Shown here piece after piece: positions 1 to 64,000 of a stretch of DNA of 64,000 nucleotides (position 1 is its first letter; each line of letters starts with the position of its first letter). Below the pieces are notes generated by a model. It was not told the DNA's origin. It did no database searches and was given only the letters and a program-made list of their open reading frames with translations. The DNA lies in the NCBI RefSeq assembly GCF_039536245.1, contig NZ_BAAAYN010000044.1, positions 1-64,000 on the forward strand, given 5' to 3'. Both the position numbers and the translations under genes were made by a program. This DNA is from Cryptosporangium minutisporangium (GTDB lineage: Bacteria; Actinomycetota; Actinomycetes; Mycobacteriales; Cryptosporangiaceae).

Positions 1-435
1 ACCCACCCGCTAAGGCTTCGCTGGGGCTCACTTCTCATGATTGGCTGCACTCGGTCAGATTCGCGTCGCGCTGGACTTTCGTCCGCGCCGCTCCGCCCGC
101 AGCAACCCTTCCAACCTAGCTCGGTCGGTCTCGCTCTGTCAACCCGGGGCCTTCGAGAGGAAGTTCCCGGACCGGTTGAGCAACCGCCCGGCGGTCCGGC
201 GACCTACCGGAGTAGGTTTCCGTTCCGCGTCGCGCTCGTGAATCTTTCGATCCGCTCGCGGCGACGGGGTGAACTTTAGGCAGGGCCCGCATCGATCTGC
301 AAATCGGCTGGTCAGCGGCCTTGCGGCCCCGATCGGCGCTCTGCACGGGACTCGCGCGACGACGGCACACGACCGTTCGGCTCCGAGCAGATCGCGTCAG
401 AGGGTGGAAGTTGGGCGCCTGGGTAACCTTCCGGC
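1..435. other. No convincing gene upstream of arcA
   Basis: This stretch shows no open frame that reads like a protein. The frames that stay open are rich in Arg, Pro and Ser and lack domain signatures. One forward frame is open from the window edge to about 279, so a C-terminal fragment of an upstream gene cannot be excluded, but its composition argues against it. I read it as intergenic and promoter sequence for the arginine deiminase gene. Confidence 0.5.
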
Positions 436-1704
436 GTGTCAGACCTCGCCCGACCGCAGCCCTCGTCGACGCCGACCGACCAGACGGCTCCGCATGCGCG
501 GCGTCCCTACGTGGACAGCGAGGTGGGCCGGCTTCGTACGGTGATGCTGCACCGTCCAGGGCCGGAGCTCCGGCGGCTCACTCCACGGAACAACGGCTCG
601 CTCCTCTTCGACGGCATCCCGTGGGTGGCCAGGGCCCAGGAGGAGCACGACGCGTTCGCGGAGGCTCTGCGCTCGCACGACGTCGAGGTGCTCTACGTCG
701 ACAAGCTGCTCGCGGAGGCGCTGGCCGATCCAGGTGCCCGCAAGGAGATCTCCGAGTCGCTCCTCGGTGACCGCCGCTGGGGTGACACGCTCCGCCGCCG
801 CGTCGCCGACTACCTCGAGGACCTCGACGCGGAGGCTCTCGCCGCCACCGTCATCGCCGGCCTCGCTCACGAGGAGCTGCGCAACGGCGCTGGGCTCACC
901 TACCGGCTGATGGATCAGCACGACTTCGTACTCGAACCGCTGCCGAACACGCTCTTCACCCGGGACTCCAGCGTCTGGGTGCGGGACGCCTCGGCCGTGA
1001 CCAGCATGGCGATGCCGGCCCGGCTCCGGGAGAGCACGATCACCGGAACGATCTACCGCTGGCATCCGCGCTTCGCCGGCTCGTCCGCGCTGTACGGACG
1101 CGAACTGGAGCCGCTCGAAGGCGGTGACGTGCTGCTGCTCGCTCCGGGCGTCATCGCGGTCGGCGTCGGGGAACGCACGACGCCGGCCGGTGCCGAACGG
1201 CTGGCGAGCCGACTGTTCACGGAGGGAAGGGCCAGCTCGACCCACACCGTGTTGGCGGTCCCCATCGCACAGCAGCGCGCGACGATGCACCTCGACACGG
1301 TGTGCACGATGGTCGACCTGGACGCCGTCGTCGCCTACCCCGCGGTGGCCGACACGCTGGTGGCGTATCGGCTCACCCCGGGTGTCGACGGCGAACCGAC
1401 GGTGAGCGGCCCGGTGCCGTTCCTCGAGGCCGCGGCCGAGGCCATGGGCGTCGACCGGCTCCGGGTGATCCCCACCGGCTTGGACCCGGTTACCGCTGAG
1501 CGCGAGCAGTGGGACGACGGCAACAACACGCTCTGCATCGCGCCGCGGCTGGCCGTCGCGTACGAGCGGAACGTCGAGACGAACGCCCAGCTCGAGGACT
1601 CCGGGATCGAAGTCATCCGGATCCCCGGCAGCGAGCTCGGATCGGGTCGCGGTGGTCCCCGGTGCATGTCCTGCCCGATCGTCCGCGACCCGCTGACGGA
1701 CTGA
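436..1704 (+). CDS. arcA: Arginine deiminase
   Basis: Hydrolyses L-arginine to citrulline and ammonia in the cytoplasm, the first step of the arginine deiminase pathway. The 422-residue length fits the family. Visible motifs are [13 protein letters not shown] near the N-terminus, [21 protein letters not shown] with the catalytic histidine, and the C-terminal [11 protein letters not shown], where Cys410 is the expected nucleophile. The start is GTG with no clear Shine-Dalgarno sequence, so translation may be leaderless. No arcB, arcC or arcD lies beside it. It stands alone and converges on the next gene with a gap of only 7 bases. It may therefore serve arginine catabolism or pH control rather than ATP production; that is inference. 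Confidence 0.95.
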
Positions 1705-1711
1705 CGCGCGG

Positions 1712-2563
1712 CTACCGCAGCGTCAGCTGGCGGCCGCGCAACCCGTCCCGCGCTCGACGCTCGGCCGAGTTCAACGGATCCGTCACCGCGACGGCGTCCG
1801 CGTAGCGCTTGGCGAGATCGGCCAGCGGCTGCTCGTACTCGGCCGGCTCGGGATCGCGCGGGAGGTCCCAGACCGGCGCCAGCAGCCCGTGCGCCCGGAA
1901 CGCGCCGACGTACCGCCCGGTCGAGCCGAGCGCGAGGTCGCCGGCGGCGTGCAGCCGAGCCAGCGCATCGAGGGCCACGTCCTCGGGCTCGGGCAGCACC
2001 CACCGCAGGTGTGCCTTCTCGGTGACCTGGCACCAGTACGCCGCCGGCGCCGACGGCACCGCCACGGTCGGCAGGATCGAGGAGTTCGCCTGTTCGAGAC
2101 TGCCGGCGATCTCTGGGTCGTCCGGCCGCGGATCGTCGAGCCAGTAGTCGAACGTCGAGTGGACCGTCACGTCCAGCTGCCCGTCGTCGGCCAGCAGATC
2201 CTGCAGCCGGGGACCGGGCCCCGGCAGGCCGGTAGCTCCGACGTAGTTGCCGGGCTCCGCGCGCAGCGCGTCCTCGAGCACCGTGGCCAGGTCTCGGCTC
2301 AAGTCACCGGAGCGGGCCGGCATCTGCACCGACAGAAGGATCCGGCCGTCCGGCTTGACCAGCGCCGGCAGAGCCATCGGCAGCACCGTGGTCAGGATCA
2401 CCGGGCGGTCGGGGTGGTCGGCCAAGGCCAGGGGAGCGGTGGCCGCCGGGACGAGTTCGCGCAGCGCGACCCACTCGGCTTCGGTCGCCAATCCTTCGAA
2501 CGGACGCCCGACGAATACGTCCCTGGTCTTCTTCTCCCGACGTCCCCGCTTGCCCACGACCAC
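1712..2563 (-). CDS. DUF5926 family protein
   Basis: A 283-residue soluble protein matching the actinobacterial DUF5926 family as I recognise it. It has a basic N-terminus (GKRGRREKKTRDVF), then an acidic and alanine-rich body with a DYWLDDPRPDDPEIAGSLEQANSS segment and a C-terminal LNSAERRARDGLRGRQL. There is no signal peptide or membrane segment. The function is unknown; some databases call relatives preprotein translocase SecA-like because of a short N-terminal similarity, which I would not follow. It converges with arcA and is preceded by the histidine kinase gene on the same strand, 33 bases away, so the two may be cotranscribed. Confidence 0.8.
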   Translation of the reverse strand: MVVGKRGRREKKTRDVFVGRPFEGLATEAEWVALRELVPAATAPLALADHPDRPVILTTVLPMALPALVKPDGRILLSVQMPARSGDLSRDLATVLEDALRAEPGNYVGATGLPGPGPRLQDLLADDGQLDVTVHSTFDYWLDDPRPDDPEIAGSLEQANSSILPTVAVPSAPAAYWCQVTEKAHLRWVLPEPEDVALDALARLHAAGDLALGSTGRYVGAFRAHGLLAPVWDLPRDPEPAEYEQPLADLAKRYADAVAVTDPLNSAERRARDGLRGRQLTLR

Positions 2564-2596
2564 TCCTCGCTGCTGACACCTCGGTCGGCCAGGAGC

Positions 2597-4150
2597 CTAC
2601 GACGCCGACCCCTCCGTCGTGGGCCGCGGCACCGGGTGGTCGGCACGGCGCAGCCGGACCTCGACCACCGAACCGCCGCCGGGACGCGGACGCAGCGAGA
2701 CCCATCCGCCCTGCCGATCCAGCAGCTGCCGGATGATGTAGAGCCCCAGACCGACGCCCCCGAACCGACGTTGGTCACCCCGGTCGGCCTGCCAGAACCG
2801 CGCGAACACCGACTCGACCTGGTCCGCCGGTACGCCGATGCCGCGATCGGCGACCCGGAACCAGACCGCCGAGACGTCGGCCCCTGCGGTCACTTCGATG
2901 TCACCACCGTCCGGCGAGTACTTGTACGCGTTCGTCAGCAGCTCGGTGACGATCGTCGGGATCGAATCCGCCTCGCCGATCGCGAACGGCAGCGTCGCCG
3001 GAATGCGAGTACGCAGCCGGAGGCCGTCCTCGCTCGCGGGTGCGGCCGCCAGTGCGCTCGCCAGCGCGGTGCGCAGATCGAACGCGTGCGTCTGCGGGGG
3101 GCGGATGTCGCCGGCCCGGTCGCCACTGAGCAACCGGTCGACGAGCGCCGCGAGCTGTCTGCTACGCGCGACGATGACCTCCGCGGCGGATCGACGTCCT
3201 GCGTCGTCGAGCTGGTCCCAGCGGGTGACCAGCGTCTCGGCGTAACCCCGGACGATCGTGAGCGGCGTGCGCAACTCGTGGCTCGCGGTGGCGAGGAAGA
3301 GGTTCTGCGCCTCGTCCCTGCGTCGGGCCTCGCTGACGTCGTAGAACGTCACCACACGGCGGGACGCGTCGAGGGCAGCGCAGCGCGCCTCGATCCAGCG
3401 GCCGTTCGGCAGGCGGTGCTCCCGCACCTGGCCGGGGACCGGGATCGGGAACGGCAGCGGCTGGTTGAGCATCTTGTCGGTCGCGCCCTCGGTGATCTCC
3501 TCGGCGGCCGGGTTCCAGGCCTGGACGAGCCCCGCGGCGTCCACCACGGCGATGCCCTCCGGCACGGCGGTGGCCACCGTGCCAATCGGCTCGGGCAGGC
3601 GGTCGGGGCGAATCACCGCCAGCGCGCCGATGCCGGCCGCGAGGCACTCCAGGACCGCGCGTTCCATCCGCAACTCGCCGTCCCGCGGGGACTCGATCGC
3701 CACCACGAGCGCGCCGAGCGGGCCGTAGCGTCGCACCACCCGCGTCATCAGGATCCACTCGCAGCCGTGGTCGCGCAGGTCTCCGCGGAGCACCGGCGTC
3801 GCTTCGGCCCAGCCGAACTCGATCGTCCGGTGCGGGCTCCCGAACAGCCGCGCGAACGACGAGCCGGACAGCGGTAACCGTCGTCCGGCCATCCAGTTCA
3901 CCGAGTCGCTGGTCGCGACGGCCCGGAGGGCTCCCGGCTCACTCAGCAGGAAGGCCGCTCCCACCCCACCGACCAACTGCTCCAGCGCGTCCACGACGCG
4001 GCGCAGCGCAGGCACCTCGACCGGCCCGCCGGAGACGTCGTCGAGGATGTGGGTGATCGCCCGGAACGCGTCGGCGGCATCGAGCGGTGGGAGGTCGGCG
4101 CCTCCCCGCGGTGCTTCCGCATTCCCGTCCGGCACGGTTCCATCGAACAC
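2597..4150 (-). CDS. Cytoplasmic sensor histidine kinase (GAF-PAS-HisKA-HATPase)
   Basis: A 517-residue histidine kinase without a membrane segment. Residues about 45-180 look like a GAF domain, about 190-280 a PAS domain with its following PAC-like part, and the HisKA segment has ATASHELRTPL with the phosphoacceptor His291. The ATPase domain shows N-box TNAYKYSP (about 406-413), G1 DRGIGVP (about 435-441) and G2 GVGLGLYI (about 465-472), all intact. No response regulator is adjacent, so it is an orphan kinase whose partner lies elsewhere. The signal is unknown; GAF and PAS suggest a cytosolic ligand, redox or light cue. The glycerophosphodiesterase gene lies 27 bases upstream on the same strand, so an operon is possible. 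Confidence 0.9.
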   Translation of the reverse strand: MFDGTVPDGNAEAPRGGADLPPLDAADAFRAITHILDDVSGGPVEVPALRRVVDALEQLVGGVGAAFLLSEPGALRAVATSDSVNWMAGRRLPLSGSSFARLFGSPHRTIEFGWAEATPVLRGDLRDHGCEWILMTRVVRRYGPLGALVVAIESPRDGELRMERAVLECLAAGIGALAVIRPDRLPEPIGTVATAVPEGIAVVDAAGLVQAWNPAAEEITEGATDKMLNQPLPFPIPVPGQVREHRLPNGRWIEARCAALDASRRVVTFYDVSEARRRDEAQNLFLATASHELRTPLTIVRGYAETLVTRWDQLDDAGRRSAAEVIVARSRQLAALVDRLLSGDRAGDIRPPQTHAFDLRTALASALAAAPASEDGLRLRTRIPATLPFAIGEADSIPTIVTELLTNAYKYSPDGGDIEVTAGADVSAVWFRVADRGIGVPADQVESVFARFWQADRGDQRRFGGVGLGLYIIRQLLDRQGGWVSLRPRPGGGSVVEVRLRRADHPVPRPTTEGSAS

Positions 4151-4177
4151 CGTCGCGGCCGAAAGCGGCAGTACCGA

Positions 4178-5041
4178 TCAGGGCACCCGCTGGAGGTGGT
4201 CGAGCAGCCGCGCCGGACGGTTGGTGGCGATCATGTTCGCACCCAGCCCGAGGACGAACTCCATGTCCGCGAGTTCGTCGACCGTCCAGACGTAGAGCTG
4301 GTTCCCCGCCGCCCGGATCCGCTCGGCGAACCGCGGCCGCGATCGCAGGACGTGTAGGCCGGGGCCGGCGATCGTCGCGCCGAACGGCAGCGTTCCGTCC
4401 CGGTACAGGGGCGGCAACCCGTCGAAGAGCATCACGGCGGGGAGTTCGGGCGCGAGCTCGCGCAGTCGCCGTACTGCCATCGGCGAGAACGACATCACGA
4501 CGACCCGGGACGAGGCGACGTCCGGCGCCGGGCGGTCGGGGACCAGGCCGAATCGGCGGAGGCTCGCGACGACGCGCTGCTCGACCAGCCCACCCCAGCG
4601 GGTGGGGTGCTTGGTCTCGACGTAGAGCTGGACGTTCCGCCCGCAGTCGACGAAGAGTTGGAGCAGGCGCTCGAACGTCAGCACTCGGCGCTCGGCGTCG
4701 CGGATCTTGTCGTCGTCCTCGATCGGCTGCCGGTAGTCCCGGTCGCGGCGCGCCGCGACCAGGTCGTCGGCCGACTCCGGCAGGTCGACTTTCCACCCGC
4801 CGAAGTCCAGGGAATGCAGGTCCTGCAGCGAGCGGTCGCTGACCGCGCCCCGTCCGTTGGACGTCCGTTCGAGCCTGCGGTCGTGGACGCAGACGAGGTG
4901 ACCGTCCCGGGTCAGCCGGACGTCACACTCCAGTCCGTCAGCGCCCTCGGCCAACGCCTTCTCGTAGGCGGCCAAGGTGTGCTCGGCGAGGAGGGCTGAG
5001 GAACCACGATGGGCCACGACCAGCGGGCCGTCGGATTGCAC
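4178..5041 (-). CDS. Glycerophosphodiester phosphodiesterase
   Basis: Cleaves glycerophosphodiesters to glycerol 3-phosphate and an alcohol. The 287-residue protein has the family hallmarks: HRGSS at residues 11-15, the metal-binding GLECDV with Glu38 and Asp40, and VHD with His53. No signal peptide is visible, so it probably acts in the cytoplasm, like UgpQ rather than periplasmic GlpQ. A later YVETKHPTRWGG segment fits the conserved glutamate and lysine region of the barrel. It starts a same-strand run with the orphan histidine kinase and DUF5926 genes. The C-terminal WTVDELADMEFVLGLGANMIATNRP is the usual ending of this family. Confidence 0.92.
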   Translation of the reverse strand: MQSDGPLVVAHRGSSALLAEHTLAAYEKALAEGADGLECDVRLTRDGHLVCVHDRRLERTSNGRGAVSDRSLQDLHSLDFGGWKVDLPESADDLVAARRDRDYRQPIEDDDKIRDAERRVLTFERLLQLFVDCGRNVQLYVETKHPTRWGGLVEQRVVASLRRFGLVPDRPAPDVASSRVVVMSFSPMAVRRLRELAPELPAVMLFDGLPPLYRDGTLPFGATIAGPGLHVLRSRPRFAERIRAAGNQLYVWTVDELADMEFVLGLGANMIATNRPARLLDHLQRVP

Positions 5042-5163
5042 GGCCGAAAAGATAGTCGAAGCTCTGCCCCAGGAGTGCAGCTGGGTCGGAACGTTGAGTC
5101 ACATGTTCGTGAACAGGATGCAACGAATGGGCGCAACGCGGCCCGAGTGAAACGCGGACGAAG

Positions 5164-5529
5164 TCAGAGCACCCGAGCCGGAAGGCCGGTGTCGGCGACG
5201 ATCGCGCGCCCGGATGCTTCCCAGGCGAGCATTCCCCCGTCGAGGTTCGCGACGTTCTCCCAGCCCTGCGCTGCAAGGTATGCGGCGACCTGCGCGGATC
5301 GGCCGCCGACTCGGCAGACGACGACGACCTCGCCGACGGTCGGCACCTCGGCCAGTCGGGCCGGGATCTCCCGCATCGGGATGTGGTGTGCGTGCGGCGC
5401 GTGGCCGGCGTCCCACTCGTCGGGCTCCCGGACGTCGAGCAAGTAGACCTCGTCGGAGAGCAGGTCAGGAGTGACGTCCGGGACTTCAGCGGGGAGCGAC
5501 GGCTGCACCATGCAGCCATTCTCGCCCAT
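5164..5529 (-). CDS. Rhodanese-like sulfurtransferase domain protein
   Basis: A single rhodanese domain of 121 residues. LLDVREPDEWDAGHAPHAHHIPM is the typical N-terminal part (in two pieces around residue 30-52), and the active-site loop is C-R-V-G-G-R starting at Cys72, followed by SAQVAAYLAAQGW and NLDGGMLAWE. Such proteins carry sulfane sulfur on the cysteine for transfer to thiol acceptors. An internal ATG at residue 7 is an alternative start. It lies 27 bases downstream of the LCP-anchor-like gene on the same strand and may be cotranscribed with it. The physiological substrate cannot be told from sequence. Confidence 0.9.
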   Translation of the reverse strand: MGENGCMVQPSLPAEVPDVTPDLLSDEVYLLDVREPDEWDAGHAPHAHHIPMREIPARLAEVPTVGEVVVVCRVGGRSAQVAAYLAAQGWENVANLDGGMLAWEASGRAIVADTGLPARVL

Positions 5530-5556
5530 GGCCCGAGTGATCCGAGCCTGCGGGGC

Positions 5557-6216
5557 TCACCGGCGGATGAGCTCGTTGCCCGCACTCCGGCTGTCGGCCT
5601 GCTGGTTGACCGCGTAGGCAGCGCCCAGGCCACCGAAGCCGACCAGCACGAGCACCGCGCCCAGGACGACACAGACCTTCGTCCACATCGGGAGCGTGAG
5701 CGTGCGCGGCATCCGGATCGGGGCCGGCAGCGACGGCGTCATGCTCCGCACGGGGGGAGCGCTGCGCATCGGCACCGGAGGAGCGCTGATCGGGCGCCGG
5801 GCCGGAACGCGCGGCGGCGGTGCTGCCTGCGCCGCGACCCGCGGGGCGGGACCCCGCTGCTGCACTGGAACTCGTTGAGCAGGAACGCGCTGGGCAGCAA
5901 CGGCCTGGGCGGGGATGCCCGGAATGGGACCGCCGTGGCCAGGTACCGCGACGGAAACAGCGACCCTCGGCGCGGGCTGCTCGGGCGTGCGGCGCGGCGC
6001 CGGAATGACCGCGGTCGCCGCTCCGTCAGTGTTCTTGCTGGGCCTCTCGGCGTCCTGAGCGGACATAGCCGGAAGGAACCCGGTGTCGGCTGACGGCGGC
6101 TTGATCCGGGGGATCTTGCCGGTCTTCCGACCACCCGCGGCCCGACGGAACTTCGGGTCCTCGGGTTTGACGAATAGAACTCCGGTCGGCGTATCGCCGT
6201 TAGCGTGCCTACCCAC
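5557..6216 (-). CDS. Pro-rich membrane protein resembling only the anchor of an LCP protein
   Basis: A 219-residue protein with no recognised catalytic domain. About 170 residues are Pro, Ala, Val and Arg rich and probably disordered, with repeats such as AQRVPAQRVPVQQRGPAPRV. One membrane segment lies near the C-terminus (MWTKVCVVLGAVLVLVGFGG, about 176-195). Only about 20 residues follow it. The membrane segment shares the 11-residue stretch KVCVVLGAVLV with the anchor of the LCP protein encoded at 43156-44271. It lies downstream of another LCP gene. It may be an LCP gene that lost its extracytoplasmic domain or an independently useful membrane partner. I cannot assign a function. Confidence 0.7.
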   Translation of the reverse strand: MGRHANGDTPTGVLFVKPEDPKFRRAAGGRKTGKIPRIKPPSADTGFLPAMSAQDAERPSKNTDGAATAVIPAPRRTPEQPAPRVAVSVAVPGHGGPIPGIPAQAVAAQRVPAQRVPVQQRGPAPRVAAQAAPPPRVPARRPISAPPVPMRSAPPVRSMTPSLPAPIRMPRTLTLPMWTKVCVVLGAVLVLVGFGGLGAAYAVNQQADSRSAGNELIRR

Positions 6217-6424
6217 GATGGCCTCGGCGCGTCCTCTCAGGCGACTGTCAGGTGACTGTCAGGACGCCGATACTGTAACGACTCGCGTGACGCCGAGTAC
6301 AGCTTTCGAGTGGACAGCTGGCGATTAGCGGGACCGGGCGATGCGAACGACCGAATTGTCGAGGCGTTCGGATGATTAGTTGAACCATCCGCCACTGGCG
6401 TACGTGGGGGGCGGTAACTACGAG

Positions 6425-6457
6425 CGACGGCCCGCCGAGTGATTCGGCGGGCCGTCG
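6425..6457 (-). terminator. Hairpin terminator after the LCP gene
   Basis: A perfect 14-bp inverted repeat (6425-6438 with 6444-6457) around a 5-base loop lies 18 bases beyond the stop codon of the LCP gene. It has no long U tract, which is usual in high-GC actinobacteria. Confidence 0.8.
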
Positions 6458-6474
6458 TCGGCGTTGGGCGGGCG

Positions 6475-7587
6475 TCAGCGACCGCGAGTGACGTCGTTGC
6501 CCGGGTTGGCGGCGAGCCAGTCGGCCACCGTGTCCTTCTCCACAGCACCCCACAGCTCGATCGCCTTCTCCTTGTCGGAGACGACGACGCTCTGCCCGTC
6601 GACGTTCTGCGAACCGAGGTGCGGAGAGGTCACGAACGAGAGGTCGCCGGGGCGCAGGCCACGGAACTCCAGCGCCATGTCCTTCAGCGAGAACGCGTTG
6701 TCGACGGTGAGCGACGTCGTCGCGGCGTCGAGGAACTTCTTCAGCTTCACCGGGTTGGAGAGCGTCCCGGACTCGGTGGCCTTCTGCATCAACGCGCGGA
6801 GGAAGATCTGCTGACGCTGGACGCGGTCGAAGTCTCCGCGCGGGAGGTTGTAGCGCTGGCGGACGTAGTCCAGGGCAGCGTCCCCGTCGAGCTCGTTCAC
6901 GCCGGCCTTGAACGTCCGCTTGCTGCGCGGGTCGTAGACCGTCTTGTCGACCGTGACCTTGACGCCGCCCAGCGCGTCGGTCATCGCCTTGAAGCCGTTG
7001 AAGTCGATCTTCGCGACGTGGTCGATCTTGACGCCGGTGAAGTTCTCGACGGTCTTCACGGTCAGCGGGATACCGCCCCAGGCGAACGCCGCGTTGATCT
7101 TGGCCCGGGCGCCACCGTTGCCGTTGAGCTCGGGCACGGAGACGTAGGTGTCCCGGGGGATCGAGATGATGTATGCCTTGGAGTGATCGGCCGGGATGTG
7201 CAGCACCATGATCGTGTCGGCGCGCTCGTTCTTGACCTCGCCGGTGTTCGGCTTGGCGTTCGGGTCGTACGCGCCACCGTCCCGGGAGTCGGAGCCCAGG
7301 ATCAGGATGTTCTTGGTGCCCTCGACCGACTTGCCCGGCCGCTCTCCGAGGCCGGAGAACGCGTCGGTGCGGTTCAGCTTCTCGTCCAGGTTGGTGACGT
7401 AGGCCAGCCCGCAACCACCCGCCAGCAGAACGATCAGGACGATGACGGCGCCGATGACGAGTCCGATGCGACCCCAGCGCGGCTTCGTCTTACGCGGACC
7501 GCCTCCGGTGTAGGTCGTCCCCCGGGTGCCGTACACGGTGCCGCCCGCGCTGCCGGGTTTGGTCGCGGGAGGTTGGGTGCGCGCCAC
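6475..7587 (-). CDS. LytR-CpsA-Psr (LCP) family glycopolymer transferase
   Basis: Transfers polyprenyl-linked glycopolymers onto peptidoglycan on the outer face of the membrane. The 370-residue protein has a basic cytoplasmic N-terminus, one membrane segment at about residues 40-64, and an LCP domain from about 90. Visible LCP signatures are NILILGSDSRDG (about 93-104), DTIMVLHIP, SIPRDTYV with Arg145, KINAAFAWGG, DALGGV, and YVRQRYNLPRGDFDRVQRQQ (in two motifs). The start has a good upstream sequence (AGGAGC in the minus-strand leader). In this strain class LCP proteins attach arabinogalactan-like, teichuronic or other wall polymers; which polymer is not visible here. Confidence 0.93.
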   Translation of the reverse strand: MARTQPPATKPGSAGGTVYGTRGTTYTGGGPRKTKPRWGRIGLVIGAVIVLIVLLAGGCGLAYVTNLDEKLNRTDAFSGLGERPGKSVEGTKNILILGSDSRDGGAYDPNAKPNTGEVKNERADTIMVLHIPADHSKAYIISIPRDTYVSVPELNGNGGARAKINAAFAWGGIPLTVKTVENFTGVKIDHVAKIDFNGFKAMTDALGGVKVTVDKTVYDPRSKRTFKAGVNELDGDAALDYVRQRYNLPRGDFDRVQRQQIFLRALMQKATESGTLSNPVKLKKFLDAATTSLTVDNAFSLKDMALEFRGLRPGDLSFVTSPHLGSQNVDGQSVVVSDKEKAIELWGAVEKDTVADWLAANPGNDVTRGR

Positions 7588-7797
7588 GGGGTTCGCTCCT
7601 TGCTGTGGGGGTCGTCGTGCGTCGTCTCGTCGGTGCTGGACGAGATTCAGCGTATCGACGGACGTCGAGCCGAACTGTTGTCATGACAACGGTCGACTCC
7701 GCAGCCCAAACGGCCCGAACTGGGTATTTCCGCAGCTCAACGCGGTTAAAGCACCGCGCTGGCAGGCGTCCGGGTCGGGGAGCTGACAGCAGAGGCG

Positions 7798-8799
7798 TCA
7801 GGCAGACGACGCAGAGGCCGCCGTCGACGCGGTCGCCGACGTCTCCGCGGCGTGCGCCGTGAACCATTCGAGCGTCCGCCGCAGCCCTTCCGCGGGGCTG
7901 ACCGACGGCGCGAACCCGAGCAGTTCCCGCGCCCGCGTCAGATCGGGGCGCCGCAGCTCCGGGTCGTCGGTCGGCCGGGGAAGGAAGCTGATCGTCGAGC
8001 GGGAGCCCGCCAACGCCACGATCGTCTCGGCCAGCTCGCGCATCGTCAGCTCGTGCTCGCTGCCCAGGTTGATCGGGCCCGGCTCGTCCGAGTCGAGCAT
8101 CGCGAGGATGCCGTCGACCAGATCCGAGACGTAGCAGATCGACCGGGTCTGTCCACCGGTGCCGTGCACGGTGATCGGGGCGCCGACCAGCGCCTGCGAG
8201 GCGAACGTCGGAATGGCCCGGCCGTCGTCCGGCCGCATCCGCGGACCGTAGGTGTTGAAGATCCGTACGATGCCGGTATCAACGCCGTGAATACGGCGAT
8301 AACCGGCGGTCGCGGCTTCGGCGAACCGCTTGGCCTCGTCGTAGACCGCCCGCGGGCCGATCGGGTTGACGTTGCCGCGGTAGGTCTCCGGCTGCGGATG
8401 GACCTCCGGGTCGCCGTACGCCTCCGACGTCGACGCGAGAACGAACCGGGCGCCTTGCTCGCGCGCCAGTTCGAGGCAGTGGAACGTGCCGGCGGAGTTG
8501 ACCTTCATGACTTCGAACGCGAGCTTCTCGAAGTCGGTCGGCGACGCCGGCGAGGCGAAGTGCAGCACGCCGTCGAACCGGCCGGTGACCGGCAGTCCGT
8601 CGATCACGTCGGCCTCGACCAGCGTGAAGCGTGGCTCGTCGGCCAGGTGCGCGATGTTCGCGCGGCTTCCGGTCAGAAAGTTGTCGACGACGACGACTTC
8701 CGCTCCGCGCGCGAGCAACGCGTCACAGAGATGGGAACCGACGAAACCGGCACCGCCCGTCAGCAAGATCCGGTTACCGGCTCCGTACCGCTGTGCCAT
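7798..8799 (-). CDS. NAD-dependent nucleotide-sugar epimerase/decarboxylase (UDP-xylose synthase-like)
   Basis: An extended short-chain dehydrogenase of 333 residues. The Rossmann motif GGAGFVGSHL is at residues 15-24. Asp39 in VVVVDN selects NAD. ASTSEAYG supplies the catalytic Ser/Thr. YDEAKRFAE supplies Tyr and Lys. RIFNTYGPRM follows. The HFASPASP motif and the SEAYGDPEVHPQPE segment are typical of UDP-glucuronate decarboxylases, which make UDP-xylose. A low-complexity Ala/Ser/Thr tail of about 20 residues ends the protein. Nearby LCP and sugar-transferase genes fit a role in surface polysaccharide precursors. The exact substrate is inferred; a dTDP-glucose dehydratase or epimerase activity cannot be excluded. 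Confidence 0.88.
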   Translation of the reverse strand: MAQRYGAGNRILLTGGAGFVGSHLCDALLARGAEVVVVDNFLTGSRANIAHLADEPRFTLVEADVIDGLPVTGRFDGVLHFASPASPTDFEKLAFEVMKVNSAGTFHCLELAREQGARFVLASTSEAYGDPEVHPQPETYRGNVNPIGPRAVYDEAKRFAEAATAGYRRIHGVDTGIVRIFNTYGPRMRPDDGRAIPTFASQALVGAPITVHGTGGQTRSICYVSDLVDGILAMLDSDEPGPINLGSEHELTMRELAETIVALAGSRSTISFLPRPTDDPELRRPDLTRARELLGFAPSVSPAEGLRRTLEWFTAHAAETSATASTAASASSA

Positions 8800-8927
8800 C
8801 TGCGTGCGACCGCCCCGGGTGTGTCAGCTGTGGTTGGCCAAGGGTACCCAGCGCTGCCGGAGCGTAGACCCGCAGCCCGCAGTTGACCGCTTTCCCATTT
8901 GTGACAGATCACTACTGGTAGTAACCA

Positions 8928-8976
8928 CAGTGGCGGCGCCCCACCCTCCCGGACGAGGGGTGTGACGCCGCCACTG
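8928..8976 (-). terminator. Hairpin terminator after the acetate-type symporter
   Basis: An 11-bp perfect outer stem (8928-8938 with 8966-8976) encloses a C-rich and G-rich inner part that can extend the pairing. It lies 18 bases beyond the stop codon of the symporter gene and also separates it from the epimerase gene's leader. Confidence 0.75.
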
Positions 8977-8993
8977 GGCGGGGAAGACGTGAC

Positions 8994-10727
8994 TCAGACG
9001 GCTCCGGACCCGGTGAGCGACCGAACCTCGAGCTCGGCCCACTTCTCCCGGTCGCGTTCCTTCGAGAGGTACGTACCGATGATCGCGCAGGCGAAGCCGA
9101 CCGGGATCGAAACGAGACCCGGGTTCTCCAGCGGGAACCAGTGGAAGTCGACGTCGGCCGGGAAGAGCGACAGGCTCTTGCCGGTGACCGGGTTGACCCC
9201 CTTGCCGGAGACCACTGGCGAGAAGAACACCAGCACGACCGCGGCGATCAGACCGCCGTAGATGCCGGCCGTCGCCCCGGCGGTGTTGAACCGCTTCCAG
9301 AACAGCGAGAGCAGGATCGCCGGCAGGTTGGCCGAGGCCGCCACCGCGAACGCCAGCGCGACGAGGAACGCCACGTTGAGCTGCTGAGCGAAGATCGCGA
9401 GGACGATCGAGATCGCGCCGATCACGAACGCGGCGATCTTCGCGACGTTGACCTCCTGCCGCTCGTCGACCTGCCCACGTTTGATGACGTTGGCGTAGAA
9501 GTCGTGGGCGAGCGACGAGCTGGACGCCAGCGTCAGGCCGGCGACCACAGCGAGGATCGTGGCGAACGCGACCGCTGCGATGATCGCGAGGAGCACCGCG
9601 CCGCCGCCGTCACCCGCCAGATCCCGGCCGAGTTCCTCGGCCAGCTGTGGAGCGGCGGTGTTGCCGGCGGCGTCCTGGGCAGCGATCGCCTCGCCGCCGA
9701 CCAGTGCCGCCGCGCCGAAGCCGAGCGCGAGCGTCATCAGGTAGAAGGCACCGATCAGCGTGATCGCCCAGTTCACCGACGTCCGCGCGGCCCGGGCAGT
9801 GGGCACCGTGTAGAAGCGGATCAGGATGTGCGGCAGACCCGCGGTGCCCAGCACCAGGGCGAGGCCGAGGCTGATCAGGTCGAGCTTGCTGGTCAGCGTC
9901 TTTCCGGCGTCCCCGGCTGTCTCCACGCCGTAGCGCAACCCTGGTTCGAGGAACGCCGTACCCTTCCCGGATGCCTCGGCCGCCTCGCCCAACATCGTCG
10001 AGATGTTGAAGTTGAACTTGGCCAGCACCAGGACCGTCATCAGGGCGGCACCGGTCATCAACAGCGCAGCCTTGACGATCTGCACCCAGGTTGTGCCCTT
10101 CATGCCGCCGACCGTGACGTAGACGATCATCAGGGCGCCGACCAGGATGATCGTCACGACCTTGGCGGTGTCGGCAGTCATCCCGAGGAAGGTTTCCCCG
10201 GGTTTGATGCCGAGCAGCAGCGCAACCAGCGCGCCGGCGCCGACCATCTGCGCGAGCAGGTAGAAGATCGACACCACGATCGTGGAGAGCGACGCGGCCG
10301 TCCGGACCGGGCGCTGCCGCATCCGGAACGAGAGCACGTCGGCCATCGTGAAGCGGCCGGAGTTCCGCAGCGGCTCGGCTACCAGCAGCAGCGCGACCAG
10401 CCAGGCCACCAGGAAGCCGATCGAGTACAGGAAGCCGTCGTACCCGTAGAGCGCGATGATGCCGGCGATGCCGAGGAACGACGCCGCCGACATGTAGTCG
10501 CCGCCGATAGCCAGACCGTTCTGGAAGCCGGAGAAGCCGCGGCCACCCGCGTAGAAGTCGGTGGCGGTCTTGGTCTGCCTGCTCGCCCAGATCGTGATGC
10601 CGAGCGTCGCGGCCACGAACAGCAGGAACAGGACGATCGTCAGCGTGCGGGCACCGGAACTGGTGCCGCTGGCTTCCGCCGCGAGCGGCGCGATCGAATC
10701 AGCGGCCAGGATCGTGCCGGCGCTCAT
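8994..10727 (-). CDS. Cation/acetate symporter, SSS family (ActP/MctC-like)
   Basis: A 577-residue sodium:solute symporter with about 13 hydrophobic segments. It takes up short monocarboxylates such as acetate, propionate or pyruvate with a cation. Family features include DFYAGGRGFSGFQNGLAIGGDYMSAASFLGI near the N-terminus (conserved GGDYMSAASFLG), the WLVALLLVAEPLRNSGRFTMADVL segment, and GTAGLPHILIRFYTV in mid-protein. The start overlaps the stop of the DUF485 gene in an ATGA arrangement, so the two are translationally coupled as in E. coli yjcH-actP. A paralogous system with its own two-component regulator lies at 13008-17205. Confidence 0.92.
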   Translation of the reverse strand: MSAGTILAADSIAPLAAEASGTSSGARTLTIVLFLLFVAATLGITIWASRQTKTATDFYAGGRGFSGFQNGLAIGGDYMSAASFLGIAGIIALYGYDGFLYSIGFLVAWLVALLLVAEPLRNSGRFTMADVLSFRMRQRPVRTAASLSTIVVSIFYLLAQMVGAGALVALLLGIKPGETFLGMTADTAKVVTIILVGALMIVYVTVGGMKGTTWVQIVKAALLMTGAALMTVLVLAKFNFNISTMLGEAAEASGKGTAFLEPGLRYGVETAGDAGKTLTSKLDLISLGLALVLGTAGLPHILIRFYTVPTARAARTSVNWAITLIGAFYLMTLALGFGAAALVGGEAIAAQDAAGNTAAPQLAEELGRDLAGDGGGAVLLAIIAAVAFATILAVVAGLTLASSSSLAHDFYANVIKRGQVDERQEVNVAKIAAFVIGAISIVLAIFAQQLNVAFLVALAFAVAASANLPAILLSLFWKRFNTAGATAGIYGGLIAAVVLVFFSPVVSGKGVNPVTGKSLSLFPADVDFHWFPLENPGLVSIPVGFACAIIGTYLSKERDREKWAELEVRSLTGSGAV

Positions 10728-11083
10728 TTGGCCGCCTCTGCGTCGAGTTCGGCCTTGATCTTCTCGGCCATCGGGTCGAATCGACGTGCGGCGTACCGCG
10801 AGTAGAGCACCGCGATCAGGAACGTCGAGACGAACTGCAACAAGCCGAAGAAGAACGCGATGTTGAGGTTGCCAACGACCTTGGTGTCCATGAAGTCGCG
10901 CGCGTACGCGGAGAGCACGACGTAGAGCAGGTACCAGGTCAAGAACGCCGCGGTCATCGGGAAGATGAAGCGGCGCATCGTGCGACGTAGTTCGCCGAAT
11001 TCCGGACTGGCCTGCATCGCGAGCGCGCGCGCAGCGCGTTCGTCAGGGGCGTCGGCGTCCGTGGGATGGACATCGGTGGACAT
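10724..11083 (-). CDS. DUF485 membrane protein, partner of the symporter
   Basis: A 119-residue DUF485 (YjcH-type) protein with two membrane segments at about 41-62 and 75-94. It has the typical sequence SPEFGELRRTMRRFIFPMTAAFLTWYLLYVVLSAYARDFM (two halves) and NIAFFFGLLQF. It is always found next to acetate-type symporters and its exact role is not settled. The last base triplet overlaps the symporter start as ATGA, so expression is coupled. The upstream leader (about 11106-11168) contains an imperfect inverted repeat. Confidence 0.92.
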   Translation of the reverse strand: MSTDVHPTDADAPDERAARALAMQASPEFGELRRTMRRFIFPMTAAFLTWYLLYVVLSAYARDFMDTKVVGNLNIAFFFGLLQFVSTFLIAVLYSRYAARRFDPMAEKIKAELDAEAAK

Positions 11084-11316
11084 GCGGGCACCTCCCCGGT
11101 GGTTGAGTGAGAGTGGGTCAGCCGCCCGTGCGCACCATCCTGAACGGCACAGGTGGCTGAACGACTCTCATTGGGGTGCCCGCACGCTAAGCATCCTTGA
11201 CCGGTCCGGACGCAGTACTGGTCGCTCGCTGCGACGAGCGGTCGGGACTCGGCGCTCAGTGGCGTTGGTCACAGCGCCGGGCGGTAAGCCCGACGCTGCG
11301 ACTCGAGCGGCGAACG

Positions 11317-11877
11317 TCAGACGGGGAGCTTTTCCCGCGCGACTTTGGCCGCGTGCTCACTGGACTTCCGGGCGGATTTCGCCGCGTGCTCGGTCGTCTT
11401 CCGAGCGGACTTGGCGGCGTGCTCGGTCGCCTTGCGGGCGTCCTTCGCGGCGCGCCGGGCGCGCCAGGAGAGGCTCGGACGGCCCTCGGTGTCGACCGCG
11501 GCGAGCACCAGGCCGCCGAGCACGGCGAGGTTCTTCTCGAACTCGGCGCGCTGGCGGGCCTCGGTCTCGGGGGTCGCGTCGGCGGACTTGTGCGGCAGGA
11601 TGCCGCCCGCCGGGACCAGCGAGCCGGCCAGCAGCAGAGCGGAGAGCCGCGGAGCGCGTCCGGTGGCGAGCGCGATGCCCGCCACGATCTGGACGGCCGC
11701 GGTCGCCCGGACCACGGTGGTCGGGTCCTTGGGGATGGACGGGAATTGGTTGGAGACCCGCTCGACCAGGGGGCGGACCGCGTCCGCCGACTCGTCGGGG
11801 TTGCGGAGCGCCGCGTAGCCTCCACGGACGAACGTGTAGCCCAGCAGCGAGCGGGCAGCGAAGCGTACCGGTGTCAT
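11317..11877 (-). CDS. DoxX family membrane protein with basic C-terminal repeats
   Basis: A DoxX-like protein of 186 residues from the chosen ATG; a TTG seven codons upstream is possible. The N-terminal part (VRFAARSLLGYTFVRGGYAALRNP) and the segment GIALATGRAPRLSALLLAGSLVPAGG fit the four-helix DoxX family, which is linked to thiol and redox processes. The last 50 residues are unusual: a hydrophilic tail with 11-residue repeats of the type KSARKTTEHAA repeated about four times, likely an amphipathic helix. Neighbours do not point to a pathway. It is transcribed alone. Confidence 0.82.
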   Translation of the reverse strand: MTPVRFAARSLLGYTFVRGGYAALRNPDESADAVRPLVERVSNQFPSIPKDPTTVVRATAAVQIVAGIALATGRAPRLSALLLAGSLVPAGGILPHKSADATPETEARQRAEFEKNLAVLGGLVLAAVDTEGRPSLSWRARRAAKDARKATEHAAKSARKTTEHAAKSARKSSEHAAKVAREKLPV

Positions 11878-12052
11878 CTCCGAATGATGCCCGCCCAATA
11901 AGCATTCAAAGCGCCGCCAGGCGCGTGCTTTGTTCTGACTGTGGAGCCCGCTGAGAGCGGGGCTGGCAGTCGAGCGCGAGGCCGCCTCGACCTTAGTGTG
12001 GCCTCAAGGCCTCGCACTCGCCTGTCAGCGTCGTTCTCAGCGGGCCGCCCAA

Positions 12053-12850
12053 CTAGCGGGCCGTGCAGACGAATAGGCCGGTGTCTGTGGTTAGGCGGAA
12101 GGCGCCGTCGCGGTCGATGACGGCGTCGACCTCGGCGCGGATCTCTTCGGCGTGCTCTTCCGAGAGCTGCGTACCGCACACCGCGGTCAGCAGCCCCATC
12201 ACCGCTTCCGGGTCGAGCAGCCGGAAGCCGTCGGAGAAGCGCTCCAGGCGAACCCCGGAGAATCGGTCGGCCAGCACGAGCGCACCGTTGCCGAGGTGGA
12301 ACCGCGGTACCTCCAGCGGGCGCCAGCCCTCGACCCGCCCGGCGAGCAGACGATCGAGCTCGATCAGGTGCGTGGGGCCGTCGGCGGCGAGCACGATCGA
12401 GCCGCCCGGCCGCAGCACCCGGTCGAACTCCTCTAGCGCCGGTGCCGGGTCGTCGAGCACCTCGAGCAGGTGGTTGGCCACGACCGTGTCGAACGCCGAG
12501 TCACCGAGCGGCAGGTCGGCGAACTCGCCCTGGGTGACGGTGACCTGCGGGGCGCCGTCGACCGCATTGCGCAGTTCGGTCACGACGTCCGGCGAGATGT
12601 CGGTCAGCCAGACCCACCACGCCATCGGTAGCCGGTCGTAGTTGTAGGTCCAGAGCAGACCGGCGCCGGCCCCGACCTCCAGCACCGCCGCGACGTCCGG
12701 CGTGTGGGCGAGGATGCGGTCGAAGAGCCAGCCGTACCACGGCAGCCCGGCCGTCACAGGGTCGTGGTGCGCGCGCATACCGGCGGACAGGTGGGACCGG
12801 CCGGTGCGCCGCACGGATCCACCCTGGGTGGCATCGCGGAAACGGTGCAT
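12053..12850 (-). CDS. Class I SAM-dependent methyltransferase
   Basis: A methyltransferase of about 265 residues. The SAM-binding motif I is VLEVGAGAGLLWTYNY. Motif II-like LTDISPDVV, then GEFADLPLGDSAFDTVVANHLLEVLDDP and EEFDRVLRPGGSIVLAADG follow, typical of methyltransferase domain 11/25. I chose the ATG at 12850 (MHRFRD) because GGAGAGGACGGGACA precedes it; an upstream ATG at 12940 would add 30 poorly conserved residues. The substrate is unknown. The gene is monocistronic, with the symporter operon downstream on the same strand after about 950 bases of its own product's neighbour. Confidence 0.85.
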   Translation of the reverse strand: MHRFRDATQGGSVRRTGRSHLSAGMRAHHDPVTAGLPWYGWLFDRILAHTPDVAAVLEVGAGAGLLWTYNYDRLPMAWWVWLTDISPDVVTELRNAVDGAPQVTVTQGEFADLPLGDSAFDTVVANHLLEVLDDPAPALEEFDRVLRPGGSIVLAADGPTHLIELDRLLAGRVEGWRPLEVPRFHLGNGALVLADRFSGVRLERFSDGFRLLDPEAVMGLLTAVCGTQLSEEHAEEIRAEVDAVIDRDGAFRLTTDTGLFVCTAR

Positions 12851-13007
12851 TGTCCCGTCCTCTCCGGGTCGCGCGCTCGCCACGACTTGTGAATGCCTCG
12901 GGTATAGCGTCTGTTTACTGCCGTTCGGAAGAGGTTCCACCGTACTGAGACCCCTATTTTGGGGCCGCGCCGGGCAGCGCTTACATCGAACACCCAGATA
13001 TCGACTC

Positions 13008-14723
13008 TCAGTGACGAAGCGACTCGGGAGCGTGCAGACGGAGCATCGTCGCGCCGACGTCGTGCGGAATGCGACGACGCGTCAGCATCGAGACGACCAC
13101 CATCACTGCGAACGCTAACGGCACGGTCCAAGCCGCGGGTTGCGCGACCAGCGCGGCCGGCCAGCCGGTGAGGGCGGGGCCGGCGACCGCCAGCAGCACC
13201 GCCACCGCGGCGGCACCTCCCCCCACCAGCAGCCCGGCGGCCGCACCGACGTCGGTCAGGCCGCGCCACCAGATGCCGAGCACCAGCAGCGGGCAGAAAC
13301 TCGACGCAGCGACGGCGAAGGCGAGCCCGACCACCTGCGAGACGTCCAGGCCGTGCAGTTGCAGCGCGAGCACGGTCGGCACCGCACCGGCCAGCACCGC
13401 CGCCCATCGGAACCCGGTCACCGAATCGGTGCCCCGGCCGACGTCGCCGGTCCCGAGCACATCGGTCGCGAGCACACCGGCGACCGAGACGAGGAGCCCG
13501 GACGCGGTGGACAGGAAGGCCGCGAACGCGCCGGCCGCGACCAGGCCACCCACCAGCGCTGCGGCGAAGCCGTCGAGCATCGCGGCGGGCAGCACGAGCA
13601 CGACCGCGTCGGTGTTGCCGGTCATGAACAGTTCGGGCGTGTAGACCCGGCCGAGCGCTCCGTAGAGCGCGGGGAACAGGTAGAACGCGCCGAGCAGGCC
13701 GAGCACGACCAGCGTGGTGCGGCGGGCCGCGGCGCCGTCGGGGTTGGTGTAGAAGCGCACGAGGACGTGGGGCAGCCCCATCGTCCCGAGGAACGTGGCG
13801 AGGATCAGCGAGTAGATCCCGAACAGCGCGGTCTCGCCGGTGGTCGACGGGGTGAGCCAGGCGCTGCCGTCCCGGGTCGCCAACCCCACCATGTGCGGGA
13901 CCTCGGCTCCGGCGGGGAACGTGACGGTTCCGGGTCCGAGCTCGTGCTCGCCCACCGACAGGGTGGCCGGGCCGTCGAGTCCGACGCCGTCGAGCCGACC
14001 GTCGACCTGTACCGACACCGGCTCTGCGACCTCGACCCGAACCGGTGTGCGGACGTCGACCTCGGTGGCCGCACGGAACTCCGGCGCGGTCGGCGGCGCC
14101 AGCGCGGAGCGCTGATCGGCCTGCCACGCCAGCAGCAGGACCGCGACCGGGAAGGCGATCGCGGTCAGCTTCAACCAGTACTGGAACGCCTGGACGAACG
14201 TGATCGAGCGCATGCCGCCGCCGGCGACGTTCGCGGTGACCACGATCGCCACCCCGACCGCGCCCACCCAGTAGGGCGCGCCGGTCACGGTGCCGAGCGT
14301 CAGGCCGGCGCCTTGGAGCTGGGGAACCAGGTAGAACCAGCCGATGAAGACGACGAACGCCGTCGTCAGCGACCGGAGGCGGGGCGAGGCCAGCCGCGCT
14401 TCGGCGAAGTCCGGCAGCGTGTAGGCACCGGACCGGCGCAGCGGAGCGGCGACGAACAGCAGGAGCGCGAGGTAACCGGCGGCGAAGCCGACCGGGTACC
14501 AGAGCATGTCGACGCCGTTCTTCATCACCAGACCGGCGATGCCGAGGAAGCTGGCGGCCGAGAGGTACTCCCCGCTGATCGCTGCCGCGTTCCACGTCGG
14601 GCTCACCGCCCGGCTGGCGACCAGGAAGTCGCTCGTGGTCCGGGCCAGCCGGACGCCGTAGAGGCCGAGGGAGATCGTCGCCAGCGTCACTGCGACGACG
14701 GCGACCAACCCCGTCGGGTTCAC
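13008..14723 (-). CDS. SSS-family carboxylate symporter, paralogue of the ActP-like protein
   Basis: A 571-residue sodium:solute symporter. It keeps the family landmarks AAISGEYLSAASFLGIAGLVM, APLRRSGAYTLPDFAEARL and GTMGLPHVLVRFYTN. Unlike the first paralogue it carries a large hydrophilic insertion of about 80 residues (about 205-285, rich in acidic residues and beta-prone repeats) between membrane segments. It is the last gene of an operon with a LytS-like kinase, a LytTR regulator and a small membrane protein; the gap to the gene before it is 7 bases. Such kinase-LytTR pairs control pyruvate or other carboxylate carriers in other bacteria, so the substrate is probably a small carboxylate. 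Confidence 0.9.
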   Translation of the reverse strand: MNPTGLVAVVAVTLATISLGLYGVRLARTTSDFLVASRAVSPTWNAAAISGEYLSAASFLGIAGLVMKNGVDMLWYPVGFAAGYLALLLFVAAPLRRSGAYTLPDFAEARLASPRLRSLTTAFVVFIGWFYLVPQLQGAGLTLGTVTGAPYWVGAVGVAIVVTANVAGGGMRSITFVQAFQYWLKLTAIAFPVAVLLLAWQADQRSALAPPTAPEFRAATEVDVRTPVRVEVAEPVSVQVDGRLDGVGLDGPATLSVGEHELGPGTVTFPAGAEVPHMVGLATRDGSAWLTPSTTGETALFGIYSLILATFLGTMGLPHVLVRFYTNPDGAAARRTTLVVLGLLGAFYLFPALYGALGRVYTPELFMTGNTDAVVLVLPAAMLDGFAAALVGGLVAAGAFAAFLSTASGLLVSVAGVLATDVLGTGDVGRGTDSVTGFRWAAVLAGAVPTVLALQLHGLDVSQVVGLAFAVAASSFCPLLVLGIWWRGLTDVGAAAGLLVGGGAAAVAVLLAVAGPALTGWPAALVAQPAAWTVPLAFAVMVVVSMLTRRRIPHDVGATMLRLHAPESLRH

Positions 14724-14730
14724 CGGGCGG

Positions 14731-15117
14731 TCACGAGCGCTCGACCAGCTCGACGAAGTCCCGCTCGTTGCGCTCGGCGCCCCTGGTGTAGATCCAGCCG
14801 GCGACGACGAACAGCGGGTAAGCGGCGACGCCGAGCAGCAGCCACGGTAACCGGATCCCGAACACGGTCACCTCGGCCAGCCCCGGGAAGAGCGCGAAAA
14901 GCAGGGGGAGGGAGCCCACCGACAGAGCGACCAGCGCCGCCATCCGCACGGCGAGGCCCAACTGCGCCCGGACCAGCCCGCGGACGAGAACTTCACCGAC
15001 GCCGGTCTGCTGGTCGAGCTCGGCCCTCACCGGCGGCGTCGGCCGGGCCTGCGGCATCTCGCCGAGGACGACCCGGACGCGTTGCGGGCGGGTCGTCGCA
15101 TCGGTGTCGTCCATCAC
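14731..15117 (-). CDS. Small two-TM protein, DUF485-like partner of the symporter
   Basis: A 128-residue protein with two membrane segments at about residues 58-78 and 86-108. It lies between the LytTR regulator and the symporter, exactly where DUF485 lies in acetate-symporter operons, and has a comparable topology. The sequence itself (RAQLGLAVRMAALVALS, WIYTRGAERNERDFVELVERS) is divergent. I infer it is the functional counterpart of DUF485 and helps the symporter. The start ATG follows the regulator stop by 25 bases. Nothing suggests an enzyme. Confidence 0.8.
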   Translation of the reverse strand: MMDDTDATTRPQRVRVVLGEMPQARPTPPVRAELDQQTGVGEVLVRGLVRAQLGLAVRMAALVALSVGSLPLLFALFPGLAEVTVFGIRLPWLLLGVAAYPLFVVAGWIYTRGAERNERDFVELVERS

Positions 15118-15142
15118 ACCTCCCGGGCGCAGGCTAGTGAAC

Positions 15143-15907
15143 TTAGCGCCAGCCGGTCTTGGCCGCGCGCACCAGACGGTCCTTCAGTTCCCGGGTATGC
15201 CGTCGACTCACCGGCAACTCCTGCCCGTCGACCACGACGACGTAACCACTGGAGCCCAGCCGCAGCTCGCCGATCACCCGCAGAGCGACCAGGTAGGAGC
15301 GGTGGATCCGGACGAAGCCGGCATCGGCCCAGCGCTCGGCGAGCAGCGAGAGCGGCACCCGCACCAGATGGTTGCCGTCGGCGGTGTGCAGCCGGGCGTA
15401 GTCACCGTGCGCCTCCACCCACCGCACGGACGACCGCGGGAGCATCCGCGTCGTCCCGGCGAGCTCCACCGGGATGACGTCGTCGAGGACCGGCTCCGGG
15501 CTGGGCCGGGTGCCCGCGGTGACGGCTCGGGCCCGTGCAGCCCGCCGGACGGCTTCGGCCAGTCGGTCGGCGCGCACCGGCTTGAGCAGGTAGTCGGCGG
15601 CGCCCAAGTCGAACGCGTCGACGGCTCGGTCGTCGTGCGCGGTGACGAACACGACCACCGGCGGCGAGGCGAATCGGCCCAGCACCCGGGCCAGCTCCAT
15701 CCCGTCCAGCCCCGGCATCCGGATGTCGAGGAACACGACGTCGACTCCGCGGTCGCGCAGGCAACGCAGCGCCTCAGTGGTGTCCCCGGCCGTGACGACC
15801 TCGGCGACGCCGGCGTCACCGCGGAGCAGGTAAGCCAGCTCGTCGAGCTGTAACGGCTCGTCGTCGACCGCCAAAACCCGCAATCCCGGCGCTTTCACGA
15901 TGCCCAT
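15143..15907 (-). CDS. LytTR-family response regulator
   Basis: A 254-residue regulator. The receiver domain (about 9-125) has acidic residues VDDEP, the phosphoacceptor in VVFLDIRMPG, the Thr of FVTAH and the Lys of YLLKPV. The LytTR DNA-binding domain (about 150-250) shows RWVEAHGDYARLHT, FVRIHRSYLVAL and ELPVSRRHTRELKD. It is the cognate regulator of the kinase encoded just upstream. The kinase stop codon overlaps the regulator start region; GTG at 15898 would give a GTGA overlap and ATG at 15907 a 13-base overlap. Expected targets are the symporter operon and itself. Confidence 0.93.
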   Translation of the reverse strand: MGIVKAPGLRVLAVDDEPLQLDELAYLLRGDAGVAEVVTAGDTTEALRCLRDRGVDVVFLDIRMPGLDGMELARVLGRFASPPVVVFVTAHDDRAVDAFDLGAADYLLKPVRADRLAEAVRRAARARAVTAGTRPSPEPVLDDVIPVELAGTTRMLPRSSVRWVEAHGDYARLHTADGNHLVRVPLSLLAERWADAGFVRIHRSYLVALRVIGELRLGSSGYVVVVDGQELPVSRRHTRELKDRLVRAAKTGWR

Positions 15908-17205
15908 CCGCTCACCACCCGGACTCCAGGTTGGAATTTCGGTACTCGCATGCTCACCTTGGTACCGGCGCCCGGCGCCGTCTCGACGACCAAGCCGCAC
16001 CCCGGTCCGAAGACCGAGCGCAGCCGATCGTCCACGTTGGTCAATCCGACGTGCGCGCTGCGGGTCTCGCCGCGCCCTCCGCCTGCCGGCCGACGCAGCT
16101 GGTCCGGGTCCATCCCCACCCCGTCGTCCTCGACGCTGATCAGACACTCCGAGCCGGCGTCCGACGCGATGATGCTGACCGTGCCGGTGCCTGCCTTCCC
16201 CGCCAGGCCGTGCCGCACCGCGTTCTCGACGAGCGGCTGCAGGCACAGGTACGGAACGACGACCGGCAGCACCTCTGGCGCGACCTGGAGCCGCACTTGG
16301 AGCCGGTCCCCGAAGCGAGCCCGCTCGATCAGCAGGTAGCGGTCGATCGAACGGAGCTCCTCGGCCAGCGTCGTGTACTCGCCGTGCGCCCGGACGCTGT
16401 ACCGCACGAACTCCGCGAACTCCTCGATCAGCTCGCGGGCGCGCTCCGGATCGGTTCGTACCAGCGCCGAGATCGCGGAGAGCGCGTTGTAGATGAAGTG
16501 CGGGCTGATCTGGGCCCTCAGCGCCCGGAGCTGGGCCTCGGCCAGCCGTTCCCGGGAGACGTCCAGTTCGGCGAACGCGAGCTGCGCGGACACCCACTCG
16601 GCGGTCTCCACGGCGGCCCGGACCAGCCCCGGTACCGGGTCGGTGTCGACGATCGCGACCAGCGCGCCGACCATTTCCTCCCCGGTCGAGAGCGGCACCA
16701 CCACCGCACCGCGTACCGGGCATTCGAGCAGGTCGCAGGGCAGGTCGTCGGCGCGCAGCGCGATCACACGTCCGGTGCCCTCGTGCAGACCCTCCGGCCG
16801 GGAGTCCGCGAGCGCCGCCAGCACCGCGGGCGCGTGGTGTTCACCAGGGCCTTCCCAGGCCAGCACGCGGTCCGGGGCGACGAGCCCGAGCGCCGGACCA
16901 CCGAGCAGCTGGTGGAGTGGCCGGATCGCCTTGGCCGCGGTGGTCTCGGTCAGACCGGACCGCAGCGGCGGAGCGGCCAGGCTCGCCACGTGCAGCACCT
17001 GGTAGGTGGCGCGCTGGGTCGGGGTGGCGATCACCCGTCGCTTCCGCGACCGTAGGACCACGGCGACCGCGAGCAGCACCGCGCCGAGAACGACCGCGGC
17101 CACGGTGGCCGCGGTCGGCGACGCCGGCAACAAGTCCTGAGCGGAGACCAGTTGCCCCTCCGCGGCGGACGCCAGACCGGCCGGCACAGGAGCCACACTG
17201 CTCAT
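15895..17205 (-). CDS. LytS-type sensor histidine kinase
   Basis: A 436-residue kinase of the His_kinase/LytS-YpdA class. It has one N-terminal membrane segment (about 33-53), a GAF-like region (about 75-215), then the phosphoacceptor motif QISPHFIYNALSAISALV with the conserved His-Phe-Asn, and an ATPase domain with LVENAVRHG, SVEDDGVGM and HVGLTNVDDRL. Being first in the operon it likely controls the downstream carriers together with the LytTR regulator. A cytosolic GAF-like domain suggests that it senses an intracellular compound or that the ligand acts near the membrane. The signal is unknown; acetate or pyruvate is a reasonable inference from context. Confidence 0.92.
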   Translation of the reverse strand: MSSVAPVPAGLASAAEGQLVSAQDLLPASPTAATVAAVVLGAVLLAVAVVLRSRKRRVIATPTQRATYQVLHVASLAAPPLRSGLTETTAAKAIRPLHQLLGGPALGLVAPDRVLAWEGPGEHHAPAVLAALADSRPEGLHEGTGRVIALRADDLPCDLLECPVRGAVVVPLSTGEEMVGALVAIVDTDPVPGLVRAAVETAEWVSAQLAFAELDVSRERLAEAQLRALRAQISPHFIYNALSAISALVRTDPERARELIEEFAEFVRYSVRAHGEYTTLAEELRSIDRYLLIERARFGDRLQVRLQVAPEVLPVVVPYLCLQPLVENAVRHGLAGKAGTGTVSIIASDAGSECLISVEDDGVGMDPDQLRRPAGGGRGETRSAHVGLTNVDDRLRSVFGPGCGLVVETAPGAGTKVSMRVPKFQPGVRVVSGWAS

Positions 17206-17250
17206 CCGCCCATGATGGGGCTTGGTACTTCAACGACGCGAGCGGAACGC

Positions 17251-19056
17251 TCAGTACGCCCCGTCCCGCTTCATGACCGCGAAGAACGTTTTGTACAGAA
17301 TCATGAAGTCGAACGCGAGCGACCAGTTGTCGACGTAGTACAGGTCGAGCCGGACCGCGTCCTCCCAGGAGAGGTTCGAGCGGCCGGACACCTGCCACAG
17401 CCCGGTGATGCCGGGCCGGACCAGCATCCGCCGCCGGACGTCGCCGGCGAACTGCTCATTCTTCACCGGCAGCGGGCGCGGCCCGACCAGCGACATCTCG
17501 CCCAGCAGCACGTTGATCAGCTGCGGCAGCTCGTCGATCGACGTCTTCCGCAAGAAGTGACCGACCCGGGTGATCCGGGGGTCGTTGGACATCTTGAACA
17601 GCAGACCGTCGGTCTCGTTGCTGCCGAGCAGCTCGGCCAGGCGTTCCTCGGCGTCGACGTACATCGTCCGGAACTTCCAGACCCGGATCGTCGAGCCACC
17701 GCGTCCGGCCCGCGCCTGGCGGAAGAAGACCGGGCCGGGGTCGGAGATCTTGATCGCCAGCGCGGCGATACCGAGGATCGGCGAGATCAACACCAGGCCG
17801 ACGAGCGCGGCGAGCCGGTCGAACAGGCCCTTGAGCAGCCAGCCGACACCGGAGATCGTCGGCTCCTCGACGTGCAGGAGCGGCAGACCCTCGACCGGGC
17901 GGATGTGCACCCGAGGGCCAGCGATGTTGGTGAGCGCCGGTGCGACGACCAGATCGACACCGCTGCCCTCGAGCTGCCACGCCAGCCGGCGGAGTGCGTC
18001 CGGGGAGACCCCGCGCGCACCGCAGACCGCGATCGTGTCGGCGCCGACCTGCTTGACCCGGTCGAGTGGCTCGACCTTGCCGTTGAACACCGGAATCGGC
18101 AGCGAGGTCTGCTCGCCGGTGGGCTCGGTGAGGCAGATCCCGACCGGGACCAGCCCGGCGTTCGGGTTGCGGGTGGTGATCCGGTACACCGAGAGCGCCT
18201 CGCCGAGCGTCCCGACCAGCAGGATCCGCTGCGACGCGCGGCCGCGCCTACGGACGACGTGCAGCACCTTGCGCGTCACGAAGCGCACGAGCAGCGTCAC
18301 CGTCGCGGTCAGCGGCAGGACCGTGCCGACCGACAGACGCGAGAGGTCGGCCTTCTGGGTGAACGCGAGGAAACAGACCACCGCGGTGAGCGTGATGATC
18401 GCCTTGACCACGCGCTTGAACTCGTCCGGCCCGAGGCCGAGGTAGCGGCCTTCGTAGGCGCCGTGCACCCAGAGCGTGAAGATCCAGGCGGCCGGCAGGA
18501 TCAGCAGCGCGGTCCAGTTCAAGACCGTGCGGTCGAAGAAGCCGGCTTCCGCCTGGGGATACATGTGGATTACCGCCCAACCGGCGGCCGAGCAGCTCAG
18601 GAAGTCCAGCAGGAGCAGGAGCAGCCGGTACCGCTGAGCCCACCGGTGCTGCCGGTTGCCACCGCGGGTACGCGGCGAGCGCTGCACGCCGCCCGGCTCG
18701 ATCACCAGGGTGCTCTCCAGGCCGGGCGCGAGCGCGTTCGCCGCGCTTCCGGTGGCTTCGGGCGCTCCCACCGGAGGCGGGGCCGTGGTCGGCGGTGCGC
18801 CGGCCGAGGTGGGGGCGGGTGCGGCGGTCGGTGGTGCAGCGAGGTCGTGCATGCGGCCACTTCTGTCGGGGGCGCCGTTCACCGGCGCTCCGTTGGCGGC
18901 GGGCTGGGAAGCCCGGGACGTGGACGTGGCTGCGCCTGTCCGTTCAGCGCGTTGGGTCACGACAGTCGCCTCGACCGCACGAAGGTCCACTCCCCACTCC
19001 GGTCGCCGACGGCGACCCAGTCGAGACGGCGACCGAACGGTGCCGTATCGGTGCAC
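17251..19056 (-). CDS. Polyprenyl-phosphate sugar phosphotransferase (exopolysaccharide initiation)
   Basis: A 601-residue membrane enzyme of the WbaP type. It moves a hexose 1-phosphate from a nucleotide sugar to undecaprenyl phosphate, starting a surface polysaccharide. Residues 1-135 are Ala/Pro/Thr-rich and disordered. About 145-290 contain four to five membrane segments. A CoA-binding-like domain follows (RILLVGTLGEALSVYRI). The C-terminal catalytic domain has KFRTMYVDAEERL, HFLRKTSIDELPQLINVLLG, MSLVGPRPLP and PGITGLWQVSGRS. The true start is uncertain: ATG at 19056 and at 18852 (MHDLAAPP) are both possible, and the first is kept. The neighbouring Fpg gene is unrelated. Confidence 0.92.
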   Translation of the reverse strand: MHRYGTVRSPSRLGRRRRPEWGVDLRAVEATVVTQRAERTGAATSTSRASQPAANGAPVNGAPDRSGRMHDLAAPPTAAPAPTSAGAPPTTAPPPVGAPEATGSAANALAPGLESTLVIEPGGVQRSPRTRGGNRQHRWAQRYRLLLLLLDFLSCSAAGWAVIHMYPQAEAGFFDRTVLNWTALLILPAAWIFTLWVHGAYEGRYLGLGPDEFKRVVKAIITLTAVVCFLAFTQKADLSRLSVGTVLPLTATVTLLVRFVTRKVLHVVRRRGRASQRILLVGTLGEALSVYRITTRNPNAGLVPVGICLTEPTGEQTSLPIPVFNGKVEPLDRVKQVGADTIAVCGARGVSPDALRRLAWQLEGSGVDLVVAPALTNIAGPRVHIRPVEGLPLLHVEEPTISGVGWLLKGLFDRLAALVGLVLISPILGIAALAIKISDPGPVFFRQARAGRGGSTIRVWKFRTMYVDAEERLAELLGSNETDGLLFKMSNDPRITRVGHFLRKTSIDELPQLINVLLGEMSLVGPRPLPVKNEQFAGDVRRRMLVRPGITGLWQVSGRSNLSWEDAVRLDLYYVDNWSLAFDFMILYKTFFAVMKRDGAY

Positions 19057-19174
19057 TCGCGAACGCCCACCCCCGACCGCGCACGCGTCGGATAGGGCAC
19101 GGTAGCGCTCCTTCTCCCCGTGCGAAACCAGGGACGCGGGTGACTGGTGGGACTGATCGCTGACTGCATGGACT

Positions 19175-20029
19175 TCACCGGATCAACTTGGACATTCTGC
19201 GATCGGCGAGCGGCTTGCCGCCGGTCTGGCAGGTCGGGCAGTACTGCAGCGACCGATCGGCGAAGGACACCTCTCGCACGAGGTCGCCACAGACCGGGCA
19301 CGGTAGGCCGGTCCGCGCGTGGACCCGGAGCCCGGAGCGCTTCTCGGCCTTGAGCGTCGCGGCGCCCTGGCCGATGCTCCGCTCAACCGCGTCGGTCAGC
19401 ACCGACCGCAAAGCACCGTACAACCGCGTGACATCCTCGTCACTCAACCGGTACGCCAGAGCGAACGGCGAAAGCTTCGCGACGTGCAGGATCTCGTCGG
19501 AGTACGCGTTTCCGACACCGGCCAGCACGGTCTGGTCGGTCAGTACGCCCTTGATCTGCCCACGCTGTCCTCGGATCCGCTCGGCGAACTCGGCGTCGGA
19601 GATCGAGAGCGCGTCCGGACCCAGCCGGGCGATGCCCGGCACCTCGCTCGGATCGCGGACGAGGTAAACGGCGAGGCTCTTCTTCGTGCCGGCCTCGGTC
19701 AGGTCGAAGCCGGACTCGTCGTCGAGGTGGACGCGGAGCGCGATCGGCCCGCGGCCGGGCTTCGGCGGTGCGGCCGGCAACGAGTCGCGGTAGTGCAGCC
19801 AGCCCGCTCGTGCCAGATGGGTGACCAGGTGGATGCCGTCGACGTCGAGGTCGAGGAATTTGCCGTGCCGCGTCGCACCGGTGACCAGGGCCCCGTGCAA
19901 CGCGAGCGGCGTCGGGTCGTAGGTCTTCAGCACTCCGATCGCGGCGACGTCGATCCGCGCGATCGCGTGGTCGACCGCACGCTCGCGCAGGTAGGCGGCG
20001 AGCGCCTCGACCTCCGGTAGCTCGGGCAC
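19175..20029 (-). CDS. Fpg/Nei family DNA glycosylase
   Basis: A 284-residue DNA repair enzyme that removes oxidised bases and cuts the strand by beta,delta-elimination. The mature N-terminus PELPEVEAL gives the catalytic Pro and Glu after removal of Met. LAGVGNAYSDEILHVAKLSPF is the helix-two-turn-helix region, and the C-terminal zinc finger has CPVCG at about 244 and CPTCQ at about 264. The start is GTG at 20029, because only this gives the essential N-terminal proline; the frame is open further upstream but the extension overlaps the next gene. It may prefer pyrimidine lesions (Nei) or formamidopyrimidines (Fpg); sequence alone does not decide. Confidence 0.93.
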   Translation of the reverse strand: MPELPEVEALAAYLRERAVDHAIARIDVAAIGVLKTYDPTPLALHGALVTGATRHGKFLDLDVDGIHLVTHLARAGWLHYRDSLPAAPPKPGRGPIALRVHLDDESGFDLTEAGTKKSLAVYLVRDPSEVPGIARLGPDALSISDAEFAERIRGQRGQIKGVLTDQTVLAGVGNAYSDEILHVAKLSPFALAYRLSDEDVTRLYGALRSVLTDAVERSIGQGAATLKAEKRSGLRVHARTGLPCPVCGDLVREVSFADRSLQYCPTCQTGGKPLADRRMSKLIR

Positions 20030-20160
20030 GCCTTCAGTCTGCCCGGACGAATCCACCGTCGGCGAGCGGACCCCTACGGCGTGTCCGAATCGGTGCGCTG
20101 GGCCTCGGCGATACGGATGAGGTGGTGGTCGGTGAGCGAGCGCGACCTCGCGTCCGTTCG

Positions 20161-20934
20161 TTACGGGTTCCCGAGCGACTCCACGGGCGGCAGCGGGAGC
20201 GCCGATGCGCTGCTCGGGGTGGTGATTCCTGGCGACGGAGCCGCGCTCGTCCGGGTCGGCTCGTCGGGCACGACCGGCGGACCGCTGCCGTCGGCCTCGG
20301 CCGACGGCTCGGGCGGGCGCCCGCGTCCGCCCGGCTCGCCGGGCGGACGCACGTCGATCGTGACGTCGCCGGTCCGTGCCTCGGTCCGGCCGTCGCAGTC
20401 TTCCGTCGTCACGGTCAGGCGGACGCGGTAGCGACCGACCGGGAAGCGATGGGCGGTGGACAGTTCTCCGCCGTGCGATCCGGCCCGGCCCGTGCAGTCG
20501 ACGATCTCCACCGAGCTGGCGGCGGTGCCGTCTCCCCAGTCCTCGGCCAGTCCGGCGTACCGGCCGTTCCCGTCCGACCACCGCACTCGGAAACGCACCA
20601 GTTCGTCGGCGGTCAGCGGACCGGCCGGTTCCACCACCTCGACGCGCAAGCCGGCGGGGCGCCGCTCGGTGGTGCGCCCCGGAGCCGGCGTGGGAGTCAG
20701 CGCGGCGGCGTCCCGCGCGCGGGTCTCCCCGGCCGGGGAGACGCTGTGCGAGGTACCCGGTGCCTGGTCGACCGCGGCGCGGCCGGGCGCCTGCGCTCCG
20801 GTGGGTCCGTAGCGGCCGGTCGGGGGCGAATCGGCGAGGCCGGCACCGATCAGGAACGCCGGCACGGCGAGCAGGCCGAGCGCGCTCATCCTGGTCGCTC
20901 GTCGGGTGCTCCCATTTGTCCGCCACACGATCAA
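20161..20934 (-). CDS. Secreted protein with a PKD-like domain
   Basis: A 257-residue exported protein. The N-terminus has a basic stretch then a hydrophobic segment (MSALGLLAVPAFLIGAGLADS), a likely signal peptide or anchor. A Pro/Ala-rich linker leads to a PKD-like beta-sandwich at about 97-195: RFRVRWSDGNGRYAGL, the hallmark WGDGT, and HRFPVGRYRVRLTVTTEDCDG, with two cysteines (DCTG and EDCDG) that may form a disulfide. A Pro/Ser/Thr-rich acidic tail of about 60 residues ends it. PKD domains bind sugars or proteins at the cell surface. The function is unknown. Confidence 0.75.
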   Translation of the reverse strand: MIVWRTNGSTRRATRMSALGLLAVPAFLIGAGLADSPPTGRYGPTGAQAPGRAAVDQAPGTSHSVSPAGETRARDAAALTPTPAPGRTTERRPAGLRVEVVEPAGPLTADELVRFRVRWSDGNGRYAGLAEDWGDGTAASSVEIVDCTGRAGSHGGELSTAHRFPVGRYRVRLTVTTEDCDGRTEARTGDVTIDVRPPGEPGGRGRPPEPSAEADGSGPPVVPDEPTRTSAAPSPGITTPSSASALPLPPVESLGNP

Positions 20935-21098
20935 ACCAACGGCCGACTCGGCGGTTAGTAACGCGACACGATCGAGTAGTTACGGATAGTGGCCGGAAGT
21001 ACGGCCGGATCCTCCCCCAATATGGTACGCATCGGACGGCGGGACGCCGCCGCGTGATCTACCGACTCGACGGGGGTGACCCAATCGCTGCGCCCGTG

Positions 21099-21794
21099 AT
21101 GCCACGCGCCCGGCCCGCGGAGCGCTATCGGGCCCGCATCGCGGTGGTCGGCGGTGATCGGGATCCGGCCCTGCACCGCGCGACGGGGGTGCTCGAGTCG
21201 GAGCCGGTATTCGACGTCCTGACCGACCACTCGGCCGGCCGTGACCGACTGGCGTCGTTGGAACGGGCGCAGCCGGACGTCGTACTTGTCGGCCGGTTCC
21301 CCGGCCGACCGGATCTGACCGCGCTGATGGCACGGGAGGTCACCGACGTCGCCGGGCGGCCGAGCCGGTTGATCGCGCTGGCCGCCGCCGCACCCGACGC
21401 CGAGCTGCGCGCGGTCCTGCGCGCCGGTGCGATCGGCTTCCTCCGCGCAGACGCCAGACGAGCCACCGTCGTCGAGGTGATGGTGCGCGCCGCCGAAGGG
21501 GCGGTGCCGACCGGGGGGGTCGCGGTGAGCACGCTCGCGTCCGCGTTCGCGGCACCGCCGCGGCAGCCGGGGTCGAGCGTCCGGCTCGGTCAGCTCACCC
21601 GGCGGGAGCGCGACGTACTCCGGCTGGTCGCCAAAGGGCTCTCAAACGGCGAGATCGCGGCGGCGCTGGTGGTCACGACGAGCACGGTCAAGACCCACAT
21701 GAACGCGATCCTGGGCAAGCTCGGGCTGCGGGACCGCGTCCAGGCGACGGTGTTCGCGTACGAGAGCGGGCTGGTCCGGCCCGGCGGCCCGTGA
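21099..21794 (+). CDS. NarL/LuxR-type regulator with a degenerate receiver
   Basis: A 231-residue regulator. The C-terminal HTH (LTRRERDVLRLVAKGLSNGEIAAALVV, TSTVKTHMNAILGKLGLRDR) is a clear GerE-type domain. The N-terminal half has receiver spacing, but the phosphoacceptor position reads PDVVLVGRFPG with Gly65 instead of Asp, and the conserved Lys is Arg in GFLRAD. It therefore cannot be phosphorylated in the usual way. ATG at 21099 is the chosen start; GTG at 21054 would add 15 residues. No histidine kinase is adjacent. The product probably acts independently of phosphorylation, but that is inference. Confidence 0.85.
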   Translation: MPRARPAERYRARIAVVGGDRDPALHRATGVLESEPVFDVLTDHSAGRDRLASLERAQPDVVLVGRFPGRPDLTALMAREVTDVAGRPSRLIALAAAAPDAELRAVLRAGAIGFLRADARRATVVEVMVRAAEGAVPTGGVAVSTLASAFAAPPRQPGSSVRLGQLTRRERDVLRLVAKGLSNGEIAAALVVTTSTVKTHMNAILGKLGLRDRVQATVFAYESGLVRPGGP

Positions 21795-21838
21795 GGGCAG
21801 CGGAGGCCCGTGACGGGCACGGACCCCCGCGGAGCGGT

Positions 21839-22516
21839 CTAGGTGCCGGGCTTGCGGCCGAAGATCTTCACCGGCGTGCCGGTCTTCGTGTACGACCACA
21901 GCATCCTGGCGTCCACCGGGAGCAGGTTGATGCACCCGTGCGAGCCCGGCGAACCGGGGTCGTGCAGGTACGTCGTGGTCTGGTGGAAGCCCATGTCCCG
22001 GTAGAAGCGCTGCCAGTACGGAAGCTTGACCTTGAAGATCGTCGACACCGTGCTGATCTTGCGGTCGTGGATCTTGAACGTCCCGGCAGGCGTCGCGAGG
22101 CCCTTACGGCCGGTGCGGATCGGCGCCGGACCGTGGATGCGCTTCCCCGACCGGGTGACCCACATCACCTGGTGCGTCAGGTCGACGCAGACCCGGATGC
22201 CGGCCGAGTAGCCGCAGGAACCGAACGAGGCCCCGCTGAGCCGGGAGACGATCCTCGAAGTCAGCGGACCCGCGTAACCGGCCGCCGGGCGAATGTCCAT
22301 GCGGCGCTGGAACCGCTGGACGGCGAGGCAGTCAGCGGCGCTCGCAACGCCGTCGACCGGCCGACCGAGGTACTTCTCCACTTGACGCTGAGCCGGCCCG
22401 GTCCGCGGAGTGCAGCCGGCGGCCTGGGCAGTGGAGGGCAACAGGACGCCGAGACTCGTACCACCGAGCACGGCAGCGACCAACAGCGCAGCGCAGCGCC
22501 GAGACGAACGGATCAT
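21839..22516 (-). CDS. L,D-transpeptidase (YkuD) with peptidoglycan-binding-like domain
   Basis: A 225-residue secreted protein that makes 3-3 peptidoglycan crosslinks or attaches other molecules to the wall. A signal peptide covers about 1-32 (LLVAAVLGGTSLGVLLPSTAQA). Residues about 36-90 look like a PG_binding_1 domain (QRQVEKYLGRPVDGVASAAD, VQRFQRRMDI). The YkuD domain begins with GIRVCVDLTHQVMWV and has the active-site motif SHGCINL with the nucleophilic Cys, and the GKATPAGTF-type loop GLATPAGTF. It converges with the LuxR-type regulator gene, separated by 44 bases. Confidence 0.93.
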   Translation of the reverse strand: MIRSSRRCAALLVAAVLGGTSLGVLLPSTAQAAGCTPRTGPAQRQVEKYLGRPVDGVASAADCLAVQRFQRRMDIRPAAGYAGPLTSRIVSRLSGASFGSCGYSAGIRVCVDLTHQVMWVTRSGKRIHGPAPIRTGRKGLATPAGTFKIHDRKISTVSTIFKVKLPYWQRFYRDMGFHQTTTYLHDPGSPGSHGCINLLPVDARMLWSYTKTGTPVKIFGRKPGT

Positions 22517-22599
22517 CGAGGGGGCCTTCGTTCGGGGGTGTGACGCTCGTCTATCGGAGGCGGGGATTCGCCGTCAACCGCAGAGTCACGAACCGGTCA

Positions 22600-23481
22600 C
22601 TACCGGGCGGCTCGGTGCACTCGCTCCCGGACGTCGTCCCACGCTTCCGCGAGCCGAGCCCGGCGGGCGGCCCCGACGTGGTCCATGCGGTGTTGGTAGG
22701 CACGGCGTTCCCGGCCGAGCAGTAGCGCGAGGTTGACCAGGAACGGTGGCGAGGCGTCCGGCCCGGAGTCCTCGATCAGGTCTTCGATCACGCGCCGGGG
22801 GCCGTGCAGCTCACCGAGCAACACCCAGAGCTGGGCGAGGTCGAACCCGGCCAGGTAGAGCCCGGCGGTGGCCCAGTCGAGGAAGACGAAGCCCTCGCGG
22901 GTCTTGTGGATGTTGTCGAGAACCGCGTCGCCGTGCGCCAGCTCCCACCGGCCGGCGGCTCGACGGGCCAGCGCGGCGACGGCGGCCCGGTCGGCGTCGT
23001 CGAACATTCCCTGCCGCCGGGCGCGGTCGATCCGCGGCGCGTAGTTCACGATCCAGGATTGGCCGACCGGCGGCTGCCACTTGCCGAGCTGCCGTAACTC
23101 GGTGAGGGCACCGGCGAGCTCGGCGGGCGGGATCGGCGTCGTGGGGTGCCGCTCGTACGCGAGAGGGCGGCCGAACACCCGATCGAGGATCAGCACCCCG
23201 CGGTTGGCGTCCGCGTCCCGCAGCCGGGGCGTCCGTACCGGCGGCGGCAGCGTCTCGAACAGCCGGTACGCCTCGACCTCGCGGAGGAAGTGCTCGCGCC
23301 AGAACGGCGAGCCGCCGGCCAGGACCTTCGCCACCACCGGGCTGAGGTCGACGGTGCCCGCGACCACGAACGACGTGGAGCTGCGATGCAGCACGGTGCC
23401 GGCCATGAAGCGGGGGCACACCTCGTAGACGAGGCCCAGCAGGGCGTCGTCCGAGACCGGCTCGGCATCGGTGAAAAGCAT
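22600..23481 (-). CDS. Aminoglycoside phosphotransferase-like kinase
   Basis: A protein of about 293 residues with the APH/choline-kinase fold. The catalytic loop LAHGDAVLDNIHKT contains the HGDxxxxN motif and VFLDWATAG gives the Mg-binding Asp. VVAKVLAGGSPFWREHFLREVEAYRLF includes the expected Lys and Glu. I take the start at ATG 23481 (MLFTDAEP). The frame stays open upstream for another 370 codons, but that part lies opposite the F420 gene and is not protein-like. The substrate (an aminoglycoside, sugar or other hydroxyl compound) is not determinable, and most such relatives are not resistance genes. Confidence 0.85.
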   Translation of the reverse strand: MLFTDAEPVSDDALLGLVYEVCPRFMAGTVLHRSSTSFVVAGTVDLSPVVAKVLAGGSPFWREHFLREVEAYRLFETLPPPVRTPRLRDADANRGVLILDRVFGRPLAYERHPTTPIPPAELAGALTELRQLGKWQPPVGQSWIVNYAPRIDRARRQGMFDDADRAAVAALARRAAGRWELAHGDAVLDNIHKTREGFVFLDWATAGLYLAGFDLAQLWVLLGELHGPRRVIEDLIEDSGPDASPPFLVNLALLLGRERRAYQHRMDHVGAARRARLAEAWDDVRERVHRAAR

Positions 23482-23598
23482 CGGCGCCGATAGTGCCACG
23501 CGGCGAGGGTTCTTCAGCCGGCGCTTGCACAGAGTCCGTCGATCCGCCTCATCGACGCGCGTTCGCGTACCGAGTGGCTCCGCGGGTAACGCCGCCCC

Positions 23599-24573
23599 AT
23601 GGTGGATTTCGGTTACACGCTCATGTGTGAACAGGCCGGGCCGGCGGCGCTGGTCCGGGACGCCCGGCGAGCCGAGCAGACCGGCTTCGATTTCGAGGTG
23701 ATCAGCGATCACTACTTCCCGTGGCTGGACGAGCAGGGCCACGCCCCGTACGCGTGGTCGGTGCTGGGAGCGGTCAGCCAGGTGACCGAGCGGGTCCCGC
23801 TGATGACGTACGTGACCTGCCCGACGGTCCGCTACCACCCGGCGGTGATCGCCCAGAAGGCCGCGACCATGGGCCTGCTCACCGGCGGTCGCTTCTGGCT
23901 CGGGCTCGGCGCGGGCGAGAACCTCAACGAGCACGTGGTGGGCCGTGGGTGGCCGTCGGCGAACGTCCGGCACGAGATGCTCAGTGAGGCGGTCGACATC
24001 ATCGCCGCGCTCTTCACCGGCGAGTACGTGAACTACGTCGGCGAGCACTTCCGAGTCGACTCGGCGAAGCTGTGGGACGTCCCGGACGTGGCACCGCCGA
24101 TCGGCATTGCGGTGTCCGGACGGCAGTCGGTGGAGCTGGCGGCCGAGAACGCCGACTTCCTGGTCGCGGTGGAGCCGAAGGGCGACCTGGTGGACCAGTT
24201 CGACCGGGAGAGCCGGAAGAAGGACGCGCCGAAGGTCGGCCAGCTGCCGATCAGCTTCGACCCGGACAAGGACGCGGCGATCAACCGTGCCCACGAGCAG
24301 TTCCGCTGGTTCGGCAGCGGCTGGAAGGTCAACGCGGAACTCCCCGGCCCGGCCGGGTTCGCGGGGGCCAGCCAGTTCGTCCGACCGGAAGACGTCGCTG
24401 AATCGATTCCGTGCGGTGCCGACGTGGACGCGGTGGCCGAGGCCGTCCGGCCGTACGTCGAGGCCGGGTTCACTCACGTCGCGCTGGTTCAGATCGGCGG
24501 CGACCACCAGGAGGGCTACCTGGACTGGTCGGAGAAGGAGCTCCTCCCCGCACTCCGGGACCGCTTCGCGTGA
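23599..24573 (+). CDS. F420-dependent LLM-class oxidoreductase (TIGR03557-like)
   Basis: A 324-residue alpha/beta-barrel enzyme of the luciferase-like monooxygenase superfamily that uses coenzyme F420, the G6PDH-related branch. Features are FGYTLMCEQAGPAALVRDARRAE, the ISDHYFPWLDEQGHAPYAWSVLGA substrate-pocket stretch, TYVTCPTVRYHPAVIAQKAATM and GRFWLGLGAGENLNEHVVG. The product family oxidises or reduces sugars or other small molecules with F420. Genes for F420 synthesis are not in this window. It is divergently arranged from the APH-like gene, 117 bases away, and could share a promoter region with it. Confidence 0.9.
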   Translation: MVDFGYTLMCEQAGPAALVRDARRAEQTGFDFEVISDHYFPWLDEQGHAPYAWSVLGAVSQVTERVPLMTYVTCPTVRYHPAVIAQKAATMGLLTGGRFWLGLGAGENLNEHVVGRGWPSANVRHEMLSEAVDIIAALFTGEYVNYVGEHFRVDSAKLWDVPDVAPPIGIAVSGRQSVELAAENADFLVAVEPKGDLVDQFDRESRKKDAPKVGQLPISFDPDKDAAINRAHEQFRWFGSGWKVNAELPGPAGFAGASQFVRPEDVAESIPCGADVDAVAEAVRPYVEAGFTHVALVQIGGDHQEGYLDWSEKELLPALRDRFA

Positions 24574-24941
24574 CCGACCGGCGCGCACTGTGGCGCACAC
24601 GACACCCCGAGTCGGATTGGAGATCGACCATTCGGTCTAGGCAGGCAAGGCCGCTGAGCGCGGGCCGAGGTACCTAACGGGTTTTCCAGGCTGGAAGGGG
24701 ATGCGGCGGGGCGTTTCGCGCGCAACGATTTCGACACCGAACGGCCCTGGTAGTAGCGTTCCGCGCTCCGAGGGCGAGCGATGAGGGGATGCTATGGAGA
24801 CCGCCGGCGCGACCGGGACGGCTACCGCCGTCCGTGGTTCCGTCTCGCCGGTGACCAGGGCAGCTGTCGCTGGTGTCGGATCACGGACGCTCAACCCGAC
24901 TACAGGGGTGCCTCGCCGCATGCTCGGCCGGAAAGGGCATA
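24574..24941. other. Intergenic region before tRNA-Leu
   Basis: No protein frame in this stretch is convincing; the open frames are short and lack domains. It separates the F420 gene from the tRNA-Leu gene and its terminator. I see no repeat or riboswitch-like structure here. Confidence 0.5.
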
Positions 24942-24970
24942 ACCCGCCCGCCCAGATGGGGCGAGCGGGT
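24942..24970 (-). terminator. Hairpin terminator after tRNA-Leu
   Basis: A 12-bp stem with one mismatch (24942-24953 with 24959-24970, 5-base loop) begins 8 bases downstream of the tRNA-Leu end on the minus strand. Confidence 0.7.
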
Positions 24971-24977
24971 GATTTTG

Positions 24978-25060
24978 TGGGCAAGGGGGGAGTTGAACCC
25001 CCACGTCCTTTCGGACACACGGACCTGAACCGTGCGCGTCTGCCATTCCGCCACTTGCCC
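24978..25060 (-). tRNA. tRNA-Leu (CAG)
   Basis: The minus strand folds as a class II tRNA: acceptor GGGCAAG pairs with CTTGCCC, the D arm carries GGCGGAATGGCAGAC, the anticodon loop is TTCAGGT giving anticodon CAG, and a long variable arm (GTGTCC, GGACGT) precedes the T arm GGGGGTTCAACTCCCCC. The discriminator base is A. No CCA is encoded. It lies between the F420 gene and fhaA. Confidence 0.95.
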
Positions 25061-25158
25061 GGCGAAGACTTGGGAACTCTAACACGTGCCGGATGCTCCC
25101 CACTCGGGGGTTCGCGGCGGCCGATACGATCATGCCGAACCGAGGACAGGAGGAACCG

Positions 25159-26013
25159 GTGGGCGTTCTGCAGCGCTTCGAGAAGAGGTTGGAGAACCTC
25201 GTCGAGGGGGCGTTCGCCAAGGTCTTCAAGGGTGTCGTACACCCGGTGGAGATCGCTAGCGCAATGCAGCGCGAGGCGGATGCGCACAAGTCCATCTTGG
25301 GCGGTGGGCGCACACTGGTTCCCAACCGCTACATCATCGATCTGAGTCCGAGCGACCACGACCGGCTGGCGCAGTACGCGGCGCCGCTGGCCCAGGAGCT
25401 GGCCCAAGCTCAGGCCGAGTACATCGGCGAGCAGGGTTGGACTGTGTACGGCGACGTGATCGTCGAGATCGAGCGTGGGGATGGCCTCGACACGGGCATG
25501 TTCCGGATCGCCGCCGAGGTTTACACCGGTGGCGTCGAACCGGCGCACAGCCCGAACCCGTACCAGAACCCGCCGCCGCAGGGGTACAACATGCCCCCGC
25601 AGGGTGGCGGCCTACCGCCCGTCAGCGGGCCGCCCGGATACGGCGGTCCGGGCGGCCCGGTCAGCGGCCCACCGATGCACTCGAGTGGGGCCCCGTACGG
25701 CGCTCCGGGTCCGCAGGGTGGCTACGGCGCCCGGCAGGCACGGCTGATCACGTCGGACGGCCGCCAGTTCACGATCGTGATCGGCTCGACCGTGATCGGC
25801 CGTGGCGAGGGTGCCCAGGTACGCCTGGCTGACGTCGGCATCTCTCGTCAGCACGCACGCGTCGACTTCGACGGCTCCCGGGTGGTGCTGACCGACCTCA
25901 GCTCCACCAACGGCACCACCGTGAACGGGAACCGGATCAACGCGGCGGCGCTCCAGCACGGCGATGTCGTTCAGCTCGGAACGACGTCGCTCACGTTCCG
26001 GCTGGATGGCTGA
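25159..26013 (+). CDS. fhaA: FHA-domain protein FhaA (DUF3662-FHA)
   Basis: A 284-residue phosphothreonine reader of the growth-control operon. The N-terminal domain (GVLQRFEKRLENLVEGAFAKVFKG, VVHPVEIASAMQREAD) is the DUF3662 fold, about 1-125. A Pro/Gly-rich linker follows (about 140-200), and the FHA domain is at about 210-284 (TVIGRGEGAQVRL, GISRQHARVDFDG, DLSSTNGTTVNG), with the conserved Arg, Ser and Asn. The start is GTG at 25159 after AGGAGGAACC; upstream frame is ignored because the sequence is not conserved. It is the first gene of the operon fhaA-fhaB-pstP-rodA-pbpA-pknB. It likely binds autophosphorylated PknB or MviN-like targets at the membrane. Confidence 0.95.
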   Translation: MGVLQRFEKRLENLVEGAFAKVFKGVVHPVEIASAMQREADAHKSILGGGRTLVPNRYIIDLSPSDHDRLAQYAAPLAQELAQAQAEYIGEQGWTVYGDVIVEIERGDGLDTGMFRIAAEVYTGGVEPAHSPNPYQNPPPQGYNMPPQGGGLPPVSGPPGYGGPGGPVSGPPMHSSGAPYGAPGPQGGYGARQARLITSDGRQFTIVIGSTVIGRGEGAQVRLADVGISRQHARVDFDGSRVVLTDLSSTNGTTVNGNRINAAALQHGDVVQLGTTSLTFRLDG

Positions 26014-26522
26014 TGCCAGAAGTCGTACTCGCGGTCGCCCGGTTCGGCTTTCTCGCGCTGCTCTGGGTGTTCGTGTTCGCCGTCGTCGGAGTGATCCGTC
26101 GCGACCTGACCGGGGCTCGCCAGCCCCGGCTGGTCGCGACGCCCCGTGGCGTGCCGCTGGCGCCGCCCGGGCGTCCGGCGAAGGCGAAGCGCGGGCTCTT
26201 CGGTAGCGGCGGCAGCGGCGGTGGCGCGGGTATGCCCCGGACGCTGGTGGTGACCGAAGGCGCGCTGGCCGGGACGCGAATCACGCTAAGTGATTTGCCG
26301 ATCACACTCGGACGTGCGGATGACTCGACGTTGGTGATCAACGACGACTATGCGTCAGCGCAGCATGCACGTCTGGTGCCGCGTGCGGGAGAGTGGCTGA
26401 TCGAAGACCTGGGGTCCACCAACGGCACGTATCTTGGCCAGACCAAGATTTCCGGCCCGACCCCTGTCCCCCTGGGCGCGCCGATCCGGATTGGGCGCAC
26501 GTCGATCGAGTTGCGCTCATGA
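26013..26522 (+). CDS. fhaB: FHA-domain protein FhaB (FipA)
   Basis: A 169-residue protein with one N-terminal membrane segment (about 4-28, VVLAVARFGFLALLWVFVFAVVGVI) and a C-terminal FHA domain (about 95-165; ITLGRADDSTLVI, YASAQHARLV, DLGSTNGTYL). The start codon overlaps the fhaA stop as TGATG, so translation is coupled. In mycobacteria the counterpart binds the kinase-phosphorylated partners and helps septal assembly under stress. The Gly/Ser-rich linker between membrane segment and FHA domain is flexible. Confidence 0.95.
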   Translation: MPEVVLAVARFGFLALLWVFVFAVVGVIRRDLTGARQPRLVATPRGVPLAPPGRPAKAKRGLFGSGGSGGGAGMPRTLVVTEGALAGTRITLSDLPITLGRADDSTLVINDDYASAQHARLVPRAGEWLIEDLGSTNGTYLGQTKISGPTPVPLGAPIRIGRTSIELRS

Positions 26523-26577
26523 GCCAGCGAAGCGAGCGAAGCATGCAGTTTTGGCACCTCCTTGGTGAGGATCGCGA

Positions 26578-28035
26578 ATGAGCCTCACGCTGCGCTACGC
26601 GGCAAAGTCCGACCGAGGTCTCATCCGGGAAGGGAACGAAGACTCGGTCTACGCCGGCCCGCGGCTGCTGGCGGTCGCCGACGGTATGGGTGGCATGGCC
26701 GCTGGTGAAGTGGCGTCGAACATCGTCGTCCGGGCGCTGGAGCCGTTGGACGAAGACGTCTCGTCGAGCGACCTGGTCGACGCTCTCCGGGCCGCGATCG
26801 GGCACGCGAACCAGCAACTGCGCGACGCGGTGGACGCCAATCCGGCCCTGGAGGGCATGGGAACCACGCTCACCGCGCTGCTGTTCAGCGGGTCCCGGCT
26901 CGCGCTGGCGCACGTCGGTGACTCCCGGGCGTACGTGCTGCGCAACAACGAGCTGCACCAGATCACCCGCGACGACACCTACGTCCAGATGCTCGTCGAC
27001 GAGGGCCGGATCACCGCCGACGAGGCGAACACCCACCCGCAGCGGTCGCTACTCACCCGCGCGCTGGACGGTCGGGAGGTCGAGCCGGAGTTCTCCGTCC
27101 GGGAGGCCCGGCCGGGCGACCGTTACCTGCTCTGCAGTGACGGTCTCTCCAGCGTCGTCTCGATGGAGACGATCGCGGACGCGATGCGGATCGACGATCC
27201 GGCGCAGGTGGCGAACCGGTTGATCCAGCTCGCGCTGCGAGGTGGCGGGCCGGACAACATCACGGTGATCGTCGCGGACATCCTCGACGACCGGCTGGCC
27301 GACAACGCACCGGTCGTCGGCGGCGCCGCCGCCCGTGACCGCACCACGTCGGCGACCGCCGACACCGCGGCGGGCCGAGCCGCGCTGGCGACTCCACCGC
27401 GGCCGGCGACGCTCGACGACGACTACGGCGTCGAGGACGAGCCGGAGCCGGACGAACGCGGCGGGAAGCATCGCCGCCGAACCACGGCGTTGCTGACGGT
27501 GCTGGCACTAGCAGCGCTCGCCGCGGGCGGATACGCCGCCTGGCACTACACCCAGCAGCAGTACTACGTAGGAACCACCGAAGCCGGACACGTTGCGATA
27601 TACCGCGGCGTGTCCGGCTCTCTTGCAGGCCTGGAGTTCTCCACGCTGCAGTCCGACACGGACCTTCGCGTCAACGACCTGCAGCAGGTCGCTCGCGAGT
27701 CGGTGCAGCAGACCATTCCGGCCGAGAACCGTCAGGACGCGTACACGATCGTGGACAACCTCCGGCAGGACAAGCTCCTCCCGTGGTGCCACGGTGACGT
27801 CACCGCGAATCCCTCGCCCTCCGCGTCGACGTCACCCGGCGCCACGCCGACGGGCACTCCCTCGGCAACCCCGAGCGTGAGCGCCAGCCCCAGCGGCACG
27901 CCCGGCGCGACCCCGTCGGGCAGCGCCTCGGCTTCTCCGAGCGGCGCCACCCCCTCCGCCTCGCGGCCGGCCGGGAAGGTGCTGCCCGCCAACGACGTCG
28001 ACAAGCCCGGCGTGAACTGTCGGGAGGTCCGGTGA
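26578..28035 (+). CDS. pstP: PP2C-type Ser/Thr phosphatase PstP
   Basis: Removes phosphate from PknB and its substrates. The 485-residue protein has a PP2C domain at about 1-240 with the metal-binding motifs GLIREGNEDS, VADGMGGMAAGE, AHVGDSRAYVL, LLCSDGLSS and GGPDNITVIV. An acidic/Ala-rich linker follows, then one membrane segment (about 305-325) and an extracellular part that ends in a Ser/Pro/Thr-rich repeat-like tail (SPSASTSPGATPTGTPSATPS). The tail is longer than in mycobacterial PstP. The gene follows fhaB by 55 bases and overlaps rodA by four bases (GTGA). Confidence 0.95.
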   Translation: MSLTLRYAAKSDRGLIREGNEDSVYAGPRLLAVADGMGGMAAGEVASNIVVRALEPLDEDVSSSDLVDALRAAIGHANQQLRDAVDANPALEGMGTTLTALLFSGSRLALAHVGDSRAYVLRNNELHQITRDDTYVQMLVDEGRITADEANTHPQRSLLTRALDGREVEPEFSVREARPGDRYLLCSDGLSSVVSMETIADAMRIDDPAQVANRLIQLALRGGGPDNITVIVADILDDRLADNAPVVGGAAARDRTTSATADTAAGRAALATPPRPATLDDDYGVEDEPEPDERGGKHRRRTTALLTVLALAALAAGGYAAWHYTQQQYYVGTTEAGHVAIYRGVSGSLAGLEFSTLQSDTDLRVNDLQQVARESVQQTIPAENRQDAYTIVDNLRQDKLLPWCHGDVTANPSPSASTSPGATPTGTPSATPSVSASPSGTPGATPSGSASASPSGATPSASRPAGKVLPANDVDKPGVNCREVR

Positions 28036-29513
28036 CGGCTTCGGCCGCTCCCCGCCCCGCCGGCGGCGCCGAACCCGCTCTCACCAGTGTGATCGGGCGG
28101 CCGGACCGTCCCCTGGCCAACAACCAGCGCAACACCGAGCTGTTCCTGCTGATCCTTTCGCTGGTCGTGGTGACCGGCATGTCGGTCGCGGTCCAGGGCT
28201 CCGTGCTGGGAGAGATCAACCTCGGCGCACTCGCGCTCCCCGCATTGCTCGCGCTGCTGTTCTTCGGCGCTCACGTGGCCGTGCGGTTCCTGGCGCCCTA
28301 CGCCGATCCGCTGCTGCTGCCCGCCGTGGCCACGATCAACGGCCTCAGCGTCGTCTTCATCCGGCGCCTCGACCTCGGCCGACTCACCCCGGACGAGCGG
28401 CTTGCCGCCGGCGTCCTCGGCGGCGAGGGCAGTGAGGCGCTGAAGCAGTACATCTGGGCGACCGTGGCGATCCTCGGCTTCGTCGGACTGCTCTGGCTGG
28501 TCCGAGACCACCGCTCACTCGCTCGCTTCGGCTACATCGCGCTCTTCACCGGCCTGGTGCTGGTGATGCTGCCCGCAGTGCTGCCGTCGTCGTTGAGCGA
28601 GATCAACGGCGCGAAGCTGTGGATCATCATCCCGGGTATCGGCCAGATCCAGCCCGGTGAGTTCGCCAAGATCGCGCTGCTGCTGTACTTCGCGCGCAGC
28701 CTGGTGGACAACCGGGAGTTCCTGCAGATCGTCGGCAAATACCAGACGCTGAAGGCCACCCCGGGCTTCCTCTTCCGTGCGTACGCCCCGATCATCGGTG
28801 CCTGGCTGGTCAGCCTCGGCGTCTTGGTGTTCGAGAAGGACCTCGGATCGTCGCTGCTGTACTTCGGCCTGTTCCTTGTGATGATGTACATCGCCACCAA
28901 CAGCGCGCGCTGGCTCGTGATCGGGCTCTTGCTGTTCATGGCGGGCGCGTACTCGGCGTTCCTGGTGGTGAGCCGGGTCCAGCTGCGGGTCAACATCTGG
29001 CTGCACCCGTTCGACGACCCGTTCGACGCCGGCTACCAGATCGTCCAATCGCTCCTGGCGCTGGGCAGCGGCGGACTGTTCGGCGCCGGACCGGGTGCCG
29101 GGTCGCCGAACCTGCTCAGCCTCTACGCCAGCACCGACTTCGTGATCGCCGCGATCGGCGAGGAGATCGGCCTGTTCGGCCTGACCGCGTTGCTCATGCT
29201 CTACACGCTGATCGCCGCCCGGGGCATCCGAGCAGGCTTGGACGTCCGGGACTCGTACGGCAAGCTGCTCGCCGGCGGGTTGGCGTTCTCGATCAGCTTG
29301 CAGGTGTTCGTCATCGTGGGCGGCGTGACCAAGCTGATCCCGCTGACCGGTCTGACGACGCCGTTCCTGTCCTACGGCGGCTCTTCGCTGATCGCCAACT
29401 GGTTGATCATCGGCTTGCTGATCCGGATCTCGGATGCGGGGCGCCGTCCAGCGAAGGTGAAGGCGCCACCGCTGCAACTGCGGGACGCGCCGACCGAGGT
29501 GGTCAAGCTGTGA
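28032..29513 (+). CDS. rodA: SEDS-family peptidoglycan polymerase RodA/FtsW
   Basis: A 493-residue SEDS protein with about ten membrane segments, which polymerises lipid II. Conserved motifs are LWIIIPGIGQIQPGEFAKIALLLYFA, the loop NIWLHPFDDPFDAGYQIVQSLLALGSGGLFGAGPG (in parts) and TPFLSYGGSSLIANW. GTG at 28032 overlaps the pstP stop. With the transpeptidase PbpA encoded next it forms the elongation-type polymerase pair. Whether it acts at the pole or the septum cannot be told from sequence; operon position matches the mycobacterial RodA locus. Confidence 0.93.
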   Translation: MTASAAPRPAGGAEPALTSVIGRPDRPLANNQRNTELFLLILSLVVVTGMSVAVQGSVLGEINLGALALPALLALLFFGAHVAVRFLAPYADPLLLPAVATINGLSVVFIRRLDLGRLTPDERLAAGVLGGEGSEALKQYIWATVAILGFVGLLWLVRDHRSLARFGYIALFTGLVLVMLPAVLPSSLSEINGAKLWIIIPGIGQIQPGEFAKIALLLYFARSLVDNREFLQIVGKYQTLKATPGFLFRAYAPIIGAWLVSLGVLVFEKDLGSSLLYFGLFLVMMYIATNSARWLVIGLLLFMAGAYSAFLVVSRVQLRVNIWLHPFDDPFDAGYQIVQSLLALGSGGLFGAGPGAGSPNLLSLYASTDFVIAAIGEEIGLFGLTALLMLYTLIAARGIRAGLDVRDSYGKLLAGGLAFSISLQVFVIVGGVTKLIPLTGLTTPFLSYGGSSLIANWLIIGLLIRISDAGRRPAKVKAPPLQLRDAPTEVVKL

Positions 29514-29553
29514 GCAGTCCGTCCACGACGGGTCGACCGGAGGTGCCGAACCG

Positions 29554-31002
29554 ATGAACGCTCCGCTTCGACGCGTAGCGATCGCGGTGTTCGTGCTCTT
29601 CGCGCTGCTCTTCGTCAACCTGAACTACGTCCAGGTGGTCAAGGGTGACGACTACCGCACGAGCGACCTGAACGAGCGGGTCCGGATCTCCAGCTACGAA
29701 CGGCCGCGCGGGCTGATCATGGTGGAGGACCAGGCGATCGCCCAGTCCGTCGAGACCGACGGCCGCTACAAGTACCAGCGCAAGTACCCGCAGGGTGAGC
29801 TGTACTCCCACGTCACCGGCTACCAGTCGATGATTTACAGCAACAGCGAGCTCGAGGCCGCGGCGAACGAGGACCTTTCGGGAGAGTCCGACAAGCTCTT
29901 CGTGCGCCGGATCACCGACATGATCACCGGCAAGAAGAGCAAGGGCGCCAACGTCATCCTGACGCTGGACAAGGAAGTCCAGGCGGCGACCGCGGACGCG
30001 CTGGAAGGGGAGAAGGGCGCCGCGATCGCGCTCGATCCGAAGAGCGGGGAGATCCTGTCACTGGTCTCCAACCCGGCCTACGACCCCAACCCGTTCGCGT
30101 CGCACACCGATCAGCCCCAGAAGGACGCCTGGAAGCAGCTCAACGGCGACAGCGTCAACAAGCCGCTGCTCAACCGGGCACTGCGCCAGACCTACCCGCC
30201 GGGATCGACGTTCAAGGTGGTCATCGCGTCGGCGCTGGTCGACGAGGGGTACACGGCCGAGACCGAGGTCGACGCGCCGCTCCGGTACACCGCGCCGCAG
30301 ACGACCAAGCACATCGAGAACTACAACGGATCGGCCTGCGGCGACGGGTCGGTGACGCTCGAGTACGCGCTCCAGCAGTCGTGCAACACGGTCTTCTCCC
30401 AGCTCGGGGTCGAGAAGCTCGGCGCCGAGAAGATCAAGGAGAAGGCCGGGGAGTTCGGGTTCGGCGAGAAGATGAAGGTCCCGACCGACGTCGCGGCCAG
30501 CGAGACCGGTGAGATTCCGGACCCGCCGGCGGAAGCCCAGTCGAGCATCGGCCAGCGTGACGTCCGGATGACGCCGCTGGAGGGTGCGATGATCGCGGCC
30601 GCAGTCGCCAACGACGGCAAGCTCATGACGCCGTACTTGGTGAAGAAGGTCGAATCGGCCGACTACACGACGCTCTCGACGACGCGGGACAAGACGCTCT
30701 CGACGCCGCTGACCGAATCCGGCGCCGAAGAAGTGCAGAAGATGATGCGGGCCGTCGTCGAGAACGGCACCGGTACCCGGGCACAGGTCGACGGGGCGGA
30801 GATCGGCGGCAAGACCGGTACCGCCGAGGACGGCAACGAGCGGCAGGACCACGCGTGGTTCATCGGCTATGCGATCGTCGACGGCGAACCAGTCGCGGCG
30901 GTGGCCGTGGTCCTCGAGAACGCCGGCACGTCGAGCAGCAACTCTGCGGCGATAGCCGGAACCATTATGAAGTCGATCATCGAACAGCGAGCGAACCGAT
31001 GA
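29554..31002 (+). CDS. pbpA: Class B penicillin-binding protein PbpA
   Basis: A 482-residue transpeptidase with an N-terminal anchor (about 7-28), a PBP dimerisation region, and a transpeptidase domain. The catalytic motifs are PGSTFK with Ser218 and Lys221, SCN at 276-278 and KTGTAED starting at 420. It crosslinks peptidoglycan made by RodA. It begins at ATG 29554 after GGAGGTG; between rodA and this start are 40 bases without a good alternative. In mycobacteria PbpA is phosphorylated by PknB and acts in division. It is followed by pknB after 46 bases. Confidence 0.95.
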   Translation: MNAPLRRVAIAVFVLFALLFVNLNYVQVVKGDDYRTSDLNERVRISSYERPRGLIMVEDQAIAQSVETDGRYKYQRKYPQGELYSHVTGYQSMIYSNSELEAAANEDLSGESDKLFVRRITDMITGKKSKGANVILTLDKEVQAATADALEGEKGAAIALDPKSGEILSLVSNPAYDPNPFASHTDQPQKDAWKQLNGDSVNKPLLNRALRQTYPPGSTFKVVIASALVDEGYTAETEVDAPLRYTAPQTTKHIENYNGSACGDGSVTLEYALQQSCNTVFSQLGVEKLGAEKIKEKAGEFGFGEKMKVPTDVAASETGEIPDPPAEAQSSIGQRDVRMTPLEGAMIAAAVANDGKLMTPYLVKKVESADYTTLSTTRDKTLSTPLTESGAEEVQKMMRAVVENGTGTRAQVDGAEIGGKTGTAEDGNERQDHAWFIGYAIVDGEPVAAVAVVLENAGTSSSNSAAIAGTIMKSIIEQRANR

Positions 31003-31048
31003 TCCGCAGCGAGGGCCCGACAGGGCCCGCGATACCGAGGACTAGGCG

Positions 31049-32878
31049 ATGACGGACGCCCGCCTGTTTGGCGGCAGGTACGAGATCGGCAACGTGCTGG
31101 GCTACGGCGGAATGGCCGAAGTCCACATGGGGCGCGACCACCGGCTCGGCCGGGACGTCGCGATCAAGGTTCTGCGGTCCGACCTTGCCCGAGACCCCGG
31201 CTTCCAGGCCCGGTTCCGCCGGGAGGCGCAGAACGCAGCGGCGCTGAACCATCCGGCGATCGTGTCGGTCTACGACACCGGTGAGGGCAACTCCGGGCGG
31301 GACGGCGTTCCACTGCCGTTCATCGTCATGGAGTACGTCGAAGGCCTCACGCTCAAGGAGGTGTTGGGCGCCGAAGGGCACCTGATGCCCCAGCGTGCCC
31401 TGGAGATCGTCGCGGACGTGTGTGCCGCGCTCGACTTCAGCCACCGGCACAACATCATCCACCGGGACATCAAGCCCGGAAACGTGATGCTGACCCCGCA
31501 GGGCGCGGTCAAAGTCATGGACTTCGGCATCGCCAGGGCCATCACCAGCGCGTCGTCGCAGATGACGGCGACGTCGGCCGTGATCGGCACCGCTCAGTAC
31601 CTCTCGCCGGAGCAGGCCCGCGGCGAGACCGTGGACGCCCGCTCGGACGTGTACTCCACCGGTTGCCTGCTCTACGAACTCCTGGTCGGCGAGCCCCCGT
31701 TCACGGGTGACAACCCGGTGTCGGTCGCCTACCAGCACGTCCGCGAAGACCCGATACCGCCGAGCCAGCGGAACCCGGAGGTCAGCGCGACGATCGACTC
31801 GATCGTCTTGAAGGCGATGGCGAAGAACCCGGCGGCTCGTTACCAGAGCGCCGGAGAGATGCGTGCCGACCTGCTCCGGGCCGCCGCTGGGCGTCCGGTC
31901 GCAGCAACGCCGGTGATGGGGAGCAACGAGCGGACCGCGGTGCTCGGCGGCGGCGCGGCCACCCGGGTCGTGCCTGGTGCCGCGGCCGGCGGCGGGTACC
32001 CGACGACGACCGGTGGAGCCGTTCCGGACAGCGCCGCCGGGAAGCGGCGCAGTGCGACGATCGCGGTCGGCATCCTGGCGGTAGTGGCGCTCGTCGCTGT
32101 GGTCGCTTTCGCCGCCAGCCAATTCGGGGGCGGCGGCGGCAAGAACGTGACGGTGGAGAACGTCGTCGGCACGCTCGAAGCGTTGGCACGGAAGAACTTG
32201 GAGGCCCAGAACCTCGAGGTCCAGTCCAAGACGGTCCGGAGCACCGCCGAGCAGAAGGGCAAGGTCGTCGAGCAGACCCCGGCCGGCGGCGCGACTGCCA
32301 AGGAAGGCGACACGGTCGTCATCTCGGTCGGTGGCGGGCCGGAGGAGGTGACCGTACCGGACCTGACCCAGACGAACGAGGACGGCGCCCGCGTCCGCCT
32401 CGAGCAGCTCAAGCTGGAGATGAAGGTCGAGGACGACGAGGACAGCGACGCCCCGGAGGGCAGCGTCACCAGGCAGAACCCGAAAGCGGGCTCGAAGGTG
32501 CCGCAGGGGACCGAGGTCACCGTTTACGTGTCGAAGGCCAATCGGGTGCTGGTGCCGGACGTGAAGGGCCTGACGTACGCCGAGGCCAAGAGCAAGCTCG
32601 AGCAAGCAGGCTTCCGGGTGCGTAGGCAGGAGACGGCGTCTGACCAGGCGGCGGACACCGTGATCAGCCAGTCGCCGGGACAGGCCACCCCGCAGAGCCG
32701 CGGCACGACGATCACGCTGACGGTGTCCACCGGCCCGGCGTCGGAGTCTCCCGACCCTTCCCCGACAACGAGCGACGATCCGGATCCGACTGAGCCGACC
32801 GAGCCGACCGAGAGCACGGACACCACTGGTACCCCGGGAGCTACGCCACAGCGGGGAACCAACTCGCTGGTGCGCTGA
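31049..32878 (+). CDS. pknB: PASTA-domain Ser/Thr protein kinase PknB
   Basis: A 609-residue transmembrane kinase. The cytoplasmic kinase domain (about 10-275) has VAIKVLR with Lys40, HRDIKPGN with Asp140, DFG at 158-160, the activation-loop residues Thr173 and Thr175 in QMTATS, and SPEQA. A membrane segment lies at about 335-355. The outside part contains three PASTA repeats (about 360-565), ending in a Ser/Pro/Asp-rich tail. It senses peptidoglycan fragments and phosphorylates division and cell-wall proteins. Only one kinase is in this operon, whereas mycobacteria have both PknA and PknB here. A strong terminator follows 8 bases beyond the stop. Confidence 0.96.
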   Translation: MTDARLFGGRYEIGNVLGYGGMAEVHMGRDHRLGRDVAIKVLRSDLARDPGFQARFRREAQNAAALNHPAIVSVYDTGEGNSGRDGVPLPFIVMEYVEGLTLKEVLGAEGHLMPQRALEIVADVCAALDFSHRHNIIHRDIKPGNVMLTPQGAVKVMDFGIARAITSASSQMTATSAVIGTAQYLSPEQARGETVDARSDVYSTGCLLYELLVGEPPFTGDNPVSVAYQHVREDPIPPSQRNPEVSATIDSIVLKAMAKNPAARYQSAGEMRADLLRAAAGRPVAATPVMGSNERTAVLGGGAATRVVPGAAAGGGYPTTTGGAVPDSAAGKRRSATIAVGILAVVALVAVVAFAASQFGGGGGKNVTVENVVGTLEALARKNLEAQNLEVQSKTVRSTAEQKGKVVEQTPAGGATAKEGDTVVISVGGGPEEVTVPDLTQTNEDGARVRLEQLKLEMKVEDDEDSDAPEGSVTRQNPKAGSKVPQGTEVTVYVSKANRVLVPDVKGLTYAEAKSKLEQAGFRVRRQETASDQAADTVISQSPGQATPQSRGTTITLTVSTGPASESPDPSPTTSDDPDPTEPTEPTESTDTTGTPGATPQRGTNSLVR

Positions 32879-32885
32879 CGCGACG

Positions 32886-32919
32886 ACGAAGGGCCCGACC
32901 GAGAGGTCGGGCCCTTCGT
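32886..32919. terminator. Bidirectional terminator between pknB and trpG/pabA
   Basis: A perfect 15-bp stem (32886-32900 with 32905-32919) with a GAGA tetraloop sits between two convergent genes and can end both transcripts. Confidence 0.9.
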
Positions 32920-32935
32920 CCGTTCCAGGCCGTGT

Positions 32936-33601
32936 TCAGGCGTAGGCGGCGAGCCGGCGCTCCTCGACCTGCTCGACCAGAGGGGTGGACCGGTCGACGG
33001 CCGCGGGGTCTCCACAGGCGCCGAGCCAGTTCGCCAGCATGCGGTGGCCACCTTGGGTGAGCACCGACTCGGGGTGGAACTGCACACCCTCGATAGCCAG
33101 TTCCCGGTGACGCATCGCCATCACCACACCCGAGGGCGTGCGTCCGGTGATCTCGATCTCGGCCGGCAGCGTGTCCTCCACGACGGCCAGCGAGTGGTAG
33201 CGGGTAGCGGTGAACGGGTCCGGGAGCCCGGCCAGGACGCCCACGTCGTCGTGGTGGACCTCGCTGGTCTTTCCGTGCAGGAGTTCCGGCGCACGGTTCA
33301 CGGTGGCCCCGTAGGCCACGCCGATCGCCTGGTGCCCGAGGCAGACCCCGAACAGCGGTACCTGGCCGGCCAGGTGCTCGACCATCGGGATGCACACGCC
33401 GGCGTCCTCCGGTGCGCCCGGGCCGGGCGAGAGCAGCACCCCGTCGACCGGGGCGCCGTCGACGTCACCGGCGAGCACCTCGGCGGGTTGCACCGCGTCG
33501 TTGCGTCGGACGACGCACTCGGCACCGAGCTGGCCCAGGTACTGCACCAGGTTGTAGACGAACGAGTCGTAGTTGTCGACGACCAGGATGCGCACGCTCA
33601 C
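32936..33601 (-). CDS. Glutamine amidotransferase, anthranilate/aminodeoxychorismate synthase component II
   Basis: A 221-residue class I glutamine amidotransferase that supplies ammonia for anthranilate (TrpG) or 4-amino-4-deoxychorismate (PabA). It has VVDNYDSFVYNLVQYLG, SPGPGAPEDAG, the nucleophile loop GVCLGHQAIG and the HPESVLTQGG catalytic His-Glu. GTG at 33601 gives the compact start MSVRILVVDNYDSF; an upstream GTG at 33640 would add an unconserved stretch. Its position next to pknB matches other actinobacteria. The choice between trpG and pabA cannot be made because no synthase component I is nearby. Confidence 0.92.
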   Translation of the reverse strand: MSVRILVVDNYDSFVYNLVQYLGQLGAECVVRRNDAVQPAEVLAGDVDGAPVDGVLLSPGPGAPEDAGVCIPMVEHLAGQVPLFGVCLGHQAIGVAYGATVNRAPELLHGKTSEVHHDDVGVLAGLPDPFTATRYHSLAVVEDTLPAEIEITGRTPSGVVMAMRHRELAIEGVQFHPESVLTQGGHRMLANWLGACGDPAAVDRSTPLVEQVEERRLAAYA

Positions 33602-33632
33602 CCGTCGATTGTGACACCTGGAGGACAAGCCT

Positions 33633-33875
33633 TTAACCACCCGCGGTCGTGGGGGCCTCGCTGGCGGGGGGACTCGCGGGGTTGCTCTCGTCGACGGTGT
33701 CGCTGCCGCCGGTGGTGGTGCCGTCGACGGTTACGTCCCCGAACGGGAGCAACGGCTCTGCCCAGGGGAAGATCTTGAACCAGAGCAGCCAGCCCACCGC
33801 ACCGACCAAGACGAGCGCGCAGAGCGACTTGAGCGCCACGTTGCCGGGTAGGCGGTCCCAGATCCAGCCGTACAC
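33633..33875 (-). CDS. Small single-TM protein of the sortase cluster
   Basis: An 80-residue protein with a short N-terminal stretch, one membrane segment (about 15-35; VALKSLCALVLVGAVGWLLWF), and an acidic/Thr-rich extracellular tail. It lies between the sortase gene and trpG/pabA on the same strand, 25 bases beyond the sortase stop. Homologues are encoded at this spot in many actinobacteria, with no known function. Being linked to sortase E, it may help sorting, but that is inference. Confidence 0.75.
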   Translation of the reverse strand: MYGWIWDRLPGNVALKSLCALVLVGAVGWLLWFKIFPWAEPLLPFGDVTVDGTTTGGSDTVDESNPASPPASEAPTTAGG

Positions 33876-33900
33876 GCCGAGCGTCCTTCCTACTGCCTGC

Positions 33901-34644
33901 CTACTGCACCTCGGCCGGGCGTCCGGCCGACTGCGGTTGGGACTTGGTCTGCTTCGCCCAGACGATCAGCCGCTCGTAGTTGTCCAACTTCGGGTTGCAG
34001 GTCGTCAGCGTCAGCATCTTCTCGGTGGGTTCCTGCCCGGGGTTCTCCGGGTTCGCAGCGACCACCGACACCTGCGTGGGCAGCGTGATGAAGTTCTTCG
34101 TCACCGTGTACACGTACCAGTCGGTCTGGGTCTCGACGACGATCGTGTCACCGGTCTTCAGCTTGTCCAGGTCCCAGAACATCGCCTTGAGTCGGTGACC
34201 GGCGACGGCGAAGTTGCCGGGTTCGTTCGGCATCTGGCTGTCCGGGTAGTGGCCGGGGGCCAGCTCGATGTCGTCGGGTTCGACGCCCTCGACGACCACC
34301 CACTTCTGGTCGAACTTCGGGATGTAGAGCCGCGCGATGCCTTCGCCGGGGAGTGGTTCGGCGGGCTGCCCGGACGAGGTCGGCGGCGGCGCGGCGGCCC
34401 ACTGCTGGTCGAGCTGGGCGTTGAGCCGGTCCCGTTCGGCGTTGACCTGATACGCCTTGCCGTAGACCTCGTAGCAGGCAAACAGGATCACGATGAGCCC
34501 GAACGTGATCAGGATCTCGCCGAAGGTCCGGATCGAGCTGCGGATCAGCGATTCGGGTTCGTTGCGTGCGTCAACCCGGTGGGACCGTCGTACGCCGGCA
34601 ACGTGACGACCTGGGGTTCGCCGACCGTATACCCCAGGTTCCAT
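33901..34644 (-). CDS. Class E sortase
   Basis: A membrane-anchored cysteine transpeptidase that joins LPXTG-like (in class E usually LAXTG) proteins to the wall. It has one membrane segment (RTFGEILITFGLIVILFACYEVYG), a Pro-rich linker, and the catalytic domain with NFAVAGHRL (His), TTCNPKLDNYERLIV (Cys and Arg). ATG at 34644 is the nearest standard start but overlaps the DUF881 gene by 100 bases. A CTG at 34548 would overlap the DUF881 stop by CTGA and give a protein that starts right before the membrane segment (LIRSSIRTFGE), as most relatives do. I keep the ATG but regard the CTG as plausible. Confidence 0.9.
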   Translation of the reverse strand: MEPGVYGRRTPGRHVAGVRRSHRVDARNEPESLIRSSIRTFGEILITFGLIVILFACYEVYGKAYQVNAERDRLNAQLDQQWAAAPPPTSSGQPAEPLPGEGIARLYIPKFDQKWVVVEGVEPDDIELAPGHYPDSQMPNEPGNFAVAGHRLKAMFWDLDKLKTGDTIVVETQTDWYVYTVTKNFITLPTQVSVVAANPENPGQEPTEKMLTLTTCNPKLDNYERLIVWAKQTKSQPQSAGRPAEVQ

Positions 34645-35411
34645 GCGCGAGCCGCTTGGCGGAACAGCGACACCCCTGGCGACGCGTCGAGGGCGGCCCG
34701 CATCGACGAGACGTTGCCAATCGCGGTGATCACGAATGCCGGCGAGAACGTTCTCCCGTGTAGGAGGAGGGTGTTGCCCACGCACCGGACGGCGCTGGTA
34801 GAAATCACCCTGATTCCCATAATCGTCATAGCCTCCGCGCCGCCCGCCCATAGTGCGTTCACCACCGCCTGCACATCCTGTTGGTGCACGACCACGTCGT
34901 CCGCGTTAGCGCCGGCCGGTAGTACACCGCCGGGGCGACGCGGGGCGTCGTCGAGCTTGACCGTGAGCGACGGTCCGCGAACCTTTCCGAGCCCGGCCGG
35001 CCCGGTAAGTGCGTCGACTTCCTGCTGTGGACGTTCCAGCCGGGCGTCGGTGCGCGTGTAGGACCGCGTGGCTTCATCAACTGAACGACGCAGCTCGGCC
35101 GCGCGGCGTTCAGCAGCCGCAACATCAGAATTACCACGTCGGATCAACTCTGCGAGCTGATCGCGTCGACCGCCTCGGAGATCGGAGCCTTGGGAGGTCT
35201 CCGCACTGGTGGCGAACAACACGCCCGCCAGCACCAGGACACCGGGCAGCGCGAGGCGCCAACCCAGCGCGTGCTGGGCCGACCCCGCACGCGATCGACC
35301 AGCTCGGTGACGCGGAGGTCGACCACCGAGCCGACGCCACCCCGAGCGTCGGCCGGAGCTGCGGGGGCGCTGGCTACCGGAATCCGTCCCGGTCGGCCGG
35401 ATCGCCGCCAC
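34545..35411 (-). CDS. DUF881 family membrane protein
   Basis: A 287-288-residue protein with a basic Arg-rich N-terminus, one membrane segment (about 50-68; WRLALPGVLVLAGVLFATS), a coiled-coil (about 80-135; LAELIRRGNSDVAAAERRAAELRRSVDEA), and a DUF881 domain (DDVVVHQQDVQAVVNALWAGGAEAMTIMGIRV, with RCVGNTLLLHGRTFSPAFVI). Families of this type lie next to sortase or cell-division genes and are thought to sit at the division site. It is divergent from crgA with a 66-base gap. The C-terminus overlaps the sortase start. Confidence 0.9.
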   Translation of the reverse strand: MAAIRPTGTDSGSQRPRSSGRRSGWRRLGGRPPRHRAGRSRAGSAQHALGWRLALPGVLVLAGVLFATSAETSQGSDLRGGRRDQLAELIRRGNSDVAAAERRAAELRRSVDEATRSYTRTDARLERPQQEVDALTGPAGLGKVRGPSLTVKLDDAPRRPGGVLPAGANADDVVVHQQDVQAVVNALWAGGAEAMTIMGIRVISTSAVRCVGNTLLLHGRTFSPAFVITAIGNVSSMRAALDASPGVSLFRQAARAWNLGYTVGEPQVVTLPAYDGPTGLTHATNPNR

Positions 35412-35477
35412 ATCGCCTCCTCGTCGAGAGCCTTCGACGACTACGCTAACCCGGGAACCCCGTATCAGGAGAAACCC

Positions 35478-35747
35478 GTGCCGAAGTCACGCGTACGCAA
35501 GAAGAAGGTCTACACGCCGCCGACGGATGTCCGGCCGGCTGCAGCCACCACCGCGAAGCGGGCGAAACCCAGCCCACGGTGGGTGCCCGGCCTTGCCGTC
35601 GCCCTCATCGTCGCCGGGATCGCGTGGCTGGTGACCTATTACATGACCCAGGGCGAGTACCCGGTCGCGGAGTTGTCCGCGTGGAATCTCGCGATCGGCT
35701 TCGGGATGCTCGTCGCCAGTCTGGGCGTCTTCACCCAGTGGCGATGA
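35478..35747 (+). CDS. crgA: Cell division protein CrgA
   Basis: An 89-residue inner-membrane protein with two membrane segments (about 35-53 and 64-85) and a basic cytoplasmic N-terminus (MPKSRVRKKKVYTPP). It stabilises the divisome by recruiting FtsZ-, FtsI- and FtsQ-like proteins in actinobacteria. GTG start after AGGAGAAACCC. The family motif GEYPVAELSAWNLAIGFG is complete. It is divergent from DUF881 and is followed by a run of DnaA-like sites. Confidence 0.95.
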   Translation: MPKSRVRKKKVYTPPTDVRPAAATTAKRAKPSPRWVPGLAVALIVAGIAWLVTYYMTQGEYPVAELSAWNLAIGFGMLVASLGVFTQWR

Positions 35748-35755
35748 CGGGCCCG

Positions 35756-35852
35756 TCATCCACAGGTAGCCCTCTGAACGGCGGCGTAGCCTGTGGATAC
35801 TGTGGATAACTACCCCGGACTCTGGGTAGCCGCGGTGCGAGCCTGTGGAAAA
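35756..35852. promoter_or_regulatory. Cluster of four DnaA-box-like sites upstream of a PH-like gene
   Basis: Sites are TCATCCACA at 35756-35764, TGTGGATAC at 35792-35800, TGTGGATAA at 35801-35809 (perfect R1 box, reverse) and TGTGGAAAA at 35844-35852. They lie within 97 bases between crgA and the next gene, about 24 kb from oriC. Confidence 0.7.
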
Positions 35853-35854
35853 CC

Positions 35855-36292
35855 GTGGACGAGGCTGTGACCGAGGGCACAGCCCGTCGGTGGCGTGTGC
35901 CGGTCGCGGTCGCGCTCGTCAAGTTCGCTCTCGCCGCGGTGTTGGTGGTGGCTACCGTGACGGTGGCCCGCGATCTGGTCAGCGCGCTCCTCGGCCTCCT
36001 GGTCGCGGTGGGTCTGGGACTCTCGGGCCTGCGCGACGTCCTCATGCCGGTCCGGCTGGAGGCCGACGGCGAGGGCGTCACGGTGCTGACCGGGCTGCCC
36101 GGCCGTCGGAAGCACTACCCGTGGGCGAAGATCGAGCGAATCCGACTGGACCAGCGGCGGCGCCTGCTGGGTCGCTCCACGATGCTCGAGATCGACGCCG
36201 ACAGCGACCTGTACTTCCTCACCCAGTACGAGCTGGGCGCGCCGCCGGCGCAGGTGGTCGAGGAGCTGGCGGCGCTACGGACCGGGCGCTGA
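35855..36292 (+). CDS. PH-like domain membrane protein
   Basis: A 145-residue protein with a short N-terminus, two adjacent hydrophobic segments (about 15-60) and a C-terminal PH-like domain (LEADGEGVTVLTGLPGRRKHYPWAKIERIRLDQRRRLLGRSTMLEIDADSDLYFLTQYELG, read in parts). It resembles the actinobacterial PH-domain proteins encoded next to crgA (for example the mycobacterial neighbour Rv0010c). Function unknown. GTG start at 35855; a GTG four codons later is an alternative. A DnaA-box-like cluster sits just upstream. Confidence 0.8.
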   Translation: MDEAVTEGTARRWRVPVAVALVKFALAAVLVVATVTVARDLVSALLGLLVAVGLGLSGLRDVLMPVRLEADGEGVTVLTGLPGRRKHYPWAKIERIRLDQRRRLLGRSTMLEIDADSDLYFLTQYELGAPPAQVVEELAALRTGR

Positions 36293-36302
36293 GCGCCCGG
36301 GA

Positions 36303-37238
36303 CTACAGGATCCCGAACGACGCCGTGCGCAAGGCGACCAGGATCACCAGCGCCAGCCCCACCCCTCCCAGCGCGATCCATTGCAACCGCGCCCGGTTGG
36401 GTCCGGCCGGCAGGTAGGACATCAGAGCTCCCACCGCCGCGCCGACGACGAAGCCGCCGATGTGGCCCCAGATGCTGATGTTGGCGACCACGAAGCCCAG
36501 GCTGAAGTTCAGGACGATCAGGAACACCAGCCCGCGCGGGTCTGCCCGCAGCCGGCGGAGGAAGAAGAACATCGCGCCGAGCAGGCCGAAGACCGAGGCG
36601 GACGCCCCGGCGGAGGCCTGGTTGAGCGGCGAGAAGAGATAAACGGCCACCGAGCCGCCGATGCCGCTGAACAGGTAGAGCGCGAGGAATCGCGCGCGGC
36701 CGAGCAGCCGCTCGCACTCGCGGCCGAGTATCCACAGCGCGTACATGTTGAACGCCAGGTGGATCAGCCCGTAGTGCAGGAAGTCAGCGGTCAGCAGCCG
36801 ATAGAACTCCCCGGACGCGATGCCACCGCAGACCTCACCGCCGAAACCGCACGAGTAGGCGGGCACCGCCGCGCCCCACTCGGTGACGCCGGTGATGCCG
36901 CCGAAGAGCACGAACCGGCCGAGTTCGCGAAGCGCCACCTCGCCGGTGAGCACAGCGGCGACGATAGTGAACAGCCAGGCCGCGACGTTGATGCCGATCA
37001 ACGTGCGGGTGACGGTTCCCTGCTCGCCCGAGAGCCCACCACCGAAAACGGTGCGCGCCGGGATCGTCGTCTTGCGCCCCTCGCTGACACACTCCGGGCA
37101 CTGGAAGCCGACCGAGGCCGGCTGCATGCAGTCGGGGCAGATCGGCCGGTCGCACCGGACACACGACACGTAGGTGCTGCGGTCCGGGTGCCGGTAACAC
37201 ACCGGCGTCGCGGTGGTCCGCGCGCTGTCCTCGGTCAC
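36303..37238 (-). CDS. Rhomboid family intramembrane serine protease with zinc-binding N-terminus
   Basis: A protein of about 311 residues. The cytosolic N-terminus has a B-box-like zinc motif (CYRHPDRSTYVSC, CDRPICPDC, CPECV). Six membrane segments follow, with the catalytic Ser in GASASVFG and His in WGHIGGF. GTG at 37238 has a good GAGG sequence upstream; a longer frame from 37331 lacks one. It cleaves membrane proteins within the bilayer; substrates are unknown. The downstream convergent PH-like gene ends 11 bases away. Confidence 0.93.
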   Translation of the reverse strand: MTEDSARTTATPVCYRHPDRSTYVSCVRCDRPICPDCMQPASVGFQCPECVSEGRKTTIPARTVFGGGLSGEQGTVTRTLIGINVAAWLFTIVAAVLTGEVALRELGRFVLFGGITGVTEWGAAVPAYSCGFGGEVCGGIASGEFYRLLTADFLHYGLIHLAFNMYALWILGRECERLLGRARFLALYLFSGIGGSVAVYLFSPLNQASAGASASVFGLLGAMFFFLRRLRADPRGLVFLIVLNFSLGFVVANISIWGHIGGFVVGAAVGALMSYLPAGPNRARLQWIALGGVGLALVILVALRTASFGIL

Positions 37239-37295
37239 TGCCCATCCTCTGCTTGCCTGAAAGCGCCCCGGAGGCGTACTGACACGCCGAACGCC

Positions 37296-37322
37296 GCGCC
37301 CGGGAACGAAGTTCCCGGGCGC
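37296..37322 (-). terminator. Hairpin terminator after ppiA
   Basis: A perfect 12-bp stem (37296-37307 with 37311-37322) and 3-base loop lies 16 bases beyond the stop of the cyclophilin gene, ahead of the rhomboid start. Confidence 0.8.
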
Positions 37323-37337
37323 GTCACCCACGTCGGC

Positions 37338-37868
37338 TCAGGAGGGACGCTGCTCGATCGTGACGCTCTCGATCACGACGTCCTGCACCGGACGGTCGCC
37401 GCGGCCGGTCGGCGCCTGCGCGATCGCGGCGACGACCTTCTGGCTCTCGGCGTCGACGACCTCACCGAAGATCGTGTGGCGCCGGTTGAGGTGCGGCGTC
37501 GGCGCGACCGTGATGAAGAACTGGGAGCCGTTCGTGCCCGGCCCGGCGTTCGCCATCGCCAGCAGGTAGGGCTTGTTGAACACAAGGTCGGGGTGGAACT
37601 CGTCGGCGAACTGGTAACCGGGACCACCGGTGCCGGTGCCGATCGGGTCGCCGCCCTGGATCATGAATCCGTCGATGACCCGGTGGAAGATCGTGCCGTC
37701 GTAGAGCTTCCGCTGGCCACGCTCGCCGGTGCGCGGGTGGGTCCAGTCGATGCTGCCTTCAGCCAGGCCCACGAAGTTGCGCACGGTCTTCGGCGCGTGG
37801 TTCGGGAACAGCTTGATCGCGATCGGCCCGAAATTCGTGTGCAGAGTGGCGTAAAGATCGTCGGCCAC
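37338..37868 (-). CDS. ppiA: Peptidyl-prolyl cis-trans isomerase, cyclophilin type
   Basis: A 176-residue cytoplasmic cyclophilin, which speeds prolyl bond rotation in folding proteins. FHRVIDGFMIQGGDPIGTGTGGPGY, LAMANAGPGTNGSQFFIT and HTIFGEVV are all conserved, including the catalytic Arg and Phe. GTG at 37868 follows GAGAGGAAC. The frame is open upstream but unconserved. In actinobacteria this gene sits close to the crgA-rhomboid locus, as here. No signal peptide. Confidence 0.95.
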   Translation of the reverse strand: MADDLYATLHTNFGPIAIKLFPNHAPKTVRNFVGLAEGSIDWTHPRTGERGQRKLYDGTIFHRVIDGFMIQGGDPIGTGTGGPGYQFADEFHPDLVFNKPYLLAMANAGPGTNGSQFFITVAPTPHLNRRHTIFGEVVDAESQKVVAAIAQAPTGRGDRPVQDVVIESVTIEQRPS

Positions 37869-37972
37869 GGGGTAGTTCCTCTCTATCGTGTAGGCCCTAT
37901 CCTGCCACGCTGGTACGAGCTTGGACCGACGTGCAGGATAGGGACATCGAGGACCCACACAGAGGGGGCAAG

Positions 37973-38821
37973 ATGGTGTTCCGTCGCAAGAAGGCCTCGA
38001 CGCGTGATCTGGCGTCGGCCAAGGCCAAGGAGATCGGCACAGAGGTCGGGGCGGGGGTCGAGCACTTCCGCAACGCCGCTGTGGCGACCGCCGGGGCGGC
38101 ACGGGACGCGGTCAAGCCGGCGGTCGGCAGCGCGCGTGATGCGCTCGGACCGAAGGTCGACGCCGCGCGGGTAGCCGTCGCCCCGAAGGTGGAGGCAGCT
38201 CGGGTTGTCGTGGCTCCGAAGCTGGAGTCCGCGCTCGAGCAGGCGAGGGAGGCCGTTTCGCCGCGGGTCGAGTCCGCGCGCGACTCCGTGGTCAGCACCG
38301 CCAAGCCCAAGGTCGACCAACTGCTGGTCGCGCTCGCCCCGCTGGTCGCGGCGGCGATCGACGCTCAGCAGACCTCCAAGAAGCAGGTCAAGAAGTCGGC
38401 GAAGAAGTTCGAGAAGCAGACTCGCAGCCAGCGGCGGGAAGCCGCCAAGCGGGCGAAGGAAACTTCTCTCGCCCTCCGTGGTCAGCGGCGTCGCCGGTGG
38501 CCGTGGATGCTCGGTGCGCTGGCGGCCGGCACCGCCGTCGGTGCTGGTGCGGCGCTCGCCGCCCGGCGCAACCGGCAGCCGGAGTGGGAGGAGTACGACC
38601 TGGTCGAGCCCGACACCCGTAGCACGGTGAAGGAGAAGGCCGACCAGGTTGCCGAGCGCGTGTCCAGCGCTGCGACGTCCGCCAAGGAAGCCGTGAGCAG
38701 CACGGGCGACAAGACGGCGAAGGACAAGACGACCCCGATCCCCGGAGCCGTCGAGCCCACGACCGAGACGACCGCGTCGTCGGTCAAGGACGCTGCCGAG
38801 GCCAACAGCCGGCGTAGCTGA
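37973..38821 (+). CDS. Membrane protein with amphipathic 11-residue repeats (DUF5324-like)
   Basis: A 282-residue protein, Ala/Val/Lys-rich. The first 140 residues have repeats of about 11 residues (PKVDAARVAVA, PKVEAARVVVA, PKLESALEQAR) typical of amphipathic or apolipoprotein-like helices. A Lys/Arg-rich stretch (KKQVKKSAKKFEKQTRSQRREAAKRAKE) precedes a membrane segment (about 180-198; PWMLGALAAGTAVGAGAALAARR). An acidic and Thr/Ala-rich tail follows. The layout matches actinobacterial DUF5324-type proteins, whose function is unknown. ATG at 37973 follows GAGGGGGCAAG. A strong terminator lies 19 bases beyond it. Confidence 0.82.
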   Translation: MVFRRKKASTRDLASAKAKEIGTEVGAGVEHFRNAAVATAGAARDAVKPAVGSARDALGPKVDAARVAVAPKVEAARVVVAPKLESALEQAREAVSPRVESARDSVVSTAKPKVDQLLVALAPLVAAAIDAQQTSKKQVKKSAKKFEKQTRSQRREAAKRAKETSLALRGQRRRRWPWMLGALAAGTAVGAGAALAARRNRQPEWEEYDLVEPDTRSTVKEKADQVAERVSSAATSAKEAVSSTGDKTAKDKTTPIPGAVEPTTETTASSVKDAAEANSRRS

Positions 38822-38839
38822 CCTGTAGTTCCCCCGAGT

Positions 38840-38880
38840 AGCGAGGGGCCCGCGACCGATCCGGTCGCGGGCCCCTCGCT
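38840..38880. terminator. Bidirectional terminator between the amphipathic-repeat gene and corA
   Basis: A perfect 19-bp stem (38840-38858 with 38862-38880) and a 3-base loop. It is the strongest hairpin in the window and serves two convergent genes. Confidence 0.92.
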
Positions 38881-38886
38881 GCCCGG

Positions 38887-40050
38887 TCAAAGCCATTCGG
38901 ACTTTTTGAACAATCGGTACAGGCCGAAACAGATGACGAAGATGATGAACAAGATCATCGGGTAGCCGAAGCGCCAGCCCAACTCGGGCATGTACTCGAA
39001 GTTCATCCCGTAGATGCCGGCGACCGCGGTGGGCACGACGCCGATCGCCGCATACGCCGAGATCTTCCGCATGTCGTTGTTCTGCTGGATACCGGCCTGC
39101 GCGAGGCTCGCCTGCAGGATCGAGTTCAGCAGGTCGTCGAAGCTGGCGATCTGGTCGACCACGCGGCTGTGGTGGTCCGCGACGTCCCGGATGTACCGCC
39201 GGATCTCCTGGGGAACGCTCATCACCGCACCGCTGACCAGGCTCTCCAACGGTCGCGCGAGCGGCAGCACGGCCCGCTTGAGCTCCACGACCTCCCGCTT
39301 GAGTTTGTAGATCCGTGGGATGTCGACGTTCGAGTTGTCGAAGACGCTGGCCTCCAACTCGTCGATGTCGTCCTCGATCGCGTCGACGACCTCGACGTAC
39401 CGGTCGACGATCTGGTCGACCACGGCGTGGAACACCGCCCACGGCCCTTGCCGCACGAGGTCTTCGCGCTGCTCCAGGTTCGCCCGGACGCCGCGGAGGC
39501 GGCAGGCGTCGCCGTGCCGCACGGTGATCGCGAAGCGCTCACCGAGGAACAGCATCACGTCGCCGGTCTCGACGACCTCGCTGGTGGCGGTGAGCGCGCC
39601 GTTGCGGATGTAGCGCGCGGTCTTGATCACGACGAACGTGACGTCGGCGTAGCGCTCGAGCTTGGGCCGGGCGAACGCCACGATCGTGTCCTCGACCGCG
39701 AGTTCGTGCAGGCCGAACGTCTTCGCGATGTCGGCGAATTCGTCGGACGTCGCGTCGTGCAGCCCGAGCCAGACGAACGCGTTGTCGTTGCGCTTCGCGG
39801 CCTCCAGCGCGGCGACGTAGTCCATCCGTCCGGGCCGGCGGACGCCGTCGATGTAGAGGCCGCAGTCCACGATCGCCGAGCCGGGATCGCGGGACGGGTG
39901 TGAGGCGGCCGCCGAGGGCGATCCGGTCAACGGGCGGGGCAGGACCTTGCCGAGCGTCCGGACCGGCGCGGCCAATGCACGCGCCATCGGCCGCGATCGC
40001 TGCCGATCAGAGGAGTGCACCTCTGTGGGCCGGATTTCACTGTTGACCAT
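38887..40050 (-). CDS. corA: CorA-like magnesium/divalent cation channel
   Basis: A 387-residue CorA family member. The N-terminal cytosolic domain starts after a basic and Pro/Ser-rich extension of about 60 residues (MARALAAPVRTLGKVLPRPL). Two C-terminal membrane segments (about 330-350 and 363-382) flank the signature YGMNFEYMPE. It lets Mg2+ and Co2+ enter through a pentameric pore. Start ATG at 40050. No operon partner is apparent. Relatives with this N-terminal extension are common in actinobacteria. Confidence 0.94.
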   Translation of the reverse strand: MVNSEIRPTEVHSSDRQRSRPMARALAAPVRTLGKVLPRPLTGSPSAAASHPSRDPGSAIVDCGLYIDGVRRPGRMDYVAALEAAKRNDNAFVWLGLHDATSDEFADIAKTFGLHELAVEDTIVAFARPKLERYADVTFVVIKTARYIRNGALTATSEVVETGDVMLFLGERFAITVRHGDACRLRGVRANLEQREDLVRQGPWAVFHAVVDQIVDRYVEVVDAIEDDIDELEASVFDNSNVDIPRIYKLKREVVELKRAVLPLARPLESLVSGAVMSVPQEIRRYIRDVADHHSRVVDQIASFDDLLNSILQASLAQAGIQQNNDMRKISAYAAIGVVPTAVAGIYGMNFEYMPELGWRFGYPMILFIIFVICFGLYRLFKKSEWL

Positions 40051-40179
40051 GCCGTCACCTCCCGCTCGGAGTTACCTACCGCGGACCAACCGCTCAAGAA
40101 TAGGCCGGTAGGAAGTCGGACCCCTGTCTTACGGATGACGTCCGCGCATCGGTGTGACTCGGTACACCGGGCGAACCCG

Positions 40180-40207
40180 TTGGGTGTCTGTATCGATCCA
40201 GTAGGCT
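40180..40207 (+). promoter_or_regulatory. Candidate promoter of the 43-residue protein
   Basis: TTGGGT at 40180-40185 and TAGGCT at 40202-40207 are 16 bases apart and lie 46 bases upstream of the start codon. Confidence 0.45.
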
Positions 40208-40253
40208 GGGAAGCGTCCTGGAACACCGAGTGAACCGCGAAGAGGAGAGGTCG

Positions 40254-40385
40254 ATGCCCGTTCTGTTGGCTCCCAGCCGACTCACGGTCAGCATGATTCG
40301 CAACGGGGCCGCACTCGTGGCGCGACGGTTCGACGAGTGGACGCTGCGCGCGTTCAACGCCGACGTCCCACCGCGGACCCACTGA
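40254..40385 (+). CDS. Small protein of 43 residues, unknown
   Basis: An ATG with a strong ribosome binding site (AGAGGAGAGG, 5 bases before the start region) opens a frame of 43 codons, MPVLLAPSRLTVSMIRNGA then ALVARRFDEWTLRAFNADVPPRTH. It has no signal peptide and no recognisable domain. A terminator hairpin starts 13 bases after the stop. The promoter, ribosome binding site and terminator around it make it a real transcription unit; the protein could also be a leader peptide or regulatory RNA ORF. I cannot assign a function. Confidence 0.6.
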   Translation: MPVLLAPSRLTVSMIRNGAALVARRFDEWTLRAFNADVPPRTH

Positions 40386-40397
40386 CAGCTGACACCG

Positions 40398-40434
40398 GAA
40401 GCCCGGGGTAGCCTTCACGGCCACCCCGGGCTTC
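40398..40434. terminator. Hairpin terminator, shared by two convergent genes
   Basis: A perfect 12-bp stem (40398-40409 with 40423-40434) lies between the 43-residue protein and the small membrane protein gene on the other strand. Confidence 0.85.
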
Positions 40435-40439
40435 TGCGT

Positions 40440-40736
40440 TCAGGCCTCCGGCTGGCGTTCCTCGGACTGGGCGGCCACCGACGCGGGCGCATCCGGGCGG
40501 AGCGGCCGCAACCAGGACCACAGCCCGAACAGAGCTCCCAGGATGAACATCCCGACGCCGGTCCAGAGGTTGATCCGGATCCCGTCGGCCTTCTGCACCT
40601 CGGCCTCGGAGTCGAAGATCCCGAGCACGATCAGTAAGCCGCCGTAGACGACGAACAGGCCGGCGATCAACCACCGCAGGTCGAACAGGCTGCGGGACGC
40701 GGACTTGGCGTGTACTTCCTCGTCGGTCTCGGACAT
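40440..40736 (-). CDS. Small membrane protein downstream of an SSS transporter
   Basis: A 98-residue protein with two membrane segments (about 22-42 and 57-78; WLIAGLFVVYGGLLIVLGIF, LWTGVGMFILGALFGLWSWL). The 16-base gap from the transporter stop on the same strand makes cotranscription likely. The family is found next to solute:sodium symporters in actinobacteria and probably assists the carrier; no function is known. Charged tail at the C-terminus. Confidence 0.8.
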   Translation of the reverse strand: MSETDEEVHAKSASRSLFDLRWLIAGLFVVYGGLLIVLGIFDSEAEVQKADGIRINLWTGVGMFILGALFGLWSWLRPLRPDAPASVAAQSEERQPEA

Positions 40737-40752
40737 GAGATCGTCTCCTATC

Positions 40753-42435
40753 TCAGAGGAAGATCACGGACAGAACGGCTGTGATACCGAGGGCGGAGAA
40801 GCCGAGCAGCTTCGGCGACTCCCACCAACGACGGACCTTCTGCGCGTCGGCGGCGTCCGGGTTGTCGGGGTCGGGAACGCCCCAGATCAGACCCTTGACC
40901 TCGTCGAGCGGCTTCGGCTTGGTGACCATCGTGACGATGAGGGTCACGACGACGTCGACCACGAAGGCGGCGATCGCGCCGTAGAAGTTCCGGCTCTGCA
41001 CCGACTCGATGTAGACGATCTCCGGAACGCCGAACTTGCCGTTCAGCGTGATCCAGGAGGCGACCGCCGCGACGGTGCCGGAGACGAGGCCGGCGAAACC
41101 GGCCCACGGAGTCATCCGCTTCCAGAACACACCGACGATGAACGTCGCGAACAGCGGCGCGTTGAAGAACGAGAACAGCGCCTGGACGTAGTTCATGATG
41201 TTCTCGTAGCCGGCCGCGATGAACGCGGTGCCGATGCCGATCAGGATGCCGATGACCGTGATGATGCGGCCGACCTGCAGGTAGTACCGGTCCGGTCGGT
41301 TCTTGACGACGTACGGCCGCCACAGGTCGTAGGTGAAGACCGTGTTGAACGAGCTGACGTTCGCCGCCATACCGGCCATGAACGCGGCCAGCAGACCGGT
41401 CAGCGCGATCCCGAGTACGCCGTTCGGCAGGAACCTCGCCATCAGCTCCGGAATCGCGTCGTTGTACGTCGGGCCGCCCTGCTGACCGAGCTTGGGGATG
41501 AGAACGAGCGCCACGAGACCCGGAATGATCGTCAGCGCCGGGATGAAGATCTTCGGGAACGCCCCGATCAGCGGCGTGCGCTGAGCGGCCGAGAGGTCCT
41601 TGGCCGAGAGGCAGCGCTGCACCTCGGCGAAGTTCGTCGTCCAGTAACCGAACGAGAGCACGAAGCCGAGACCGAAGACGATGCCGATCCAGTCGCCGAG
41701 CGGGTTGGTGGCGTCCCCTGGAGCCGTACCGCCCCACTGGCTGAACGCCGCACCGCCGATCTCGGTGTTCTGGCTGACCTGGTCCTGCAGGCCATCCCAG
41801 CCGCCGACCGCGGACAGACCCACGACCACCAGCGGGATCAGACCGGCGAGGATGACGAAGAACTGGAGCACCTCGGTGTAGATCGCGCCGGAGAGGCCGC
41901 CGAGCGTGATGTAGACGAGGACGAAGAACGCCGAGATGAAGATGGCCAGCCACAGAGGCCAGCCGAGCAAGCTCTGGATGATCAGGCCGAGCGCGTACAG
42001 GTTGACGCCCGCGGTGAGCACGGACGCCACGGCGAACGTCAGCGCGTTGAACGCGTGCGTCGGCCGGTTGAACCGCCGGCGCAGGTACTCGGGGACGCTG
42101 TGGACGCGCGTGCTGTAGTAGAACGGCATCAGGACCAGGCCGAGGAAGACCATGGCCGGGACCGCGCCGATCCAGTAGAAGTGCACCGTCGAGATGCCGT
42201 ACTCGGCACCGTTGGCGGCCATGCCGAGGATCTCCAGCGCACCGAGGTTCGCCGCGACGAACGCTAACCCGGTCACCCAGGCCGGCAGGGCACGGCCGGA
42301 GAGAAAGAAGTCCTCGCTGGTTGCCACCGCACGCCGGGCGAGCAGTCCGATCGCGATGACGATGACGAAGTAGATGCCGAGGATCGTGTAGTCGATCCCG
42401 TTGACGTCGAGTTTCGCTGCTAATTCGGTCGTCAC
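40753..42435 (-). CDS. Sodium:solute symporter, SSS family
   Basis: A carrier of about 560 residues with about 14 membrane segments. SEDFFLSGRALPAW, GAEYGISTVHFYWIGAVPAMVF, PEYLRRRFNRPTHAF and the FGYWTTNFAEVQRCLSAKD motif place it in the SSS family branch that moves sugars, inositol, proline or similar solutes with Na+. The exact substrate is not visible. GTG at 42435 is 9 bases after a GGAAAGGGG sequence; a GTG nine bases earlier is the alternative. A TetR gene lies upstream with a palindrome in the gap. Confidence 0.9.
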   Translation of the reverse strand: MTTELAAKLDVNGIDYTILGIYFVIVIAIGLLARRAVATSEDFFLSGRALPAWVTGLAFVAANLGALEILGMAANGAEYGISTVHFYWIGAVPAMVFLGLVLMPFYYSTRVHSVPEYLRRRFNRPTHAFNALTFAVASVLTAGVNLYALGLIIQSLLGWPLWLAIFISAFFVLVYITLGGLSGAIYTEVLQFFVILAGLIPLVVVGLSAVGGWDGLQDQVSQNTEIGGAAFSQWGGTAPGDATNPLGDWIGIVFGLGFVLSFGYWTTNFAEVQRCLSAKDLSAAQRTPLIGAFPKIFIPALTIIPGLVALVLIPKLGQQGGPTYNDAIPELMARFLPNGVLGIALTGLLAAFMAGMAANVSSFNTVFTYDLWRPYVVKNRPDRYYLQVGRIITVIGILIGIGTAFIAAGYENIMNYVQALFSFFNAPLFATFIVGVFWKRMTPWAGFAGLVSGTVAAVASWITLNGKFGVPEIVYIESVQSRNFYGAIAAFVVDVVVTLIVTMVTKPKPLDEVKGLIWGVPDPDNPDAADAQKVRRWWESPKLLGFSALGITAVLSVIFL

Positions 42436-42511
42436 GCGACCCACCCCTTTCCGCTGAGGACGGGCCGAGGACGCTCCGTGGGTGCGGCTTCGCGGCCCAG
42501 CGGTGGGCTTG

Positions 42512-42525
42512 ATACCCCGTGGTAT
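42512..42525. promoter_or_regulatory. Inverted repeat in the promoter region of the SSS symporter
   Basis: ATACC at 42512-42516 and GGTAT at 42521-42525 form a perfect 5-bp inverted repeat with a 4-base centre, 77 bases upstream of the symporter start on the minus strand. The repeat overlaps a possible -10 hexamer. Its position near a TetR gene suggests an operator. Confidence 0.5.
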
Positions 42526-42601
42526 AGCGGGTGAATCGTGGGGTGAGGTACCGGTGTACGTGCGGATCGATGCAGGTGGCTAGTCCCGACCGAACAGCCG
42601 G

Positions 42602-43165
42602 TCAGCGGGGGAGCAGGGCGTCCAGCGCGAGGCGGCCCAGCAACGTCGCGGCGTCCGACCGGTCGAGCTCGTCGTCCAGGAACGGCGTGGCGTTCATCAA
42701 GCCGAACGCCGCATGGGCGGCCGCCCGCGCGCGGGCAGGGTCCCACTCCGGTCGAACCTTGCCCAGTACCGCGACCCACTCCTCGACGTACTCGCGTTGG
42801 AGGCGGCGGATCGTTCGTCGGCTGTCCTGCGGTAAGCGGTCGATCTCGTGCAGGTAGAGGCTGATCACCGCGGGGTTGCCGAGCGCGAACGACACGTGGA
42901 AGTCGACCAACGAGCCGAGTGCGGTGATCGCATCGGGCGCGGCCGAGGCCCGCTGCCGCCCTTCGGCCAGGAGGTGCTCGCACACCGGCGTGAACGCCGC
43001 GGCGAGCATCGCCTCCTTACCGGCGAAATGGTGGTACAGCGCCGGGCCGGTGACCCCGGCCGCCGCACCGATGTCGTCCATCGAGACACCGTGGTACCCG
43101 CGGCGGGCGAAGAGCTCGACCGCGATCGTGAGGATCTCGTCCCGCCGCCGGGTCTTTACGAGCAC
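42602..43165 (-). CDS. TetR-family transcriptional regulator
   Basis: A 187-residue repressor. The HTH is at about 10-50 (DEILTIAVELFARRGYHGVSMDDIGAAAGVTGPALYHHFAGKEAML, in parts) with the usual YHHF recognition helix end. The C-terminal domain is helical and likely binds a ligand. It lies downstream of the LCP gene with a 10-base overlap and upstream of the SSS symporter on the same strand. The intergenic palindrome at 42512-42525 makes the symporter a likely target. GTG start at 43165. Confidence 0.93.
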   Translation of the reverse strand: MLVKTRRRDEILTIAVELFARRGYHGVSMDDIGAAAGVTGPALYHHFAGKEAMLAAAFTPVCEHLLAEGRQRASAAPDAITALGSLVDFHVSFALGNPAVISLYLHEIDRLPQDSRRTIRRLQREYVEEWVAVLGKVRPEWDPARARAAAHAAFGLMNATPFLDDELDRSDAATLLGRLALDALLPR

Positions 43166-44271
43166 GTCCCCGCGGACGGCGTCACGCCACCGGCGGGCTT
43201 CGGCGGGTTGGCAGCCAGGTACTGGTCCATCGTGTCGTTGCGCATCGCCGCGAAGAGTTCCTCACCCTTCACCGGGTCGAGCTCCACCGAGCTTCCGTAG
43301 GGCGTCGACAGGTCGTCGGTGATGAACGGGAGCGTCGTGCACCGCAGGTTCGTGGGACGCAGCTTCTTCATGCCGAGCGCGAGGTCGGGCAGGTCAACGT
43401 TCTCGTCGACGGTCACCGACTCGGCGACCGTGGTCAGCAGCCTGTCGAGCTTGCCCGGGTCGGTCAGCACGCCCTTCGTCGTCATCTTCTTCGCGACCGC
43501 GAGGACGACGCGCTGCTGGTTCTGCATGCGACCGAAGTCCCCACCCGGAACGGTCTTGCGCTGACGCATGAAGTCCTGCGCGCCGTCGGCGGTGAGGAAG
43601 TTGCAGCCCTTTTTCCACGTCCGGTCGGTGTGGATCGAGGACATCGAGAACGGAATGCAGACCTCGACGCCGCCGACGATGCCGACGAGTTTCCGGACGC
43701 TGTTGAAGTCGAGCAGGAACGCGCCGTTGAGCGAGACGCCGGTCAGCTGCTGGACGGTCTTCGCGGTCAACGCCGGGCCGCCGTACTGGTAGGCGGCGTT
43801 GATCTTGTTCTTGCCGCCCTCCCACTTGCCGTCCCCGGACGCGGGAATGTCGACGTAGCTGTCCCGCGGGATCGACACGATGTACGCCTTGCTCAGCGTC
43901 TTGTCGATATGGGCCATCATGATCGTGTCCGAACGCGTGCCCTCGGACGCGGCGAAGTCCGGGTCGTTCGCCCGGTCGTCCGAACCGAGGATCAGGAAGT
44001 TCAGCGGACCCTCGGTGTAGGTGGACTGTTCGTCCGAGAGGTCGCCCAGAATGTCCGCGCGCTTCAGCTTGCTCTCGTAGCGGTGGTTCAGCCCGTAGGC
44101 GGCGGTGAGGGTACCGCCAGCCAGCACGACCAGGACCGCACCGAGCACCACACAGACCTTGGCCCACGGCGGGGACTTCGGCTTCTTCGGCGGCACCGGG
44201 GAGCGGAACGTGGCCGGACTCGGCGGTTCGGCCGGCGTGGCCGACCGGGCCTCCTGCAGGCCTACTGCCAT
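43156..44271 (-). CDS. LytR-CpsA-Psr (LCP) family protein
   Basis: A second full LCP protein, 371 residues from ATG 44271 (MAVGLQEA), which follows AGGGAGCG; an earlier ATG would add 32 unlikely residues. Cytoplasmic Pro-rich N-terminus, membrane segment at about 37-60, LCP domain with LNFLILGSDDR, RSDTIMMAHIDK, SIPRDSYVDIP, KINAAYQYGG, VGGVEVCIPF and MRQRKTVPGGDFGRMQNQQ. It attaches a glycopolymer to peptidoglycan. The stop overlaps the TetR start by 10 bases, so both are in one transcript. The membrane segment matches that of the orphan anchor at 5557-6216. Confidence 0.93.
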   Translation of the reverse strand: MAVGLQEARSATPAEPPSPATFRSPVPPKKPKSPPWAKVCVVLGAVLVVLAGGTLTAAYGLNHRYESKLKRADILGDLSDEQSTYTEGPLNFLILGSDDRANDPDFAASEGTRSDTIMMAHIDKTLSKAYIVSIPRDSYVDIPASGDGKWEGGKNKINAAYQYGGPALTAKTVQQLTGVSLNGAFLLDFNSVRKLVGIVGGVEVCIPFSMSSIHTDRTWKKGCNFLTADGAQDFMRQRKTVPGGDFGRMQNQQRVVLAVAKKMTTKGVLTDPGKLDRLLTTVAESVTVDENVDLPDLALGMKKLRPTNLRCTTLPFITDDLSTPYGSSVELDPVKGEELFAAMRNDTMDQYLAANPPKPAGGVTPSAGTCS

Positions 44272-44865
44272 CACGCTCCCTAGCGTCAGTCGCGCCGCCG
44301 CCCGGGGTAGCGCGAAGAACAGCCAGAAGTGTATGGGCGCCAGTCCTCCGTCGCACTCAACCCGCAACGGCGGGCGGCGATGGAGTACTCGACCCCCGCC
44401 GCACCACGGTGTGCAGCGGCCCTACTCCCGGCCGACCGTCAGTCCGGCGACTTCCGGTCGATCGCCTGATTCGCGTCTCTCTACCAGCGCATTTCGGCGC
44501 TTTGGCAGGTACATCGCGACCAGTCGACAGGAGCATAGCCAAGGAGATGAAGAATCGACCCAGCGATCAGAAGTCTGTGGATTGTTCCGTCCGAAGAGAT
44601 GAGTGCGTTGTTACTGTGCGCATTCTCTCGTCACTTGGCGTGATTGATTTCGGGCATAGTGGCAGGTCGGAGACCTTGCCGCCGAGCCTAAATAGCCTCC
44701 CCGGTGCCAACAAGGAGGCATTTTCCGTTATTGCGGGGATAGGGAACGGGTGACTCATTACGAGCGAGGGTTGCGCGAATGGGGCTTTCCGGCGCGTCCG
44801 CGACCGTAGCGCCGCCGCCACAGCCCTGGGCGAGGTCTCGTCTGCGGCCGCCGGGAAAACGAAGC
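44272..44865. other. Intergenic region upstream of an LCP gene and downstream of tRNA-Ala
   Basis: No gene is convincing here. The part from about 44540 to 44770 is less GC-rich than the surroundings. A good Shine-Dalgarno-like AAGGAGG at about 44711 is not followed by a useful start codon. It probably contains the promoter of the LCP-tetR operon. Confidence 0.5.
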
Positions 44866-44868
44866 GGA

Positions 44869-44888
44869 CCGTGCGAGTGTTCGCACGG
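44869..44888 (-). terminator. Hairpin terminator after tRNA-Ala
   Basis: A perfect 8-bp stem (44869-44876 with 44881-44888) with a GTGT loop, about 55 bases downstream of the tRNA-Ala gene on its strand. Confidence 0.55.
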
Positions 44889-44943
44889 CCCGGATCCAGC
44901 GTCCTGATGAAGCTTTACGGGAGGGAGGACCTGCCCGAAGGAG

Positions 44944-45016
44944 TGGAGACGAGGGGAATCGAACCCCTAACCCCCGCCTTGCAAAGGCGGTGCTCTGCCA
45001 ATTGAGCTACGTCCCC
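44944..45016 (-). tRNA. tRNA-Ala (TGC)
   Basis: Minus-strand fold: acceptor GGGGACG pairs with CGTCTCC with one G-T pair. The anticodon stem CCGCC/GGCGG encloses the loop TTTGCAA, giving TGC. The T arm is AGGGGTTCGATTCCCCT, and the discriminator base is A. No CCA is encoded. It belongs to the gyrA-tRNA-Ile-tRNA-Ala group. Confidence 0.95.
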
Positions 45017-45063
45017 GCGCGCGCCGTCGGCGGACCGCAGGACGCCGTAGCGGCGGGAGCTAT

Positions 45064-45192
45064 TCAGCGGTGGTCGGGCGCCGTGGTGGCTTCGTGCCAG
45101 AGCTCACGCTCGTCGCTGGCTTCCTTGAATTTCTTGGCAGCCAGAACGGCGATACCCGCGACAGCCGCGAGCACGAGCGCCTTCTTCCACAT
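45064..45192 (-). CDS. DLW-39 family small protein
   Basis: A 42-residue protein MWKKALVLAAVAGIAVLAA then KKFKEASDERELWHEATTAPDHR. It has one hydrophobic segment at the N-terminus and a charged tail, and matches the actinobacterial DLW-39 family between tRNA-Ile and tRNA-Ala. The ATG follows GGGAG. The longer frame upstream overlaps the tRNA region and is rejected. Function unknown. Confidence 0.85.
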   Translation of the reverse strand: MWKKALVLAAVAGIAVLAAKKFKEASDERELWHEATTAPDHR

Positions 45193-45234
45193 GGAGAATG
45201 CTCCCTTCTCCGCACCCGCCATTGCGGGCGCTGG

Positions 45235-45308
45235 TGGGGCTAGCTGGAATCGAACCAGCGACCTCATCGTTATCAGCGATGCGCTCTAACCGACTGAGCT
45301 ATAGCCCC
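45235..45308 (-). tRNA. tRNA-Ile (GAT)
   Basis: Minus-strand fold: acceptor GGGGCTA pairs with TAGCCCC. The D arm is present, and the anticodon stem CATCG/CGATG holds the loop CTGATAA with anticodon GAT. The T arm is GCTGGTTCGATTCCAGC. The discriminator A is followed by an encoded CCA (45232-45234). It lies downstream of DUF3566. Confidence 0.95.
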
Positions 45309-45352
45309 CGACGCGGACGAAAGATTACCCTACCCGTCCGCCCCGCCCCAAA

Positions 45353-45393
45353 CCCGCTACCCCCGTCGGGCAGCGGGCTCCGCTAGGAGCGGA
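45353..45393 (-). terminator. Tandem short hairpins after DUF3566
   Basis: Two small inverted repeats (45353-45358 with 45372-45377, and 45379-45384 with 45388-45393) lie between DUF3566 and tRNA-Ile. They may attenuate rather than end the transcript. Confidence 0.4.
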
Positions 45394-45403
45394 CTTCCCA
45401 GCC

Positions 45404-46648
45404 TTACTGGTTCCGCTCGGCGAGCGTCAGCTCGACACCGCCGACCAGGTCCGCACACACGTTGTAGATGAACGCGCCGAGCGTCGCCAGCGCCGTGAAC
45501 AGCACCATGTTGACGGCTCCGAGCAGCGCGGACCCACCGATCACCATCTTCGCCGTGATCGCCAGGTCGATTCCCTGGCTACCGTCCTGCCCCGCGGTGA
45601 CCGTGCTGATCGTCTCGTTCAGGCTGTCCCACACGCCGAGGGCGCCGAGGACCATGTACAGGATCGACGTGGCCACCACCGACGCGATGAACAGCACCAG
45701 CGACACCGCGAACGAGAACTTCATCACCGACCACGGGTCGACCTTCTTCAGCTGCAGCCGAGCCCGGCGCGGGCCCCGACTCGCGGCCGCCGACACGGTC
45801 TGTCGCGCCGATCGGACGGCCTCCCCGACCTGAACCCGGGGAGGGGCCGCAGCGCCGCTCGACTGGCCCGCTGAGCCGCCGGAGACGGGCGCCGCACTGG
45901 TCGGCGTGGCCCCGCTCCCGGCCGGGCTGCCCACCGCGTGGGCAGCCGGCGGGCTGACCGACGCGGCCGCAGGCCGGGCGGCCTGCGACACGCTGGTGTC
46001 CCGATCGAACGACGGCATCGACGCGGTGGCCGCCGCCGGCGGGGAGGACGTCGGCGGCTTCGCCGCCGCCGCGGTGCGGGCGGTGGCGCTGCCGGCTCCG
46101 CTCCCGGACGTCGGGGACGCCGGCGAACCGGACGCGGCGGCCGGAGCAGGGTTCGCCACCGGCTTGCCGTACGTGGTGCCCTGGCTCTTCGTCGCCGGGC
46201 GGGTGGCTCCGTTCGCCGAGCCACCGGACGCCGGAGTCGTCGACGCGGGCGACGGCGTGCTCTTGGCAGCCGCTGGCTTCGTCGGGTTGGAGGCCTTAGT
46301 CGGCGTGGACGCCCCGGCGGCCGCGGACGGCGTCGTGGGCCCGGCGGTGGCCGGCTTGGCGCCCCCGCTCCCCGTGCCGGCCGGCGAGCCGGTGGCCGAC
46401 GCCGGAGCACCGGCCGGCTTCGTCGTCGCGGACGAGGCGTCGGTCGCCCCCGGTTTCGCGGGCTGCTTCGGCGCCGCCGGCTTGGCCGACGGCGCGGCGG
46501 TGCCGCTCCGACCGGTGTCACGCGACGGCGTAGCGGCGCCTCCCACGGTGGCACGGCCGACGGTGGCCTTTCCCACCGCGGCGGACGCCCGGGCCGGGCC
46601 GCTCGAGTTCTGAGCGCCCGGACCGTCCGTGCTCTCGGAGTCAGTCAT
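45404..46648 (-). CDS. DUF3566 membrane protein with a very long low-complexity N-terminus
   Basis: A 414-residue protein. The last 130 residues form the DUF3566 domain, with two membrane segments (about 306-330 and 375-400) and conserved LQLKKVDPWSVMKFSFAVSL, NETISTVTAGQDG and GAVNMVLFTALATLGAFIYNVCADLVGG. The first 280 are Ala/Pro/Ser/Thr/Gly-rich, a disordered cytoplasmic tail. It always follows gyrA in actinobacteria; the start overlaps the gyrA stop (TGATG). In mycobacteria the counterpart (Wag31-interacting CwsA-like neighbourhood, Rv0007) is linked to cell wall growth. The function is not proven. Confidence 0.9.
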   Translation of the reverse strand: MTDSESTDGPGAQNSSGPARASAAVGKATVGRATVGGAATPSRDTGRSGTAAPSAKPAAPKQPAKPGATDASSATTKPAGAPASATGSPAGTGSGGAKPATAGPTTPSAAAGASTPTKASNPTKPAAAKSTPSPASTTPASGGSANGATRPATKSQGTTYGKPVANPAPAAASGSPASPTSGSGAGSATARTAAAAKPPTSSPPAAATASMPSFDRDTSVSQAARPAAASVSPPAAHAVGSPAGSGATPTSAAPVSGGSAGQSSGAAAPPRVQVGEAVRSARQTVSAAASRGPRRARLQLKKVDPWSVMKFSFAVSLVLFIASVVATSILYMVLGALGVWDSLNETISTVTAGQDGSQGIDLAITAKMVIGGSALLGAVNMVLFTALATLGAFIYNVCADLVGGVELTLAERNQ

Positions 46649-49131
46649 CAGCCGTCCTGTCCGTCAGGTTCGTCCTCGTTGCGCGCGATCGCCACCAGTG
46701 TCACCCCGGCAGGGAGCTCCATGAGCTTCACCCCCATCGTGTTCCGGTCACGAGTACGGCGAACCTGCCGCACCGGCGTCCGGATCACGCCACCGTTAGA
46801 CGTGATAGCGAAGAGCTCATCATCGGTGGTTACCGCAAGAGCTGCGATGAGCCGTCCGCGCTTGGACACGATCCTGGCAGTGACTACCCCCTTACCACCA
46901 CGACCTTGGACCGGATACTCCTCAATTGGTGTCCGCTTGGCGAAACCACCTTCGGTGGCGACAAGGACGTCCATACCCTCGCGAGCCACGTGCATGGAGA
47001 GAAGTTCGTCCTCGCCGGTGAACCGCATCCCGATGACACCCGAGGTAGCCCGGCCCATCGGGCGCAGCGACTCGTCGTCCGCCTTGAAGCAGATCGCCTG
47101 AGCCTGCTTGCTGACCAGCAGCAGGTTGTCGCTCTCGTTGATCAGCTCCGCGCCCACCAGCTCGTCGCCGTCGCGCAGGTTGATCGCGATGACGCCGCCC
47201 TGCCGGTTCGAGTCGAACTCGGTGAGCTTGGTCTTCTTGACCAGCCCGTTCCGAGTGGCCAGCACGAGGTGCGGCGCGTCCTCGTACGTGCGGATCTCGA
47301 TGACTTCGGCGATTTGTTCGTCGGGCTGGAAGGCGAGCAGGTTCGCCACGTGCTGGCCGCGGGCCGTGCGACTCGCCTCCGGCAGCTCGTACGCCTTCAC
47401 CCGGTAGACGCGGCCCTTGTTCGTGAAGAACAGGATCCAGTCGTGGGTCGAGCAGACGAAGAAGTGCGCGACGATGTCGTCCTGCTTGAGCGCCGCCCCC
47501 TGCACGCCCTTGCCGCCACGCCGCTGCGACCGGTAGAGGTCGACCTTGGTGCGCTTGGCGTAGCCGGTGCGGGTGATCGTGACGACCACCGGCTCCTCGG
47601 CGATCAGGTCTTCCATCGAAACGTCGCCGTCGTACGGCAGGATCTTGGTCCGCCGGTCGTCGCCGTACTTGTCGACGATCGCGGCGAGCTCGTCGCCGAT
47701 TATCTGGCGCTGCTTCTCGTCGCTGGCGAGGATCGACTCGAGCTCGGCGATGTCCTCCATCAACTGGTTGTACTCGTCGATGATTTTCTGGCGCTCGAGA
47801 GCGGCCAGTCGACGCAGCTGCATGTCCAGGATGGCGGTGGCCTGCAGCTCGTCGATCTCCAGAAGCTGCATCAGGCCGGTGCGCGCGATATCGACGGTAT
47901 CCGAAGCCCGGATCAGCGCGATGACCTCGTCGAGCGCGTCCAGCGCCTTGAGGTAACCGCGCAGGATGTGGGCCCGCTCCTCCTTCTTGCGGAGGCGGTA
48001 GCGGGTGCGCCGGACGATGACCTCGACCTGGTGGGCGACGTAGTACCGGAGCATCTGCGCGATGTTCAGGGTCCGGGGGACACCGTCGACGATCGCGAGC
48101 ATGTTGACGCCGAACGAGTCCTGCAGCTGGGTGTGCTTGTACAGGTTGTTCAGCACGACCTTGGCGACGGCGTCCCGCTTGAGCACCAGCACCAGGCGCT
48201 GCCCGGTCCGGCCGGACGACTCGTCGCGGATGTCGGCGATGCCACCGAGCTTGCCTTCCTTCACCAGCTCGGCGATGCGCTCGGCCAGGTTGTCGGGGTT
48301 GACCTGGTACGGCAGCTCGGTGACGACGAGCATCTGCCGACCGCGGCGGTCTTCCTCCACCTCGACGACCGAACGCATCCGGACCAGCCCACGACCGGTT
48401 CGGTAGGCGTCCGCGATGCCCTCGGCGCCGACGATCAGCGCGCCGGTCGGGAAGTCCGGGCCCTTGATCCGCGCCGCGAGCGCGACGATCGTCTCTTCTT
48501 CGGAGGCCTCCGGGTTGTCCAGGCACCACTGGACACCGGAGGCGACCTCGCGGAGGTTGTGCGGCGGGATGTTCGTAGCCATCCCGACCGCGATCCCGGC
48601 CGAGCCGTTGACCAGCAGGTTCGGGAACCGCGCAGGCAGGATCGCCGGCTCGGTGGCCCGGCCGTCGTAGTTCGCGACCATATCGACGGTGTCTTCGTCG
48701 ATGTCCCGAACCATCTCCATGGCCAGCGGATCGAGCCGGCACTCGGTGTACCGCATGGCGGCGGCCGGGTCGTTACCCGGCGATCCGAAGTTGCCGTTGC
48801 CGTCGATCAGCGGATGGCGCAGCGACCAGGGCTGCGCCATCCGGACCAGGGTGTCGTAGATCGAGGTGTCGCCGTGGGGGTGGAACTGCCCCATCACGTC
48901 GCCGACGACGCGGGAACACTTCACGTACCCACGTTCCGGTCGGTAGCCGCCGTCGTACATCCCGTACAGGACCTTGCGGTGCACGGGCTTGAGGCCGTCC
49001 CGCACGTCCGGCAGCGCACGCCCGACGATGACGCTCATCGCGTAGTCGAGGTAGCTGCGCTGCATCTCCACTTCGAGCCCGACTGGCTCGACGCGGTCGC
49101 CGGAGGGTGGCGGGGTCGTCGTCTCGGTCAC
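46648..49131 (-). CDS. gyrA: DNA gyrase subunit A
   Basis: An 827-residue type II topoisomerase subunit that cuts and religates DNA for negative supercoiling. The catalytic Tyr128 is in AAAMRYTE. The quinolone region reads [10 protein letters not shown], with Thr89 at the E. coli Ser83 position and Asp93 at Asp87. The GyrA box QRRGGKG in the C-terminal wrapping domain is intact. It lies 174 bases downstream of gyrB on the same strand. The gap holds four DnaA-like sites. It ends in coupled DUF3566. Confidence 0.97.
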
Positions 49132-49145
49132 GAACTGCCTTCCGG

Positions 49146-49287
49146 TGTGGATATCGTTCCCACGAGCGGGAGTTATGTACGATATGCCGTTTTACGGTGT
49201 GGATGAGGCTGTGAACAGTGTGGACAACTCCCGGCGGATACCATGTGCGCTTCGGCGCATTTGCAGTCCCTTACCGGCGTTTCCACA
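49146..49287. promoter_or_regulatory. DnaA-box-like sites in the gyrB-gyrA gap
   Basis: Sites are TGTGGATAT at 49146-49154, TGTGGATGA at 49198-49206, TGTGGACAA at 49219-49227 (exact reverse of TTGTCCACA) and TTTCCACA at 49280-49287. Three are on the same strand. They cover most of the 174-base gap upstream of gyrA. Confidence 0.65.
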
Positions 49288-49305
49288 CCACGGACAACAA
49301 TCTCG

Positions 49306-51261
49306 TTAGATGTCCAAGAAACGGACATCCTTGGCGTTCTGCTGGATGAACGAGCGGCGCGCCTCGACGTCCTCCCCCATCAGGACGCTGAACAACTCAT
49401 CGGCGACCGCCGCATCGTCGAGCGTCACCTGGAGCAACGTCCGGGTCGCCGGGTTCATCGTGGTCTCCCAGAGCTCGGGGTAGTTCATCTCGCCGAGACC
49501 CTTGAACCGCTGGATGTCGTCCGGCTTGGCCTTGGGGTTCTTCTCCTGACGTAGCCGGATCAGGCCGTCGCGCTCACGGTCGGAGAACGCGTACTGGGCG
49601 TCGTCGCCCTTCTTGTTCCACTTCACCTTGTACAGCGGCGGCTGGGCCAGGTAGACGTGGCCGAGCTCGACGAGCGGCTTCATGAAGCGGAACAGCAGCG
49701 TCAGCAGCAGCGTCCGGATGTGCTGGCCGTCGACGTCGGCGTCGGCCATCAGCACGATCTTGTGGTAGCGGAGCTTCTCGATGTCGAACTCGTCGTGGAT
49801 GCCGGTGCCCAGCGCGGTGATCAGCGACTGGACCTCGTTGTTCTTGAGCACCCGGTCGATCCGGGCCTTCTCCACGTTCAGGATCTTGCCGCGGATCGGC
49901 AGGATGGCCTGGAACCTCGGGTCGCGGCCCTGCTTCGCCGAACCGCCGGCCGAGTCACCCTCCACGATGTAGAGCTCGCACTCGCGCGGGTCGGAGGACT
50001 GGCAGTCCGACAGCTTGCCGGGCATCGCGTTCGAGTCGAGCGCGCTCTTCCGGCGAGCCAGCTTCCTGGCCTGCTGGGCGGCGATCCGCGCCCGGGACGC
50101 CGCGGAGGCCTTCTGGATGATCGACCGCGCCTCGCTGGGGTTGCGCTCGAACCAGTCGTTGAGCCACTCGTTGCAGATCTTCTGGACGAACGACTTCACC
50201 TCGGTGTTGCCGAGCTTCGTCTTCGTCTGGCCCTCGAACTGCGGGTCGGCGATTTTCACGCTGATGATCGCCGCGAGACCCTCGCGGATGTCGTCGCCGG
50301 TGAGGTTGTCGTCGCTGCCGCGGAGGAGCTTCTTCTCCTTCGCGTACCGGTTGACGATGCTCGTCAGCGAGGTGCGGAAGCCCTCGTCGTGCGTGCCGCC
50401 CTCGTGGGTGTTGATCGTGTTGGCGAACGAATGGATCGACTCGCGGTAGCTCTCGTTCCACTGCATCGCGACCTCGACGGAGAGACCCTGACCCTCGCCG
50501 GCGAACTCGATGACGCTCTTGTGGATCGGCGTGTTCTTGTCGTTCAGGAACCGCACGTAGTCGGCGATGCCGCCCTTGTACTGGTAGGTGTACTCGCGGG
50601 GCTTCTCGCCCCGGTCGCCGTCCGGGTCGCGCTCGTCCCGCAGGATCAGCGTCAGCCCTCGGTTGAGGAACGCCATCTCCTGCATGCGGCGACGGATCGT
50701 CTCGAGGTTGTAGACCGTCTCCTCGAAAATCGTCGGATCGGCCCAGAACGTGATCGACGTGCCGTGCTCGCTGGTCGCGCCGCGCCTCTCGAGCTTGGCG
50801 GCCGGCTGGGTGTTCACGTACGGCTGGTACCAGACGTAGCCGTCGGTCTTGATCTCGACCTCGAGCTTGTGCGACAGCGCGTTCACGACCGAGACGCCGA
50901 CGCCGTGCAGACCGCCGGAGACCGCGTACGACTTGCCGTCGAACTTGCCGCCCGCGTGCAGGACGGTAAGGACGACCTCGACCGCCGGGCGCTTCTCGAC
51001 CGGGTGCATGCCGACCGGAATGCCACGGCCGTTGTCGACGACCCGGACGCCACCGTCGTCGAGCAGCGTCACCTCGACCCGGTCGCAGTAGCCGGCGAGC
51101 GCTTCGTCGACCGCGTTGTCCACGACCTCCCACACCATGTGGTGCAGGCCGCGCTCACCGGTGGAGCCGATGTACATACCTGGCCGCTTGCGAACTGCTT
51201 CGAGGCCTTCGAGAACAGTGATGGAGCTGGCGCTGTAGCCGGACTTCTTCTTTTCTGACAC
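49306..51261 (-). CDS. gyrB: DNA gyrase subunit B
   Basis: A 651-residue ATPase subunit of gyrase. The ATP-binding domain has [22 protein letters not shown] and [19 protein letters not shown]. The TOPRIM domain has [37 protein letters not shown] (in parts) and [17 protein letters not shown]. It contains SQRTRLL-free, normal-length actinobacterial sequence and no inteins. ATG start [21 protein letters not shown] leader of 229 bases separates it from the next gene. Confidence 0.97.
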
Positions 51262-51490
51262 GGACTGGCCTCGGCTGCTCTCTCCACCGGCGGTCCGGCG
51301 GCGTCGGGCGCACAGGCGTTTTCCTCACCACGCCACTCCGACCGGTGCGGGGGCACCGAACTGAGTGCAGCGCGGCGCAAGCCTGACACGCGCGGGTACG
51401 GAGCCAGTCTAGCCGTCCGGTCCGACAGGAAGTCGCAGCGGCGCGTCCTGTGGGCTAGCTGACGCTTTCGGCCCCCATCCGCGTGGGTAC

Positions 51491-52024
51491 CTACTGGGGC
51501 TGGCTGCCGACTTCGTACGACCGGTTTCCCGGCGCGAGGCTCGACGCCGTGGTAGTCGGGTAGCGACCGTACCCCGACGGCCCAACCGAGCCGGCTCCCC
51601 TGGACGCCGGCGGAGGCGAGGACACTCCGGCGGGGCGGTCGGCGACGGCGCCCGACGGACCGCTCCCGGCCGACGGCGGATCGCTCACCGGGGCGCGGGG
51701 CGCCGGGTAACTTCCGCCCGGACCGGCAGTGGACGCGGTGCCGCCCGCGGCCAGCCGCGCGGCGAAGGTGCGAAGCAGCTCGGCCGTCTGGGTCAACGGC
51801 GCCACGGCGTCCCGCGCGCGGTCGGCGGCCTGGTTGAGGTGCGCGGCCAGACTCGGCGGTGCGGTGATCGGTGGCCCCTCGGGCTGCTCGAACCGAATGG
51901 TGGCCACCACGCTCGCGGCGTCGCGGAGCTTCTGCGAGACCTCCACGACGGGGCTCCGCTGCCGCTGGGCCTGGTCGGAGAGGAACCGGAGTCGACCGGC
52001 GATCCGCTCCAACTCAGATGCCAT
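51491..52024 (-). CDS. Unknown helical protein with Pro/Ser/Gly-rich tail
   Basis: A 177-residue protein with no known family. Residues 1-95 are helical (MASELERIAGRLRFLSDQAQRQ, VVEVSQKLRDAASVVATIRF, LAAHLNQAADRARDAVAPLTQTAELLRTFAARL). The rest is a Gly/Pro/Ser-rich linker tail, about 80 residues. It lies downstream of the 88-residue helical protein with a 96-base gap that may contain its own promoter. The size and helix content resemble type VII-secretion-type small proteins, but no WXG motif is seen. I infer only that it is a real gene, since it has codon use like its neighbours and an ATG start. Confidence 0.6.
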   Translation of the reverse strand: MASELERIAGRLRFLSDQAQRQRSPVVEVSQKLRDAASVVATIRFEQPEGPPITAPPSLAAHLNQAADRARDAVAPLTQTAELLRTFAARLAAGGTASTAGPGGSYPAPRAPVSDPPSAGSGPSGAVADRPAGVSSPPPASRGAGSVGPSGYGRYPTTTASSLAPGNRSYEVGSQPQ

Positions 52025-52120
52025 CGGAACAACCTTCCGTACTGGCTCGCCTGCTCTGCGTATCCATTCTCACATCGCCTGAGGATGAATAGCTGCCGAT
52101 GTCGGGATCACTCAGGCCCG

Positions 52121-52387
52121 TCACTCAGGCACCGTCGCGACGAACCGGCGCCCTTCGATGACCGCGTTCCGCATCAGCTCGATCGATCGGTCCAACTCGT
52201 CGAGGTTCATCTGGAGCTGGTCGAGGACCTTCCGGTCGTAACCGGTGGCGGTGCCGGCGATCGCCGAGTCGACCTGCGAGACCGCCTCGTGGATCTGTTG
52301 TTTCAGCTGAGTGAGGCTCGCGGCTTGGCGCTCGACTTGACCCAATCGCTCGAGGAGCCGTCGCTTCTCGGCCGCCGAAGTCGCCAT
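52121..52387 (-). CDS. Unknown small coiled-coil protein
   Basis: An 88-residue helical protein, MATSAAEKRRLLERLGQVER, then QAASLTQLKQQIHEAVSQVDSA, then DRKVLDQLQMNLDELDRSIELMRNAVIEG. Heptad-like spacing of Leu/Ile in both halves suggests a helical hairpin or coiled coil. No family recognised. It is divergent from the FAD oxidoreductase across a 330-base region holding DnaA-type inverted boxes and a long palindrome, and it precedes the 177-residue protein gene on the same strand. Confidence 0.6.
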   Translation of the reverse strand: MATSAAEKRRLLERLGQVERQAASLTQLKQQIHEAVSQVDSAIAGTATGYDRKVLDQLQMNLDELDRSIELMRNAVIEGRRFVATVPE

Positions 52388-52506
52388 GCCGAATGACTTT
52401 AGCGGCCGCGCCGGTGGCCGAGTTGGACGGTGAAGCGACCGAGAACGGTGTGCTCCGTGGGTTTCGCGATTCGCAGATGATCTTTGTCGATCAATGTCGA
52501 TTGGGC

Positions 52507-52539
52507 TTGATCCACATATCCACAGGAAGCCTGTGGATA
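52507..52539. repeat. Inverted DnaA-type box pair, copy 1
   Basis: TATCCACAGG at 52517-52526 and CCTGTGGATA at 52530-52539 form a perfect 10-bp inverted repeat with spacer AAG. The left 18 bases (52507-52524) recur exactly at 53708-53725. Confidence 0.7.
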
Positions 52540-52635
52540 ACTCTCGTCACCGCAGGAGGGGCGTGGTCGGCCCGCCCGCCGCAGGCCGGTGACCGCTGCT
52601 TCCTTCGGCCGCTTCTCGGTCGCGCGATCCGTGCT

Positions 52636-52659
52636 GATCTATGTTGATCAACATAGATC
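52636..52659. promoter_or_regulatory. Perfect 24-bp palindrome, candidate operator
   Basis: The whole 24-base segment equals its own reverse complement, with core ATGTTGATCAACAT in the middle. It lies 58 bases upstream of the FAD oxidoreductase start, in promoter position. Confidence 0.65.
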
Positions 52660-52717
52660 CACCTGGATCACGGTGGGCTGCAGCGCGCGCTGCGGGACGA
52701 ACTGTGACGATGGATGC

Positions 52718-53665
52718 ATGGCGGCTGACGTGCAGATCATCGGAGCCGGGATCGCGGGTCTCGCGTGTGCGAGAGCGCTCGTCGGCGCCGGTCACCGAGT
52801 AGTGGTCCGGGAACTATCCGAATCCGTTGGTGGGCGGATGGCGACCCGTCGGCTGGACGGTCGGCCGGTGGACCTCGGCGCGTCGTACTTCACCTGCCGC
52901 GACGAGGCTTTCCGCACCGTCGTCGACGACTGGGTACGGCGCGGGCTCGCCCACCCCTGGACCAGCGCGTTCGCCGTCCACACGCCGCACGGAACCACCC
53001 CCGGCGAGGACGGACCCGTGCGCTACGGCAGCCGCGGCGGCCTCCGCACGCTCGTCGAGGACCTCGCGAGCGGGCTGATGGTGTCGCTCGGCGATCCGGT
53101 GACCAGCGTCGAGCCCGGTCCACGCGTCAATGGCTGGCCCGCCGACGCGGTCGTGCTCGCGGTACCCGACCCGGAGGCGCACCGGCTGCTCGACCCGGCC
53201 TGCACGGAAGAGCGGGATCTCACCGCGGATACCCCCTGGTCACCGGTGATCGCGGTCGCTGCGGGCTGGTCGAGCAGGCGCTGGGACGTGGACGGGGTCT
53301 TCGTGCACGACGATCAGGTCGTGGAGTGGATCGCGGACGACGGCCGGCGACGAGGGGACTCCGCACCGGTGCTGGTCGCCCACTCCACGGCCGAGTTCGC
53401 AGCGGCGCACCTCGACGACCCGCACCAGGCCGCCGTCGCCGTGATCGACACCGTGCGCAGCGTCCTCGACATCCCCGAGCCGCCGAGCTGGATCTACGTC
53501 GAGCCGTGGGCGCGGGCACGCCCGGTCGAGCCACGCGCGACGCCGTACCACTACGGCGAGGCACGGATCGGCTTGTGCGGAGACGCGTGGGGATCTCCCC
53601 GCATCGAGACCGCCTGGCTGTCCGGCCACCGACTCGGCACCGAAATCGCCCGCACGCTCGCCTGA
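52718..53665 (+). CDS. FAD-dependent oxidoreductase (renalase/amine oxidase-like)
   Basis: A 315-residue flavoprotein. The N-terminal dinucleotide motif is VQIIGAGIAGLACARAL, followed by VVVRELSESVGGRMATRRLDG, which is the typical Glu/Gly-Gly-Arg of amine oxidase folds. LGASYFTCRDEAF and the C-terminal IGLCGDAWGSPRIETAWLSG complete the FAD site. It probably oxidises an amine or a related hydride donor; renalase-like enzymes oxidise misfolded dihydro-NAD(P) isomers. ATG at 52718. Upstream lies the palindrome cluster; the HTH-citrate synthase gene follows with about 150 bases between. Confidence 0.82.
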   Translation: MAADVQIIGAGIAGLACARALVGAGHRVVVRELSESVGGRMATRRLDGRPVDLGASYFTCRDEAFRTVVDDWVRRGLAHPWTSAFAVHTPHGTTPGEDGPVRYGSRGGLRTLVEDLASGLMVSLGDPVTSVEPGPRVNGWPADAVVLAVPDPEAHRLLDPACTEERDLTADTPWSPVIAVAAGWSSRRWDVDGVFVHDDQVVEWIADDGRRRGDSAPVLVAHSTAEFAAAHLDDPHQAAVAVIDTVRSVLDIPEPPSWIYVEPWARARPVEPRATPYHYGEARIGLCGDAWGSPRIETAWLSGHRLGTEIARTLA

Positions 53666-53707
53666 TTCCGCCCTGCCGACCTGCCCGACAACTCGGGTCG
53701 ATCGATG

Positions 53708-53740
53708 TTGATCCACATATCCACAAGACACCTGTGGATA
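53708..53740. repeat. Inverted DnaA-type box pair, copy 2
   Basis: TATCCACAAG at 53718-53727 and CCTGTGGATA at 53731-53740, imperfect by one base relative to copy 1. ATGTTGATCCACAT at 53705-53718 overlaps it and differs from the 24-bp palindrome's core by one base. Confidence 0.7.
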
Positions 53741-53769
53741 CCGCCAGCCCGCTGGCCCGGCGCATCGAT

Positions 53770-53783
53770 ACATTGATCAATGT
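53770..53783. promoter_or_regulatory. Perfect 14-bp palindrome, candidate operator
   Basis: ACATTGATCAATGT equals its reverse complement and sits 30 bases before the start of the HTH-citrate synthase gene. It shares the TTGATCAA core with the palindrome at 52636. Confidence 0.65.
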
Positions 53784-53813
53784 GGGCAGGCCGGGCGAGC
53801 GGGGAGGTGAAGG

Positions 53814-55025
53814 ATGACCGACGAGGTCTCCTTGCTGTCCACCGCGGAAGCCGCCCGCCGGCTCGGCGTCAAACCGGCAACGCTCTACGCGTACGTGAGC
53901 CGCGGCCTGCTGTCCCGGGTTCGAGGCGCCGACGGCCGCACGAGCTTCTTCGATCCGGCCGAGCTCGACTCGATGGCGCAGCAGCCGAGGACCCCGGTTG
54001 CGGCCGCAGGCAACGGGGTCGTGGTCCGCACCGCGGTGAGCGAGATCCGTGACCAGCGGCTCTGGTATCGCGGACGGGACGCCTGCGAGATGGCGCGCAC
54101 CGAGTCGTTCGAGGCCGTCGCCGGCTGGCTGTGGTCGGCCGGTCGGCCGATGCCGCCGTTCGCCGGGCCCGCTGAGTTCGTCGAGGCCGGCCGTGCGGCC
54201 GCCGATGCGCTTCCGGACGGCGCCCGGCTCCTGGACCGCATCCGGGCGATCGTCGCAGCGGTCGGCGCGGTCGACCCGTTGCGCGCCGACCTCCGGCCCG
54301 AGGCCGTGATGGTCACGGCCGCCACGCTGATCGGTGCGCTGGTGGACGGTCTACCGCGCAGGCGGGAGAGGGACGCGGACGCCGAATCCGTGGCGCAGCG
54401 GCTGTGGGGCGTCCTGACCTCGCTCCCCGCCGAGCCGACCACCGTGGCATCCCTGAACACCGCACTCGGTCTGCTCGCCGACCACGCGGTGACCGCGTCG
54501 ACGCTCGCGGCTCGGGTCGCCGCGTCGGCCCGCGCGCACCCGTACGCGGCGATCGGAGCCGCGCTCTACAGCCTGGACGGCCCGGTGGAGAGCGGAACGA
54601 CCGCGCTGGTGCACCGGACACTGGTCGAGGCCGAACGGGACGGCAGCGTCGCGGTGGTCGCGCGCCTGCTCGACCAGGCGAACCAGCTGCCGGGATTCGG
54701 CCACCCGCTCTACCCGGACGGCGACCCCCGCGGCCGGACGCTCATCGACGTGCTCGCCGCCGAACCGCCGCACCGCGGCCGGTGGGAAGCCGTGGAGCAG
54801 TTCCTCGCGACCGGTCAGCGCGGTCGGCCGCTGGCTCCGACGATCGACTTCGGAGTGGCGGCGCTGACGTTCACCGCCGGGATGCCCGCCGACGCCGGGC
54901 TGGCCATCCTCGCGGTCGCGCGGTGTGCGGGATGGGTCGCGCACACGCTCGAGGAGTACGCGGAGGAGCCGGACCGGTTCCGGCCGTCCGCCGAGACGCA
55001 GCGGCGGTCCCGTCTGCGGCCCTGA
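53814..55025 (+). CDS. HTH-citrate synthase fusion lacking a catalytic histidine
   Basis: A 403-residue protein. Residues about 5-55 form an excisionase/MerR-type HTH (STAEAARRLGVKPATLYAYVSRGLLSR). The rest is a citrate synthase-like domain with LADHAVTASTLAARV (His224), GFGHPLYPDGDPR (His297), and TIDFGVAAL (Asp345). The segment that should read GPLHGGA reads GPVESGT, so the catalytic His (position 259) is Glu. It probably does not make citrate efficiently and may bind acyl-CoA or oxaloacetate to control DNA binding. ATG at 53814 after GGGAGGTGAAGG. It is preceded by palindromes that could be its own operators. Confidence 0.88.
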   Translation: MTDEVSLLSTAEAARRLGVKPATLYAYVSRGLLSRVRGADGRTSFFDPAELDSMAQQPRTPVAAAGNGVVVRTAVSEIRDQRLWYRGRDACEMARTESFEAVAGWLWSAGRPMPPFAGPAEFVEAGRAAADALPDGARLLDRIRAIVAAVGAVDPLRADLRPEAVMVTAATLIGALVDGLPRRRERDADAESVAQRLWGVLTSLPAEPTTVASLNTALGLLADHAVTASTLAARVAASARAHPYAAIGAALYSLDGPVESGTTALVHRTLVEAERDGSVAVVARLLDQANQLPGFGHPLYPDGDPRGRTLIDVLAAEPPHRGRWEAVEQFLATGQRGRPLAPTIDFGVAALTFTAGMPADAGLAILAVARCAGWVAHTLEEYAEEPDRFRPSAETQRRSRLRP

Positions 55026-55067
55026 GCCGCGGGTGGCCTCCGCAGCCGCGGGTGGCCTCGGGGCCAC
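55025..55067. repeat. 16-bp direct repeat with hairpin between convergent genes
   Basis: AGCCGCGGGTGGCCTC occurs at 55025-55040 and 55044-55059. GTGGCC at 55052-55057 pairs with GGCCAC at 55062-55067. The element separates the fusion gene from dciA and may act as a terminator. Confidence 0.55.
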
Positions 55068-55093
55068 GTCCGGGCGCTGCGCCAGGGGCTGGG

Positions 55094-55654
55094 TCAGCCG
55101 TAGGTGTCGCGCGGCCCACGGCCGCGGACGGAGAGCGGTCCCCGCTTCCAGCTCGGCGAGGACGGCCCGTGCACCCGGATCTTCCGGACGATGTCGGGCC
55201 CCACCTCGGCGGAGAGCAGCCCGAGCAGTTTGCCGGAGAGCAGGCGCAGCTGGGTCGCCCAGGCTGTGGACTCCGCCTGGAGGGTCAGCTCCCCGTCACG
55301 CAGTCCGACCGGGCGGGATTTCGCCGCGATCTCCGGGCCGACGAGGGTGGGCCAGTCCCCCAGCACCCGCGCTTCGGCCGTAGCGCGGTCCCAACCGCGC
55401 TCGGCCACCATCCGACGCACCAGGCGGCCCAGCGGCTGGGGATCGCGCGGGTCCGGGCCGGCGCCGCTCCAGCGACGTCGCTTGGGGCTCTGACCGTCGC
55501 CGGGCTGGCGCGCCGGTGCCCCGGGACGGGTGGTGTACGTGCGGCCCGCCGCACGGGCAGCGTCCAGAGCGGCCCGTGCCAGCTGTGCACCGGCGAGCGG
55601 CTTCGTTCCGCCGCCGGGCGCTGCCGGCGTAGCGTCCGCTGCTTCGTCAGACAC
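55094..55654 (-). CDS. dciA: DciA-like DUF721 protein (helicase loader type)
   Basis: A 186-residue protein. The C-terminal DUF721 domain (about 85-170) shows [73 protein letters not shown] in several parts, typical of DciA. It loads DnaB helicase in bacteria without DnaC/DnaI. GTG at 55654 overlaps the recF stop by 8 bases. The N-terminal 80 residues are Ala/Pro/Arg-rich and disordered. Its place after recF is standard in actinobacteria. Confidence 0.9.
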
Positions 55655-56855
55655 GAGTGACCTCCCCCGCCGCGACATCGAACCGTACACCCTGCAGCGC
55701 TGACGGAACGTCCGCGGCGACAGCCGCGGTCACCAGCACCTGGGACGCATCCCGGACCAGTCCCGCCAGGCGATCACGGCGTTGGGTGTCGAGTTCGGCG
55801 AAGACGTCGTCGAGGATGAGGACCGGCTCACCACCGTCCGCGCTGAGCAGGTCGTAGCTGCCCAGCTGGAGGGCGAGCGCGTAGGACCAGCCCTCGCCGT
55901 GGCTGGCGTAACCCTTCGCCGGCAGGTCACCGAGCCAGAGCACGACGTCGTCGCGGTGCGGGCCGACCAGGGTGATGCCCCGCTCGATCTCCTGGCTCCG
56001 CGACGCGGCCAGCGACTCCAGGATCCGGTGGGTCAGGTCGGCGACGTCGACGTTGAACTCCGGACGGTCGGTGACCGGCTCGGGCAGGTCGGTGGCTGAA
56101 TCGCCGTGCGTGGACGACCGGTAAGCGAGGCGGGTGCGGCCCTTGCCCGCGCTGACCGCGTCGTAGGCCTTCGCGACGTACGGCTCCAGCGCGCTGAGTA
56201 CCTCGAGCCGACCGGCCAGCAGCTCGGCGCCGTGCGCGGCCAGGTGCCCGTCCCAGACCTCCAGGGTCCGGAGGTCGCCGGCTCCCTTGGCGGCGCGACG
56301 CGCGGACGCGGCCGTGCGGAGCAGCGCGTTGCGTTGTCTCAGAACCCGGTCGTAGTCGGCGCGGACCGCGGCGTAGCGGGGCGAACGGGCGACCAGCAGT
56401 TCGTCGATGAACCGACGACGCTCGGCCGGGTCGCCACGCACGAGTGCGAGGTCTTCGGGGGCGAACAGCACGGTCCGCAGCGCCCCGAGAACGTCCCGTG
56501 GCCGGGCGACCGGCGATCGATTGAGACGGGCGCGGTTGGCCTTGCCCGGCACGATCTCCAGCTCGACGAGCAGCTCGCGGGCGTCCCGGACGACGGCCGC
56601 GCGGATCACCGCCCGGGTGGCGCCCGCCCGCACCAGCGGTGCGTCCGTCGCCACCCGGTGACTCCCCAGGGTCGAGACGTAGCCGATCGCCTCGACCAGG
56701 TTGGTCTTGCCTTGGCCGTTCGGGCCGACGAACACGTTCGGGCCGGGCTCGAGATCGACCGACACCGCGGGATAGCTGCGGTAGTCGACCAGAGACAGGT
56801 GGCGGACGTGGGTGCCGCCCAACCGGTGGGGGTCCCCGGCCCGATCCGTGTTCAT
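55647..56855 (-). CDS. recF: DNA replication and repair protein RecF
   Basis: A 402-residue SMC-like ATPase that helps load RecA at gaps. Walker A GPNGQGKT at 44-51. Signature [20 protein letters not shown] and Walker [14 protein letters not shown] near the C-terminus. The start is ATG 56855; a GTG at residue 17 ([12 protein letters not shown]) would give the length seen in other actinobacteria. It lies downstream of gnd with a 33-base gap and overlaps dciA. Confidence 0.94.
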
Positions 56856-56888
56856 TTCCCCTTCATACAGTGAGAACGGCCGGTGCGA

Positions 56889-57821
56889 TCAGGAGTCGAC
56901 GGTTCCGCCAGGGCCACCGGCGCCGGCCTCGGCCGCCACCTTGGCCGCCTTGGTGACCGCGTGGCCACCGAACTGGTTCCGCAGCGCCGCGACGGCCTTC
57001 ATCGCCGGCGAGTCGTCCTGCCGGGAGCTGAACCGAGCGAACAGCGCGGCGGTGATCACGGGCATCGGCACCGAGTGGTTGATCGCCTCTTCGACGGTCC
57101 ACCGTCCCTCGCCGGAGTCGTTGACGTAGCCCTTGATCTCGTCGAGGTCGGGGTCTTCCTCCAGCGCGTTGACCAGCAGGTCGAGCAGCCAGGAGCGGAC
57201 CACGGTGCCCTGCGTCCAGCTCTTCAGCACGCCCGGCACGTCCTCGACGACGTCGGTGGCGGCCAGCAGCTCGTAGCCCTCCGCGTAGGCCTGCATCATG
57301 CCGTACTCGATGCCGTTGTGAACCATCTTCGAGAAGTGGCCTGCACCGATCGGGCCGGCGTGCACGAACCCCGATTCGCCCTCCGGCTTGAGCGCATCGA
57401 AGAACGGCTGGACGACCGCGACGTGCTCGGCGGAGCCGCCGACCATCAGTGCGTAGCCGTTCTGCAGGCCCCAGACACCGCCGGAGACGCCGGCGTCGAC
57501 GTAGCCGATGCCCTTCTCGGCGAGCAGGTCGGCATTGATCTTGTCGTCGGTGAAGCGGGAGTTACCACCGTCGACGACCACGTCACCGGCCGAAAGCAGC
57601 TGGCCCAGCTCCTTGACGGTGTCCCGGGTGGGCTCGCCCGCGGGCACCATGACCCAGACGACCCGCGGCGAGCTCGTGAACGCGTCCACGAGCTCGGTCA
57701 GGCTGCCGACGTCGGCGATCTCGTGGTTGCGGTCGTAACCGATGACGGTGTGACCAGCGCGGCGCAGGCGCTCGCGCATGTTGCCGCCCATTTTGCCGAG
57801 CCCGATGAGGCCGATCTCCAT
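56889..57821 (-). CDS. gnd: 6-phosphogluconate dehydrogenase, decarboxylating (short form)
   Basis: A 310-residue enzyme oxidising 6-phosphogluconate to ribulose 5-phosphate. N-terminal GLIGLGKMGGNMRERLRRAGH is the dinucleotide site. DGGNSRFTDDKI, GVSGGVWGLQNGYALMVGG and HFSKMVHNGIEYGMMQAYAEGYELL give the substrate motifs. The 300-residue length is the short NAD-preferring type seen in actinobacteria. ATG at 57821 after GGGGAGAGCAGC. It lies between dnaN and recF as is common in actinobacteria. The C-terminal NQFGGHAV is conserved. Confidence 0.94.
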   Translation of the reverse strand: MEIGLIGLGKMGGNMRERLRRAGHTVIGYDRNHEIADVGSLTELVDAFTSSPRVVWVMVPAGEPTRDTVKELGQLLSAGDVVVDGGNSRFTDDKINADLLAEKGIGYVDAGVSGGVWGLQNGYALMVGGSAEHVAVVQPFFDALKPEGESGFVHAGPIGAGHFSKMVHNGIEYGMMQAYAEGYELLAATDVVEDVPGVLKSWTQGTVVRSWLLDLLVNALEEDPDLDEIKGYVNDSGEGRWTVEEAINHSVPMPVITAALFARFSSRQDDSPAMKAVAALRNQFGGHAVTKAAKVAAEAGAGGPGGTVDS

Positions 57822-58101
57822 GCTGCTCTCCCCTGCGTTCTGATGGCCCAGTCTTCGCGTGGCGGTTGCCGGCCGGGTCGGTGTTCCACGAAGCGACCGG
57901 TCGTGGCCTAGGTGCCGCAGGCGCCCAGTTCGACAGCCGTGCCCCGGCCAGACCGTCTCCACACACCGGACGCTTCATGATCGATTCTTCCCCGTGCCCG
58001 GCAGGCAGATGTCAACCGGTCCCCGGCTATCTGTCGACGGGCCGGGGAACCGACACGGAACGACCCCTGCCGCGGGCCGCTGCTACTGGGAAACGCCGCC
58101 G

Positions 58102-59241
58102 TTACTGGGAGACCCGGACAGGCATCAGCAAGTACCGGTAGGCGCTCTCGTTGACCGGCTTGGACTCGGCGTCGGCCTCTTCGCCGGTCAGCACGGCCGG
58201 CTTGAGCGGGGTGGTGCAGGAGAGCACGGCGACCTCGGTGCCGAGCGCGTTCAAGCCGTCGAGCAGGAACTGCGGGTTGAACGCGATCTCGATGTCCTCG
58301 CCGTCGAACACCGCATCGGTGGACTCGGACGCCCGCGCGTCCTCGGTGCCGCCCGCCTCGACGGTGAGCGTCCCCGTGGTGAACGCGAGCCGCACCGGGG
58401 TGTTCCGCTCGGCGACCAGCGACACCCGCTTGACGACCTCGATCATCGTGGCGGTCGGGACCTTGGCCTGGATCGCGTGGGTGTCGGGGAAGAGCGACCG
58501 GACCGGCGGGAACTGACCGTCGAGCAGGCGGGTGGTGGTTCGCCGCCCAGCGCCGGAGAACCCGATCAGACCCTCGCCGGTGGTGCCCTGGCTCAGCGCG
58601 AGCGTGACTTCGGTGCCCGACGACATCGCGCGTGCGGTGTCGGAGAGCGTGCGGGCCGGCACCAGCGCGTGCTGGCTGACGTCCGGAGCGCCGGGACGCC
58701 AGGTGAGTTCGCGCACCGCCAATCGATACCGGTCGGTGGCGAGCATCGTCAGCCGGTCGCCTTCGAACTCCAGCCGGACGCCGGTGAGGACCGGGAGGGT
58801 GTCGTCCTTGCCTGCCGCGACGACGACCTGGGAGACCGCGCTGGCGAACTCGTCGGCATCGACGGCACCGGCGACCGTGGGCATCTCCGGCAGCGTCGGG
58901 TAGTCCTCCACCGGCATGGTCGGCAGCGTGAACCGGGCGGTGCCGCAGACGATCTCAGCGCGCGCCTCGTCGGCGTCGAGCTCGACCGGGTGGTTCGGGA
59001 GCGCCCGGGTGATCTCGGCGAGTAGACGGCCGGAGACCAGGACGCGGCCGGGCGTGTCGGTCTGGACGTCCACGCCCATCTGGCTGGAGACCTCGTAGTC
59101 GAAGCCCGAGACGGTCAACCGGTCGTTGTCAGTCTCCAGCAGAACGCCGGCCAGCACCGGCACCGGCGGCCGCGCCGGCAGGCTTTTCGCCGTCCACGCG
59201 ACGGCGTCGGCAAGCGACTCGCGCTCGACCCGGAACTTCAT
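58102..59241 (-). CDS. dnaN: DNA polymerase III sliding clamp (beta subunit)
   Basis: A 379-residue clamp that tethers polymerase to DNA. MKFRVERESLADAVAWTAKSLPARPPVPVLAGVLLE is the typical N-terminus, and the ending NESAYRYLLMPVRVSQ the typical C-terminus. Three clamp domains of about 125 residues. Upstream lies oriC and dnaA. No unusual feature seen. Confidence 0.97.
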   Translation of the reverse strand: MKFRVERESLADAVAWTAKSLPARPPVPVLAGVLLETDNDRLTVSGFDYEVSSQMGVDVQTDTPGRVLVSGRLLAEITRALPNHPVELDADEARAEIVCGTARFTLPTMPVEDYPTLPEMPTVAGAVDADEFASAVSQVVVAAGKDDTLPVLTGVRLEFEGDRLTMLATDRYRLAVRELTWRPGAPDVSQHALVPARTLSDTARAMSSGTEVTLALSQGTTGEGLIGFSGAGRRTTTRLLDGQFPPVRSLFPDTHAIQAKVPTATMIEVVKRVSLVAERNTPVRLAFTTGTLTVEAGGTEDARASESTDAVFDGEDIEIAFNPQFLLDGLNALGTEVAVLSCTTPLKPAVLTGEEADAESKPVNESAYRYLLMPVRVSQ

Positions 59242-60003
59242 TCCTCGCCTCCATCAAAACGCTGGCCCTGCTGCGGGTAGGGCAGGCCCTGTTGCTTCTC
59301 GGGATGGGCCTCGGTGCATCCGACGTCGATGGTGGCAGCACCGTCGATGTGATGCCGTCCTTCGCCGTGCTGGGGAGCCGACCGTACCCCGACCGTGCGA
59401 CGAAACGGTGCGCCGGGCGGCGAAGGCGCGTCTGCAGCTTCCTTCTTCGGTGCCGTTGGTGTTCGGAGGCTCGGATCGGAGTTTTCCCCACAGTCCCCAG
59501 CACCTAAGAGCATGTGAGATCTCTCTAGATAACTGATTCATCGTCGTAGTAGGGGCTGTGGGAACTGTGGGAATCGAACGTTTTCGCAGCGTGCGACGTG
59601 AATGGGGGTGTGGAAAGGCAGTGGGGACATTGGGGATGACGGAAGGCCGGTTGTGGATGCCGCGCAGTTGTCCCCGGCTACCCACAGCGCACCCACATCT
59701 GGGCCCACAGGTTCCCCACATTCCGAAGCCCTTTCCACAGAGTTATCCCCAGCCTGTGCATGAGCGCAGATGAAACGGTGGATAGTCCTGGGGGCAGTGC
59801 GGTGGATGGGCGATGAGGTCACGGCTCCAGCCAGCGATCTCACTCGTACCCACCTGTGGGTAAAGAACGTCCACATGGTGTGGACCACCTGGGTGCACGG
59901 CCTGTGGATCGCGAGACTCGGTCCGAATACGCGTAGCTCGCAAATGGTGCATTTGGTGAGTGGCTAAAACCGCAGAGCGCCGGCTTCCGCGCGCGAACGA
60001 CAA
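59242..60003. other. oriC: oriC, with about 15 DnaA-box-like sites
   Basis: The region between dnaN and dnaA contains no gene. DnaA-box-like 9-mers occur on both strands from 59484 to 59911. Forward sites are TTCCCCACA (59484 and 59712), CTACCCACA (59678), GCACCCACA (59689), CTTTCCACA (59731) and ACGTCCACA (59867). Reverse sites are TGTGGGAAC (59557), TGTGGGAAT (59566), TGTGGAAAG (59609), TGTGGATGC (59652), TGTGGGTAA (59855), TGTGGACCA (59879) and TGTGGATCG (59903). A lower-GC stretch at about 59510-59545 is a candidate unwinding site. Confidence 0.85.
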
Positions 60004-60037
60004 CGGCCCGCGCCTCCCTTCGGGACGGCGCGGGCCG
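60004..60037 (-). terminator. Hairpin terminator after dnaA
   Basis: An 11-bp outer stem (60004-60014 with 60027-60037) with inner TCCC/GGGA pairing lies 14 bases beyond the dnaA stop. Confidence 0.8.
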
Positions 60038-60050
60038 GAAACGGCGGCGG

Positions 60051-62096
60051 TTACTGCTGTGCGCGCTGCTTGATTCGGTTGGTCAGCTCGGCGATCTGGT
60101 TGTAGAGGGATCTCCGCTCGGCCATCATCTGGCGGATCTTGCGGTCGGCGTGCATGACCGTCGTGTGATCGCGGCCGCCGAATGCCTGGCCGATCCGGGG
60201 CAACGACAGGTCAGTCAGCTCGCGGCACAGGTACATGGCCACCTGGCGAGCGTTCACCAGTACCCGGGAGCGCGAGGAGCCGCAGAGGTCGTCCATCGAG
60301 ACGCTGAAGTACTCGGCCGTCGCGGCCATGATCGTCGCCGCGGTGATCTCGGGACCGCCGCCCTCGGGGATCAGGTCCTTCAGCACCACCTCGGCGAGGC
60401 CCAAGTCGACCGGCTGTCGGTTCAGGCTGGCGAACGCGGTGACCCGGATCAGCGCACCCTCGAGCTCGCGGATGTTGGACTGGATCTTGCTGGCGATGAA
60501 CTCCAGCACCTCCGGCGGCGCCGCCAACCGCTCCTGGGCCGCCTTCTTCCGGAGGATCGCGATCCGCGTCTCCAGGTCCGGCGGCTGGATGTCAGTGAGC
60601 AACCCCCACTCGAAGCGCGTACGCAGCCGCTCCTCCAGCGTCGACAGCTGCTTGGGCGAGCGGTCGGAGCTGATCACGATCTGCTTGTTCGCGTTGTGGA
60701 GCGTGTTGAAGGTGTGGAAGAACTCCTCCTGCGTCCGCTCCCGGCTCTCCAAGAACTGGATGTCGTCGACGAGCAGGATGTCGACGTCGCGGTAGCGGCG
60801 CTGGAACGCCTGCGTCTTGTCGTCCCTCAGCGAGTTGATGAAGTCGTTGGTGAACTCTTCGGTCGACACGTACCGCACCGCGCGGGCGTTGCCGAGCGAC
60901 TGGGCGTAGTGGCCGATCGCGTGCAGCAGGTGGGTCTTGCCCAGCCCGGATCCGCCGTAGACGAACAGCGGGTTGTACGCCTTCGCCGGCGCTTCGGCCA
61001 CCGCGACCGCGGCCGCGTGGGCGAACCGGTTCGACGAGCCGATGACGAACGTCTCGAAGGTGTACTTCGGGTTCAGCCGGGCCGGTTCGGTCGGCCGGGG
61101 TGGCTCGCTCCGTCGGATGCCGCGGTTGGCCGGCTCGCCGTGAAGCGGCGACTCCGGATGGTGCCGCCCGCGGTTGTCGAAACCGGACGAGTAGGCGGTT
61201 CCGTCGTACGGCTCGTAGCCGCCGGGCCGTGCGGCGCCGTACGGGCCCGGGGCGCGGTAGGCGGGCGGCGGGTAAGCGGGCACGCCGGCCGTACCGACGA
61301 CGCTCGCGGCCCCGCTCGCGGGTGGCGCTCCGGTGCCCAGCGTCGGCGGAGCGGCCGCGTCGGGTACGTCCGCTCCGGCGTTCGGGTCGGTGGCGGCGTG
61401 CCGACCGCGTCCGCGCTCACCCGCCGCCAGCGGGTCGCCCGGATCCGCCGTCCCGGCCGCTGGAGCGTCGGCCGGCTCCGGCTCGTCGTCCGGGCGGTAC
61501 CGGTCGGGGCCGACGCCGTAGGTGGTCGGTTGGGCGGGCGAGATCGGAGCCGGCGGTGCGCTCTCGCCGTACGGGCGGAACGCCTCCGGCCGGTAGCCGG
61601 CGGCCGGCTGCGCGGGGTACTCGGGGTGTCCCGGTGCCGCGGGATAGTCGCCACCCCGGACACCTGTCCGGTAGTCGCCGTCGGTGCCGCGGTCGAACGG
61701 CAACTGATCCTGGCCGGAGTGCGGACGGATGCCTCCGCGGTCGCCCTCGAAGCGACCAGGTGGATAGTTCTCCGGCCGCCAGTTGTCGACCGACGGCAGT
61801 TCCACGACTCGGAGCTCCATGGTCTGCTGCTCGACCGGGACGCGAACCGTGACCGCCACGTTGACCGTTCGGCCGAGCTGGCGCGAGATCGCATCGGTGA
61901 TGACACCGCGTAGCCGACTCTCGAAGGCGTCCTTCGCGAACTGGTTGGGCGCCGCCAACAACGCGGTGTCTTCCACCAGCGCGAGCGGCCGGGTCAGTCT
62001 CAGCCAGGCGCGCTGTTGGGGACTGAGGTCCTGGTCGGCCAGGCTCTCCGTGGCCGCAGACCAGATGCCTTCGAGATTGACGCTCTCGTCGGTCAC
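60051..62096 (-). CDS. dnaA: Chromosomal replication initiator DnaA
   Basis: A 681-residue initiator. GTG at 62096 ([12 protein letters not shown]) is the start; the upstream ATG frame is not conserved. Domain I is about 1-100. Domain II is a Pro/Gly-rich linker of about 240 residues (to about 340), longer than in most bacteria but common in this phylum. Domain III has [15 protein letters not shown] (Lys387) and [13 protein letters not shown]. Domain IV has the signature [23 protein letters not shown]. It binds oriC and its own promoter. Confidence 0.97.
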
Positions 62097-62140
62097 CGTT
62101 CCCCCTGGTAGATAGCGTCGCTCTCGGGCACCCGATGCAC

Positions 62141-62171
62141 TGTCCACACCGGTTTCCACACCCTGTGTATA
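62141..62171 (-). promoter_or_regulatory. dnaA promoter region with two DnaA boxes
   Basis: A TATACA-like -10 (minus strand, 62166-62171) is followed by DnaA-box-like sites TGTCCACA (62141-62148) and TTTCCACA (62153-62160), placed where DnaA could repress its own transcription. Confidence 0.5.
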
Positions 62172-62507
62172 GTGCGCGGGCCCAGACGTGAACCGGACAT
62201 TTCGCGCCCCGGCTCCGACGGCGTGTCGGACGGCTGCCCTTCGGCGGACCTACCAGGCCGAACGCCCCCGACTGCTCTGACGGGGATCCGACGAGATCAA
62301 CCAGGACCGGCAAACGGGCAGGCTAACAGCGTCGTTGAGCACCCAACAAGGCGTTGTCCACAGGCCAGGTCGGCCGGTTGTCCCGCGCAGGGCCGTGGCC
62401 TGCGGGCATGCCTGATGTGCCACGTTGAATACGGGACGGAAGAGGCTGTCCGCGGCAGAACGCTCCGAGCGATGTCGGTCACTGGTTGTGGATGAGGCCG
62501 ACCGCAT
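62172..62507. other. Gap between dnaA and rpmH with further DnaA boxes
   Basis: No gene is seen. It has the exact box TTGTCCACA at 62354-62362 and a reverse site TGTGGATGA at 62487-62495. The remainder appears plain intergenic sequence. Confidence 0.55.
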
Positions 62508-62537
62508 TTGCTGGGCCTGTGATGGCTCACGTACGCT
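62508..62537 (+). promoter_or_regulatory. rpmH promoter
   Basis: TTGCTG at 62508-62513 and TACGCT at 62532-62537 are 18 bases apart and about 120 bases before the rpmH start. Confidence 0.55.
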
Positions 62538-62657
62538 GGAAGCATCTATGGCTATGTCCGTGCCGCGAGGACGGACCGGTGACCGGCGAGAAGTCGGCCA
62601 CCGGATTAGCCGAGCCGCCCGCAGTTCGACCTGATAGTACGCATCGGAGACCTCGAC

Positions 62658-62795
62658 GTGAGCAAGCGCACCTACCAGCCGAACAACCGCCGCCGCGCGA
62701 AGACCCACGGCTTCCGGCTGCGCATGCGCACGCGTGCGGGGCGGGCCATCATCGCCGCCCGGCGCCTCAAGGGGCGCGCGCGCCTCTCCGCCTGA
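62658..62795 (+). CDS. rpmH: 50S ribosomal protein L34
   Basis: A 45-residue basic protein with the complete L34 sequence pattern: [19 protein letters not shown] then [28 protein letters not shown] start at 62658. It lies divergent from dnaA and opens the rpmH-rnpA-yidD-yidC operon. Confidence 0.97.
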
Positions 62796-62812
62796 TCCGG
62801 CAGGAGCGCGGC

Positions 62813-63211
62813 GTGCTGCCGGCGCACGCGCGGCTGCGGCGGCGCGAGGACTTCACCAGGGTGCTGCGCTCGGGCAATCGCGCAGGTCGTAGCACGCTCG
62901 TCGTCCACGCGGCGTTGGGGCCGACGGTTCCGGCCGACCCGGCACGCACCGGCAGTCTGACGAACGACGCCGGCCCGACGGAGAGCTCCGTCCGGGCCGG
63001 TTTCGTCGTCTCCAAAGCGGTCGGCAACGCTGTCGTGCGGCATCGCGTCGCACGACAGCTCCGCCACCTCGTTCGCGACCGGCTGCCGCAGCTACCCCCG
63101 GGTAGCGCGGTAGTCGTCCGTGCGCTGCCGGCCGCAGCGGACCAGTCATCCGAGACCCTGGGCCGCGACCTCGACGGCGCGTTCCGACGCATCTTGAAGG
63201 CCCGACGATGA
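62813..63211 (+). CDS. rnpA: Ribonuclease P protein component
   Basis: A 132-residue protein subunit of RNase P, which trims the 5' leader of tRNAs. [21 protein letters not shown] is the N-terminus and [30 protein letters not shown] the RNR-type motif, reading RHR here, which is common in actinobacteria. An insertion of about 20 residues ([23 protein letters not shown]) sits before it. GTG at 62813. The stop overlaps the yidD start by four bases. Confidence 0.95.
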
Positions 63212-63648
63212 GCGTGGCTCCCCGCCGTGTACGGGACGTCTCCGATGAGACGGTCCCGGACACGTCCGCGCCCGCCGAACTCGACGCGGGCTCGGCCGCC
63301 GCAGATCGTGAGCGCGACAGCGCGACGGAAGCGGCGGAAAAACCGGCCGGTCGGATGTCGCGGCTACTGCTCGCGGTGCTGATCGCGCCGATCCAGTTCT
63401 ACCGCCGGTGGATCAGCCCGGCTCTTCCGCCTCGCTGTCGATTCCACCCCAGCTGCAGCGCCTACGCTCTCGAGGCTTTGCGGACTCACGGTCCGGTGGC
63501 GGGGATCCTGCTGGCAGGCTGGCGCGTGATGCGCTGCCACCCGTTCCACCCCGGCGGGTACGACCCGGTCCCCTCGGCGCGGCCCCGTTGGGCCCTCCGC
63601 CTCCGTCGTGCCCGTAACCGCCGTCTGTCGTCTGGAGCTTCTCGGTGA
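63208..63648 (+). CDS. yidD: Membrane protein insertion efficiency factor YidD
   Basis: A 146-residue protein. The YidD domain is at about 50-125 ([47 protein letters not shown]), with its conserved Cys/His set. A 45-residue acidic N-terminal extension precedes it. The start overlaps the rnpA stop (ATGA) and the stop overlaps yidC (GTGA), showing tight coupling. It aids YidC in membrane insertion. Confidence 0.93.
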
Positions 63649-64000
63649 ATCTGAACTGGATCTACACGGGCATCTCGTGGATCCTGCTGCGCTGGCACGA
63701 CCTGTGGGGCGGCCTCCTCAACATGCCGTCCGGCCTCGCCTGGGTGCTCTCGATCGTCTTCCTCGTGCTGACCGTCCGGGTCGTGCTGTTCCCGGTCTTC
63801 GTCAAGCAGATCAAGTCGCAGCGAGCCATGCAGGCGCTCCAGCCGCAGATGAAGGAACTGCGCGACAAGTACAAGAACGACCAGCAGAAGCTCCAGCAGG
63901 AGATGATGGAGCTCTACCGGCGGGAGAAGGCCAACCCGCTGATGGGCTGCCTTCCGATCTTCCTGCAGATCCCGGTGTTCCTCGGTCTGTTCCACGTGCT
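63645..64000 (+). CDS. yidC: Membrane protein insertase YidC, 5' part
   Basis: The first 118 codons of yidC; the gene runs off the window. [21 protein letters not shown] opens it; [83 protein letters not shown] (in parts) is the conserved YidC/Oxa1 core with its first helices and cytosolic coiled coil. The short form without a large outer domain is normal for Gram-positives. GTG overlaps the yidD stop. Confidence 0.95.

Follow-up and report, generated by a model that had tools for sequence, protein, structure and literature searches.

Can a citrate synthase fold that has lost its catalytic histidine serve as the sensing half of a DNA-binding regulator? The question is raised by a gene in the 64,000-nucleotide stretch of the Cryptosporangium minutisporangium genome that we analyzed, which we call the window. 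The gene lies at 53814-55025 on the + strand, starts with ATG and encodes a 403-residue fusion of an HTH domain with citrate synthase (HTH-CS, where CS stands for citrate synthase). A first-pass annotation made from the sequence alone described the fusion and the missing histidine, and suggested a metabolite-sensing regulator. Based on comparisons across many HTH-CS genes, we think that HTH-CS is probably a one-component regulator that controls its own gene, with a citrate synthase fold that would now be a catalytically dead sensor.

Domain composition and predicted structure

Pfam detected an HTH_17/MerR-like, putatively DNA-binding domain at residues 7-57 (53832-53984, + strand) and a citrate synthase domain at residues 69-391 (54018-54986, + strand), so the joining of the two in one open reading frame, as first annotated, stands. 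HTH_17 scored 32.2 bits (cut-off 27) and MerR_1 26.6 bits (cut-off 21.6), with MerR slightly below its cut-off at 27.6 versus 28.2 bits, and Citrate_synt (PF00285) scored 162.6 bits against a cut-off of 27. HTH_17 was detected in all 65 members of one of our HTH-CS alignments (A2). An AlphaFold2 model of the window protein, with an input alignment of 65 family members, had a mean pLDDT of 93.1, and its top PDB matches in Foldseek were the citrate/methylcitrate synthases 1a59 (E 6.5e-15) and 3hwk.

Four further CS-family genes of the same genome pass the Pfam cut-off, two with strong scores (467 and 303 bits), and all four are on other contigs. We also noted two loci in this genome where a CS-like sequence adjoins a CoA-transferase-like gene. 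At L004 (1438-3446, contig C6) the domain is CS/citryl-CoA-lyase-like, and the pairing is reminiscent of plasmid HTH-CS genes, some of which have an annotated CoA transferase next to them. At L005 (1396-2187, + strand, contig C29) a 263-residue citrate-synthase-like ORF seemingly lacks the GPxHG histidine, reading LLGGGSRFLG, and keeps GLGH; it is possibly a lyase-type relative.

The catalytic histidine is absent in one taxonomic family

In a HMMER alignment, the GPVESG segment of the window protein (residues 256-261; 54579-54596, + strand) pairs with the GPLHGG of the solved citrate synthase 1a59, which puts Glu259 (codon 54588-54590) in the position of the catalytic His. Across an alignment of 146 HTH-CS proteins, this column is His in 138 of the 144 that are readable there, and it is His in all 122 other citrate synthases aligned, a set that has 114 neighbors of HTH-CS genes and does not include L005. 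The exceptions are the HTH-CS proteins of four genomes of the window's genus, which have Glu, a protein from the sister genus, and one truncated gene with Arg. Within this alignment, His is thus absent only from the window's taxonomic family (five genomes in our set) and from the truncated gene. One of the four genus members reads GSIESG. In the sister-genus protein, a Gln is aligned at the His column in an eroded stretch, and H224 and D345 are lost too. The five family proteins cluster together among the His-bearing HTH-CS (SH-aLRT 97) in a quick tree with some long branches.

Since all four genus genomes agree on the substitution, a sequencing slip or frame error behind GPVESG can be ruled out. 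The nearest downstream histidine, His267, is not a shifted replacement, because it aligns with a His in several relatives that retain the catalytic one as well (L038, L067 and L070). Alignment with citrate synthases and with other HTH fusions placed no alternative His in the active site, and the replacement of GPLHGG by GPVESG that was first read from the sequence is confirmed by the match to 1a59 and by the genus and family alignments. The same is true of the two residues described as retained, His297 (54702-54704, + strand, within FGH) and Asp345 (54846-54848, + strand, within TID), which the alignment shows to be kept in the window protein.

One part of the annotation needs correction, which is that it called the missing residue the proton-abstracting His. 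In citrate synthase the proton-abstracting base is an Asp (D375 of the pig enzyme), and the His of GPLHGG (pig H274) stabilizes the enol. We take D345 of the window protein to be the equivalent of pig D375, so the catalytic base position is kept. Since it is the enol-stabilizing His that is gone, lost activity would still be expected from this chemistry.

At the catalytic Asp position we also observed a difference between groups of proteins. HTH-CS proteins keep Asp there in 142 of 143 readable cases, and the partner and other citrate synthases have Glu (NVEFY or NVEFW) in 115 of 119, for example at L011, L039 and L002.

Pocket residues and selection

The window protein keeps H224, H297, R306, R370 and R390, which we take to be the oxaloacetate-contact positions of known enzymes, as well as D345, and it has lost H259 and G260. 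We compared pocket positions without L012, L065 and L066, which are incomplete at the site. Among the 138 His-bearing HTH-CS, 52 positions are at least 95% conserved; 15 of these are altered in at least one family protein, and for six (H259, G260 and four others) this is true of every one of the four genus proteins. The oxaloacetate-contact positions are kept across the genus except for R390, which is His in one member. Because of this change and the loss of H224 and D345 in the sister genus, ligand binding may be eroding in the window's family.

The HTH-CS gene is under purifying selection, with dN/dS values of 0.148-0.213 among the four genus members (0.185-0.351 for the FAD gene that precedes it, described below). 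A pseudogene is ruled out by the full-length ORF together with dN/dS of 0.15-0.21. Residues 8-50 of the HTH are better conserved than the citrate synthase domain in 11 of the 11 relatives compared. Taken together, the family-limited loss of His, the dN/dS values and the conservation of the HTH argue for a protein that is maintained but, in a single lineage, no longer has one of its catalytic elements.

Damaged HTH-CS genes were seen in other bacteria (L012, L065 and L194; in-frame stop, truncation and frameshift), so some lineages may be able to do without the gene.

The six changed positions, the R390H change and the sister-genus losses all favor an alternative in which HTH-CS is a DNA-binding autoregulator, with a citrate synthase domain that is merely a dimerization scaffold, a decaying pocket and no metabolite sensed. 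However, the window protein still has H224, H297, R306, D345, R370 and R390, and its gene is under purifying selection. We regard the scaffold alternative as possible but unlikely, and we prefer a citrate synthase domain that still senses.

It is more doubtful that the protein still works as an enzyme, either through altered chemistry or as a poor citrate synthase, with an HTH that serves only for autoregulation. All 122 citrate synthases and partner proteins aligned have the His, which is needed for enol stabilization in known synthases, and the genome has its other CS-family genes, two of the four strong. On the side of an enzyme, the protein retains Asp345 and the oxaloacetate residues, His-bearing relatives keep the full triad, and passages of PMC9739823, PMC12323332 and PMC7324645 call SCO5831 of Streptomyces coelicolor a putative citrate synthase or citrate synthase-like protein. 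L005 seemingly does without the His as well, and the fold may thus support other reactions in its absence. Overall we consider loss of catalysis the better account of the window protein.

An operator-like element upstream of HTH-CS genes

Upstream of HTH-CS genes we observed two TCAAYRTTGA units, mostly at 15-bp spacing, with the consensus CTGTCAATATTGATTGAATCAATAT. The element scores at least 15/20 at 126 of 131 HTH-CS loci and at least 16 at 106, leaving five loci with no good site. These 131 are the 140 loci found minus nine re-fetched copies; some species are possibly present twice, and many of the loci are from related Streptomyces and are not independent. Since we counted the motif in the very loci that had yielded it, the controls matter. 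Dinucleotide shuffles reached 15/20 in 0.2% of 655 draws and never scored higher, nine further HTH-CS loci outside the 131 score 17-20, and 25 CS loci without an HTH have a maximum score of 14, or 0/25 at 15 or more (L036, a copy of L002, and L047, with 38 nt upstream only, were excluded). Across 76 named loci (1.0 Mb), 59 of the 64 sites scoring at least 17 fall within 200 nt upstream of HTH-CS, and five are elsewhere.

Loci from plasmid records, mostly of Pseudomonadota and Deinococcota, have a wider-spaced form with the same half-sites, which scores at least 16/18 at 15 of 18. The gap between half-sites there is 8 nt in ten loci, 7 in three and 4-5 in two that are actinobacterial. The other scores in this set are 11 for a CS gene without HTH, 15 for a frameshifted gene and just 12 for one HTH-CS locus, and shuffle maxima are 13-15. 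We also searched nine other HTH-CS genomes, and in eight of them all sites at two or fewer mismatches sit at the HTH-CS locus, while G063 has none. Two sites at three mismatches lie elsewhere in these genomes, and two of the nine have a single match to the control pattern.

The window has two genes with such sites in front of them, HTH-CS itself and, just upstream, a gene for a 315-residue FAD-dependent amine-oxidoreductase-like protein (52718-53665, + strand), which is a candidate second target. Before the FAD gene is a perfect 24-bp palindrome, GATCTATGTTGATCAACATAGATC, at 52636-52659, in which the operator-like positions 52638-52657 have no mismatches and are the best match in the genome. 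A second operator-like site before this gene, at 52481-52500, has two mismatches, and a composite repeat that contains TTGATCCACATATCCACA-N7-TGTGGATA is at 52496-52539. Before HTH-CS, a composite repeat at 53697-53740 has the operator-like ATGTTGATCCACAT joined to TATCCACA-N7-TGTGGATA (53702-53721 was scored, three mismatches), and a further operator-like site at 53767-53786, also with three mismatches, holds the perfect 14-bp palindrome ACATTGATCAATGT (53770-53783), which ends 30 nt 5' of the start codon. The two sites before HTH-CS are thus imperfect, at 15/20 by element score and three mismatches in the genome search.

The first-pass annotation had pointed to palindromes at 52636 and 53770, and both are real and belong to this wider element. 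They hold the only two occurrences of TTGATCAA in the window, where 0.12 are expected and two or more occurred in 1 of 100 shuffles. Chance palindromes are ruled out by the window shuffles, the shuffles of the 131 loci and the CS loci without HTH.

In the C. minutisporangium genome, the sole two sites at two or fewer mismatches are at the window locus, as are six of the 19 at three or fewer. The 13 off-locus matches all have three mismatches, versus two matches for a backward control pattern, so weak look-alikes are somewhat more common than the control. Among the matches listed, genus genomes G001 and G002 each have 0-mismatch matches at the locus and at least one off-locus site at two mismatches, and in G003 the two best (two mismatches) are at the locus. 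Given the off-locus sites in our genome and in G001 and G002, there may be distant targets, or a background of look-alikes, in genomes of the genus.

The units are spaced by 10 bp in the window versus 15 bp in most actinobacterial relatives, which is half a helical turn apart, and the 15-bp-spaced element has no match at three or fewer mismatches in the window's own genome. The sister genus links the two types, since its HTH-CS gene is preceded by two window-type copies as well as by a 15-bp-spaced element that is perfect. In the four genus genomes, the region before HTH-CS from the first operator-like site through the TATCCACA pair is nearly invariant, and synonymous divergence of the HTH-CS gene among genus members is 0.47-0.72. 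Operators of the MerR family sit in a long spacer between -35 and -10; around the window sites we found no match to a sigma-70-type promoter.

That the protein is a regulator, as the first-pass annotation proposed, does not follow from the missing His, given that such an element is also present upstream in relatives with the His in place. Because of this, regulation looks ancestral, with loss of catalysis a later step in one family. The regulator half of the proposal itself gains support from the family-wide element and from the two best own-genome matches at the locus. Its other half, binding without turnover, is plausible from the residues kept and lost in the pocket, which bear on it indirectly. 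The best-supported reading of these patterns is DNA binding throughout the HTH-CS family, by a protein that would be catalytically dead in the window lineage.

It is very unlikely that another regulator binds the element and the HTH-CS gene is just its target, as might be suggested by passages that report MtrA bound between SCO5831 and SCO5832 in S. coelicolor (PMC12323332) and GlnR at a CS promoter in Saccharopolyspora (PMC10704036), given that the element accompanies HTH-CS across phyla despite different divergent neighbors, is missing before 25 CS genes without HTH-CS and, in the window's genus, also precedes the unrelated FAD gene.

Gene neighborhood and DnaA-box-like pairs

The FAD gene directly precedes HTH-CS in all four genus genomes and is absent from the HTH-CS locus of the sister genus (G004). 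A divergent ordinary CS partner is present at 121 of 140 HTH-CS loci and a same-strand one at a single locus; 18 have none, including the five family members, and so there is no CS partner beside the window gene. In the plasmid records, the divergent genes are annotated as CoA transferase, citrate synthase, pyruvate carboxyltransferase, 2-hydroxyacid dehydrogenase, thiamine-pyrophosphate-binding protein and DUF2332. Divergent neighbors that vary between lineages fit a local regulator.

In the window, HTH-CS and the FAD gene lie between dciA and gyrB, inside the origin cluster dnaA-dnaN-gnd-recF-dciA-gyrB-gyrA (dciA, gnd and dnaN were named by Pfam, and dnaA, recF, gyrA and gyrB by eye from translations). 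The facing pairs TATCCACA-N7-TGTGGATA of the composite repeats, at 52517-52539 and 53718-53740, resemble DnaA boxes and are joined to operator half-sites. At three or fewer mismatches, such pairs occur only in these two places in the genome. Of single DnaA-box-like sites at one or no mismatch, the window locus has six, the dnaN-dnaA gap three and a region near 35 kb four. All four other genomes of the family have such composites too, before HTH-CS or before the FAD gene, and in some copies a single base of a box differs. In the sister genus, a region between a permease-like gene and HTH-CS (L174, 1640-2040) has a DnaA-box-like cluster, a perfect 15-bp-spaced element and two composites.

Given that operator half-sites are fused to DnaA-box-like pairs and that the genes are inside the origin cluster, the dead citrate synthase regulator might tie central metabolism to chromosome replication in the window's family, with ligand-dependent binding that competes or cooperates with DnaA. 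We give this extension little credence, and below we return to local control by HTH-CS.

Proposed mechanism

HTH-CS would be a regulator derived from citrate synthase. Two copies would dimerize via the citrate synthase fold and offer their two N-terminal HTH domains to the inverted RTTGAT half-sites. The bound protein would control its own gene and, in the window's genus, the upstream FAD oxidoreductase gene, presumably by repression as the default. The pocket, with its oxaloacetate-contact residues and without His259 and Gly260, may bind a ligand and carry out no condensation; candidates are oxaloacetate or a similar 2-oxo acid, an acyl-CoA, or both. As the citrate synthase fold goes from open to closed, it could then alter the geometry of the HTH domains, and hence their grip on the operator.

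The common operator-like element makes HTH-CS proteins look like transcription factors and supplies a DNA target for binding assays. The window lineage is a natural separation-of-function case, in which the catalytic residue is gone and the HTH domain and sites are kept, and it allows us to ask directly whether the citrate synthase fold can be a sensor of oxaloacetate or acyl-CoA.

Comparison with known systems

HTH-CS fusions recur among Actinomycetota: of 296 genomes sampled from this phylum, 29 have a match to the window protein at E <= 1e-30. They are also found in Pseudomonadota and Deinococcota, where those that are named are named as citrate synthases. The operator-like sites shared by HTH-CS genes of such distant bacteria suggest an overlooked family of metabolite-reading switches. 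From its arrangement, we take SCO5831 to correspond to the Streptomyces HTH-CS loci. SCO5831 (citA3) and SCO5832 (citA4), a divergent pair of S. coelicolor, are termed putative citrate synthases or citrate synthase-like in passages of PMC12323332, PMC9739823 and PMC7324645, and these passages do not mention an HTH or an own operator of SCO5831. The Streptomyces members compared keep the His, mostly with a divergent CS partner, whereas the window gene has Glu259 and an FAD neighbor.

The window protein has in common with Type II citrate/2-methylcitrate synthases (PF00285; 1a59, 3hwk and M. tuberculosis CitA) the fold and the oxaloacetate-contact residues, but differs in its N-terminal HTH and in the replacement of the catalytic His and the next Gly. 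With MerR/excisionase-type regulators (HTH_17, MerR_1) it has the HTH domain in common; MerR itself has a coiled coil with a small effector domain, where the window protein has a citrate synthase domain. PutA, NadR and BirA are enzyme-derived transcription regulators that combine an enzyme fold with a DNA-binding domain, but their folds are other than that of HTH-CS and they have kept catalysis. CitA of Caulobacter, according to passages of PMC7083601, exerts cell-cycle control independent of catalysis and so, like the proposed HTH-CS, is a citrate synthase protein that regulates by non-catalytic means; unlike HTH-CS it is an ordinary, active moonlighting synthase, and the wording "DNA binding" is absent from the main text of that paper. 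Among the matches listed in a full-text literature search (titles and abstract openings, mostly of non-subscription papers), none describes an HTH-citrate synthase regulator or such an operator. Enzyme-derived regulators are known in principle, and what is new is the operator-like element before HTH-CS genes.
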